Part shown: positions 1 through 64,000 of the stretch, in pieces
Numbering within the stretch: the stretch's first letter is position 1
Layout: each line of letters begins with the position of its first letter
NCBI GenBank assembly: GCA_964023275.1
Contig: OZ029927.1
Span: 16,725,165 to 16,789,164, forward strand
Length of the DNA: 64,000 nucleotides
Direction: 5' to 3'
Source: Norana najaformis
Lineage: Eukaryota > Annelida > Clitellata > Crassiclitellata > Hormogastridae
Position numbers and translations under genes: made by a program
The notes under the pieces: generated by a model
Database searches by the model: none
What the model was told of the DNA's origin: nothing
Seen by the model: the letters and a program-made list of their open reading frames with translations, nothing else

Positions 1-689
1 CGAGAGAGGACAATCCGTTCAGTTAATTTGGAGATGAAAGTGAGGTTAGAAACAGGCCGGTAGTTAGAAAGGATTTCCTTGTCGAGAGATGATTTCTTGA
101 GAAGAGGGGTAACAAGAGAGTGTTTAAAAAGAAGGGGAAAATTTCCAGTAGAGAGGGAGAGGTTAACTATTTTGGTAATAATTGGAACAAGGACAGATGC
201 ACAGTCTTTCAATAAGGAGGTAGGTATAGGGTCAAGTTCACACTGTTTGTTTGGGAGAGATTTTAGCAGATTTAGTATTTCGGTCTCTGATGTAGGTTGA
301 AAAGCAGAAAATGAGGATCGAGGTGGGGAAGGTGGGCTGTCATATGTGGAAGAGGGAGCATCAGCAGCTGGATTGTTGGAGGTTTTAGAAAGTAGAGATT
401 GAAGAGAGAGACGGAGGGTACTAATTTTGTTCGAAAAGAAAGAACAGAACGAGTCGGCTATTGAAGAAGACGGAAGAGAATTTGGAAGTGGGCTAGATGA
501 GTTCCGATGGAGGAGCTGGTTAATGGTTTTCCAGAGAAGGCGAGGGCTAGAGGATCGAGAACGAACTAGTGAGGAGTAAAATCTTTGTTTAGCTGCAGTA
601 AGAAGGCGATGGTATTTATTTGTGGCAGATTTAAGGGCACAGAGAAGTTGAGGATCTGGAACTGGACTCCCTTCTGTATAGCCATTGGG
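1..689 (-). mobile_element. LINE (L2/CR1-like) reverse transcriptase fragment, 5'-truncated, runs off left edge
   Basis: Reading the minus strand from 689 down to 1 gives one frame without stop or frameshift for about 229 codons; a TGA lies just upstream at 690-692. The frame has no obvious start, as expected for a 5'-truncated insertion. It contains a Ser-rich linker, then SETEILNLLKSLPNKQCELD, then LVTPLLKKSSLD and NYRPVSNLTFISKLTERIV, which are the N-terminal reverse-transcriptase motifs of L2/CR1/Jockey-type non-LTR retrotransposons. The endonuclease domain is missing and the rest of the RT lies outside the window. The intact frame suggests a young copy. The clade is inferred from motif style only. 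Confidence 0.88.
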
Positions 690-1276
690 TCATCAGCGAA
701 TCAGTTTTGTTTATTAATGCATCATATACACAAATTTACAGTAATAGAATTAGATTACGATAATTTAGCTATGTGTACTTTTCGAAAACTCTTGCTTACC
801 CCCCATCCGAGCGAGACAACACAATGCCATAAGTGTCAACGGCTTCAAAGCATAATGATGATAGTTCCGTGATCATGATCACGATTATGACAGTGGGGAT
901 AATGATCATCATCATCTCCGGCATGATGGCAGTGGGATAGTGATGGTGGGAATGATGATGACGGCGCTTGATGACGACGACGATGATGAATGTCACAACA
1001 AAGAAATATCTGATAAAGTCTGATCAAGCCTCTGCATGAAGTCCGATGCATAGAACGTTATAAGGCTAATATGTAACCTAATTTTGTAGCGCCTTTCATA
1101 CGGACACTTCATATTATATACAGGGCCTACATGTCCTATTCCTAGCGCAAAGTATCATAAAACGAAGTAGACCAAGCGCTGGGTTGACAAGAAGGACCAT
1201 TAGCCGATGAATTGCGGCCATGTAAACTCTATAAACCACTCAAACCCCAGCCTCAAAATTCTTCAGTTTATGGACG

Positions 1277-1277
<1 letters not shown>
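690..1277. other. No gene seen; cryptic GAT-rich patch
   Basis: Unique-looking AT-rich DNA. Positions 850-990 hold a degenerate GAT/CAT-rich simple patch. A word AGCGCCTTTCATACGG near 1090 resembles repeat-end fragments seen elsewhere in the window. Confidence 0.5.

Positions 1278-1348
<71 letters not shown>
1278..1348. repeat. (AT)n microsatellite, about 35 units
   Basis: Uninterrupted TA dinucleotides followed by a short GTGCGTGCGTGTG patch. Confidence 0.97.
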
Positions 1349-1350
<2 letters not shown>

Positions 1351-1464
1351 ATGTGCGTGCGTGTGCGTGTGGCCTGATCACCATATGACCATATTCTATT
1401 TTAAAATTTTCTAAACTCGTTTGTCTGGGATCGAAATTCTGTGTTTAGCAATTTGCAGGACCTT

Positions 1465-1470
1465 TTTATT
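1465..1470 (-). promoter_or_regulatory. Candidate polyadenylation signal of the membrane-mucin gene
   Basis: TTTATT on the plus strand reads AATAAA on the minus strand, about 280 bases past the stop codon at 1749-1751. It is the first canonical hexamer I see downstream. Position fits; function is inferred. Confidence 0.4.
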
Positions 1471-1748
1471 ATATCCTGTATCCCTCCCTCATAGGGAGCG
1501 ATATGGGACTTCAAGTAATGTAGAGGAACAAAGAGATACTGCATGTCTATGCATTTGGATCAAAATGGAATGTACATAGGAGTTTTTCCCTTCCTGCTTC
1601 CAACCAAAAATCCCACTCTAAAGACGAACGTCCACTACTCCCTCTGAATGCACACGGTCTGCCTTTGTTTACACTAACATAGTTGTTTTATAAGTCCAAC
1701 AGAGGCCCCTAAAGGGATGAGCGAGACGGATTCGATGTTTCTGTAAGA

Positions 1749-10413
<8,665 letters not shown>

Positions 10414-10439
10414 CTGCAACATCGACGACCATCAGCATC

Positions 10440-10763
10440 TCTTGCTCTGAATCATCACTCCCTTAATCATCATGTCCTTAATCATCATGCCCTTAATGAT
10501 GATCATCATGTTCTTAATCATCATGTCCTAATCGTCATCATCATGCCCTTAATCATCATGTCCTTAATAGTCATCATGCCCTTAATCACCACACCCTTAA
10601 TCATTATGTCCTTAATCATCCTGTCCTTAATAATAATCATCATCATCTTAATCATCATGTCCTTAACAGTCATTATCATGCCCTTAATCATCATACCCTT
10701 AATCATCCTGTCCTTAATCATTATCATGTTCTTAATCATTATGTCCTTAATCATCATGTCCTT

Positions 10764-10802
<39 letters not shown>

Positions 10803-11240
10803 GTACTTAATCATCATATCCTTAATAGTCATCACCATGCCCTTAATCATTATGTCCTTAATCATCATGCTCTTAGTGATCATCATCATGTCCTTAATCA
10901 TTATCATGTTCTTAATCAGTATGTCCTTAATCATTATGTCCTTAATCATCCTGTCCTTAATAATAATCATCATCATCTTAATCATCATGTCCTTAACAGT
11001 CATTATCATGCCCTTAATCATCATACCCTTAATCATCCTGTCCTTAATCATTATCATGTTCTTAATCATTATGTCCTTAATCATCATGTCCTTAATCATC
11101 ATCAACATCATCATCATCATCATGTACTTAATCATCATATCCTTAATAGTCATCACCATGCCCTTAATCATTATGTCCTTAATCATCATGCTCTTAGTGA
11201 TCATCATCATGTCCTTAATCGTTATACCCTTAATGTCTAT
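10440..11240. repeat. TTAATCATCATGTCC complex minisatellite with internal 330-bp duplication
   Basis: Degenerate 15-bp words around CTTAATCATCATGTC. A block starting at 10606 recurs at 10936 with nearly the same variant order, so a 330-bp segment was duplicated in tandem. Long frames here are artefacts of the repeat. Confidence 0.92.
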
Positions 11241-11317
11241 AAAACCGTCAAGCTTCTTCCTCATCATTGCCATCTAAGTGGTCAATATGTTCTTCGCTGC
11301 CACTGTACATACTGCTA

Positions 11318-11985
11318 TCACCCCCACCAACATCATCATCCCACTATCACCACCACCAACATCATCATCCCACTATCACCACCACCAACATCATCATCCC
11401 ACTATCACCACCACCAACATCATCATCCCACTATCACCACCACCAACATCATCATCCCACTATCACCACCACCAACATCATCATCCCACTATCACCACCA
11501 CCGACATCATCATCCCACTATCACCACCACCGACATCATCATCCCACTATCACCACCACCAACATCATCATCCCACTATCACCACCACCGACATCATCAT
11601 CCCACTATCACCACCACCGACATCATCATTCCACTATCACCACCACCAACATCATCATCCCACTATCACCACCACCAACATCATCATCCCACTATCACCA
11701 CCACCAACATCATCATCCCACTATCACTATCACCAACATCATCATCCCACTATCACCACCACCAACATCATCATCCCACTATCACCACCACCAACATCAT
11801 CATCCCACTATCACCACCACCGACATCATCATCCCACTATCACCACCACCGACATCATCATCCCACTATCACCACCACCAACATCATCATCCCACTATCA
11901 CCACCACCAACATCATCATCCCACTATCACCACCACCAACATCATCATCCCACTATCACCATCACCAACATCATCATCAACAATG
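11318..11985. repeat. 29-bp minisatellite, about 22 copies
   Basis: The unit begins CATCATCATCCCACTATC and ends in CACCACCA(A/G). Copies differ mainly by one A/G position (CCAAC or CCGAC). Because 29 is not a multiple of 3, all frames cycle. Confidence 0.96.
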
Positions 11986-12156
11986 CAACACTGTTATCAA
12001 AAACACAGCAACGACAACATATCCATCAGCAAAACATCATCTTTATTTTCGTTCTATGAGTCGTCATCATTGTTATAAGTCTAAAGAGATGAGGATGACT
12101 TAATTGGATCTAAAAACTCATGTAGTAAGGTTTGATGTTGCTGGCAAGGTTGCTTA

Positions 12157-12200
12157 TTGTTGTTTGTGTTGTTGTTGTTGCTGTTGCTGCTACTGTTGCA
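12157..12200. repeat. (GTT)n/(GCT)n microsatellite
   Basis: Short trinucleotide tract. Confidence 0.85.
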
Positions 12201-12284
12201 TTTTCGGTTGGAAGTTAATAAACAGTTCTGGGATCCACAGGCGACGCACAAGAAACTCTTCATTCAAAGCGATCCAGAGCTGAT

Positions 12285-12660
12285 AGAGACAAAGACAGAA
12301 GCAGACAGACAGACAGACAGACAGCCGGACGCAAAAGCAAACAAACTTAGATACAAATAAAAGACAGCGACATAGACAGCCAGATCGACACACAGGCATA
12401 CATACAGTGATAGAGGCAAACATAGAAGTAGGAAAACAGACTGATCGACAGACAAGCACAGAGCCAAAAAGGCAGACAGAAAGACAAAGAGACAAATCAA
12501 CAGACACACACACAGACAGAAATAGAGACAGAGAGAGACAGGTGGGCAAACAGACTCTAGACAGGCTCGAGACAGAGACAAAGACAGCCAAGATATAGAC
12601 AGAGGCAGACAGAGAAACAGAAAGACAGGCAGACAGGCAGACTCGATCATCGTCACACAG
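12285..12660. repeat. Degenerate (CAGA)n array
   Basis: CAGACAGA and AGACAAA variants. The opposite strand gives Ser/Leu/Cys-rich pseudo-ORFs that should be ignored. Confidence 0.9.
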
Positions 12661-12714
12661 ATCACAGACAAAAGCAGAGAGCCTGCTCGAGACTTCATAT
12701 GCAATTCGAACACA

Positions 12715-13060
12715 AAATCGTAATCGTAATCGTAAGCTCAAGATTTCTACAGCACCCAACGAAAGCTAGGTCGCTGGAACCAGCTTATTCACAGGCGCTC
12801 AGTCAAAAGAAAATCGATAGGCAGGGAGGGTTCTGTTCAAGATCTAGATCAGAGTCAGGCAGGCAGGCAGTGAGACGGCTGTGGTGTATGATGCTTTTAA
12901 CCAGAAAATAAGATAAAGGAAGATGAAGAATAATGAATAGGATTTGTGAAAGAGGAGTGTTTTCAGTTTTGACCGAAAGATCTCCACAGAAATTGCAAGA
13001 TCTAAGCGTTGGTGAGTTCCTATGATCGATCAGATAATTGTCGTAATACCTGAAGTCAGA
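12715..13060 (-). mobile_element. LINE-A 3' end including remnant of ORF C-terminus
   Basis: The tail (ATTACG)3 is at 12717-12735, followed by the usual 3' UTR landmarks. Upstream on the minus strand is a coding remnant: YDNYLIDHRNSPTLR, then VKTENTPLSQILFI. It aligns by eye with the coding remnant at 31680-31975. Confidence 0.85.
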
Positions 13061-13780
13061 AGGCAGAGGCATGCAAACATCAGCGATCTCAGATACATTC
13101 TCCTCGATCTTATTCCTCTTCGGAGCTCAATCAAATAATTTAATACTGAAATCGTCTGCAAATTCCGATTCCAAAGACCGCAGTTTAGACGCTTCCTGCT
13201 ATATATGGCTGATATTCAGTTGGTTCAGAACTTCGCATTTCCACGGCTCTCTCGGCCCAACGCCTCCAACCTTACCGTCGAAACCGCCCTTAAGGAGAAT
13301 TGCCGAATAGGGGAGCTACTGACTTGATGACGACAGTTGGTCGGCTGCCACTCAGAAGGGAGCCAGCGCGAGACCAAAGTTGCTTGAACTGGTGTGAACT
13401 GGTGGTAGCTCTTAAAAAGCCAGGCAGTAAATATGCATTTGGACCATATGCGTGCATTTCATATATACATTATACACTATAATCTATTAAAACATGCCCA
13501 TACATACACAAATACATATATATGCATATATATACATATATTCGAATATGTTTCATATGTGTGTATGAGTTTCATATGTATGTGTGTACGATGCTTTTGT
13601 TAAATTCATATGCAGAATAGGTACATTATGTCTCTACAATCGGGCTTCTACGGGTCGTGATTCATTGAACTTAGTCCTAAATAGGTAGTCGGTCATAAAA
13701 GACCCTTCGGATGCCTTCTCAACCTCGACACCATAAAGCCCTCTTCTCCCCTGCAAACAGACTTGCGATCTAGCCTCGAT
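13061..13780. other. No supported gene; TA/CA-rich patch
   Basis: Mixed DNA; 13505-13590 is a TATACATATATG-type patch. Short open frames at 13071-13310 lack splice or family support. Confidence 0.4.
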
Positions 13781-13784
13781 CGAT

Positions 13785-14402
13785 GATAGAGATACAGACC
13801 GATACAGACAGAGATACAGACCGATACAGACAGAGATATAGACAGATAGAGACAGAGATACAGACCGATAGAGACAGATATAGACAGATAGAGACAGAGA
13901 TGCAGACCGATAGAGATAGAGATACAGACCGATAGAGATAGAGATACAGACAGAGACAGTGATATAGACCGATAGAGATAGAGATACAGACAGATAGAGA
14001 CAGAGATACAGACAGATAGAGACAGAGATACAGACAGATAGAGATAGAGATACAGACCGATAGAGATAGAGATACAGACAGATAGAGGCAGAGATACAGA
14101 CAGAGACAATGATATAGACCGATAGAGATAGAGATACAGACAGATAGAGACAGAGATACAGACCGATAGAGGCAGAGATACAGACAGAGACAATGATATA
14201 GACCGATAGAGATAGAGATACAGACAGATAGAGACAGAGATACAGACCGACAGAGACAGAGATACAGACCGATAGAGATAGATATACAGACAGATAGAGA
14301 CAGAGATACAGACCGATAGATACAGAGATACAGACCGATAGAGATAGAGAGGTACAGACCGACAGAGATAGAGATACAGACCGGTAGACATATAGATACA
14401 GA
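13785..14402. repeat. (GATAGAGACAGA)-type minisatellite, about 600 bp
   Basis: Units of GATACAGACCGATAGAGA and GATACAGACAGATAGAGA alternate. The minus-strand pseudo-ORFs (Ser/Leu/Cys/Tyr-rich) are repeat artefacts. Confidence 0.93.
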
Positions 14403-14689
14403 TCCATGCGTGAACAGACTCATGAACCTAGACTTCGCCTGTCCTGCTGTGCTCCACATTGGCCAACCGTTAGACTCTACGTCTGATCGTCTCAGGCCTA
14501 GAGCTCTTGCTGTGACGTCTAAAAGTCATAAATAAAATAAGGGAACATTTACTGGTTTAGTGTTGGGGGAGCATTGGTAATGCACGTCGCTTTCTTCTCG
14601 GACGTGTGGGTTCAACTCCATGTAGAATCAGCATAAACTGCTCTGTCGAACTGTAGAAAGCATTGGTCCCATTGTCATAGAAACGAGAT

Positions 14690-14945
14690 ATTTTTGGATT
14701 TGAGATTATCTTAAGAGATCACCCTAGATTTGAGATTATCTTACATAGGAGATTATCTTAGGTATAAGATTACCTTAGATGTGAGATCTTATTTATCAGA
14801 TTTTCTTGTATGTGAGATTATCTTGTTGTAAGATTATCGCGTAGATAAGACATATTCTTGATTATCAGATTATCTCGGATATGAGATTATCTTAGATACT
14901 AGAACATCGTATAGATATGGGACATCATATAGATTTAGGACGCAT
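14690..14945. repeat. Degenerate GAGATTATCTTA repeat
   Basis: About ten diverged copies of a 17-25 bp unit around GAGATTATCTTA. Confidence 0.8.
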
Positions 14946-15122
14946 GTTAACCGATGGTATAGAGCGCTTGGCTTGTAACGCGGAGAGTACAGGTCCAAGC
15001 CTTCTCCATTGATACGGTTACTGTGTAGGGACCTTGAGCAAGCCCTTCACTCACAATTGCTCAGCGCCATCGATTGATGCTTAGGCCTTAGATAATGGCG
15101 CTTAAATAGCGACAGAGAAAAT
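14945..15122 (+). mobile_element. SINE D (tRNA-headed)
   Basis: GGTATAGAGCGCTTGGCTTGT head, then the body GTGTAGGGACCTTGAGCAAG and GCTCAGCGCCATCGATTGAT, ending AATGGCGCTTAAATAGCG. Same family as 18705-18890. Confidence 0.82.
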
Positions 15123-15145
15123 GAATTGAGAGGGGACTCACTCTT

Positions 15146-15530
15146 GAGAACCGTCACTGAGGGCAGAATGGAAGGGAGGAAAACAAGAGGAAGACCCAGA
15201 CAGATGCTGCTGGACTGGATGATGACGGACAGATACAGCAGGTTGAAAGAAGAAGCTCAGCACTGACAGGAGTGGCATTATCGGACATTTGGACCTGCCT
15301 GATGGCAGAGAAGAAGAAGAAGAAGAAGAAGAAGAAGAAGAAGAAGAAGAAGAAGAAGAAGAAGAAAAAGAAGGAGAAGAAAAAAAGAAGGAGAAAGAGA
15401 GGGAGAGGGAGAGGGAGAGGGAGAGGGAGAGGGAGAGGGAGAGGGAGAGGGAGAGGGACAAGGACAAGGACAAGGACAAAGGCAAGGAGGAGAAGAATGG
15501 CGCTTAATAAATGTGGAAATAATAATATGA
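15146..15530 (+). mobile_element. LINE C-terminal fragment with (GAA)n and A/T-rich tail
   Basis: The plus frame reads TEGRMEGRKTRGRPRQMLL, DWMMTDRYSRLKEEAQH, a stop, then QEWHYRTFGPA: the common C-terminal motif of a non-LTR retrotransposon with inactivating stops. The purine tract 15306-15485 lies in its 3' UTR. At 15496 it ends ATGGCGCTTAATAAATGTGG, a tail close to that of SINE D. Confidence 0.8.
15306..15485 (+). repeat. Homopurine (GAA)n-(GGGAGA)n-(GGACAA)n tract
   Basis: 180 bases nearly free of pyrimidines on the plus strand; a triplex-forming candidate. Confidence 0.95.
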
Positions 15531-15930
15531 TATAATATCTAAGATAGGAAGATGTTATAGATTATCCTCGATATAATCAGATTCTCTTTCAAAATATGTA
15601 GCTTACACTATGATTGTACAATCCACATGCATGTAATAAAACTACGATGCGAGTGCCTTGTTAAGTTTGTTAGTTAAGGGTCATTCGTCCTTCATATAGA
15701 GTTGTATTGCTCAAGTGACTCTTGGCCTAATATAATGTCAACTAATAATGAACGTGAGCTCATTAGAAACCGAACTGTTATCAAGAGAAGACAACGACCT
15801 CTCTCATATCCAGCCTAACTGATGCTAAAGGTCATCATCAACAACAACAAGTTCATCTATAAATGAATATTTCTGGAATAGCTGAAAAGTTACCACCGGT
15901 GTGTTCTCGCATACACGTAGAACTCAACCT
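15531..15930. other. No supported feature
   Basis: AT-rich unique-looking DNA. Confidence 0.45.
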
Positions 15931-15934
15931 ACGC

Positions 15935-16158
15935 CCTTTCAAACGGCCAGCGGTGGTGAAGGATCTCACCGGATGAATTCATTGAAAAATGAGCTTGGTC
16001 GTAATCGTAATCGTAATTCCGAGATTTCTACAGCGCCCAACGAAAGCCGCGCTGTGGGGCCAGCTTATTCACGGGCGCTCAGTCAAAACAAAATCGATAG
16101 GCAAAAGGGGTCAAGGCCATACGGTCGCTATAGAAACTGTGTACATTTACATTTACGA
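15935..16158 (+). mobile_element. SINE B interrupted by a LINE-A fragment
   Basis: SINE B body runs 15935-15996 and resumes at 16108-16158 (GGTCAAGGCCATACGGTCGC to ATTTACATTTAC). The interrupting 16001-16110 segment is a minus-strand LINE-A 3' end with its (ATTACG) tail. The SINE halves abut at the same consensus point, so LINE-A landed inside SINE B. Confidence 0.82.
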
Positions 16159-16159
16159 A

Positions 16160-16885
16160 GTTCCATCCTTGAATGACAGTTGAATCATGTTCAGGCTTCC
16201 TGGTTCGTGTTACGTAGGTTGGAGAATGATAATAATCGAATGAAGGCTTGCAACACATGGCTACGTTCAACGTGTCATGGACAGTTGGAAAAACCTCGGC
16301 TCAACACGGCAACTATGCCTCACCGCCCACAAATCACTTGCCACTCTACCTCCCCTAGGCGAAGTTTGACGATAGTCATAATCACTCTTCATACCCACTG
16401 TTAGCCTAAAGGTTTACAAGTAGCAGCCTTTATTAATACAGCTGTCTTATTTGTCATTAAAGTCATTTTAGCAAATGATCTATTTCTGCCCTGGTCGCCA
16501 AATACTGTACGAACGTGCAAATATTCCAACTTATAGAACAAGGAAATTTTACATAATACAACATTTGACCTCGGCCTATTATTTCGGCGATAGGCCTCTG
16601 TTAGGCCTACATTAGAGCCGATTATAACAGGCCTTTATTATTATATTATTAGGTCAATACTTTATAGGCTCAAATCATAACTTGTCAAAGTTAGCGCAAC
16701 GCTAGTATACAAAGTGTTATAGTATCTAGTGCATAATACGTACTTGAAGATACTGTAGGAAAATTAATTACAATAGAATTCATAATATATTAAATTTAAA
16801 TTATATTATTATTTAACTTTTATATTGAATTACGGTAGTCTATAACAACTAAAGCTCGGTGCTGATATTTAAATATTTATGTCAT
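16160..16885. other. No supported feature; AT-rich
   Basis: Very AT-rich from 16600 to 16880, with several AGGCCT words. No coding or structured repeat seen. Confidence 0.45.
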
Positions 16886-16889
16886 TTAT

Positions 16890-17175
16890 GTGCGGCACGG
16901 TGATCTGTTGGTAACACATTTGGTCAATGATCATGCGGTTGCGGGTTCGACTCCGTGTAACGACCTTGGCAAGTTGTTTGCTCACAGCGTGCCTCTGTCA
17001 CCAAGCCGTATGATTTGGTGCCAGTGTAAGCTGGAAAGTAAAATGGCAAGTCCTGTGATGCACTGGCCCCGTGTCCAGGACCTTGGGATTCCTCCATTAC
17101 CGTCTCAAGAGCCTAGAAAAGAGATAAGCGCCTCCCCACGTCTCACTTCTGAGATCTGGGACACATTTTACTTTT
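16890..17175 (+). mobile_element. SINE C, near full length
   Basis: Starts GCACGGTGATCTGTTGG, has a perfect B box in GCGGGTTCGACTCCG at about 16939, the CCTCTGTCACCAAGC and GTCCAGGACCTTGGGATT body, and a tail in TCTCACTTCTGAGATCTGG. Confidence 0.88.
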
Positions 17176-17417
17176 TTTATCTGTCATTTAGTGAGTTGTG
17201 TATCGATACTAATAATTATTAATTGGCCTAAATGAACTACGCTTCTTCCTCACGGATGCTGACAGCATCGCCTAGCAACTCATGCAAAGACTTTGTATCC
17301 CAAAGTTCCTACTCTTCCGTGGATTGCTAATAATTCTGTCGACTGAAAAAGCCTGGAGCTGAATACAACTCTTCACAACCTTCTGTTCCACTTATACAGG
17401 CCTTACTACAGTATATT

Positions 17418-17655
17418 ACGGTCCGTACACGGGGACCTTAAATGGCTACGGTCCGTACACGGGGACCTTAAATGGCTACGGTCCGTACACGGGGACCTTA
17501 AATGGCTACGGTCCGTACACGGGGACCTTAAGTGGCGACGGTCCGTAGACGGGGACCTTAAGTGGCGACGGTCCGTAGACGGGGACCTTAAATGGCGTGG
17601 CGCCCATTCAATCGGGCAGTGGTGGTGAAGGATCTCACCTGATAAATAAATTCAT
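17418..17655 (+). mobile_element. SINE B with six tandem copies of a 30-bp internal unit
   Basis: ACGGTCCGTACACGGGG.. starts at 17418, 17448, 17478, 17508, 17538 and 17568; the sixth copy leads into the normal SINE B body. Units 4-6 share extra variants. Confidence 0.93.
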
Positions 17656-17929
17656 TGAAAATGTTAAAAAACAGTCGCTTTTTCCCACCCTCAAAACCGT
17701 GGTAAAGCCCTGATAATCTTAACAGGCCCATACTTCGCAAGCATCGTTGCCATGAAGTCCTAAGAATAAGAAGAATTCTTTGAAACAACGAAAGACATCG
17801 AAGAAACACCTCTTTGAAACTCAGCACCATTTTTTCCTCTAAAATGGACTCGTCTTGCTACGAAAACATGCATGTAGAGCAGGATATAGCTTTCCCTTTA
17901 CAACATACATTTCAAACTCACATCATAAC

Positions 17930-18085
17930 ATGTAAAAACCAGCGCAAAGCTAGTGTGATTCACATGCTAAATCCAGGGCAACGCTAATGCGATTCACATG
18001 TAAAATCCAGGACAACGCTAATGTAATTCACATGTTAAATCCAAGGCAACGCTAATGTGATTCACATGTTAAATCGCACTAAAAT
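17930..18085. repeat. About 34-45 bp tandem repeat, four copies
   Basis: Units around AACGCTAATGTGATTCACATG; GTGATTCACATG recurs each time. Confidence 0.88.
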
Positions 18086-18089
18086 GCAC

Positions 18090-18700
18090 GCAAATCTAAT
18101 AACTTCTATGGCGCCTGTATATACTGCAGTTCATACACACACTAAAGAAATGAAAGAAATCACATTGTTGCGCGGAGTAACAGCTAGGCTTAGCAACAGC
18201 TAGTAGCCATGCTGTTAAACCGACTTTCATCGCTCCTCAAACAATAACATCAACAGCGTTGTAAACAAACACAATGTCAATTCACATTGCGTGTAATGGA
18301 TCATAACTCCAATAAGTTAATGTTCGATAATAACTCGCCCAGTCAGCGATCGATTAGACAAAGAGAAATCTTTCAGAGTAATTATCTACTCCTGCGAACA
18401 TGCAAAATCGTCGCGTCCTCTTTTAGACTGTCTACTGACGATCATAGACTGACTTTAAGGCACGGGTTTAGACCACAGCTAGGCCTATTAACGTAATGTT
18501 CCAGCTTCATTCATCCGCTCTGGGTCACCGTATGCCTACTAGTATCGAGGCTGCTGCAGGGCTCCTTCAGGATTAACGCCGTCATTTTCTCTGCCTCGGC
18601 GCACAAGGGCGGAGGCTTTATCTGCCGCTGACTACTAGAAGGAGTCAATTCACCGCTTAGTCAAATACAAGAGTAGTAGTACAACAGTAACTGTCGTCAT
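18090..18700. other. No supported feature
   Basis: Unique-looking DNA of moderate GC; no exon with paired splice signals found. Confidence 0.4.
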
Positions 18701-18704
18701 GTAA

Positions 18705-18890
18705 TCATTATTTTTATTTCGACATTTATTAAGCGCCACTATCTAATGACTAAACATAAATCGATGGCGCTGAGCAACTGAGAGTGAAGGACTTGCTCAA
18801 GGCCTCTACACAGTAACCGTCTCAGAGGAAGGGGTTCGAACCCGCGTTACAAGCCGAGCGCTCTAGCCATTTGGCTACAGTACCCCACAA
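18705..18890 (-). mobile_element. SINE D, near full length
   Basis: Minus strand: A box in GTAGCCAAATGGCTAGAGCG, B box GGTTCGAACCC, body ACGGTTACTGTGTAGAGGCC, CAGCGCCATCGATTTATG, tail GTGGCGCTTAATAAATGTCG then AAATAAAAATAATG. Confidence 0.9.
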
Positions 18891-18894
18891 AGAA

Positions 18895-19030
18895 GGCTGA
18901 AGTATTTAGTGCTGCAATAATGAGTTGAGGTACTCCAGTACTACCGTAGTGCTGTACTATCCTGGGACAGGTAATAATGAAGTACTCCAGTGCTACCGAA
19001 GTGCTGTACCATCCTGGGACAGGTAACAAG
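18895..19030. repeat. Repeat H (about 60-bp unit), two copies
   Basis: Units with AGTACTCCAGTGCTACCG and CCATCCTGGGACAGGTAA. The same family recurs inverted at 27340-27490 and 28200-28265. Confidence 0.85.
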
Positions 19031-19214
19031 GCTGCAAGTCATTGAAACATCGATCAAATTTGGCAGCGTTTGAAGCTACAGCGACACGATGCTTGGTAAG
19101 CGGCCAGGTATGTCAACCAACCACTGGGCTAAGCAACTCGAAACGCTGGAATTTTACCGACAGAATAGATGCAGGGATTCATTAAATTAAATGCTGGGAT
19201 TTGCAGAACACTAT

Positions 19215-19455
19215 ATTTACAACACAGTACTTGCATTTGGCACCCAAGTACTTGATACTTCAATACTTGTACCTACTAGCCGAATGTTTGTAATTGCAAA
19301 CGGTACCTGGGTACTTGTACTAGGCACACAAATTTGATTACTTGTACTTTGTACATAAGAACTTGAACTTGGTACCTGCGTACTAATACTTTTGTACAAG
19401 AGTACTTGTACTTTGTAAATAAGTTTTAGTACCTGTAATTGCACTTCGATTACTT
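19215..19455. repeat. Degenerate GTACTTG repeat
   Basis: More than ten copies of (G/A)GTACTTG at irregular spacing. Confidence 0.75.
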
Positions 19456-19489
19456 GGTAAAGCCTGCCATTTACACACCGTTCATCATC

Positions 19490-19690
19490 ATGTCAGATAA
19501 AAGGCTAGGAAATTAGTCATCATGATGATAGTGGTCATGATACCGATGATGATAATGGTGGTGGTGGTGGTGATGGTGATGATGATGTTAATGATGATTT
19601 TGATGGTGATAATGATAACTACGACGACGACGACGATGATGATGATGTGGTGATGATGATGTTGATGACTGCCCTCATCCGTCGTGATGA
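19490..19690. repeat. Degenerate (GAT)n/(GGT)n
   Basis: GATGAT and GGTGGT cryptic repeats; simple-sequence pseudo-ORFs only. Confidence 0.85.
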
Positions 19691-19779
19691 CGGTGCTGAT
19701 GACGAGGATCTTAGTCATCAAATATGTTTTGCATAGCATATACTTTTATCATATGTAGTGATGTCATACAATAACAATA

Positions 19780-20050
19780 TAATAAAATTTATATATAGCT
19801 ATGTAACTATATACTATGGTATCATATCCTATATTAGTATATATATTCTAATGTGTTTATAACTATGATACAGTTATACAGATTAAGCGTATATATAACC
19901 ATTATATAGTTATATATTTAATATATATATAACTATGATGTAGTTATATATACATTAAGTATATAGATATATTTAAATTTATAACTATGATTTAGTTATA
20001 TATATTAAATATAGTTATATATATTAAATATAGTTATATATATTAAGTTG
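19780..20050. repeat. AT-rich repeat around TATAACTATGAT..AGTTATA
   Basis: Five or so diverged copies of a palindromic TATAACTATGATNTAGTTATA word. On the minus strand a variant poly(A) hexamer ATTAAA (19917-19922) falls 185 bases after the GMC stop codon and may be its cleavage signal. Confidence 0.7.
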
Positions 20051-20106
20051 ATGTGATCTTTCTGATCGGGAAATGGCGATGGTTCTGGATAGGTAGGAGA
20101 CACCTG

Positions 20107-20395
20107 TTAATTCTTGTTCTTCGTCTCGGATGCTTCACCCGAAGCAGCAGCAGCAGCGGCAGCCTTCTCATCCGCAGCCTGGGCGGCAAGGATTTCTTCC
20201 TCCTCCATGACCTTCTTGTGACGGACCTCGTAGAGATGGCGGAAGTAGTCCTTGATGGCCGTGACGGTGTCCTTGGCCCGGATCACGTCCGCCGTCTTCT
20301 CGGCGATCATCACCTGCGTCGCGTATGTATCTCCGCTCGGACTGGACGGGATGACCGAGGCGTCAACGACCCTCAAGCCCCTCAGTCCACGCACC
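20107..20395 (-). CDS. GMC oxidoreductase exon 11 (last coding exon)
   Basis: Acceptor TGTGTCGCAG ends at 20396, entered in phase 2; stop TAA at 20109-20107. It encodes [16 protein letters not shown], then [19 protein letters not shown] and a tail with EEEE, a run of seven Ala and a terminal TKNKN. VVDAS and MIAEK are typical of the GMC C-domain. The position normally occupied by the second active-site residue (second N of GNxNAP, His in glucose oxidase) is Tyr. The tail extends about 55 residues past the usual family end and is low complexity. Confidence 0.93.
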
Positions 20396-23300
20396 CTGCG
20401 ACACAACGACACGACCACGCCATCAGCAACACAACGGTGTGTTTTGGAGCTAAGAAGGGACTCATATCGAGCAGGATGCAGGGGCACTTTATGGTTTTAA
20501 GGTGTTAAAGGGCCCACTGTACTTTGCGCCGTTAGGGCCCCAAGGTGTTTACACCGAATACACCGGTGTTAATATCTCGGTGTACGCTCTTCTAGGGGCC
20601 GCCCAGACTATGGCCTCACGTGATGTAACCACACTCTTCACTGGCTCCCCGTCCATCAGCGTGTCCACTTTAAGATCCTCTCCCTCATGCGCAATTGTGT
20701 TGTTGGCTCTGCTCCCCTTTACCTCATTGACTTCTGCACTTTGGTCTCCTCGTTGCCGGGCCGCAGCACCCTTCGCTCGGCCACTCAGGATCTCCTGTTT
20801 GTCCCTCGAATGCGAACCACTGCTGCCCAGTCCAGAAGCTTTGCCTACGTTGGTCCCACTTGCTGGAATCGTCTCCCTCGAGAATTGCGACTTGAGCTCC
20901 TTTCTCTTCCCCTCTCAGTGTTCCGCAGGCGCCTGAAGACTGTACTGTTTAACAATGATTTTACTTTTTCGGGTCGGAAGCACCTCTGTTGAGTTTATTC
21001 TGTAAGAGGCGCTTTATAAATCTCAATTTACAATTACTATTACAATTACAGGGTGTTAAAGGGCACATTGTACTTTGCGCCGTTGGGGCCCCAAGGTGTT
21101 TACATCGAATACACCAGTGTTAATATCTCGGTGTACGCTCTTCTAGAAGCCCGCCCAGACTATGGCCTCACGTAATGTAACCAAGGTGTTAAAGGGCGTA
21201 TTGTACTTTGCGTCGTTGGGGCCCCAAGGTGTTTACACCGAATACACCGGTGTTAAAAGCACCTGTGACAGCATGGCCTCCGAAGTAAATCACAAATCGA
21301 TCCTTATGGAAGAAAGTGCCTCAAGACGTTCGTTTATTGCCTAGTCCAATCGTAATCGTAATCGTAAACTCGAAATTTCTAAAGATCTACACAAAAGCTC
21401 GGCGTATGGCACCAGCTTATTCACGAGTGCTGAATAAATTCCAACGCGTCAAACCCAATACGCAATATATCACAGATGGCCAAACGAATTTAAGTCCAGT
21501 TAGATTGATTTGACCTATTTACTTATCGACCTATTGACCTGATGACCTTTTGACTGACCTTAGCGTATGATCAACAACAGCCGTGTTATCGTTTGGAGCG
21601 CCCATTCGACAGGTGCCAACCGGAGCCATACCGGAAGTGGACAGGTGCCTCAGATGACACTCGATGTACTGTTCCGTGTAGTTGCCGAACTTGGCGCATT
21701 CGGGCAGAAGGCGGTTCGTCAGCTGGAACTCCCAGTCCTTGAAGCTCTTCGTGTTGACCAGTTTCCGAGCGAAAGTAAATGCTGCAAACAAAAACAGAAA
21801 TTGTTCGCAATACTACAAGTCGTAATTTAATGAATATTGTCGCCAGGAGAAAATTGTTTAACAAACTTGTTAGTGGAACAGTGTATTTCTTTTAGTTTTT
21901 AGGTGAAAAAAGCGGAAGAAAAAGTGGCTGGCATGCATAGTATCGAAGCAAGAGAAGAGGGAGGGTATAAAGCATATAAAGATGTAGGGTAAGAAGGTGG
22001 TTTGTATGAAGAAGACGTGAACGAGTTTGGAAGGTGAATGTGACGAAAATAATAAGAACGAAGACAAAAGGGAAGGATCTATGAGGTGATGAAGACGAAA
22101 CAAAACGATTGGGAAATGGGTGAAGGCGAGGCAAGTGAGGGGCAGGGGAAGAGATAAAGAGGACAAGTAGAAGGAGGAGAAGGATAAGGAGAAATTAGAG
22201 TAAATAGAGTTTGCAGGAGAAGAAAGAATAGTAGAACAAGGATGTTTAGACGCACAAAGATGAGAGGAGGTTTGCGCTGTTGCTCAACATTGTTGTTTCT
22301 TGTGTCGCACTAGATATGCGGTGTTGTGTCGTATTGTATTGTATTGTATTGTAAGGAGGAAGAAAAGAAGGCGAATGGTGCAATGAATGAAGAAACAGAT
22401 GAGGACAGAAAAGAATAAGAGAAGGGTTAGAGGGCATACCCTTGGCTAGTATCTTTGCGTCGACATCAAGGTAAGGTAAGGTAGGGTAGATTAGGGTAAG
22501 GTAGGGTTTGGTAGGGTAGGGTAAGTTAGGGTAAGGTAGAGTATGATATGGTTGGGTATGGTATACAGCAAGAGCAAGGTAGAGTACTGTTGTTGAATTG
22601 TTTTTAGCAGTTAAGTGAATTGTTCGTTGGCTATTGAGATTGTGAACGAAGAGATGGAGGAGTGCGAAGATGAGAAAGCGAAGGGTGAAAGTGGTTACCC
22701 TCGGCTAGTATCTTCACATCGACTTCTTCAGCCAGGTAGTTGGGGTTAATGAGCGGAGGGTCGTCGGGGTTGTTGGATCGCAGTCGCAGGGTGCCTCTGC
22801 TCTTCGGGTGAAGAAGAACCGGGAAGATCGTGATACCCTCTCGGCTCAAAGGACTTCCATGGATCTCGTCCCACACCTACAACAAGCAGTTCACTCGTCG
22901 TGACAGCGTATATCTGTATCGCCGAAGTAAGAACAAGAACATCAACCCTATATCAATTTCTTAGTCTCTCTCTCCCCATCTTTTCCGCAAGCGCTTCAAG
23001 TCCTTCTTATTTCCCAGTGTTTCTGGGCTGGCGGGCCGGGAGCGCCTCTGAGGAGTCTATCTTGGAGTGGCGCTTTATAAATTTTCGATTACATTACATT
23101 ACATATACCCCATCACTGTCCAATCCCCTCACCAACTCTCCATCCCTTCTTCGAACATCTTCCGCATCTTTTCTGCACGTAAAACACTTTACTCTTTTGG
23201 TTTCTGCTCTGCTCCACCTGCAAATGTCAGCGACGGCTCACTAGCTCCATCTGGTGGTCGTTGCCGTAGATATTCTCGGCGCTGGCCGTACACACTTGCA

Positions 23301-25742
23301 TGCTGTCAGCACCCTCTAATTTAGGAGGCAGAACCCGTCAAAAGCAATTCGTCGATTCTGGCTGATGCACTGTGTTTCCACGACGAAGCAGGTGTTCAAT
23401 GCCAGCCGGAGACTCTGGCGCCGGAAGTGGGGCTTTCTCGTTGACCTTCGGGGTCAGAATTAGGCAAATTTTGCTTATCACGTGTACAATCGTACATCAC
23501 ACTGACACACACACACGCGCACACACACACACATATGCGCACACACGCGCACACACACACGCGCATGCACACACACAACACGCACATGCACACACACAGA
23601 CGCACACAAGCACATACACAAATACACACCCACATAGTTACATGTATTTATCACGTGTACATATGTGGTGTAGGCCTATGCATATGTGATCTATATATGT
23701 ATATATATATGTATATATATATGTATATATATGTATATATGTGTATATAAATATACATGTATGTATACACAGTCTAGGTCTTCTATCAGACAGATTGCTT
23801 ATCTATGATGCTGTTTTTGTAGCTGCAGGTGCGCGTGTGTCTAGACCCAACTTTATTTATTAGCCGAGTCTTAGAAGTAATGGCTGCATACAGCAGACAA
23901 ATGTGTAGCTTTGACTGCTTTCACATGCATCAATTGTGTGGATATCTAAGCACAACGAACATAGTCAACGTGGCATGTGCAGTTATATATATATATATGT
24001 GGTGTATTCATGTGTGTGTCTATGTAAGTATGTATGTATGTATGCATGTATGTATGTATGTATCTATGTATGTGTGTATGTATGTATGTATATGTGTATA
24101 TATGTATGTATGTATGCATGCATGTATGTATGTATGTATGCATGTATGTATGTATGCACGTATGCATGTATGTATGTGCGTATGTATGTGTGTGCATGCT
24201 TGTATGTATATAGCTTCTTTTAAGAATGTCTGTATACATATAGACACTTGATATAGCTTCTGTTATGTAATGCACAATATCTCATCACAGTATAAAGTAG
24301 AACGCTATTGGCATATTGCTGTGGGTGACTGTGGCAGTTGTCCATAGTTACTAGAACCAGCTGTCGACATTAATGGCTGATCTTTGCAGACATTACTTTG
24401 GACAGTGCTTTGTTTTCTGGCCTAGAACTCCCTCCTATACACGATTCATTCATTCATTCATTCATTCACACACACACACATACATATGTACATACATACA
24501 TATTACATATGCATACATGGGTACATATATATGTACATAAGTGCATGCATACATACATACATACATATATACACATATACATACATACATACACACATAC
24601 ATACATACATACATACATGCACACACATACACAAATACATACTGTACATACACAAACATACACACATACATACATACATACATGCATGCATGCATGCATA
24701 CATACATACATACATGCACACACATACACACATACACAAACACACACGTACATACATGCACACATGCATTCATACACACATACATAAGTACATGCGTACA
24801 TACATACACAAACATATACACAAGTAACACAAACAGCCATAAACACATACATACACAGCCATACACACATATACACACAGCCATACACACACGCACACCG
24901 TACTTAAGCACACATAGATAGGTTGAACCGATAGACGGAGACCCACTTACTTCGTTTTTGATGTTCAGCTGATCGGCGTCGTATGCATTTGGATTGGAGA
25001 CAAAGTGTAGAGAGACGAGTGGGAACTTGATCGTCGGTGGTTGATGACGCAGGCGGATGAAAGCGATTGCCTCGCGAAACCTAGGACTTGCTTTCATACC
25101 TTTAATGTCACGAAAGTGAACGACACGCATCAGTGAACACGGAAATCTTTCATGTACTTTCATTGTACTTTGCGCCGTTGGGGCCCCAGGTGTTTACACC
25201 GAATACACCGATGTTAAAAGCGCCGCTGACGGCATGGCCTCCGATGTAATCACAGATCATTCGTTTATTGCCTCGACTAATCGTAATCGTAAACTCGAAA
25301 GAAGCAGATATAAACAACCGAGGCATAACAGTCAAAAATTCAGATTCAGGTGTACTGACATTGCGCGCGTTATAGGTGATTTAATAAAAATAAATTAATT
25401 AATTTAATTAATTGATTAAGCACGTAAATAGGGCAATGGAGAATATTAAAGAGACAGTGCAGATCGAATTCCTAATTGATAGCAACAATTTATGGAAATG
25501 AAGCCTACTGACCAAATATTAGAGTAGGCCTACATGGATTTTGCAGGTGACAATTGTCAACTGGAATTACTGCTCATCAGTTTGAAAATAATGCATGAAA
25601 TCTTGCATCGAAGCGCATCCCTTGGCTAATCTAATTTTCTGATTTACATATCGCAGTTACATTATGATGGCATTTTAATACCTGTCCAAAAACGGTCGTT
25701 TCAAGGTCGGTCTTATGTCCTAAGAGTAAGAGTGAGTGTGTG

Positions 25743-25811
<69 letters not shown>

Positions 25812-28800
25812 GAGAGAGAGACAGAGAGAGACAGACAGAGAGAGACAGAGAGAGAGACAGACAGACAGACAGCAAAAGAGGGACACAACCTTCCTTCCAA
25901 TACCGTCTCAAGTTGATCGTCATTTTAGATGAGGGATTAACTTCACACGATCATTGATTGATGTCCAGTGTTTTGGGCTATGAAAGTCTTAACATGAGAT
26001 CAGATCCGATCAGCCGGGTCAGATCAGGTCAGACCAGACCAATCAGACCAGACGAGATCAAACCACATCAAACCAGACTAAATCATACTGCAGACTATTT
26101 CCACCAAATCAGATCAGACCAGACCAGACCAGGCCAGACTAGACTAGACCAGACCAGACCAGGCTAGACCAGACCAGACCAGACTAGACCAGACCAGGCT
26201 AGACCAGACCAGACCAGACCAGACTAGACCAGACCAGGCTAGACCAGACCAGACCAGACCAGACTAGACCAGACCAGGCTAGACCAGACCAGACTAGACC
26301 AGACCAGACTAGACCAGACCAGGCTAGACCAGACCAGGCTAGACCAGACCAGACAAGACCAGACTAGACCAGACCAGACCAGACCAGACTAGACCAGACC
26401 AGACAAGACCAGAGACCAGACTAGACCAGACCAGACCAGACCATGCACACACGACCAGACCAGACTAGACCAGATGATCGGCCACTTGCCAGTTCCGAAA
26501 AGCGAGTAAGCCCAGGCGGAGAGGAAGTTCTCCGCCCTGGCGGGAGTTATGGTAAAACCGGTGTAGGGGGAGTACATTTCGATTCCATCGCCCATCACGT
26601 GATCCTGGAGGTTCTCTCCCACCGGAAGGTCGGCAACCAACGGAATCTGCGATCATAAAAACCAGTATATGTATGCACGAAAACAACACCTAATTAATAT
26701 ATCGCCTTTCAGGTACCTCATAAAAACGCTGCAGGAATGACTACCTAATTGATATAAACGAGTGCGTTTTCCAGGCACTTTCATAACGACTTCTTCAGTG
26801 ACTTCTACAGCACCAACATGATCCTAAATGTTCTACAGTTCTCAAATGTTCTAGAGATAATGATCTGACTGTTTAAAATAACTTTATCGTCGGTTGTTTA
26901 GCAAAACTAAACAGACATTATGTGTCTCTGAGAGAACTCAGAATAAATCAAGTTGTGGGTAGACCCAGCATTATACATCAGCGGAGTCTAAGAAGGAATC
27001 TCTGCGCACAGCAGACAAATGTGTAGCCTTTAGTACATGTGTAGTTATTTAAATATATATGTGTGTTTGTTCCTGGCTATTTGTAAAGCGCCTTTTAAGC
27101 ATGTCTATATTTATCTATAAACTTGATGTAGCTTCTATTAAGTAACTCACAACATATGAGGAATCCTCCAATTAATAATGAATGATTAGAAACTTCTAAT
27201 GCGCCAGTGTCTAATGCACAAGGCATCAACCGATGGCGCACCAAAGCCTCGCCACAATCAGGTTACTATCCAGAAGACCAGTCTACAGGACAAAGAGGCA
27301 GCCTATGATGGATAAGCAATTTGAAAGAGGTTTTGGGTCTTTGAAGTACTTCATTATTACCTTTCCCAGGATAGTACAGCACTACCGCAGCACTAGAGTA
27401 CTTCATTTTACCTTTCCCAGGATAGCACAGCACTACGGTACCACTGGAGTACTTCATTATTACCTTTCCCAGGATAGCACAGCACTGTATACAAAGCGCT
27501 ACATATCTAAGTGTACGTCGTTTGACTTACCTTCAGTGAGTGGATGTGAGCTTTTGGACCGACGCCGGATAGAAGCAGCAGCTTAGCAGATCCGACCGTT
27601 CCAGCGGACAGGATGACCTCGTGGTTGGCACGAACTAGTTTCTGCTGACCGTCGTGCTTGTAGACGACTCCAACTGCCTTCTTACCCTCGAATACCACCT
27701 ACAGTACACAGCGGAAGAAAGACTGAACAGATTTCTGATTAGATTATGCTCAGGACTCCTGGAATTAGGACTGAAATAGGAATTATTCTAAGAATGGGAA
27801 TAGAATTAGAATTGAAATGTGACCTTTTGAACTGAATTAGAATTAAAATCAGGAATTCGTTTTAGAACTGAAATATCATTGCTCAGGAGAGATTAGATTA
27901 CGTCTAGGTTTGATTAAGACGAGATTAGATTAGATCAGGGCTATATTAGCTTGGCCCATTTTTGTCCAAAATATTGACTTTGATGTAAATTCATATATGG
28001 AATTATTAGTAGTAACTGCCTTCTTACCTTCGAATACCACCTACAGTACGCAGCGGAAAAACAACACGACTTAAACGATTTCTGATTTGATTATGCTCAG
28101 GAGAGATTAGATTAAGTCTAGATTTGATTTGGACGATATTAGATCAGATTAAAGCTATATTAGATTAGCCCACTTTTGTCCACTACGGTAGCACTTTTTG
28201 TCCACTACTTCATTATTACCTTTCCCAGGATAGTACAGCGCTACCGCAGCACTGGAGTACTTAATTAATGCAGCACTAAAGTATCGCAATACTTCACGTA
28301 CTGTGATGCTTCAAATTATTGACTTTGATGTAAATGAATACATGGAATTATTAGTAGTAGCCCTGACAGCAAACATCATCACAAGCTTCCTCGTCGGTGC
28401 TGCATTAAATGCCTTGCTACGTCAAATGGTATTCTAAAGAAGCATCCAGGTTGCGATTCGCAGGGCTCCTCTCTGCTTAGCTCTATTTTGTTATCTGATC
28501 TGTGCTTCACAAATTGTCTTATAGTAGTAGTAACATCAGCAGCAGCAGCAGCAGTACTAACAATAACATTAGCATTAGTATTCTAATACAACACTAACAG
28601 TAGTAGTAGTAGCAGTAGTATTGATGATGATGATGACGACGACGATGACGATGACGATGATGATGACGATGATGATGATGACGATGATGATGACGATGAT
28701 GACGATGATGATGATGATGATGACGATAACAACAACAATAATAATTATAGTAACTAGCCAGTCCAAGAAAGATGTAGGCCTTAATTTTTGTAATCCTGAG

Positions 28801-31800
28801 TGATCACATGCACCTCTAGTAGAAATAATAAAACAGAAAATAATCCACACACCGAGTATACTTCCCCAGTCATCACCCTCAGCCCTCAGTACTCTTCCGA
28901 TCCCCTCTGATCCCCCAAATCTCACCCTGCAAGGGAGGAGTGGCAAAAGAGTGGCAAGTACCTTCTGAGCGACAGCGTGGGTGAGGACGTGCAGGTGGCT
29001 GAGTCCCATCGACCGTCGCAGGAAGGCGTTGTAGGTGCTCCACCGCACTCCGAACCGGATCGTCGCCTGCGCCGGAGCCCAGCCTGAAAGGTCAAGGGCA
29101 TCCGTTGGAAAGGCCAAGGTCGTCGGCATAACAGAAACCACAAAGCTCGTAATCGTAATCGTAATCCCGAAATATCTACAGCGCCCAACGCAAGCCATGT
29201 CACGGGGACCAGCTTATTCACAGACGCTCAGTCAAAACAAAATTGATAGGCAAAAGGGTTCGGTTCCAGGTCAAGATCCAAGAGTCAGGCAGAGAGACAG
29301 ATGTTATGAAAATGTTAGAGAGTAAGGTAAAGGTAGGGCAATCTAAGGAGGGATAAGAAAATGAAAGGTGAGCTGAGAAAGATAAGGTAAGGTAATAACG
29401 TCAGGCAATAACATTAGGTAATAATAAAAAGGTGAGGAAAATTAAAGTAAGGTAATATAAAATTCTGTAAGTTAGTACAAGACAAGGTACGGTAATAGCT
29501 CATCACTTGAAGGCGCCACTGTAAGCTGTAGTTCTCGGAGGCTTGACCCAAGGGTCAAAGGTTATTAAGGTTGAAGCAAAACACAACGGCATGAGCACTC
29601 CAAAAATTAAAGTAAGGTAAGGTAAAATTGTGTAAGTTAGTATAAGATAAGGTAAGGCAATGGCTCATCACTTGAAGGCGCCACTGTAAGCCTTAGTTTT
29701 CAGAGGCTTGGCCCAAGGGTCAAAGGTTATTAGGGTTGACGCAAAATGCAACGGCATGAGCACTCAAACAGCCAAACAAACTTTCCCTACAAGCTACACT
29801 ACTTAACAATGACTTGACAGATTTGAATGGCATAGTGAGATTCGAACCCCAGACGCACAGATGAAAGACAGCCGAATTTCAGTCTGCCACAATTCGTGTA
29901 ACAAAGGTCAAGGTTATCTAAGGAGCGTGGTTCATCAGCGACCTAAAAAAACCAGCGAGAGATTCATGCTTCACCGACGACAGATCCAATTTGTGTTCCT
30001 GCCATAACTGACACGATGCAAACGTTGGAAAAAGCTGTAAGCATAATGTAGACATCGACGTTGGGATTTGGTCTCGTTTGGCCTCACCTGGTTTCACCTT
30101 GTCTCACCTTGCCTCACCTGGCCTCGTCAGGCCTCACCTGGCCTCACCTCTGTACGTTCGGTGCGAAGTCGATACATGACGCACATCTCTGACAAGTGCG
30201 TAAAGAAAACAGCGCATGAATACTTTGATACACACGGATAGGTCCTACTTTTGATACACAGACAACGAGATGCACACACACACATCTATCTATGCATACA
30301 CATATAATTGTACATAAGGGCAAGTTTGCAGCGCAAACAAATATATATATACATATATAAGTATGCATACATAATATAAAAGATACACGTGTGTGCCCAA
30401 CATATATTATATATATATATTGGGCATATATCATCATCATCATCAATGTCCTATATAAATGTTATATATATATGTATATATATATATTAATGCTGATGTT
30501 TTGAATTGCATATTTCTACAGAGTGTATTATGTACGTATCTGGGCATTTCTATAGCGCCTTTTAATGATTTTAGAGATTGTAATCTCGAGATTTCTACAG
30601 CGCCCAAAGAAAGCCAAGTCGCGGGAACCAGCTTATTCACAGGCGCTCAGTCAAAACAAAATCGATAGACAAAGGGGTTCGGTTCCAGGTCAAGATCCAA
30701 GAATAGGTATTATGTCGATGCCGAGTGAGTGAATGACGTCATGCTACCGAATTGCGTCTTTCCGTTGTAGTCTCTTTGTTTCAATCCGATTTCCTTGAAG
30801 CAGAGTTCGATGATCTTGTGCAGCGTTGAGAATCCGACATCCGACACAGACATCCTTCCTCCAAACCCATGAAAGACTAGAAACAAAAAACATCCTGTTG
30901 TATCCTCTCCGTCCTTCGATTCCTCTTCGTCATCCTGTTCCTCATCCTCCTCCTTTCTTCCTCGTCTTTGTCTTCCTTTCCTTCCTCTTCCTTCTTCTTC
31001 CTACTCTTACACCGTCTCCTTCAAGTCCTCTTCTTCCTCTTCTTTATCCTGTTCCTCCTCCTCCTTTTTTCCTCATCTTTACCTTCCTTCCCTTTCTCTT
31101 CCTCTTTTTCCCACTCTTCCACCTCCTCCTCCTTCTTTTCTTTCTCTTCCTCCTCCTTCAATTTCTCTTCTTCCTCCTATTCTTGCTGTACTTCCTCTCC
31201 CTCTCTTTCTCATCTTTATCTTCCTCTTTTTCTTGCTCTTCTTCCTACTCTATCATACATACATACATACATACACATATACATATGCATACATGCATAC
31301 ATACAAGTGACAGTAACTGCATTATTTTTATTGTCTATCTATCAAAGTTCTGTCTGTATCAGTGTATGCTGTTTCCCGACCAGACACTCGATGCATTGTG
31401 GCCATTATAGAGGGAGAAGCGTACCTGTCTTGACGAACTCTCCCTTCCTCTGGTCTTCGGACTTGATGAAATACGGAAGGACGTCCTTGTAGGCCCAGCC
31501 GTGGGCTCCGTTGTTGGCCCACTCGTCGAAGTCGAACCGGTTACCTCGTAAGTAGAGCATGTAGTTGATGTTGCTCGTTCCTCCCAGGCCTTTTCCGCTG
31601 TGCCAAAGGCACGACTAGATTTCAGAACACGGCGTAATTATATGAGTGACTAAGACCACAACGACTAGAATAGATAATGGGAAGAGGAAGAATCAGGATA
31701 AGATTTGTGGAAGAGGATTGTATTCAGTTTTGAGTGAAAGACCTGCGCAGAGATTGCAAGGGGTGAGGTGTTGGTGAGTTCGTAGGATCGGTCAGATAAC

Positions 31801-32892
31801 TGTCGTAATTCTGGCCAGAGTTTATTCCAGAGGGGTGTAGCAGTGATGGTTACGAAGCGATTTCCAAATTCGAAGGATGAGGTGACTGGAGGGCGGAGAA
31901 TTGTTAGGACAGAAGAGGAGCTGGTTGAACGGAAAGCAAATAACTAGTGAAGATAAGAGGGCTGGGAGGATTGAAGTCTGTTTTAGGTAAGTGATAGGAC
32001 TTTTACTCTATTTGTTCAGGTATTTTTAAGCCAGTGCAGTGGTTTGAGAACAAGATTGATGTGATGTTGTTTGACAATTTTTATACTAGCACAAGCCATA
32101 GACTTGGCTTTGAGAAAATGCTTCGATAAGCCTGACTGAGAGGAATTATACTTTTGATGGTTTTATCGTAATCGTAAATTCGAGATTTCTACAGCGCCTA
32201 ACGAAAGCTAAGTCGCGGGACACAGTTTATTCACAGGAGCTCAGTCAAAACAAAGTCAACAGGCAGGAAGGGTTCGGTTCCAGGTCAAGGTCCAAGAGTC
32301 AGGCAGGCAGGAACCAGCATATTCATAGGCGCTCAGTCAAAACAAAGTCGACAGGCAGGAAGGGTTCGGTTCCAGGTCAAGGTCCAAGAGTCAGGCAGGC
32401 AGGAACCAGCATATTCATAGGCGCTCAGTCAAAACAAAGTCGACAGGCAGGAAGGTTCGGTTCAAGGTCAAGATCCAAGAGTCAGGCAGGCAGACGGCTA
32501 CGGTTGGTGGTGTTTGAAATTGATACCTGATTCGTGTGTCCCTTGCAGGCGAACCTCTGCGGTGTGGTCTGGTACATCCAGTCGAACTCTCCAGGTCCTC
32601 GTTCGACGTCACCTCTGACGACATCGGCGAAGACTGGTATGTCGATATCGGGGTCGGACGTTGGCTTACCACCTGCCTCAATCAGCAGGATCGTCACGTT
32701 CCGGTCCTCGGCTAACCGGCTGGCCAGGACCGCTCCCGAGGTTCCGCCACCGACTGAAACAAACACCACCCGCAGAACCTCAGTTACATCTGGTGTAACC
32801 ACCTGTGTCTCGGATGTGTGTGCGCCGTTATTGTCGTCGTTATCATCATGCAAGTATGTATCAAAGCACTTAATGTAGCGCCTTTCAGGATC

Positions 32893-32925
<33 letters not shown>

Positions 32926-33478
32926 GTGTTGTGTTCCTCCTCCTCGTCATACTCCTCCTCTTTATCACCACCATCATCATCTTCATCACTATCACCACCA
33001 CCACAAGCACCACCGCCACCACCAGTTATCGCATTATCGTCATCTTCATCATCACCATCTTTACAACCGTTATCATCACCACCACCATGTTATGTATTTA
33101 CTGCTACTTATGCTTATATTTCATAGCGTCATAGAGGCCATAATAAGACTTGATCTTCCTGCATAGTGAAAAGCCACACAAACGATCCGTATTTGCGGCC
33201 CTATAAATATATGGGCATCATAAAGGGCTATGGCGCGTGTGGCCTTGGTACCTTGGTCTACTTAGTACATGCAAACCGTCGCTTGGTCGGTGGCCCAGTT
33301 AGTACAGAGAATTGTGCTAACGCGCTTTGAGCTGATAACGCGCGCTTAGAAATTTCGTGTGACAGCTAGTCATTGCAGCGAACATCTAGCGCCAGATTTC
33401 TGTGAGTTGTACGCGCATGAAAAGAGAAGCGCTTTAGCTTAAATATTTTATGAGGTATAAAATGGCCATTGTAATAAC

Positions 33479-33546
<68 letters not shown>

Positions 33547-34603
33547 TGCAGCGATAGAGACAGAGACAGAGACAGATACAGACAGACAGACAGGCAGAAA
33601 GAGAGGCAGGCAGGAACGGAGAGGAGGGAGAGAGGGACACTGATAGAGAAGCGCAGCAAACGGGAGCAGCAGGACATTTTTCCCATAATGGACATTTTGC
33701 CAAACGAGCGTTGTTTGGCGCTGAAGAAGCTATTTATCATGTGAATATATATGCTTGATGTTGCTTATGCAGTTACATTCTTGCATAATAGGCCTATGTA
33801 TTATGTATATAATATGTATGCATTATGTATGTAATATGTATGCATTATGCATGTATCATGCATGTAATATGTATATATAATGTATGTATTATCTATGTAT
33901 TATGTATGTATTAATTATGTATTATCTATGTATTATGTATGTATTATGTATGTATTATGTATGTATTATGTATGTATTATGTATGTATTAATTATGTATT
34001 ATGTATATATTATGTATGTATTATGCATATATTGTGTATGTATGATGTATTATGTATCAATTAATTATGTATTATGTATGTATGTATCATGTATGTATTA
34101 TGTATGGAAAGATCTGCGTTGTCCAGACGTTGGGACTGAGTCCCTTCCAGTTGATGAAAGCCACATGTAAAAGCCGTGAAAATTGTTTACTGCGGGACAC
34201 GCACAGCCAGAAGGATTTTGCTTTCACGGAGCCAGATGCTTTACTCGACCAAGCTTTTAACAGCAAACCAGCGCTTTGCCATCCGTCAGTTTTTAGGGCG
34301 TAAATGTATAATGTATTACGTTGAACAGACACTTATCTAGCGCCTTTAAAAACATCCATGTTCTAGAGATGTCTGCTCTGTAATGTCTGCTAAAAGTAGA
34401 TACTAGTGCGTCTTGCAGACATAGATTGCCTGGTCCATGTCATATGCAGATTCAGTGTCGCCTAATGCCAGATAATTTTGTCTAATTAGCCTTCTATGAA
34501 AGCCTTTAAAGGCCACATTAATGTCTGGCTAATGCAACTTTGTAAGGTTCCTAAAAAGGCTCTATGTAAACAGCTATATACATACATACGCACATACAAA
34601 CAC

Positions 34604-34636
<33 letters not shown>

Positions 34637-35317
34637 CCCATACATACATAAATATATGTATACATAGATGCATACATGCATAAATGCATGCATATATCAC
34701 ATACATACATAAATATATGTATACATACATACATACATACGTACATACATACACACGTATATGCGTATATACATACGCACATACATATATACACACATCC
34801 ACACATGCATACATGCAGAAGAACATAGAGGCCAGTGACCGCTTTCATTCCACGTCTACCATGAGCGTTCTCGCTATACATGTACATCAGTTACATGTCT
34901 TCTCCTTCCAACCGTTAGTCCTAGCTAGTACTTTATTCGAAGAGAGAGAGAGAGAGACAGGGAGAGAGACAGAGAGACAGAGACACAGACAGAGACAGAG
35001 ACAGACAGAGACAGAGACAGAGACAGACACAGACAGACACAGACAGACACAGACAGACAGAGACAGAGACAGAGACAGACAGAGACAGACAGAGACAGAC
35101 AGAGACAGACAGAGACAGAGACAGAGAGGCAGAGAGACAGAGACTGACCGATGACGTAATCGTAGGCCGGAAGGAGATCCTGTTTGATGAACTCCTTGAA
35201 GAGATCTGCTATGCCGAGGTAGCGATAGGCGACCAGGACGACTCCAATCGCCATGAACGTCGGTATGTGCCTCGCGACCATCGTCCTCTCTTTCTCGGTC
35301 TCGGTTATGCCCTGCAT
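20107..35317 (-). CDS. GMC-family FAD oxidoreductase, complete coding gene of 11 exons, probable altered active site
   Basis: Eleven minus-strand exons join with matching phases into a 666-residue model. GMC enzymes oxidise alcohols or aldehydes with FAD. Residues 18-40 form a membrane anchor. [14 protein letters not shown] (52-65) and LIEAGG (80-85) are the dinucleotide fold and ribose-binding Glu. [19 protein letters not shown] (139-157) starts a full match to GMC signature 1. [17 protein letters not shown] (310-326) nearly matches signature 2. [11 protein letters not shown] (342-352), LLHPKSRG (458-465) and VVDASVIP (580-587) are also family motifs. The catalytic His of the HPxGTxxMG motif is Ala549 ([10 protein letters not shown]), and the second catalytic Asn/His is Tyr595 (GDTYAT). 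The frame is otherwise intact, so this is not a decayed pseudogene; a pseudoenzyme or changed chemistry is inferred. The acidic and Ala-rich C-terminal tail (632-666) is unusual. Promoter and 5' UTR were not identified. Confidence 0.93.
20499..21262 (+). repeat. Repeat E, three roughly 130-bp tandem units, split by a LINE
   Basis: Units start AAGGTGTTAAAGGGC at 20499, 21053 and 21183, each with TACTTTGCGCCGTTGGGGCC-like and GTGTTTACACCGAATACACC blocks. The first and second units are separated by the LINE at 20636-21050. A further single unit is at 25157. Confidence 0.88.
20636..21050 (+). mobile_element. LINE (L2/CR1-like) 3' end
   Basis: The plus frame reads [59 protein letters not shown] and [10 protein letters not shown]: the conserved C-terminus of L2/CR1-like ORF2. 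The 3' end is GAGGCGCTTTATAAATCTC followed by (ATTACA/ATTACT)n. It sits between two repeat E units. Confidence 0.92.
21263..21440 (-). mobile_element. Diverged LINE-A 3' fragment next to repeat E
   Basis: At 21350 the minus strand has the (ATTACG)3 tail and TTTCGAGTTTACG, then a weakened version of the GAATAAGCTGG region. The composite repeat E plus GTTTATTGCCT plus LINE-A tail recurs at 25157-25305, so the two loci share history. Confidence 0.7.
21559..21781 (-). CDS. GMC oxidoreductase exon 10
   Basis: Acceptor TTTGTTTGCAG ends at 21782 and donor CTAAG|GTCAGTC starts at 21558. Entry is phase 1 and exit is phase 2. It encodes [58 protein letters not shown]. This is the C-terminal substrate/cap region with the HPxGTxxMG motif. 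The codon at the catalytic His position is GCT (Ala), read clearly from the strand; the rest of the motif (PVGTCRMG) is conserved. Confidence 0.95.
21782..22437. other. GMC intron 9, 3' part: purine-rich, no gene
   Basis: Plus strand is purine-rich over 21895-22260; a (GTATT)n patch is at 22328-22352. Confidence 0.6.
22438..22475 (-). pseudogene. Intronic copy of the 3' end of GMC exon 9
   Basis: Minus strand GATGTCGACGCAAAGATACT then AGCCAAGG|GTATGC matches the last 30 or so bases of exon 9, including the donor junction (exon 9 has GTCGATGTGAAGATACTAGC and CGAGG|GTAACC). The flanking purine-rich DNA also resembles the exon 9 flank. A diverged tandem duplicate about 257 bp downstream of the real exon end in gene orientation. 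Confidence 0.75.
22468..22575. repeat. Degenerate (GGTAA/GGTAG)n
   Basis: GGTAAGGTAGGGTAG variants; not a telomeric array. Confidence 0.85.
22699..22876 (-). CDS. GMC oxidoreductase exon 9
   Basis: Acceptor GCTTGTTGTAG ends at 22877 and donor GAGG|GTAACC starts at 22698. Entry is phase 0 and exit is phase 1. It encodes [34 protein letters not shown] and [27 protein letters not shown] and [10 protein letters not shown] are strongly conserved in GMC proteins of the glucose- and choline-dehydrogenase type and lie in the substrate domain. Confidence 0.95.
22977..23105 (+). mobile_element. LINE 3' terminal fragment
   Basis: [12 protein letters not shown] remnant of the ORF end, then GGGAGCGCCTCTGAGGAG, TGGCGCTTTATAAATTTTCG and (ATTAC)n. 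Same tail layout as the LINE ending at 21050. Confidence 0.8.
23106..23500. other. No supported feature (GMC intron 8)
   Basis: Pyrimidine-rich early part, then mixed DNA. Confidence 0.4.
23501..23765. repeat. (CA)n array, then (TATG)/(TATA) tract
   Basis: ACACAC and GCGCACAC units to 23640; ATATATGTATAT units at 23690-23765. Confidence 0.93.
23985..24225. repeat. (TATG)n array
   Basis: GTATGTATGTATGCATG variants; pseudo-ORFs only. Confidence 0.95.
24440..24905. repeat. (CATT)n, (CATA)n and (CACA)n array
   Basis: About 460 bases, ending 45 bases from the donor of GMC exon 8. Confidence 0.95.
24951..25099 (-). CDS. GMC oxidoreductase exon 8
   Basis: Donor AACGAA|GTAAGTGG starts at 24950 (phase 0). 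The preferred acceptor is CATTAAAG ending at 25100, entered in phase 1, giving [36 protein letters not shown] and [23 protein letters not shown] and LHFVSNP are family motifs. An alternative acceptor CCTAG just inside would drop six residues (MKASPR) and need a different upstream donor. The preferred choice keeps the usual spacing between GTG and EAIAFIR. Confidence 0.88.
25157..25305 (+). repeat. Repeat E unit joined to a LINE-A tail
   Basis: ACTTTGCGCCGTTGGGGCC, TTTACACCGAATACACCG, then TCGTTTATTGCCTCG and (TAATCG). Parallels 21183-21380. Confidence 0.78.
25306..25735. other. No supported feature (GMC intron 7)
   Basis: AT-rich. A word CATCCCTTGGCTAATCTA at 25616 faintly resembles the exon 9 end but is too short to call. 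Confidence 0.4.
25748..25875. repeat. (GA)n and (CAGA)n microsatellite
   Basis: About 30 GA units followed by GACAGA units. Confidence 0.97.
26000..26477. repeat. (CCAGA)n pentanucleotide minisatellite
   Basis: CCAGA units with CTAGA and GGCTAGA variants in higher-order blocks. In gene orientation it is UCUGG-rich and begins 12 bases after the exon 7 donor. Confidence 0.95.
26490..26646 (-). CDS. GMC oxidoreductase exon 7, probable GC donor
   Basis: Acceptor GATCGCAG ends at 26647, phase 0. It encodes [39 protein letters not shown] and [23 protein letters not shown] is a family hallmark. At the 3' end the best donor is ACTG|GCAAGTGG, a non-canonical GC donor with otherwise ideal bases, exit phase 1, joining to exon 8 as FGTGMKASPR. 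The only nearby GT (GGCAA|GTGG) is weak and needs the shorter exon 8. Confidence 0.88.
26650..27180. other. No supported feature (GMC intron 6)
   Basis: AT-rich DNA without recognisable repeat. Confidence 0.45.
27183..27245. mobile_element. SINE D-related end fragment
   Basis: TCTAATGCGCCAGTGTCTAA and CATCAACCGATGGCGC match the D-family end region in diverged form. Confidence 0.55.
27340..27490. repeat. Repeat H, about three tandem 50-60 bp units
   Basis: GTACTTCATTATTACCTTTC, CCAGGATAGTACAGCACTAC; reverse complement of 18895-19030. Confidence 0.88.
27531..27698 (-). CDS. GMC oxidoreductase exon 6
   Basis: Acceptor GTGTACTGTAG ends at 27699 and donor CTGAAG|GTAAGTC starts at 27530; phase 0 at both ends, 56 codons. 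It encodes [38 protein letters not shown] and [17 protein letters not shown]. The EVILSAG..S..LL..SGVGP block is GMC signature 2, with Ala in place of the usual Pro/Ser at one position. A tandem partial copy of the exon start lies upstream at 28014-28040. Confidence 0.95.
27667..28362 (-). repeat. Tandem segmental duplication, about 355 bp, containing the start of exon 6
   Basis: ACTGCCTTCTTACC, GAATACCACCTACAGTAC and GATTTCTGATT..GATTATGCTCAGG occur at 27671-27745 and again at 28015-28100. The far ends TTGACTTTGATGTAAAT..GGAATTATTAGTAGTA also recur (27975 and 28320). Copy 2 carries a repeat H insertion near 28200-28265. Confidence 0.85.
28014..28040 (-). pseudogene. Truncated intronic copy of GMC exon 6 start
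   Basis: Minus strand CTGTAG|GTGGTATTCGAAGG then TAAGAAGGCAGTT: the acceptor and the first 27 bases of exon 6, with one change. It then diverges into intron-like sequence. GAAG|GTAAGA inside could act as a donor, so a 13-base decoy exon is conceivable. Confidence 0.8.
28545..28745. repeat. (AGC)n, (AGT)n and (GAT/GAC)n cluster
   Basis: Compound trinucleotides around 28545-28560, 28600-28620 and 28621-28730. Confidence 0.92.
28962..29083 (-). CDS. GMC oxidoreductase exon 5
   Basis: Acceptor CCTTTCAG ends at 29084 and donor CAGAAG|GTACTTG starts at 28961. Entry is phase 1 and exit is phase 0; 41 codons with the split one. It encodes [39 protein letters not shown] and QK. RWST..AFLR....NLHVLT is a conserved stretch of the FAD domain in GMC dehydrogenases. 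The exon is GC-rich against AT-rich introns. Confidence 0.94.
29148..29300 (-). mobile_element. LINE-A 3' end
   Basis: Minus-strand copy: tail (ATTACG)3 at 29148, GGGCGCTGTAGATATTTCGG core, GCCTATCAATTTTGTTTTGA. Confidence 0.88.
29330..29770. repeat. (GGTAA)n and a 165-bp tandem duplication
   Basis: GGTAA-type words 29330-29480. The block from 29459 (CTCATCACTTGAAGGCGCCA, GGCTTG.CCCAAGGGTCAAAG) recurs from 29624 at about 90 percent identity by eye. Confidence 0.87.
29830..29905 (-). mobile_element. tRNA-like SINE head
   Basis: Minus strand GTGGCAGACTGAAATTCGG, then TCTGGGGTTCGAATC. The B box GGTTCGAATC is good; the A box is degraded. Related to the head at 41464. Confidence 0.55.
30065..30155. 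repeat. (CCTCACCTGG)n decamer repeat
   Basis: About nine degenerate copies of GCCTCACCTG. Confidence 0.88.
30240..30500. repeat. (CA)/(TATA)-rich patches
   Basis: ACACACACAC near 30270 and long TATATA runs at 30340-30490. Confidence 0.8.
30578..30710 (-). mobile_element. LINE-A 3' end
   Basis: TGGGCGCTGTAGAAATCTCG on the minus strand, with the CGCCTGTGAATAAGCTGG region; ends 38 bases from GMC exon 4. Confidence 0.88.
30748..30876 (-). CDS. GMC oxidoreductase exon 4
   Basis: Acceptor TTGTTTCTAG ends at 30877 and donor TTCG|GTAGCA starts at 30747. Phase 1 at both ends. It encodes [39 protein letters not shown] and TQF. HG.GG...VSD and DYNG..Q are family landmarks of the substrate-domain entrance. 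It joins exon 3 through a Val codon and exon 5 through Gly, giving QFGWAPAQ. Confidence 0.93.
30900..31255 (+). repeat. Homopyrimidine (TTCCTC)n tract
   Basis: About 350 bases almost entirely C/T on the plus strand (purine-only in GMC gene orientation), then (CATA)n at 31256-31300. Confidence 0.93.
31425..31614 (-). CDS. GMC oxidoreductase exon 3
   Basis: Acceptor TGAAATCTAG ends at 31615, phase 0; donor AAGACAG|GTACGC starts at 31424, phase 1. It encodes [39 protein letters not shown] and [43 protein letters not shown] fully satisfies the GMC signature 1 pattern, where the loop contacts the FAD isoalloxazine. A second acceptor-like GGCACAG within the exon would break the phase and is rejected. 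Confidence 0.96.
31680..31975 (-). mobile_element. LINE-A ORF C-terminal region
   Basis: Minus strand reads [38 protein letters not shown], then [15 protein letters not shown]. This is the ...WN.L...LR......FKS.LKT.LF pattern of L2/CR1-like ORF2 ends. It identifies the many LINE-A copies in the window as LINE 3' ends rather than SINEs. Confidence 0.85.
32165..32510 (-). mobile_element. LINE-A 3' UTR with a 92-bp tandem triplication
   Basis: After the tail and core at 32165-32205, a 92-bp segment (CAGTCAAAACAAAGTCGACA, GGTTCGGTTCCAGGTCAAGG) occurs at 32219, 32311 and 32403. Ends 17 bases from GMC exon 2. Confidence 0.9.
32527..32753 (-). CDS. GMC oxidoreductase exon 2 (FAD-binding)
   Basis: Acceptor TTGTTTCAG ends at 32754, phase 1; donor AATCAG|GTATCA starts at 32526, phase 0. 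It encodes [58 protein letters not shown] and [24 protein letters not shown] is the FAD pyrophosphate loop and EAGG carries the Glu that binds the adenine ribose. The preceding YDYVI comes from exon 1 across a phase-1 intron. Confidence 0.97.
32890..33090. repeat. (ATC)n and degenerate (CCA)n tract
   Basis: Ten ATC units at 32893, then CTC/CAC/CAT words. Confidence 0.92.
33091..33475. other. No supported feature (GMC intron 1)
   Basis: Mixed unique-looking DNA. Confidence 0.45.
33480..33650. repeat. (CAGA)n array
   Basis: About 16 perfect units, then GAGACAGA and GGCAGGCAGG variants. Confidence 0.96.
33780..34115. repeat. (GTATTAT)-type array
   Basis: Repeats of TATGTATTATGTATG with ATCTATG and TTAATTATG variants. 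Confidence 0.93.
34251..34393 (-). repeat. Repeat F, left arm of an inverted pair
   Basis: Near-identical reverse complement of 36130-36273: shares CTCTAGAACATGGATGTTTT, AAAGGCGCTA and GGCAAAGCGCTGGTTTGCTG. The GGCGCTAGATAAGTG..TAATACATTATACATTTACG end looks like the LINE/SINE tails. Confidence 0.88.
34575..34810. repeat. (CATA)n array
   Basis: CATACATACATA with ATGC and ATAT variants. Confidence 0.94.
34935..35142. repeat. (GACAGA)n array adjoining GMC exon 1
   Basis: GA and GACAGA units ending six bases from the exon 1 donor; C/T-rich in gene orientation. Confidence 0.95.
35149..35317 (-). CDS. GMC oxidoreductase exon 1 (membrane anchor)
   Basis: Donor ATCG|GTCAGTC starts at 35148, phase 1. 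The first in-frame Met gives [19 protein letters not shown], and a second Met at 35281 starts [19 protein letters not shown]. The exon ends [14 protein letters not shown], the first strand of the FAD fold. [20 protein letters not shown] is a strong signal-anchor candidate. ACATGCAG|GGCATAACC overlaps the first Met and could instead be a splice acceptor, in which case the second Met or an upstream exon provides the start. Confidence 0.85.
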
Positions 35318-35339
35318 GTAACAACAGATTGCCAGGAGA

Positions 35340-35577
35340 TACACTGACCAGAAAGATACAGAAAGACACAGAAAGACACAGAAAGACACATAAAGATGCA
35401 GAAAGATACAGAAAGACACAGAAAGATACAGAAAGATACAGAGAGACACAGAAAGATACAGAAAGATACAGAAAGACACAGAAAGTTACAGAAAGATACA
35501 GAAAGACACAGAAAGATACAGAAAGATACAGAAAGATACAGAAAGATACAGAAAGATACAGAAAGATACAGAAAGTG
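35340..35577. repeat. (AGAAAGACAC/AGAAAGATAC)n array
   Basis: About 24 ten-base units next to the start of GMC exon 1. Confidence 0.96.
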
Positions 35578-35639
35578 ATCAGAAGGTTGACCAATCGGCC
35601 GACATTTAAAACATCACTGGCCTACCATTTGTAAACACC

Positions 35640-35765
35640 TCTGTCGTGGATTCGTTAAATAGTAGTAGTTCCAACGTTTAGCTACATCTTATGGCATCAA
35701 AGGCCGTTGACGTCGCCTTCCCCCTTCATCCAGCATTGGGACTGGCACTTCCCGACTAAAGGCAG
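35640..35765 (+). repeat. Repeat G
   Basis: AGCTACATCTTATGGCATCA, AAGGCCGTTGACGTCGCC, CCAGCATTGGGACTGGCAC; recurs inverted at 52455-52560. Confidence 0.75.
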
Positions 35766-35814
35766 TGGCGGAGTTGAATTGTTAAATATATCATATATAT
35801 GTATATATACATAT

Positions 35815-36120
35815 ACAGGGTAGAATGGTTGTCAATGAAAGAATGTCGCCCGTGATAAGAAGGTTGCCAAGGATATACACGTATTCAATTTTATTGGTTC
35901 TGTTCTACTTGTGTGCGGGAGCCTATCAGTGGTAACTTATCCAGCTGCTCAAGCATCTTTTCCATATGGATCAACCTGCCAAGGACAAAAGGTTGTCAGT
36001 GATGAAAATTTTGCCAAGGATACGAATGTTGCCCCAAGGCTAGCAATGTTGTCAATGATAAGAAGGTTGCCAGAAATGAGAAGGTTGCCACGGATGTGAT
36101 AGTTGCCATGGGAAAGACGG
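35815..36120. repeat. Degenerate AAGGTTGCCA repeat
   Basis: About twelve diverged copies of (A/G)ANGTTGCCA(A/R)GGAT with about 18-20 base spacing; one more near 36284. Confidence 0.75.
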
Positions 36121-36129
36121 TGTCTACAG

Positions 36130-36273
36130 TTAGCAGACATTACAGAGCAGACATCTCTAGAACTTGGATGTTTTTAAAGGCGCTACATAAATGTCTCTGT
36201 TCAACCTATTACATTACATTTACGCCCCTAAAAACTGACGGCTGGCAAAGCGCTGGTTTGCTGTTAAAAGCTT
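36130..36273 (+). repeat. Repeat F, right arm of an inverted pair
   Basis: Reverse complement of 34251-34393 with few differences; the two arms flank GMC exon 1. Confidence 0.88.
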
Positions 36274-36599
36274 AACGATCAGAAGGTTGCCAAAAATAGA
36301 AATGTTGGATCTGATAATATCCTGTGGTTAGATGCCAAAGCCATTACAAGGCTTTGAAGCCCTGGTTATAATAAAATTCGGAAATTTACGACAACCAAAA
36401 ATCCACTTTGAGAACGCAGCTTATGATCCTATTCCAACCCTTTGAACCCGGAGTCTGAACCGGAATTGCTAATCTTGGTTCTGTTCCTCAGAGGTCCTGA
36501 GACCTCGGAAGTGTGGCGTCAGCTGCCTAAGAGGTCAAGCTACCGAAAGGATATCTCAACTCTAAGCATCACGCTTGATACAACTGAAATACCGCTAAA

Positions 36600-37115
36600 T
36601 GCACTGATAAAGAAACACAGCCATCTCCTCCTCTTCCTCCTTCTACTCTCCCTCCTCCTACTATCCCTCCTCCTACTGTTGCTCCTCTGTCTCTAAGCTG
36701 GCCCCCGTGAACTTGGCTTTCGTTGGGCGCTGTAGAAACCTCGGGATTACGATTACGATTTCTTATTCTCCTCTCCTTTCTCCTCCTTCTCCTCCTCCTT
36801 CTCTTTCTCCTCCTCTTTCTCCTCGTTCACTTCTTCCTCCTCTTTCTCCACCTCTTCCACATCCTTCTCCTCCTTCTCCTCCTCTTTCTCCTCCTTCTTC
36901 TCGTTCTCCTCTTTCTCATCCTTCTTATTCTCCTCCTTTTCCTTCTCCTCCTTTTCCTCGTTCACATCTTCCTCTTCTTTCTCATCCTCCTCTTTCTCAT
37001 CCACCTCTTTCCACTCCTCCTCCTCTTCCACTTCCTCCTCTTCCTCTTCTCCTATTTCTCCTCCTACATCTTCCTCCTCTTCCTTCCCTCCCACTCCTTC
37101 CAATCCTCCTCCGTT
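36600..37115 (+). repeat. Homopyrimidine (CTCCTT)n tract split by a LINE-A end
   Basis: CTC-rich 36618-36690, LINE-A 3' end at 36693-36768 (GGGCGCTGTAGAAACCTCGG then (ATTACG)2 ATTTC), then C/T-only sequence to 37115. All long open frames here are simple-sequence artefacts. Confidence 0.9.
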
Positions 37116-37745
37116 CCTGGGACCCTCTCGCCCTGAAAAAGCTACTCTGACCCCTGCCTGCCTTTTTCCCGCACGCTCTTTCCCGCAGAGGTCGTGCATG
37201 GTAGACCTATACGGCCAAGCAACAGAGGCCTATAGGCCTACGGGCTTTGCAACCTATGTACATCTGCGCACAGTCACTTTAGCTTTGAGGTTCCTGGCTT
37301 CTGCGATACTTAACGCACAGCACATGCGCAGTGAACACGATGCCATGTAGCTCCAGTTCCAGGCATAAACACAGATACGCAGACACATATACACATACTC
37401 TTATGTATATGCAGCAGTGAATGTATGCGTGTATAGTTGTATATAATGCATGCGTATACATGTGTACGAACAACATAAATTATGCACGAGTAAGCTGGCA
37501 CAAAGAGTCAATATTTACAGCCGGGGTTTCTATATTTAGGCCGCAGTCAGTCTATACTTAGAGCATCTTGTTGTTCTCGAAAAACCACGGCCGCTTCTCA
37601 ATTCTGTATATAGTAGCCGCACATCCTTAGATCTGTTTAATAGACATGTTTTATGCAGTATCTCTGAGAGATTCAATAAAGAAGCTATACAAAGATTTAG
37701 ACACATAGCTTAACATCTGATCTCGATGTAATACTGATTAGCTAC
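37116..37745. other. No supported feature
   Basis: Mixed DNA with some CATA words near 37380-37460. Confidence 0.4.
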
Positions 37746-37749
37746 ATTG

Positions 37750-37960
37750 GTTCAAGCGTAAGTCTGGGCGCCTCTATGGGTAAGGATGCCGGTTCGCATA
37801 CCGATAGTGGCTATATTCAGAGATTTTAATCTCTGGTTACCACGGTCCGTACACGGGGAACTTAAATGGCGTTGGCGCCCATTCAAACGGGCAGCAGTGG
37901 TGAAGGATAGCTCCCGATAAATTTATTGAAAAATGAGTAGGAACGAGGTCTTCGGCAGGC
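37750..37960 (+). mobile_element. SINE B with tRNA-like head
   Basis: GGGCGCCTCTATGGGTAAGG, GATGCCGGTTCGCATACCG (B-box-like), then GTCCGTACACGGGG and the usual body. Confirms head and body belong together. Confidence 0.86.
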
Positions 37961-38550
37961 AGAGGTGGCGGATTATATAAATGGCCACGGGTGTCATAAA
38001 CAGGATTCAGGTTTCTTAAAAGCTAAAGTTGAAATCCCAAATAGATGTTAAGTTTTTGCTTTCATATGGTTTGTTTGAAATGAAAAAATCTCATTTTTGT
38101 TTTTATATTTTTTGGCTGCAAAACGAATTATGATTAATTAACATCGCGGCACTGAACGCCTAAAAACTTTCTATCTAAAAAAGAGGCGTTTTGCACCCTT
38201 ATAAGTAGCATGTCAGTAATGATTTAAATGCTGGCCAGCAGGTCAGTTCTCTGTGCTTAAGCAGTCTTTCAATCTTCCATCTTGACGTTAATCAGTTTGT
38301 TTACCTCGAAGCAGCTGCTTCCAGCAGCTACTGAGTAAAACTTCACGGCTCTGTGCCAGACTTTCAGCTCGTTGTTAACAGTTAAATCATTTGATCAGAC
38401 TCAGTAGTTTTTTCACTTGGCCGGTCGCGTAATAACCCCGTTTCAGTTCCTGATAAACATTCATCCGTAGATCCAAACGGGCTGACGCGTAACAAATTGA
38501 TTGAAATAGCTGGGATACATTGAGCGACGGATGGCTGGATGGAAGATAAA
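37961..38550. other. No supported feature
   Basis: AT-rich to 38170, then mixed; (GGTG)n and (GAAT)n short runs at 38560-38610. Confidence 0.4.
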
Positions 38551-38809
38551 AGGAAGGACTGAAGGAAGGATGAATGAATGGGTTGGTGGGTGGGTGGGTG
38601 GGTGGGTAGATACAAATCCTGAGGTTTTTTATAGCTATGGCGTTATGAGTTTGTACAACTTCAGTTGTGGAATCCATGCACTGGAAGCCGTTGATCAGAG
38701 CATTTCCGGGTCGAAGGCCAAAGTTCTCCAAAATAATTAGTCCTACAATCAATTCGACGCAGTCAAATGTAGCATACATACACATTCGGTAAGGCCTATG
38801 TACATGTGC

Positions 38810-39135
38810 GTGCGTGTGTGTGGAGAGAGCGAGAGAGAGAGAGAGCGAGAGACAGAGAGTATGTACATGTGAGTGTGTGTATGTGTAGAGAGAGAGAGAG
38901 AGTGAAAGAGACAGAGACAGAGGGTATGTACATGTGAGTGTGTGTGCGTGCGTGTGTGTGCGTATGTGTGTGGATAGAGAGAATGAGAGAGAGAGAGAGC
39001 GAGAGCGAGACAGAGACAGAGAGTATGTACATGTGTGTGTGTGTGTGGAGAGAGAGAGACAGAGACATAGACAGCGAGCCAGAGAGACATAGACAGAGAC
39101 AGAGAAAGAGAGAGACAGAGAGAGGAGTCTGTGTG
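38810..39135. repeat. (GA)n, (GT)n and (CAGA)n compound array
   Basis: ATGTACATGTGAGTGTGTG recurs three times between GA runs, giving a roughly 70-90 bp higher-order period. Confidence 0.93.
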
Positions 39136-39359
39136 TGTTGTGGGTGAGGGGGAATATGTGCATGTGTGTGTATATTTATCTATTTCCTAATGTATGCATA
39201 GTTTAATGCTGCAGTAATCACGCCGTATTGGCCGTCGTCCATCGATGTCCAAATAGACTTAGCTTTTACTGCTCAGTCTGTTATTTGTCTGCGAAGAATT
39301 CTTATCGAAGTTCTGCACAGGGCCTTAATAGACGACTTCCCATCGACCGGTATGCGTGT

Positions 39360-39895
39360 ATGTGTTTATTTGTGAAGTATGTGTGTATGTATGTATGCAT
39401 GTATGTATTCATGCATGTATGTATGTATGTTTGTATGTATGCATGTGTGTTTATTTGTGAAGTATGTATATATGTATGTATGTATGTATGTATGCATGCA
39501 TGTTTGTATGTATGCATGTGTGTTTATTTGTGAAGTATGTATATATGTATGTATGTATGTATGCATGCATGTATGTATGTATGTATGTGTGTTTATTTGT
39601 GAAGTATGTATGTATTTCTGTATGTATGTATGTATTCATGCATGTATGTATGTATGTATGTATGCATGTGTGTTTATTTGTGAAGTATGTATTCATGCAT
39701 GTATGTATGTATGTATGTATGCATGTGTGTTTATTTGTGAAGTATGTATGTATGTATTTATGTATGTATGTATGTATGTATGTGTTTATTTATGAAGTAT
39801 GTATGTATGTATGTATGCACGTATATATGTATGCATGCATATATATATATATGTGTTTACGTATGCATTTAAGTAAGTATGTATGTTGGTAGAAA
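39360..39895. repeat. (TATG)n array with higher-order unit
   Basis: GTGTTTATTTGTGAAGTATG recurs about seven times at 60-75 bp spacing within TATG repeats. Confidence 0.94.
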
Positions 39896-40119
39896 TGACA
39901 GTCACAATTTATCTTCATTATAGCGCTATATAATCCTAAAAAGAATACAGACATATTTATGCTTTCAAATGAAATAGTTACTACATGTACGAGATCTATC
40001 TGAGTAAACACCAGCAGATTAGGCGGGTCGTTCCTTTGAAGAACACGAGAAGACATCCTGTGTTATATTAACTCCAGCTTTGAATCTGCATGATATGGAT
40101 TTGCTTTTATTTCGCGGTC

Positions 40120-40490
40120 AATGCAAATATATATATATGTATATATATGTATGTATATGTATAACCTTTGTATATGGATATTTATATAGAGCCTCTTTAG
40201 AACCGCCAAAATGAGCTAAGTATATATGTGACTGTGTGTGTATTTATGTATGTATGTATGCATTATTGAATACGTTTATTTATAAATGTATCTCTGTATT
40301 CTATGTATGCATGTGTGTATGTATCCATACACATTCACACACACTTATATATATATATATGTATATATATATAACCTTATAATTATAGCCTTATCGTCAA
40401 AATACATCTATGTGGGCCATTGGATGTATATATAACCTAATATTTGCATATGTATATGCATATATATATACGTACTTGCGTACTGAATGA
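40120..40490. repeat. TA-rich and TATG patches
   Basis: ATATATATGTATATATATG runs; ATAACCT.. and CAAAATACATCTAT blocks near 40400 recur near 40650. Confidence 0.75.
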
Positions 40491-40704
40491 CCCGCAATGG
40501 CCATAGTTTTGTCATACACACTGGAAATGGCTAAATTCATGTAAACACGCGTATAGGCCTACATATGTATATTTAGTATCAATCTAACGATAAACGCGGT
40601 CCATACAAACATTGGGGCTATATGTATCTCAAACCTATATATAGCCTTATCGGCAAAATACATCTATATCGGCCACTGTATGTATATATAACCTGACTGT
40701 ATAT

Positions 40705-41216
40705 AGTACCGTGGGACTTTATAGGAGTAAATAGTACCGTGGACTTTGTAGGAGGAGTAAATAGTACCGTGGACTTAATAGGAGGAGTAAATAGTACCGT
40801 GGACTTTATAGGAGTTAATAGTACCGTGGACTTTGTAGGAGGAGTAAATAGTACCGTGGACTTTATAGGAGGAGTAAATAGTACCGTGGACTTTATAGGA
40901 GTAAATAGTACCGTGGACTTTATAGGAGGAGTAAATAGTACCGTGGACTTTATAGGAGGAGTAAATAGTACCGTGGACTTTATAGGAGTAAATAGTACCG
41001 TGGACTTTATAGGAGGAGTAAATAGTACCGTGGACTTTATAGGAGGAGTAAATAGTACCGTGGACTTTATAGGAGTAAATAGTACCGTGGACTTTAAAAG
41101 GAGTAAATAGTACCGTGGACTTTATAGGAGGAGTAAATAGTACCGTGGACTTTATAGGAGGAGTAAATAGTACCGTGGACTTTATAGGAGGAGTAAATAG
41201 TACCGTGGGACTTTAT
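40705..41216. repeat. 27/30-bp minisatellite, about 18 copies
   Basis: Units of GTAAATAGTACCGTGGAC plus TTTATAGGA, with or without an extra GGA, often in a short-long-long order. Both lengths are multiples of three, so one frame stays open (VNSTVDFIGG) without being a gene. Confidence 0.96.
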
Positions 41217-41289
41217 AGAAGTCTAGAGTTTACGATTACGATATATAGGCGAATGTGCAGGGAAACAACTACTGTCGTAATCGACGCTT

Positions 41290-41412
41290 CCCTTATTCAA
41301 ACTGGCTGCGGTGGTGAATGATCTGACCCTATAGACACATCGAAAAAAAATGAGCAGGTATCGAGGCCATACGGTTGCTATGGTAAAACGTCTACATTTA
41401 CATTTTACATTT
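41290..41412 (+). mobile_element. SINE B fragment
   Basis: CGGTGGTGAATGATCTGACC to the TACATTTACATTTTACATTT tail; diverged. Confidence 0.82.
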
Positions 41413-41463
41413 AGATTTCGATTCTTCTAGAAACTTAAAAAATATATTTGTGTCCATGTCGCT

Positions 41464-41560
41464 TACATAAGTGGCGCAGTGGTCAGTGTGGCTGTCTCAC
41501 TGATCGCTGTCGCGTCTGGGGATCGAATCCAACAGCCCTGAGCCATACCATACCATAGTT
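41464..41560 (+). mobile_element. tRNA-like SINE head
   Basis: A box TGGCGCAGTGG and B box GGATCGAATCC are both near-perfect, about 45 bases apart. Followed by ACCATACCATA repeats. Confidence 0.65.
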
Positions 41561-41589
41561 TACTATACCATACCGTATATATGACCCAG

Positions 41590-41866
41590 CGGCGGATGGA
41601 AGGATGCTGGATGGATGGATGGTTGGGTGAGTGGGTGGATGGATGGGTGGGGGGTGGATGGATGGGTGGGTGGATGGATGGATGGAAGGATGGTTGGATG
41701 GGTGGATGGGTGGATGGATGGATGGGTGGATGGGTGGATGGATGGATGGATGGATGGATGGGTGGATGGATGGGTGGTTGGGTGGATGGATGGATGGGTG
41801 GATGGATAGTTGGATGGATGGGTGGGTGTGTGGATGGATGGATGGAAGGATGGATGGACTGAGCAT
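41590..41866. repeat. (GGAT)n/(GGGT)n array
   Basis: About 68 tetranucleotides, G-rich on the plus strand. Confidence 0.96.
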
Positions 41867-41995
41867 CAATCGATGGCGCTGAGCAATTCTGAGTAAAGGA
41901 CTTGCACAGTAACCCTCTCAGGGAGGCTCGAACCCGTATTCTCCGTGTTATAAGTCGAGCGCTCTAATCAGTCAGCTACCGTGCCTCACATGGCT
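41866..41995 (-). mobile_element. SINE D
   Basis: Minus strand GCACGGTAGCTGACTGATTA, GGGTTCGAGCCTCCC (B box), TTGCTCAGCGCCATCGATTG. Confidence 0.86.
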
Positions 41996-42690
41996 GTATA
42001 CAGAGAATCTACGTGCATATACATACATGAAGTCATCGACTGTGCAGAATTTCAACTGTGTGACTTTATGCCGATGAGTTATCACAAGATTTAACATCTC
42101 AGTCTATATACATTAAAGCAGAGTTGACCTTTGCTATCTCCAAGTTATACAGCTAATTCCCCACAGAGATATCAGAGTTTTACATAAACGTAGTAGTAAG
42201 CTTAGTAGTAATAATATTGACACTAATATTTAAATTTCCTTTTCGGAGATTGAACCTAGGATCATAATACGATTTCCCGCCACTGTTACACATAAAACAG
42301 ACTTGTTGGTAAATGCATACATGCGTGCGCCATCGGTTAATGCCTTTCTCTTTGGTCACCGGCGCATTAGAAGTTTCTAATTGCTATCTAAATGATATAG
42401 ATATGCGTAGACAATGTGAATCATTGGCCACACAGTAGGCCTAACTAGGCATAATGTTGGCGCAGGAATAGGTAGAGGATTTATGTGCTGTAAAGTTGGT
42501 TTATTATCTGTCTTGAGTGCGCTGTAGAAGAATCGCCGAGACGCTTAAGACGTTACATAATTTTAGACCGTCTGCTTCCTCAGTCCGAATATTCACTACG
42601 AGGCATTAACAGCAGATAAGACAGTACGTGGCGCTGCCTCAAGTTGAATCTTTACTGCTAATGTGTATTGTTTTCAGTCAGTCTGAGTGC
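41996..42690. other. No supported gene; SINE D-type end fragment
   Basis: GCGCCATCGGTTAATGCC and CACCGGCGCATTAGAAGTTT near 42328 resemble the fragment at 27183. Otherwise unique-looking. Confidence 0.45.
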
Positions 42691-42696
42691 TATGTT

Positions 42697-42725
42697 TCTG
42701 CCTGCCTGCCTGCCTGCCTGGCTGG

Positions 42726-42756
<31 letters not shown>

Positions 42757-42761
42757 GCTGG

Positions 42762-42794
<33 letters not shown>

Positions 42795-42898
42795 TGCCTC
42801 CCTGCCTGCCTCCCTGCCCGCCTGTCAGTCAGTCAGTCAGTCAGTCAGCCAGTCAGTCGTCAGTCAGTCAGTCAGTCAGTCAGTCAGTCAGTCAGTCA

Positions 42899-42929
<31 letters not shown>

Positions 42930-42930
42930 C
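42697..42930. repeat. (TGCC)n-(CAGT)n-(CTGT)n compound array
   Basis: Three tetranucleotide blocks in series, then CT-rich sequence to about 43150. Confidence 0.96.
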
Positions 42931-43243
42931 GTTTTCTATAACTCCCACTCTCTCTCATTTATTCTCGCTACTCTTGCTCTCTCTCTCTCCTCTCTGTCTC
43001 ATAAACTTCTGCCTCTAAATGTCTCCTTTCTCCGTCTGTCTGTATTTTTCTCTGCGTGTTCGTACTTACGTCTCCTCTGCCACTGTATCTCTGCATCCCT
43101 CTCTCTGTCTGTCTTTCAATCTGTTCCCTTGTTCGTCTCCATCTGTCTGTTTATCTGCCTCTGTATGTGTCTTCCATAAACGACAATCCTATTCCAAAAA
43201 TAGTGAACTAAGACTGAAGTCAGATATGATTTACAGAAGCCAT

Positions 43244-43246
<3 letters not shown>

Positions 43247-43280
<34 letters not shown>
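43247..43280. repeat. (CAG)n, about 11 units
   Basis: Perfect AGC trinucleotides. Confidence 0.97.
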
Positions 43281-43281
<1 letters not shown>

Positions 43282-43379
43282 GGACCTAAATATCTCTGCA
43301 CTAATTTCTCCCTCGCACAGCGACGACAGACTGCAGATAAAACACACAGAATCCCGAAGGAGAGAAATATTGGAAGTCT

Positions 43380-44225
43380 GAGTATGCCTATAGGCCTACG
43401 TGCAAAGGCATGTTAAGCATGTCTATAGGCCTATGTGCAAAGTCATACTAAGTATGACTATAGGCCTACGTGCAAAGTCGTACTAAGTATGACTATAGGC
43501 CTACGTGCAAAGTCGTACTAAGTATGACTATAGGCCTACGTGCAAAGTCGTACTAAGTATGACTATAGGCCTACGTGCAAAGTCGTACTAAGTATGACTA
43601 TAGGCCTACGTGCAAAGTCATACTAAGTATGACTATAGGCCTACGTGCAAAGGCATGTTAAGCATGTCTATAGGCCTATGTGCAAAGTCATACTAAGTAT
43701 GACTATAGGTCTACGTGCAAAGTCATACTAAGTATGACTATAGGCCTACGTGCAAAGTCATACTAAGTATGACTATAGGCCTACGTGCAAAATCATACTA
43801 AGTATGACTATAGGCCTACGTGCAAAGTCATACTAAGTATAACTATAGGCCTACGTGCAAAGTCATACTAAGTATAACTATAGGCCTACGTGCAAAGTCA
43901 CACTAAGTATAACTATAGGCCTACGTGCAAAATCATACTAAGTATGACTATAGGCCTACGTGCAAAGTCATACTAAGTATAACTATAGGCCTACGTGCAA
44001 AGTCATACTAAGTATAACTATAGGCCTACGTGCAAAGTCACACTAAGTATAACTATAGGTCTACGTGCAAAGTCACACTAAGTATAACTATAGGCCTACG
44101 TGCAAAGTCACACTAAGTATAACTATAGGCCTACGTGCAAAGTCATACTAAGTATGACTATAGGCCTACGTGCAAAGGCATACTAAGTATGCCTATAGGC
44201 CTACGTGCAAAGGCATACTTAGGCA
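43380..44225. repeat. 35-bp satellite with internal hairpins, about 24 copies
   Basis: Each unit has GTCATACT-A-AGTATGAC (8-bp stem, 1-base loop), then TATAGGCCTA (palindrome) and CGTGCAAA. Variants include GGCATGTTAAGCATGTC, GTCGTACTAAGTATGAC, GGCATACTAAGTATGCC and GTCACACTAAGTATAAC. Confidence 0.97.
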
Positions 44226-44377
44226 TGCTTGCATATAGGCGTAGAAGGGCCTGTAATCATATATGAATAAACGCATACTCGTTGCTCATGCTTCAAGGTT
44301 TGTATAGGTTTGTTTTGGATAACCTTTGACAAGGTGGCGTTAATAAAAGAACTCTCGAAAGGAATCTAGATGTAAGT

Positions 44378-44440
44378 GTAAATGTAAATGTACATGGTTT
44401 TCCATAGCGACCGTATGCCTCGACTCTGCTCGTTTTTTTC
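44378..44440 (-). mobile_element. SINE B 3' fragment
   Basis: AACGAGCAGAGTCGAGGCAT to the CATTTACATTTACACTTAC tail on the minus strand. Confidence 0.83.
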
Positions 44441-44444
44441 ACTG

Positions 44445-44562
44445 AAGTGTTGGTGAGTTCGTTGGATGGGCCAGGTAACTGTCGTAATTCTGGTGGAGTT
44501 TATTCCAGATGGGTGGGACAGCCATGGCTATGGAGAGATTATGTATCGGCCTAAAGGCTACA
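44445..44562 (-). mobile_element. LINE-A ORF remnant
   Basis: Minus frame AVPPIWNKLHQNYDSYLAHP then TNSPTL, aligning with 31680-31975. Confidence 0.75.
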
Positions 44563-44689
44563 AAGCCTAGTGGGTCAAAACATAAACAAAAGAATATTTT
44601 GCATCTATCGGAGAGCATCGTCGCGATATTAAGTTTTAAAGAAAATGTTGAATAGCTGTCTAATCATTACCTGAAACAGGCAAGGTGAG

Positions 44690-44822
44690 ACCGACTGGAA
44701 ATGAACCCTTCCTACCTATAGATTTAGTTTTGACTGAGCGCCTGTGAATAAGCTGGTTACCGCGACTTCGCTCTCGTTGGGCGCAGTAGAAATCTCGACC
44801 TTACAATTACGATTACGATTAG
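44690..44822 (+). mobile_element. LINE-A 3' end
   Basis: TTTTGACTGAGCGCCTGTGA, TTGGGCGCAGTAGAAATCTC, tail (ATTACG)n. Confidence 0.88.
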
Positions 44823-45200
44823 TGCAGGAGGTCTACAAAGACGCTACCAAACAAACAAGACCATAGGAAGTTTCTGTTGGTGAGCTCGAACTACGTAGCA
44901 AGGTGGTACCAACTACCCAGAAATATACAGCTCGTTCGAGAGGTCCTTCTAAGGTCACCACAGAAATCTGGATGCGTGTGTATGTAATATCCTCCAGAAA
45001 GTAAAAAGGCACGCAATAGAATGTTTATTGGGCTTCGGAGAGGAAAAAGGAGTTTTAAGTCAGTCTGCGGCACTTAGACAAGTCGTAAAACTCGTCGAAA
45101 TACGAGCCAGAGCTCAAAGAAACACGGGAAAAACAGCTGCAGCCACACACGCGGGTTGGCTTTAGAGGGATTCGTTTTAGACGCAGCTTGGGTTCAGAGC
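44823..45200. other. No supported feature
   Basis: Mixed unique-looking DNA. Confidence 0.4.
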
Positions 45201-45204
45201 TGAG

Positions 45205-45470
45205 ACACATTAACCAATGACTAATGACTGACTAATTATCGCGTGACCAATGACTAATGACTAATTGACTATCATGTAACCGATGACTAATTGACTAATT
45301 ATCATTTAACCAATTACTACGATTAATTAGCCAATTATCACTTAACTAATTACTCATGCCTAATTGACCAATTATCACTTTATGCCAATTTACTAATGAC
45401 TTGTTGACTCTGTCACTTAATTAATTGCTAATGACTAATTGACCAATCATCATTTAATCGAGTACTAATA
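45205..45470. repeat. Degenerate GACTAATTGACTAATTATCA repeat
   Basis: About eight diverged units of 30-35 bases. Confidence 0.85.
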
Positions 45471-45995
45471 ATTCAGTGGGGACGAGGAGAGTGGGAAGCA
45501 ATACCTTTCTTGCTTCTGTTTACTTATTTCTTGTTGCTGATCGGGTCACATTTACCTTGGGTAAAAAATCACTATAACTAAACAATTGCTATTTGAACGA
45601 TTAATACATACATATTCAAGTTTTAGCAGTTACTGATGCGAATAAGTCTTCTGAGCATTTGTCTGGTGAAAAACTGTTCTTCCCTTTGGCAAGTTCACAT
45701 ACCTTTAGTGATGACAAACTGCTCGGTCTTTTCACCATTCCGCCTGCTATTAATTATCCATCAAATCCAACAATATATCACCACTGCGACTTTCTATCGG
45801 TGATCATCCACCTACCCCTAAATTATGACTCAGATCTCTCGGTTCTATTGTAGGGATTTGAGTACATACACTAATTACACGCCTAATTAATGTAAAGTAA
45901 GGCAAGGTAAAGCGAGTCACAGCGAGGTAAGGTAAGTCGAGGTACATGTAAGGTAAGACAAGGTATGGTTGCCAAGCAGTTGTTAAACACCTCTC
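45471..45995. other. No gene; (GGTAA)n patch at the end
   Basis: AT-rich; AAGGTAAGGCAAGG-type words at 45890-45965. Confidence 0.5.
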
Positions 45996-45996
45996 A

Positions 45997-46255
45997 TATC
46001 GTAATCGCAATCGTAATCGTAATTCCGAGATTTCTACAGCACCCAACGAAAGCCACGCCGCGGGGACCAGGTTATTCACAGGTGCTCAGTCAAAACAAAA
46101 TCGATAGGCAAAAGGGTTCGGTTCCAGGTCAAGATCCAAAAGTCAAGCTGAGAGACAGCGTGGCAGCTTTGGGGGGTGGTGTTTGAGGTTGGAGAGGAGA
46201 GAGAGATAAGAGGAAGAAGGGGTGTCAGGATAGGATCTGTGAAAGAGAAATGTCA
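45997..46255 (-). mobile_element. LINE-A 3' end, long copy
   Basis: Tail (ATTACG)4 at 45999, GTGCTGTAGAAATCTCGG core and the full 3' UTR to a TTTCTCTTTCACAGATCC-type region. Confidence 0.9.
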
Positions 46256-46424
46256 ACGATAGCCCTTTCAGAGTCAGGGTTTTGGGGTTTGAAGGGTGTC
46301 TCAACTGAGACAAAATCATTCAAAGAACCGGACAGTATTTCCGCGTGGGTTACGATGGGTTGTACAACCGCGACCTATCACTTTTATTCTGCTGATACGC
46401 GAAACAAGAACATTATCTCCGATC

Positions 46425-46555
46425 ATACATACATACATACATACATACATACATACATACATACATACATACATACATACATACACACATACATACATAC
46501 ATACATACATACAACCGGCTTATTCACAGGCGCTCAGTCAAGACATAACCGATAC
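46425..46555. repeat. (CATA)n followed by a LINE-A scrap
   Basis: About 21 CATA units; GGCTTATTCACAGGCGCTCA at 46513 is an internal LINE-A piece (minus). Confidence 0.88.
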
Positions 46556-47790
46556 ACATGCTGAGGTAGAAACCGGAAGTGTTAGCCATCGATCGTCATT
46601 CAAGAGGCCGTCTGCAGACGTTTCAGCTCCTAGAGGGGTTCTTTAAACGCATCACCAGAGATACTCCTTCAGATGCATAAATACATATGCTCCATCTTCG
46701 AGGAAAAGATATCCGCAATGAAAGACAAATATATTGTCAGCCAACATTCCAATCTCTCGCAGACACTGGACTTTGGGATGTTTAGTAAACAAAGCGTGCA
46801 AGTTGGCCTGCACGTACATGCGCCTACGCACACGTTCCGAAGGGGGCACACGTATGCACAGCTCCGAAGGAACGCCCCCATGAAATTCAACGTTTGTGCG
46901 CGGAGTTATGTTTATCTCCGCTTGCGTCATGAGAATTAAAACCGCATTCCTGATTCAGCACTACGATGATTTGTCGGTTCATTCGGGATAAAAATCATTG
47001 GGTACCGGAAGAACTTGAAGAGTTGAATCCGGCTGGAGATGGAAGGGTTCAATGGAGTATACAATGTATAACTTGGGGGAAATGTGCCTGGAGGTGGAAG
47101 GGTTCAATGGAGGATACAACGTATAAATTGGCTTAATGCGGGAAATGACATTTGAGGACATTGCATGTGATTTTGCTAATGCAAAGAACCGCCAATTTAC
47201 ATTATAATGTAACACAGCTTAACTTAAACTCAGTACAAACTTTAAGGTTATTAAATTTGTATTTCCTTTTTCTATTTTCGGGTCAATCAATAAATTTATT
47301 TTTTTTCAATATCTCATTTTTGACTTTCGTAGGCCCCTATGAAGTTCGTAGGCCCTAGGCACAGTGCCCACTGTGCCTAATGGATAAGACGGCCCTGAAT
47401 AGATGTATAAAAAAGCCCTGCTTAACCCGATAGCTTTAGTCTAATCATCTGAGGTCTATATGCTTGCGGGGGTTTGCGGTATCATCGTGGAAACAAAGAA
47501 ATTCCTCGGGAAGCGAACTCTATTTGTATACGCTCTGGCGTGGCTCCGCTCGACACCAATGGATCATCTTTCAAACAAATACTGATTCTCCGCTGCCTTT
47601 TAGTGGAGCTAGGCAAAGAGGACTATTATCTAGTCATCGTTGATCTAAGGATTCTAGGCAAGCAAGTCGATAGTACATAAATCATGCACTTAGAAGTAAT
47701 ATCTAGAATCGAGCATTCGCTCATGTCTAGTAACAAAGCACAGTCACTGTGGCCTACAGGGAAACTTTACTGTGGCCGTTTGATGCGCGT
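46556..47790. other. No supported gene; small local duplication
   Basis: 46652-46930 holds a 92-codon minus frame and an 88-codon plus frame with no recognisable family or splice support. TGGAAGGGTTCAATGGAG..TACAA.GTATAA occurs at 47039 and 47094, a 55-bp duplication. The rest is unique-looking. Confidence 0.4.
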
Positions 47791-47794
47791 AGGC

Positions 47795-47890
47795 AAATCG
47801 TAATCGTAAACTTTGAAATTTCTATTTAAAAGCGAAGCGCAGGACTCCAGCTGATTCACTAGCGCTGCGTCAAGTCAGAGGGACTGTCCA
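47795..47890 (-). mobile_element. Diverged LINE-A 3' end
   Basis: (ATTACG)2, TTTCAAAGTTTACG, then degraded GAATCAGCTGG region. Confidence 0.7.
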
Positions 47891-48655
47891 GAGCTACCGT
47901 TTGAAGAACAAAACCAAGGTCCCAGGAGACCAGAGAGGGTGGAAGACAGAGGAGGTTATCTTGGGGGCGGCAACAGTGATTGGGCTAATACACCAGACAG
48001 TCAATGCATGACCGAACTAGTGCCTCCCCTTAACAGACCTGCATTCGCATGCAACAGATCAGTTAGGAGGAACACTTGATGAGTTTGGCCGACCCTAGCG
48101 TTCACTGCCATATCGGGTAACCCTCGGAAAGTGGTACTAGCTGCGGCCAACAACAGCCTGGTCCGATACCACACGCCTTAATATTTCAATTCAAGAATAA
48201 AGATGATCAGGTTCTTCGCGCGAATACAATCAGCCTACGCCAGTTCTAAATTCCATAGATACTGTCGGCCGCAAGGTCACTGGAGGTCAAATCCTCAACA
48301 AGGTCAAGCATCACGGACCTTGACGAGAATGTCACAGAAGCTTCAGCAGACGGCCTACTATGTTACCAACCGATTTGCCGCTAACTGCTCTAAAATCCAA
48401 AGACATTTTCAAATGTCACTACCACCAAAATAAAATATAGTTAGTATTTTTAACTAGTTGTGAGTGAAATACCATAAACCCCATCTGCAAGTTATGACAG
48501 CTCAGATGTTTCATATATGTGGATCGGCTGATCATTGATAAACGCTGATCAGCTTATAGACGTCTAATTAAAAATAACCGTTAATTGGACAGCTGATTAT
48601 AATCGCCTGAAGAACGACAGCAGCCAATTCCGGTGTAAGTCAGATGCGCTGCATT
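47891..48655. other. No supported feature
   Basis: Moderate-GC unique-looking DNA, 48000-48420. No family recognised in any frame. Confidence 0.4.
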
Positions 48656-48659
48656 TGAA

Positions 48660-49097
48660 ATGCTATTCTTCACTCACCTGGATGGAATAAAAGGAAAGCA
48701 CGAAGGAGCGGAGCAGGAGGTTAAGGAGGTAACGATGGAAGAGGAAGAGGCAGAAGAGGAGTGGGCCTTCTTTTCAGAACGATTCTTTATACCGTCCGAA
48801 AGTTCTGCGATTCCGAATGCTCCTCGCTTCGACCGACTAGTATTCAAAGAGCAGCTCAGCATCCGTGGCAGCCGCCAACGTCATTTCTCCATAGCATCCT
48901 TTCGGTCGCACCTACTCCGCGCGCTAGTTGCAGCAGCTGCAGCATCAGCTCATAGAGCAGACTCCGTTGCCTTGCAGACTGCTCGCGAATATTTCGCGGT
49001 TCCGCTCCAGGCCCTGTTTGCTCTTCGATGGTCCGTGGAGTCCATCTCTGACTATCTCTCCCTCTCCCTCTCCCTCTGTCTGTCTGTCTGTCTCTAA
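48660..49097 (+). other. Unrecognised 145-codon open frame, uncertain
   Basis: An ATG at 48660 opens a frame with an acidic block (EEEEAEEEWAFFSERFF), then RFDRLVFKEQLSIRGSRQR, an Ala run and FAVPLQALFALRWSVES, ending in a (TCTG)n-coded Leu/Ser/Cys tail. GC rises over 48790-49040. There is no family match, no clear splice signals, and the stop falls in simple repeat. It could be a chance frame or a promoter-like GC patch. Confidence 0.2.
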
Positions 49098-49260
49098 TTC
49101 TCTTACTCTCTCTCTCCCATCTGTCTCCGTCTGACTTTTACACTTTTATTTTTTGCCCATGTCTGTCTGTCTATGTCTGCCTGTCTGTCTCCGTCTGTTT
49201 GTGTTGTCTGTGTGTGTGTGTCTGTGTGTGTGTCTGTGTGTGTGTCTTTGTGTCTGTCTA

Positions 49261-49355
<95 letters not shown>

Positions 49356-49550
49356 TCGCCTATGTTTTTGCCCATTAATCACCGTTTGTCCATGTATCTT
49401 TCTGTCCAGCAAGCTATGTCTGTTTGGCTGTCTGCCTCTCTCTCTCCCTCCCTCTCTCTTTCTCTCTCTCTCTCTCTCCCTGCCTCTCTACCTCTCTACC
49501 TCTCTACCTCTCTGCCCGTCTACCTACCCATCCGTCCGTTCGTCTGTTCG
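49050..49550. repeat. (CTGT)n with (TG)n and (CT)n flanks
   Basis: About 25 perfect CTGT units at 49255-49353, flanked by TGTGTGTC, CTCTCTCC and ACCTCTCT words. Confidence 0.96.
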
Positions 49551-49855
49551 TCCGCCTACTGCAGACATGTCATGGTGTTAAGCAAAAAACGTAAAAACAA
49601 CTGAACCAGAAAAATATTTACAGTAGTACAAAGGTTGTGGGTTCGTTGCTTGGTCTCAGAAGTGAGAAAAAACAAGTAAAATATGACCCGCATTTTCTCA
49701 GTTAACCTCAGTAGAATTTTTCTAAGTATGTGCAAATGCGTCGCCGCAGAGGGAGACAGGGGGCTCGGACCCCCATTGGGGAAGATGTGCATTTAACTCA
49801 CAGTTTTGACCCCAGAAAATAAACTCTTTGGTGTGTCTAAGTTCTTTTCATATAT
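49551..49855. other. No supported feature
   Basis: Short unique-looking stretch. Confidence 0.4.
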
Positions 49856-50212
49856 CTTCCTCTGTATCTCCCTCTATCTGTCTCTCTGTCTCTTTCTCTG
49901 TTTCTCCTCTATCTGTCTCTCTGTCTGTTCTTCTGTCTCTCCCTCTATCTGTCTCTCTTTCTCCTGCTCTGTCTCTCCCTCTATCTGTTTCTCTGTCTGT
50001 TTCTCTGTCTCTTCCTCTATCTGTCTCTCTGTCTCTTCCTCCGTCTCTCCCTCTATCTGTTTCTCTGTCTCTTTCTCTGTCTCTTCCTCTATCTGTCTCT
50101 CTGTCTCTTCCTCTGTTTCTCCCTCTATCTGTCTCTCTGTCTGTTCTTCTATCTCTCCCTCTATCTGTCTCTCTTTCTCCTGCTCTGTCTCTCCCTGTTT
50201 GTGTCTGACTCG
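49856..50212. repeat. CT-rich (CTCTATCTGTCTCTCTGTCT)n minisatellite
   Basis: 24-60 bp higher-order units; pseudo-ORFs rich in Ser/Leu. Confidence 0.92.
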
Positions 50213-50394
50213 ATCTCAGTGGCTGTTTCCGTCTGCCTGTATATCTTTCTGTGTCTTTCTGATGTCTTTCAACTGCCTGTCTGTCTCAAAACTATTCGGG
50301 CGCCATGGATTCACACCGTATGCTTTATCACATCGGCGCTACAAAAATCATTGATAGGCTATTAAGACGTTATACTAACAGTGCGTTTATAGCC

Positions 50395-50665
50395 AGACAA
50401 ATCTAATCTAATCCAATCTAATCTAATGACTTCTATAGCGCTCCAGAGCATCTTGATGGGTTGGCCCCCGCAGAACGGCGCCCGGTCCTAAAGGTCTGGC
50501 GACGGGTCTTGGTCCTCCTCCTTGGTTCTCCTCCTCCTTCTTGGTCCTCTCCTCCTTGTTTCTCCTCTTCGTTGGTCCTCCTCCTCCTTGGTCCTCCTCT
50601 GGTTCCTCCTCGGTCCTCCTTGATCCTTTTTGTTACTCCTTCGTCATTCTTGGTTCCTAGTCCTT
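50395..50665. repeat. (AATCT)n patch and (CCTCCTTGGT)n patch
   Basis: TCTAATCTAATCC at 50401-50427; GGTCCTCCTCCTT units at 50508-50650. Confidence 0.85.
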
Positions 50666-50699
50666 GATCCAGGTCTAAATCCTTCTACAAGTGCAATTG

Positions 50700-51005
<306 letters not shown>

Positions 51006-51134
51006 CCATTTTTTCACTCCCTCGCTCCCTAGCAAGTCGGTGAAATTTAACTGACGTTCGCTAGGTGGCAGCACTCCACAATCGCCATGCACATATTCTA
51101 TAGGCCTGCTGCGTATTGTTAGTTTGCGCCTCTG

Positions 51135-51228
51135 TTTGTGTGTGCATGCATGTGTATGTCTGTGTGTTTGTGTGTGTGTGTGTGTGTGTATGTGTGTCTT
51201 TGTGTGTGTGTGTGTGTGTGTGTATTGG
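51135..51228. repeat. (TG)n microsatellite
   Basis: TG runs with TCT interruptions. Confidence 0.94.
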
Positions 51229-51373
51229 TGGGGCTGGGTAGGACTGGGTGCGTACATGTAATATATCGTTCTTAAGCACCTACTAAAGGCGCTGAAAGCA
51301 AGACTTCTAAGTGATCTAAAGAAATGCGTTTAAGACGGCTTCAAAACGTTTGCTGAACAAAGTCAAACGCAAC

Positions 51374-51505
51374 ATCGTAATCGTAATCGTAATCTCGAGA
51401 TTTCTACAGCGCCCAACGAAAGGTCAGTCGCGGGAACCAGCTTATTCACAGGCGCTCAGTTAAAATAACATCGATAGGCAGGAAGAATTCGGTTCCCAGG
51501 TCATG
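51374..51505 (-). mobile_element. LINE-A 3' end
   Basis: (ATTACG)3, GGGCGCTGTAGAAATCTCG, CGCCTGTGAATAAGCTGG on the minus strand. Confidence 0.88.
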
Positions 51506-51739
51506 ATACAAGAATGCAACAATATGTATGTGCAGCATAAGACATAAGATGAAGTCTAGTTGATCTGCGGAAACGCTACAGCTGCGTATCTCCACAGGCG
51601 GTAGAGCGCAGCGATCGCCGAACCAGTAGACTGGAAACTGGAACACAGATCTTCAAGTAAGCAAGTGAGTAAGTAATGCATTTGTTAACACACCATTTGT
51701 CCATCGGCTGAGCTTGCTGATTTTAACGTATACCTTTTT

Positions 51740-51965
51740 CTACAACGACCCTGGGCAAGTTGTTTGCGCACACCGTGCCTCTGTCACCAAGCGGTGTAAT
51801 TTGGTATTGGCATAAGATGGGAAGTCAACGGCAAGTCCTGCGATGAGCTGACCTCGTGTCCAGGACCTTGGGATTCGTCCACTGCCGGCTACAGGGCCTA
51901 AAGTAAAGGAAATGAGCGCCTCCCTTGCGTCTCACTTGTGAGATGTGGTATACTTTACTTACTTA
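51740..51965 (+). mobile_element. SINE C, 5'-truncated
   Basis: Starts at ACAACGACCCTGGGCAAG; body GTGTCCAGGACCTTGGGATT; tail GAGATGTGGTATACTTTACT. Confidence 0.87.
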
Positions 51966-51984
51966 CAGTTGAGGACCCCTTCTT

Positions 51985-52190
51985 CTTACCTCTCTTTCTG
52001 CTCCAATCCCAAACACCACCCACCGTAGATGCAACGCTGTCTCTCTGTCTGACCTTTGAATCTTGACCTGGAACCGAACCCTTTTGCCTATCGATTTTGT
52101 TTTTACTGAGCGCCTGTGAATAAGCTGGTCCCCACGACGTGGCTTTCGTTGGGCGCTGTAGAAATCTCGGAATTACGATTACGATTACGA
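51985..52190 (+). mobile_element. LINE-A 3' end
   Basis: CTTTTGCCTATCGATTTTG, GAGCGCCTGTGAATAAGCTG, TTGGGCGCTGTAGAAATCTC, tail (ATTACG)3. Confidence 0.9.
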
Positions 52191-52204
52191 AGTTGACCGA
52201 TTCT

Positions 52205-52300
52205 GAACTTCACGGGGACCAGCTTATTCACAGGCGCTCAGTCAAAACAAAATCGATAGGCAAAAGTGTTCGGTTCCAGGTCAAGACCCAAGAGTCAACT
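52205..52300 (-). mobile_element. LINE-A 3' UTR fragment, inverted to its neighbour
   Basis: Starts internally at the GGGACCAGCTTATTCACAGG point, 15 bases after the plus-strand copy ends, giving a long inverted repeat (about 85-bp arms). Confidence 0.88.
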
Positions 52301-52454
52301 AAACGACAAATTTGACCAAATGACCCGTAATAAGACCCGCAGAGGGAGTTCACGAGGTCAGCCAATGATAGTCCTCCGTCGAGAAGCGCCCCCAGACGGC
52401 GGACGACGACGACGAGTTGTTAATTCCAGTCGAAAAATCACGACTTTATTGCAG

Positions 52455-52560
52455 CTCGTCGGGTAGTGCCAGTCCCAAGCCTGGATAAAGGAGGAGGGCG
52501 ACGTCAACGGCCTTTGATGCCATAAGATGTCGTTAAACTGAGGAACTACTACTATTGCTT
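52455..52560 (-). repeat. Repeat G
   Basis: Reverse complement of 35640-35765: GCGACGTCAACGGCCTTTGA, TGCCATAAGATGTCG. Confidence 0.75.
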
Positions 52561-52664
52561 CTCGTCATTCTTCGAGGCTTTTGTCGTGCGCTGAGAAGAT
52601 TTACTGAATCTTCGTCCAGTTCAACCGGAGACAATTGGAAAACAATGAATACTTATGCTATAAT

Positions 52665-52950
52665 ACTTGCGTAAATGTAAATGTGAATGTTCACGGTTTT
52701 GTGTAGCGATTGTATGTCCTCGACCCTGATCATTTTGCAGTGAATTTATCGGGCGAGATCCTTCATCATCGCTGCCCGTTTGAATGGGTGCCACTCCGTT
52801 TAAGTGATAGTCCATAATGGGTGCCACTCCTTTCGTGATAGTCCACGATTTAAATCTCTGAAATATAGCCATTGTCGGTAAGCGAACCGACATCCTCACG
52901 CACAGAGGCGCCTTGACGTACGCTTTAACCAATGAGCTAACCAGGTCGGC
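52665..52950 (-). mobile_element. SINE B, near full length with best tRNA-like head
   Basis: Minus strand: GACCTGGTTAGCTCATTGG (A box TAGCTCATTGG fits TRGYNNANNNG), GATGTCGGTTCGCTTACCG (near B box), body with a 30-bp internal duplication of the GGAGTGGCACCCATT area, and a TTTACATTTACG tail. Confidence 0.88.
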
Positions 52951-52954
52951 CTAT

Positions 52955-53425
52955 CTGTTTGTCTGCCTCCCGTCTTGTCTGTCTGATTGTCTGTTTGCCT
53001 TCCCGTCTGTCTGCCTGCCAACTTCTCTGTCTGTTTGCCTGCCTGCCAGTCTGTCTGTCTGTCTGCCTGCATGCCTATATGTCTAACTGCCAGTCTGTAT
53101 GTCTGTCTGCATGCCTATCCGTCTAACTGCCAGTCTGTATGTCTGTCTGTCTGTCTGCCTGCATGCCTATTTATCTGGCTGCCAGTCTGTATGTCTGTAT
53201 GTCTGTCTGTCTGCCTGCATGCCTATTTATCTGGCTGCCAGTCTGTATGTCTGTCTCCCTGCATGCCTGTCTGTCTGCCTGCATGCCTATTTATCTGGCT
53301 GCCAGTCTGTATGTCTGTCTCCCTGCATGCCTGTCTGTCTGCCTGCATGCCTATTTATCTGGCTGCCAGTCTGTATGTCTGTCTGTCCGTCTACCTGCCA
53401 GCCTGTACGTCTGCCTCCCCAAGGA
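52955..53425. repeat. (CTGT)n-based 54-70 bp minisatellite
   Basis: TGCATGCCTATTTATCTGGC and TGCCAGTCTGTATGTCTG recur five to six times. Confidence 0.93.
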
Positions 53426-53429
53426 CGGC

Positions 53430-54125
53430 ACAAAGCATGCTAGCCTAATGAGATGACGCCTGTCGCCTACCTTATTAATTACACCCTTGATAAGTCATTA
53501 ATTGCCAAAGGCGTACGAAATTAGGCATGTACCAACGATCCCGGAAATGCTTTCCATCTTTCCACTGCCAAGGATAAAATTACACCAACCCTAACCGTAT
53601 CCAGGGCTCGTTAGCCGGAGTACCCCTTCATTAACCACCTCAGCCACCATTCACCCCTACACCAACATTACCCTGCCATCCTTCCACCACTACCCACCCC
53701 TTCTTCACGACATCAACCCCACCACCATTGTGGGGCAAATGTCTAGCGGCATATACACAGCAAGCTCCGAGGCCCCCCACATAATCATGCGGAAATCTCT
53801 AGTCAGGAATCTACCTGTCCAAGTTCACGCGGAGATGAGTGGAAACCTGATAACTGGAGAAACAAGGCAAAGCTTACGTCACGGCCGTGACAACCGTAAG
53901 ATGTCGTTAAATAATGGCTGATCCCCAAATCACAAGCTACAAACGCATTCCACATACACACCAAGGTAATACATATTAGGCGGCTGCTTTGAATCGCTGG
54001 ATTTTCTAATAGGAAAATTCCTGTATGGAGTGAGCTGAGGTCGACGCCAACGGCCCTGACGATGTCGTCAGAAAGTGGGACTTTGTGAGGATAGAATATA
54101 CGCCGGGGTAGTTATAGGGGAATAT
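53430..54125. other. No supported feature
   Basis: Moderate-GC DNA; CCACC-rich around 53630-53730. Confidence 0.4.
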
Positions 54126-54126
54126 A

Positions 54127-54244
<118 letters not shown>

Positions 54245-54490
54245 TCTTCACCTCATGACATCACTTTCACCCCAGGTCACCGCATTGCGTCACTCCTACC
54301 CCATGTCCTCACCTCAACTACGTAGCCTTACCTCTGTCCCATGGCGGCCTTACCCCCACCACATGGCCTAATACCTTCAGTACGGCCAAACCTCAACTCC
54401 ATGGCCTCTCTTACACTGTGGTCCTACCTCTACCCTGTGGCCTCATCTGCACCTCATGACATCACTTTCACCCCAGGTCAGAATCCGGCG
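54245..54490. repeat. Degenerate CCATGGCCTCACCTC repeat
   Basis: CTCATGACATCACTTTCACC occurs at 54251 and 54452; between are diverged GGCCT..ACCTC words. Confidence 0.75.
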
Positions 54491-54644
54491 ATGGGGGTCA
54501 AGCCGGAGAGACAGCATGGTGGGTGATATGGTGGAAATCTTTGGTGATGGTGGTCACGCGATGGAGCAGAAGCGGAAGCAGGATAGGACAGGCTGAACTG
54601 TTTGCTTTTCAGTCTCAGTGAAAAGCTGCAGGAGAGAACGTTCT

Positions 54645-55012
54645 GCAGGAGGTAAAAAGAAAGAAAGGAAGGAATAGGATGAGGAGGAGGAGGAGGAAGA
54701 GGAGGAGGAAGAAAAAGGAGGAGGATGAATGAGGAGGAGGAGGAGGAGGAAGAGGAGGAGGAGGAGGAAGAAAAAGGAGGAGGAGGAATGAGGAGGAGGA
54801 GGAGGAAAAAGGAGGAAGAGGAGGAATAATGAGGAGGAAGAGGAGGAGGAGGAAAAGGAGGAGAAGGAGGAGGAAAAAGGAGGAGGAATAAGGAGGAGGA
54901 GGAATAAGGAGGAGGAAAAAGGAGGAGGAGGAAAAATGAGGAGGAGGAGGAGGAAAAAGGAGGAGGAGGAAAAAGGAGGAGGAGGAGGAGGAAGAAGAGG
55001 AGGAGTCAACAA
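54645..55012 (+). repeat. Homopurine (GGA)n tract upstream of the CpG island
   Basis: About 365 bases almost only A/G on the plus strand, ending about 50 bases before the GC-rich promoter region. Confidence 0.96.
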
Positions 55013-55039
55013 TTATTTATAGGTTGCGTCAGCTGCCTT

Positions 55040-56150
55040 TCTTTCTTCTGTCCTTCTTACCCCGCCCCCATCAAGGGGCGGGCACACGAGGTCACGGGAC
55101 ACTTATTCCCAACAAAGCAACTTCAGGGCTCTTGCTTCCCGAGATCCCTATCAGAGCCCGATCAGCGCCGAATCACTCCCTCGCACGCACACACAACACG
55201 CACACACGCCGCCGCAGAGGCTCCTCCTAGCGGCCAACGGGGCGCACTGATACCACAAGCCGCGGCAAGTGAACGCGCGCGAGAGAGACCGGTCACTTGG
55301 CTGCATTTTAATCCGACCCGCACGTACGTTGCCCTACGTATACGGTCAACCCGTACGGGAATCCCCCCCGTCCACGACCGGGGAAGACGCATCGGAAATG
55401 AGACACTCTTCCATCTTTGATGGCAGTCGAAAAGCTTTCTGGAACGGTCGTGCGCAAGCCCTTGCACTACTTCGATGGACTATTTCGATGGGCGGAGGCG
55501 TGCGCCGGCGGAGGCACGTCCTATCGCGTCTTTCGCCAGCGACGGTGCTGCCACCCTGCGGCTGTCGAGGCGCCGCAGTGTTGGCTGCGGTAGTTTGCGG
55601 TTGAGTGCTGTTTTTACCCCAGAAACAACTGCGTTGGATTACGTGTATTATTCGTCTGTGTTGGCCTCCTGCGCCCTGCGATGGGGCCGAGTCTCGGCGA
55701 TGTATTTCTACTGCTTGAAATGCCCCGATCGACGCTAGGTCGGCCGTGAAATCGACGCGGATACCCGGGCAAGAGTCTCTCGTCCGCCCGACCCGTCCGT
55801 CCGTCCGTCCGTCAGCGATCGCTGGTAATTCTGCCACGACTACTGTTGCGGCGATATCGCGACTGTTTCGGGCAGAAATCGGTCGGCCCTCAGAGCGGAA
55901 AATAACCCCGAATCGTCGGTCTCTGTGGGCCCTGGTCGATCATGGCCGACGAGGGCATGTCGCCCCCAAAGGTCGCCCTTCCACGGAGCTCCCCGGCCGC
56001 GGCGGACTGCCCTTCCGCTGCGGTCAGACGGGACAAAGCGAGGGCCGCCGCTAGGACGGGAGTACCTCGAGTGCTGGATTTTAAAGAGGATATCATCGAC
56101 GGATTTGCGATTGTAAGCTTTACGAATGCCAGGGACCTCGAGGTAAGTTT
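55040..56150 (+). promoter_or_regulatory. CpG island / promoter region of the AUTS2-like gene
   Basis: GC content and CpG density rise abruptly and persist for about 1.1 kb, in contrast to the rest of the window. It includes an inverted pair of GC boxes, CCCGCCCC-CATCAA-GGGGCGGG at 55061-55082, and contains the first coding exon. No TATA box is obvious. The transcription start is unknown. Confidence 0.85.
55942..56142 (+). CDS. AUTS2/FBRSL1-family protein, first coding exon (partial gene)
   Basis: ATG at 55942 (GATCATGG context) is the first Met after an in-frame TAA at 55903. The frame runs 67 codons to CTCGAG|GTAAGT, phase 0. The N-terminal part is Ala/Arg/Pro-rich and low complexity (MADEGMSPPKVALPRSS). 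Residues 48-60 read FKEDIIDGFAIVS. As I recall the family, an EEDIIDGFAxxSF segment is the conserved N-terminal motif of AUTS2, FBRSL1 and FBRS (homologous to insect tay), chromatin-associated regulators linked to PRC1 in vertebrates. CpG-island promoter and a first intron of at least 7.8 kb also fit AUTS2-type genes. The remaining exons lie to the right. The assignment rests on one short motif, so family level only. Confidence 0.75.
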
Positions 56151-56249
56151 TGTTAAATGTCTGCTTACTAATTTGTTTGTTGTAATTGTAATTGTAATTC
56201 GCTGCTGCTTCTAATCAAAATCTAACCTGAGAACTTCTACAGTAATATA

Positions 56250-56348
56250 GTAATCGTAATCTCGAGGTTTCTACAGCGCCCAACGAAAGCCAAGTCGCGG
56301 AAACCAGCTTATTCGAGCTCAGTCAAAACAAAATAGATAGGCAATAAT
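56250..56348 (-). mobile_element. LINE-A 3' end
   Basis: GGGCGCTGTAGAAACCTCG core on the minus strand with ATTACGATTAC tail; in AUTS2-like intron 1. Confidence 0.87.
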
Positions 56349-57498
56349 GCGTGAGGCACCAGTCGATGGTGTCTGCTAAGCAAAATCAATGTTGATGCCA
56401 GATTCCAGAGTGGGTCTGGTTGAAATCTAATCAGCTTCTAATCAGACAGTAAAGATGCAAATGTTGTCCAGAATATTCTTCTGTGAATCCGATGCTGACT
56501 GTTTACAAGCGGATAGTACAGGCAGCAGAACTCGCAGGCGAATGGATTACTTACGAAATGCACCGTATAGGAAAACATAGAGTGCGAAGCCAGACGAAAA
56601 ACAAAAGTGTTTACAGCTTGTTTACATTGTATAGCGTGAAGGTTAGAGAAACATCCGTGTTTATACACACTACTTTGGGAACTCCTCAGAAACGTGGTCC
56701 TGTGGTTTGAAAGATCTTTCAGCTGAAGCGCAGACAGAAATCCAACAACAGGACACTCTTTTAACACCCTACCATGCTAACCCCAAAGGGTGGAGAACAG
56801 AGTTCGGTTAGATGACCTGGCATTTCTTGGATGGTCTTGTACGACTTGTACAAAATGGGTTTGATGTTGCTTAACTTTATTTATTTATTTATTTATTAAA
56901 ATCACTTGCGGTGCACGCTAGGCCTGTAAATCTGATAACTTATAGCATGTGCAAGGTCAGAAAAACTTTGCTGTGCTTGCCAGTGTCTTATCTGCAGCGC
57001 CAAACTGTCACCCGTAAAAACAGAAATGTTAAGAGAATAGGAAGCATAGTAAGTAAGTAATGCATTTGTTAACTCACCATATGTCCATTGACTGAGCGAG
57101 GAGCTGTAGGCGTAAAATGTAAAAACGTAACAGAGAATGGTGAGATTTTTACACACATCAGAGTGGATTGGTGGACAAGTGTCTAGGGACGTCAATTTCA
57201 CCATGAAACCCCACCAGGAAGTGGGCAGTTGAGCTACTTGGGTCAAGCGGTTCTGGGTATTGTATTTATATCTAAGACATCAAGAAAGAATGTGAAGAAT
57301 GTTCAGATTGTTACAGAGAAGTATCCTAGAGAGATAATGTGCCAGAGTCAGTGAGTGCTGGAAATTTACCATGGAGACTAAATGTCCAGTGAATGTATGA
57401 AAGAGGGAAAATGGGATACATAGCATACTGGAAAGAGAACGTAATATGGAAATTTGTAAACAGTAAGCTGTACGGTTCATGCGCTAGAGAGGGAAGAC
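56349..57498. other. AUTS2-like intron 1, no supported feature
   Basis: Unique-looking DNA; (TTTA)n at 56876-56900. Confidence 0.5.
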
Positions 57499-57499
57499 T

Positions 57500-57930
57500 C
57501 TAAAGAGAATGTGCAAAAGACTAACAGATAGAGAGACACCAAGAGGGAGGGAGACAAACAGACAGACAGACACCAAGAAGGAGATATAGACAGACAGACA
57601 GGGGCAGACACCAAGAGGGAGATACAGACACAGATACAGACACCAAGAGGGAGATACAGACACAGATACAGGGAGGGAGGGAGACAAACAGACAGACAGA
57701 CACCAAAAAGGAGATATAGACAGACAGACAGAAACAGACACCAAGAGAGAGATACAGACACAGATACAGACACCAAGAGGGAGGGAGACAAACAGACAGA
57801 CAGACACCAAAAAGGAGATATAGACAGACAGACAGAAACAGACACCAAGAGAGAGATATAGACAGAGACACAGACAGGCAGACAGACAGAGAAACAGACA
57901 GAAAGTACAGGACCTATGTGAGAAAAATCA
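57500..57930. repeat. CAGA-type minisatellite with about 115-bp higher-order unit
   Basis: GGGAGACAAACAGACAGACA at 57550, 57674 and 57785, with CACCAAGAGGGAGATACAGA between. Confidence 0.93.
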
Positions 57931-58150
57931 CAGTACAGAGAATGCCCTAGATAGAGAGCACAATTCAAAGAATGTGCTAAAAACAGGCCAGAGAATGTGC
58001 AGAAAATAGATTAGCACAGAGAATGTGTTAAAAGGAGAGAGCAAAGTACGAGGAATATGCTGAAAAGGAGCCAAGTACAGAGACTGTATTAGAAAGAAAG
58101 AATACAATACAGAAAATATATTGTAACTGTACACCCGTAACAGGTAACGC
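57931..58150. repeat. Degenerate AGTACAGAGAATGTGCTA repeat
   Basis: About eight diverged units of 25-40 bases. Confidence 0.75.
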
Positions 58151-60605
58151 AATACAGAAATGCCGAAGAAAAAAACAGCACAGAAATGCAAAGGAACAGT
58201 GGCCGGTATAGGATCAGTGTTTCAAAAAGTCACGACTCACTGATATGAAACCCGGATCTTCAAATAACATAACTGTTCGTAAAAACTGAGTCGGAATGCA
58301 GCGGAGAAATGAGAATCCTGACGTGGCATCTTTTCGGAGTGGCCTTGCAAAGTGTAAGCCAAATGGCATTCCTAGATTTACTGCCAGTGTTCTGTCTGCA
58401 TTGTTTTTCTCGGGTTCATTCTGTTGAGGTTCGTTTGGCGAGTCAGCCAGTGCAAGTGCTTTAGCATTTTATAGCTGGAGTCTAGAAGACAACCTGAAGT
58501 GGAGGATATGCTGCAAGATCTGCAGAATTTATTCAGTGATTTATTATTTTAGTATTATTTATTATTATTGCTGTTAACCTGCTAATGTTTAGTGCACATC
58601 TCACAAGTGCGTTTGCTATTAGAAAATTGTCTGCAGAGAAACTTTCCAGCTGATCAGTGATTAAGGGTGGTGATTTATTAACAGTTCCATTGTCTTCTTT
58701 CCCCTCTGGTCTCCGTGGAAACCGGATATTGTTCCTCGTGTAGGACATCCTATCTGGACATCCTCTTTGACTTGATGCGACACTCATGAATAAGTTGGTG
58801 CCTTGCTCTTGGCTTTTAAGTACACGTTTTATATATCTTGGAGTCTGCGAATACAATTACGATCAATGGTCTTGATGAATGATGGAATATGATTTGCACT
58901 TCTTAACTGAATGAAATGAGTTGCGGTTTTCTGTGTGTACAACCTACTGCATCCGTTGAGGAAGTTGTGTTGTGAAACGTAATTGGAGGATCTGGTCCCA
59001 CCCCGGTTCTAGAAGGGCCGAGAAGTTTCTCAGGGGTAACTAAGTGGCGGAAGTCGTTATCTGAGCTTCCTTAACGCACACTCTCTGTCTGTCTGTCTGT
59101 CCCTGTCTGTCTTTGTCTGTCTCTGTGTCTGTCTCTCTGTCTTTGTGTGTTTGTCTGTATCTCTGTCTCTGTCTCTCTACTGTATTACTGTGGTCCACGG
59201 ATTTGTCCCTGGTATGGGAGGAGTGTTTGAGGGCAGGAATTGGCTAGACTGGGTTGAAACAGCTTATCTCAACATTTGCCTGCCTGCCGTGAAGCCAGTG
59301 ATAGTTTGAAAAAAATCTGGCAAGTTTAATTGGATTTGCAGTCTGCCAATTGTGTCAGTTGAAACAATGGGTCCTTTATGAGCTAGCAGGGACGTGTGAG
59401 TGTAGTTGGCTGTTGCTGTTAATTGTTATTAAATAAAGGCGATTGTTAAGTAGTTAGAATGTGTTGGTACAAAGTGGACCAGTCATAAAACTGCTTAAAT
59501 GCCTCTTAGGTGTTCCCTGGGCAGGGCAGTCTAGGTCATAGGTCATCTACGTGTTATATTTAGAAGGCCGCCCCAAGTGTACCTGGGCATAAAATGCCTT
59601 GACCTGGGTAAGGACAATAAAGCATTAGTCTGATGATGTCTGCAGCTACTCATCACGGTAGACACCTTGCACATGTTGCGTCTTCGGAGACTTCAAACCG
59701 GTGCCCAGGATCTGTGGACATTTAGGGTGAAGGTTTTACTGAGTGAATTGAGTGCTTAAGCACTGAAGTTTGGCTGTTGAGGAGGGAGTAGGGTCTTCCT
59801 GCGTTCAACGCAGGGCTGAGGTTATGACCTTCGCGGCTGAACTAAAAATGGTTATAAAATCTGGTGGCCTTGGCTAAATTTGGCTAAGTTAAAAGAATTC
59901 TGCTACCTGCTTGTTTAAATCGAAAATCTCACCCAGTGTGCCTTGGAATACAATAAATTATTTCTAATTGGCTGTTGATCGCTTTAATGGTTTACGAGAT
60001 GAAGCTACGACGCTGGCATTTGCTGTTTAATGGGGTCATATAAAAGTATCGTTGTTAATTTTGATTGCAGTCCACTCTGATGGCTTAATTGATTTGACTG
60101 TCATATCTGTAATAAGTTTGAAAATACTTGATTTTCTGACTGAATTTGGTTAGCAGTTAACATAATTCATTTGCGTTAAGATTCATTTGGTTCAAGAGTC
60201 TTTCTGAGTATGCAGATATGTATATGTTTTCAGTTATAGCTAGATAACTTTGTTATATTTGAAGAAAAAGATTTAGTTTTTGCGAATAAAAACTCATTGG
60301 AATAAAAACTCGTTGGCTGCGCAAAACTTCTTTTAAAAGCCTTCAAAAGTGGTATCAGATGGTTTCGGTTAAACCTTTTTTTGTATGTGAACATCTGTCT
60401 CTATGTCGTTTTGCCCTTTGAATGGCTTTTAGGGGCTTGGCTGCTCCCACTGGCTCTTCAGATTAGATGAAATTTCATCCCCTTTATGTCTTTTGTAGTT
60501 AAGGAATGTGAGGAGGACGGGCATAGCCTCTGTCTGACTTTGCTCTAAATTTAACAGCTGTGAAGCGACAGTAAAATAATCTTTGGTACCATTAGCAGGT
60601 ATTTT
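58151..60605. other. AUTS2-like intron 1, mostly unique
   Basis: A worn LINE-A end lies at 58775-58866 (CTCATGAATAAGTTGGTGCC to ACAATTACGATC, plus). (TGTC)n patches at 59083-59180. Otherwise nothing recognised. Confidence 0.5.
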
Positions 60606-60607
60606 TG

Positions 60608-60795
60608 CACTTATTTTGGGCTATTTATTTATTTATTTATACACGTATTTTGGGCTATTTATTTATTTATTTATACACGTATTTTGGGCTATTTATTTAT
60701 TTATTTATGCACGTATTTTGGGTTATATATTTATTTTTATGCACATATTTTGGGCTATTTATTTATTTATTTATGCACTTAATTTGAGCTATTTT
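60608..60795. repeat. 33-bp repeat, five to six copies
   Basis: TATTTTGGGCTATTTATTT unit with (TTTA)n and CACG. Confidence 0.94.
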
Positions 60796-60879
60796 TAAAC
60801 AAGTACCACGTTCAGTGTATATGTTTGAATGACTTCTTTAATGTTATTGTTATGGTTAAATGCTGAGGCCTAGACATTG

Positions 60880-61080
60880 AGGAGGAACTTATGGAGAGAA
60901 CTGAGCTGAGAATGCTGAGATGGATATTTGGGGCGTCATGAAAAGACAAGAAGAGGAAAGAATTTATAAGGCAGATGATTGGAGTGGCTTGTGGAGCGTG
61001 CAGAAAAAATGGACACTGCATTTGGGCAAGACAGATGAAAAGATGGAGGAACACGATCGAACAGGACCTCAATTCCAGCT
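60880..61080 (+). mobile_element. Decayed LINE ORF fragment
   Basis: Plus frame MERTELRMLRWIFGAS, stop, KDKKRKEFIRQMIGVACG, then WARQMKRWRNTIEQDL: recalls the RMLRWxxG..R.D..RNE.IR region found C-terminal to many non-LTR reverse transcriptases. Confidence 0.65.
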
Positions 61081-61370
61081 CGAAGGAGAGAGAGTTTAGT
61101 GTTATTGTAAATAAACTTTTAAGCAGTTCATTGATGAAAGATAAGCGCAAATCATTCAAGTTTCCTGCTTGTATTGGTACAGTATGCATCTACCAACCGC
61201 TGAAGGATGAAGGGATGAGTTAGCACCAGAGGCATGATATTTCCAGATGGTCATTCATCCAAGTACTACTCCCGCTGTACTTTGCACAACTTCACTTTCT
61301 CTGTCAGTGTTTTATTTTGATAAAACCAAACACTGCCCTGTATGGGATCTCACTTGCAGGCTAATGGTTT
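61081..61370. other. AUTS2-like intron 1, no supported feature
   Basis: Unique-looking. Confidence 0.4.
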
Positions 61371-61692
61371 CGTAATGTACTCCAATGTAATGTAATGTAA
61401 CGTTTCGTAATGTACTCCAATGGTTTCATAATGTACTCCAATGGTTTCGTAATGTACTCCAATGTAATGTAACGTTTTGTAATGTACTCCAATGGTTTCA
61501 TAATGTACTCCAGTGGTTTCATAAAGTACTCCAATGTAATGTAACGTTTTGTAATGTACTCCAATGGTTTCATAATGTACTCCAGTGGTTTCGTAATGTA
61601 CTCCAATGTAATGTAATGTTTCATAATGTACTCCAATGGTTTCATAATGTACTCCAATGTAATGTTTTGTAATTTACTCCAGTTGTTTAGTA
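61371..61692. repeat. TAATGTACTCCAATGGTTTC repeat
   Basis: About 14 copies of a 20-23 bp word, with GTAATGTAACG interludes. Confidence 0.94.
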
Positions 61693-61869
61693 ATGTGACC
61701 ACATCCCATACAATGCACTCCTCGTAAGATTCGAAGGAAAGAAAACAAAGGATGACAATGATTGGAATGGATGGACAATACAGATGAGTACAAGACAGTG
61801 CTTGAACTTAAACACGAAAACAGCACTAAATTTGACAAACGACCAACAAGACTGGAGGTCAGTTATTCG

Positions 61870-62395
61870 CACCTGTCGCCGCCAAATGACTGGAGGTGGT
61901 GGTTAGTGGTGTGGTGTGGTGTGGTGGTGGTGGTGGTGGGGTAGTCAATTCATTCCATACACCTGAATGAAACCAAGACAAAGTGGTGGTGATGGTCGTG
62001 GAGGTGGTGGTGGTAGTGGTGGTGTGGTGTGGTGTGGTGGTGGTGTGGGGTGGTGGTGGTGTTGGGGTGGTCAATTCATTCCATACACCTGAATGAAACC
62101 AAGACAAAGTGGTGGTGATGGTCGTGGAGGTGGTGGTGGTAGTGGTGGTGTGGTGTGGTGTGGTGGTGGTGTGGGGTGGTGGTGGTGTTGGGGTGGTCAA
62201 TTCATTCCAGAAACCTGAATGAAGCCAAGACAAAGTGGTGGTGATGGTGGTGGTAGTGGTGTGGGGTGGTGGTGGTGGTGTGGTGGTCAATTCATTCCAG
62301 AAACCTGAATGAAACCAAGACATAGTGGTGGTGGATGTGGTAGTGGTGTGTTGTGGTGGTGGTGTAGTGGTCTGTTCATTCAAGAAACCTGAATG
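61870..62395. repeat. (GGT)n minisatellite with a conserved spacer, four to five units
   Basis: Spacer TCAATTCATTCCA.A.ACCTG then AATGAAACCAAGACA recurs at 61946, 62071, 62196 and 62288, and worn at 62372, each followed by GTGGTGGTG sequence. Strongly G-rich on the plus strand. Confidence 0.94.
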
Positions 62396-62399
62396 AAAC

Positions 62400-63050
62400 C
62401 AAGACCAAGGATACTCATTCCCAGATGGCCTATGCCTTTTGCCATCAATGTTTCAAGTACTTCATGGACAAATACACAATAATTACTTGTAGTAATCAGC
62501 AACGCAGGGCCAGCTGAACCAGTTCTCATCCAGAGTAAGCGATAGTAAATGCATGTTCGAAGGACCTTGTGTGCAGACAGTTTTTCCCAGGCTACTCTCG
62601 AATGAATGAGTCAGCCAGTAAGCATTTGCATCGAAAGAGAAGACACTCTTTAAAGCAGGCACACTGATTGATTTTCGTGAAAATTTATTTTGATAAAGCA
62701 GCTTGCTATCGATTGAGTTTTGAGCAAAGTCATATTAAACATAAAAAGTTGAGCATCGTGATTGCTAATCGGTTCGTGATTTCACAGGCAGACATGCGTA
62801 GAGACATTTCTTTAGTGTATTGTATATAGGCCTACACGTGTCTGTATGTGTGCATACAAGTATGCAAGCATAAAAACGCAATGCACACACGTGTTATCAA
62901 TTGGTTGAAAGCGGTTCTCTCTTGCCCGAGCTGGATAGGAAGTGCTTCTAGACCTCTTGAAGAGGTGCTACATAAATTGATTGAATGATTGAATATACAC
63001 AGACTACATATCTGCGTATATATTACTATATATACACGAATATACAAAGA
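62400..63050. other. AUTS2-like intron 1, one repeat end fragment
   Basis: GAAGAGGTGCTACATAAATTG then (ATTGA)n at 62957-62995 looks like a worn LINE/SINE 3' tail (plus). No gene. Confidence 0.5.
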
Positions 63051-63054
63051 TATG

Positions 63055-63170
63055 TGCCAACTACTCCTCGTTGAGTGTGTGTGGGTGTGTGTGTTTGTAT
63101 GTGTGGGTGTTTGTGTACAATTATGTTTAAATATTGTTTTTATATGTGATGTATGTATGTATATCTGTGT
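63055..63170. repeat. (TG)n-rich patch
   Basis: GTGTGTGGGTGTGTG words. Confidence 0.85.
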
Positions 63171-63309
63171 GGGTGTATAATTACGCAGCTGTTTGGTTCC
63201 GATTTGTTGACATGTATGAGTAACTTGTGCTGCTGTGATATTTTTCTTGTTGATGATGGGAGAGACATAAGCGGCGACATAAATCAACAGAGGGATGCAG
63301 AGACAGGCA

Positions 63310-63470
63310 GAATCAGAGAGAGAGAGAGAGACAGAGAGACAGACAGATAGATAGACAGACAGACCGAGAGACAGACAGACAGACTGAGACAGAGACACGG
63401 ACAGACAGACAGACAGAGACCGAGAGAGAGACAGACAGACACAGACAGACACAGAGAGACAGAGATAAAA
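63310..63470. repeat. (GA)n/(CAGA)n array
   Basis: GAGAGA then GACAGACAGA variants. Confidence 0.95.
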
Positions 63471-63639
63471 TGAAAGGGACATGCGGGGAATGATAGTGGG
63501 AGAGAGTGACTGCAGTGTGATGATAAAGCGTAGGTTGGCGAATTAGTTGTTCCGGGCTCTTTGTGATGTTTTAATTCCCTCTGATTGATACAACAACTAA
63601 ATTTAGATCTGCTTGAATGGCAAAGAACGAACGACGAGC

Positions 63640-64000
63640 AGCAGCAAGAGGAATAAGTAGGAGGAGGAGGAGGAGGAGGAGGAGGAGGAGGAAGAAGAAG
63701 AAGAAGAATATGAGGAGGAAGAGCAGCAGGAGGATTAGGATGAAGAGGAGGAGCAGAAAGAGTAGAACGAGAGGGAGGAGGAGTAGAAGGGATAGGAGTA
63801 GGATGAGGAGTAGGAATTGGATGAGGACGAAGAGGAGGAAGGAGATGAGGAGGGCCGGAGGAGGATGAATATAAGGAGGAGGAGTACGAGGAGGAAGAGC
63901 AGGAGCAGGAGGATGAAGAGGAGCAGGACGAGGAGGAAGAAGAGTAGGAGGAGGAATAGGAGTAAGAGGAAGAGGTGGAGGAGTAGGGTGCGAAGCAGGA
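63640..64000 (+). repeat. Homopurine (GGA/GAA)n tract to window edge
   Basis: Plus strand almost all A/G with scattered T and C; continues past the window. Arg/Lys-rich open frames are artefacts. Confidence 0.94.

Follow-up and report, generated by a model that had tools for sequence, protein, structure and literature searches.

The window is a stretch of 64,000 nucleotides from the genome of the annelid Norana najaformis (contig OZ029927.1, positions 16,725,165 to 16,789,164), and it holds a gene for a GMC flavoprotein that runs on the minus strand from 35317 to 20107. The gene has 11 exons, whose junctions were placed from splice sites, phase and similarity to paralogues, and it encodes 666 amino acids with no internal stop. 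The preliminary description had located the gene at 20107..21781, an interval that does hold exons 10 and 11, while the gene itself reaches to 35317; its claim of eleven exons in phase and without a stop was reproduced when the 666-residue frame was rebuilt. Six other open reading frames of the window gave no Pfam match, and neither Rfam families nor tRNAs were found when the window was scanned for them.

Gene structure

Exon 1 (35149..35317) carries the start Met, a hydrophobic segment and the beginning of the FAD domain, and is similar to exon 1 of the paralogue C5. The dinucleotide-binding motifs VGGGTSG and EAGG lie in exon 2 (32527..32753) and GMC signature 1 in exon 3 (31425..31614); exons 4 (30748..30876) and 5 (28962..29083) are followed by exon 6 (27531..27698) with the region of signature 2, which is off at one position, and by exon 7 (26490..26646), which ends in a GC donor (CTG/GCAAGT). 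Exon 8 (24951..25099) encodes the block MKASPRFRE, invariant in the three-gene clade described below, with Arg396 in the column of Cys432 and His419 in the column of Arg451 of the algal photodecarboxylase CvFAP. The GMC_oxred_C domain begins in exon 9 (22699..22876), exon 10 (21559..21781) contains Ala549 in the catalytic-His column, and exon 11 (20107..20395) contains Asp593 in the second catalytic column, the residues Tyr595-Ala-Thr-Gln598, a clade-like tail (KDYFRHL) and the stop codon.

Nine of the ten introns are of the GT-AG type. Intron 7 is GC-AG; in C5 and C13b, the other two genes of the clade, its donor is GT. A CAGAC tandem array (26030-26474) adjoins this donor at 26490. Use of an alternative GT donor at 26466 would keep the frame, lengthen the protein by eight residues and leave exons 10 and 11 unaffected. 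Translation starts at Met1, or perhaps at Met13 (35281), where the match to C5 starts. The hydrophobic segment spans residues 18-36 (mean hydropathy 1.67) and is present in C5 and C13b too, which suggests that the protein is membrane-anchored.

Exon 3 and its flanking intron (31357-32142) are copied on the same chromosome at C15 ~15.8552-15.8560 Mb (L050-L051), with 91.6% identity over 795 bp; the copy lies ~0.9 Mb off, has a stop in the exon frame and is a dead partial duplicate. A dispersed element of ~130-145 bp occurs in introns at 29147-29292, 30577-30702 and 32165-32309 and again at C15 15.85 Mb, its copies being 82-92% alike.

Domains and catalytic columns

A His-Asn or His-His pair is the defining feature of GMC flavoproteins. 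The window protein matches both Pfam domains of the family, GMC_oxred_N with 154.2 bits (cut-off 23) and GMC_oxred_C with 120.2 bits (cut-off 24.6), and contains PROSITE signature 1 at residue 139, the signature pattern being taken from an excerpt of PMC12198266. Signature 2 fits except for a single position, where Ala replaces Pro or Ser; this mismatch is not decisive, since the pattern is also missed by the His-bearing paralogue C6 and by three of 19 homologues from prokaryotes or viral contigs. The NCBIfam cut-offs for choline dehydrogenase are not reached (400.7 versus 605 bits, and 339.8 versus 732.1 bits for TIGR01810). The FAD motifs VGGGTSG and EAGG and signature 1 are kept, as had been proposed from the letters, and judging by them the protein most likely binds FAD. 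With the GMC dehydrogenases and oxidases (PF00732 and PF05199; for example, the alcohol oxidase 8rpf and the choline dehydrogenase 9lq0), it has in common the fold as judged by sequence, the FAD motifs, the domain order and most invariant positions, but it differs from enzymes of the 8rpf and 9lq0 type in Ala instead of the base His, in Asp as the second residue followed by Tyr-Ala-Thr-Gln, in the N-terminal hydrophobic segment and in its tail.

In alignments, Ala549 falls in the column of the catalytic His of 8rpf, 8b7s, 9lq0 and 8rpg, which bears out the Ala that the preliminary description had put there, and CvFAP also has Ala in this column. The second residue of the pair falls on Asp593, corresponding to His in 8rpf and 8rpg, to Asn in 8b7s and 9lq0 and to Gln620 in CvFAP. 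Ala549 and Asp593 are 44 residues apart, the same spacing as in AAO (H502/H546) and CvFAP (A576/Q620), with residue numbers as given in an excerpt of PMC7824139. In the dehydrogenase NPEO-DH, the mutagenesis primers identify N507 as the first and N509 as the second Asn of SGNTN, and the N507A mutant is inactive while N509A is nearly normal (PMC3565318, in excerpt). Asp593 occupies the column of Asn507, the first Asn of GNxN, and Tyr595 that of Asn509. Both the alignments and these mutants rule out Tyr595, which had been named as the second catalytic residue. The claim that both pair positions are substituted can be kept in another form: by alignment, both are non-standard (Ala/Asp), Tyr595 being an additional, third substitution next to the pair, and the paralogue C13b keeps Asn at position 593.

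A three-gene clade within the genome

Genome searches for GMC genes returned at least 16 matches for 19 candidates, at least 14 for 15 and at least 50 for 54, and the genome contains at least seven GMC genes plus one fragment. Besides the window gene, five multi-exon paralogues were modelled, and the C10 gene was read as a single exon. Two of them, C5 and C13b, are full length and lie on other chromosomes; their identity with the window protein is 65.3% and 65.5%, compared with 37-43% for C13a, C8, C6 and C10. Exon phases are common to the paralogues except in C8, where exons 6 and 7 are fused; exon 1 of C8 was looked for in gene modelling and not found. The C10 gene (L027, C10:15399982-15401676) is choline-dehydrogenase-like and, unlike the multi-exon paralogues, consists of a single open frame of 565 amino acids.

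The His column reads Ala in the window protein and C5 and Ser in C13b, and His in all four of C13a, C8, C6 and C10. In the second column, the window protein and C5 have Asp and C13b has Asn, while Asn is found in C13a, C8 and C10. The His-bearing C6 (L026, C6:22576-22579 kb) has Ser in this second column. Tyr595-Ala-Thr-Gln598 is present in the window protein, C5 and C13b only, among the seven GMC genes of the genome. In a tree of eight proteins, rooted at its midpoint only and with its other inner forks partly unresolved, these three form one clade with support 100/100, a stem of 1.05 and tips of 0.23-0.27 changes per column. Pairwise dN/dS (NG86) is 0.120 for window-C5, 0.150 for window-C13b and 0.090 for C5-C13b, values that are rough because dS (2.19, 1.75 and 2.91, respectively) is near saturation.

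The eight aligned proteins have 90 invariant columns in common. At eight further columns, a residue invariant outside the clade is absent from it, and position 549 with its His is one of them. The core of the alignment has 555 columns. The clade does not vary in 326 of them, and at 73 of those 326 its residue is absent from the other five proteins. We tested whether these 73 columns are clustered, and they are not significantly so: the maximum of six in a 15-column window was reached in 3436 of 5000 permutations, and clustering of this Type II kind was therefore dropped as a proof that the active site is kept. Two patterns within the clade point in opposite directions. Relaxed catalysis is favoured by the variation at positions 548 (Met/Gly/Asn), 549 (Ala/Ala/Ser) and 593 (Asp/Asp/Asn), with flanks such as PVGTCR unchanged among the three. 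On the other hand, 16 successive residues (382-397), including Arg396, are invariant, as is the segment 595-598, and this speaks for a kept site.

The three genes are an old His-less GMC subfamily maintained by selection. Since His is lost in all three, identity is 65% and dN/dS is 0.09-0.15, selection keeps the flavoprotein fold without the standard base, and the earlier suggestion that selection maintains this flavoprotein is upheld. Recent decay private to the window gene is ruled out, as two paralogues have the His loss too.

The catalytic pair among homologues

A sample of 20 homologues was assembled, of which 16 were plasmid matches picked by hand, three came from contigs of the viral collection and one from a genome contig; L032 was left out, as only ~30 of its residues match. 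His occupies its column in 19 of 20 proteins, the second column is Asn and the Tyr595 column is Asn equally often, and the single exceptions are Glu, Asp and Met, respectively. Glu and Asp come from the same protein, encoded by a plasmid of Sphingobium sp. TomTYG73 (L037), in which the frame is intact and which, by sequence, represents an independent natural change of both pair residues; it differs from the window protein in being bacterial and in having an acidic pair instead of Ala/Asp. The residue before the His is Phe, Tyr, Trp or His in 20/20 homologues and Met, Gly or Asn in the clade. Because the sample is small and not random and its sole animal is this genome, these counts are no measure of rarity among animals.

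Scanning genome contigs with the clade alignment gave one homologue, with His, and no relative of the clade itself; the same alignment found no match in viral contigs, where a mixed alignment found four loci including L032. The clade motif strings were found in none of the paper texts searched, and the literature searched, from which subscription papers and supplements were excluded, yielded no report of an animal GMC group without His. An excerpt of PMC13076199 mentions inactive insect homologues of the hexenal isomerases in which Ala, Leu or Tyr replaces this His. Within the same literature, as far as its excerpts go, the departures from the GMC pair with a demonstrated function are the algal photodecarboxylases; in the moth isomerases, the chemistry has changed and the pair is mostly kept (PMC13076199, in excerpt).

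Discussion

The preliminary description inferred a lack of standard catalysis, which the known His-to-Ala mutants do not support as an established fact. In excerpts of PMC3565318, NPEO-DH H465A has a kcat of 0.63 versus 12 and of 1.3 versus 11 per second, i.e. 5% and 12% are kept; its flavin is reduced at least as fast (the rate is higher), and it is re-oxidation that suffers. The engineered motif YAPVGT, encoded by the primer, resembles the APVGT of the window protein, from which this mutant differs in having Asn507 intact. The moth hexenal isomerase MsHi-1 catalyses an FAD-dependent isomerisation, and its H521A mutant keeps kcat with a 25-fold higher Km, while N559A is inactive (PMC13076199, in excerpt). 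For the pyranose dehydrogenase AmPDH, H512A loses ~10^5 in kcat/KM, and the authors hold, in the excerpted text, that His512 is the only base. With kcat unchanged in one of these mutants and efficiency down 10^5-fold in another, the loss of His does not by itself imply a dead enzyme. By analogy with these three enzymes, a protein with Ala549 should oxidise alcohols slowly or not at all, but its flavin need not be dead.

With the gene intact and well kept, the window protein probably performs an altered chemistry or a non-enzymatic job. We tentatively favour the former: the protein would be an FAD-binding enzyme with altered chemistry, one of a distinct GMC subfamily of three paralogues. We suppose that a small residue (Ala/Ala/Ser) took the place of the general-base His before the three genes split or at about that time, and that the strand beside residue 593 was rewritten to Tyr-Ala-Thr-Gln and then fixed; residue 593 itself, the second catalytic position, varies (Asp/Asp/Asn). 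We infer that some catalysis is retained, and can only guess which substrate is used and what type of reaction takes place. Perhaps the proton of an alcohol leaves without a His acceptor, nothing but residue 593 and water assists hydride transfer, and the flavin, once reduced, is passed to a partner other than oxygen. Alternatively, bound FAD could serve a non-redox reaction in which an acidic or polar substrate is met by Arg396. The lepidopteran hexenal isomerases, likened here by their excerpted description, are animal GMC proteins with such FAD-dependent non-redox chemistry; the H-N pair is generally present in those Hi proteins that are active, unlike in the window protein. A bolder form of this proposal, which we regard as doubtful, is an animal subfamily, probably membrane-bound and without the His base, whose rebuilt flavin face (Asp/Asn593, Tyr595-Ala-Thr-Gln598, Arg396) would serve a reaction that is not alcohol oxidation, much as happened separately in the photodecarboxylases of algae and the isomerases of moths.

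Several observations count against altered chemistry, namely the near-complete loss of activity in AmPDH H512A, the variation of the key residues 548, 549 and 593 that is expected under relaxed catalysis, the clade-specific fixed residues clustered no more than by chance, and the roughness of dN/dS at such dS. The first two of them would agree better with a true pseudoenzyme, in which the FAD fold no longer catalyses and is kept for scaffolding, sensing or regulation, for example of those GMC enzymes in the genome that still have His. We consider this somewhat unlikely. It is in line with the loss of His in 3/3 clade members, with invariant flanks around the variable positions, with a long stem followed by constraint, and with the inactivity, in the isomerase assay, of several moth Hi homologues without the C-terminal His (PMC13076199, in excerpt). 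However, the clade-fixed 16-residue loop block of the substrate domain and Tyr-Ala-Thr-Gln beside the flavin suggest a kept ligand site, and the change from His to Ala by itself often leaves activity, at least in the excerpted reports on MsHi-1 and NPEO-DH. By sequence, a pseudoenzyme and altered flavin chemistry are both plausible. A conserved natural group of GMC proteins without His is evolution's own experiment on the role of the pair, through which a flavin reaction that needs no base, or a regulatory role for the fold, might come to light.

It is quite unlikely that the protein is an ordinary GMC alcohol or sugar dehydrogenase carrying out the usual reaction, with the base replaced by another residue or by water. 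The fold and FAD motifs are normal, NPEO-DH H465A still oxidises its substrate, and the Glu/Asp pair in the intact frame of L037 means that the pair is not absolutely fixed. However, Ala and Ser are not bases, residue 593 is Asn in C13b, and the aromatic or His residue that precedes the catalytic His in the homologues is changed in the clade as well.

A light-driven flavoenzyme resembling the algal fatty acid photodecarboxylase is most improbable. CvFAP (5ncc, 6zh7) has the GMC fold and, at the columns of Ala549 and Asp593, Ala and a second residue that is neither His nor Asn, at equal spacing. However, Cys432 and Arg451, which are the residues conserved in FAPs (PMC11664916, in excerpt), have no equivalents in the window protein, and membership in the photodecarboxylases is therefore ruled out. 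Moreover, the window protein is no closer to CvFAP (212.7 bits) than to ordinary GMC oxidases of the PDB (8rpf, 268.9 bits), and CvFAP ranks below several ordinary GMC enzymes.

Finally, an artefact (a decaying gene, a wrong exon 10 or 11, or a sequencing error) is barely credible: the exon model is sequence-inferred, the GC donor of intron 7 lies next to a tandem array and the chromosome carries a dead copy of exon 3 at another place, but exon structure and substitutions are repeated at two independent loci, the 11 exons have neither frameshift nor stop, and dN/dS is well below 1.

Other features of the window and genome

The Wnt family gave 100 exon matches genome-wide and none in 14 control genomes; 19 of the matches reach over the C-terminal half with E < 1e-40, which makes it a rather large set. 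Wnt genes are not known outside animals, so these matches mark the genome as that of an animal. The haemocyanin domain PF14830 of molluscs gave no match, a result of little weight because the control genomes gave none either. The window also contains long minisatellites at 11315-11978 (29-bp unit), 40699-41218 (30/87 bp) and 43381-44219 (35 bp).
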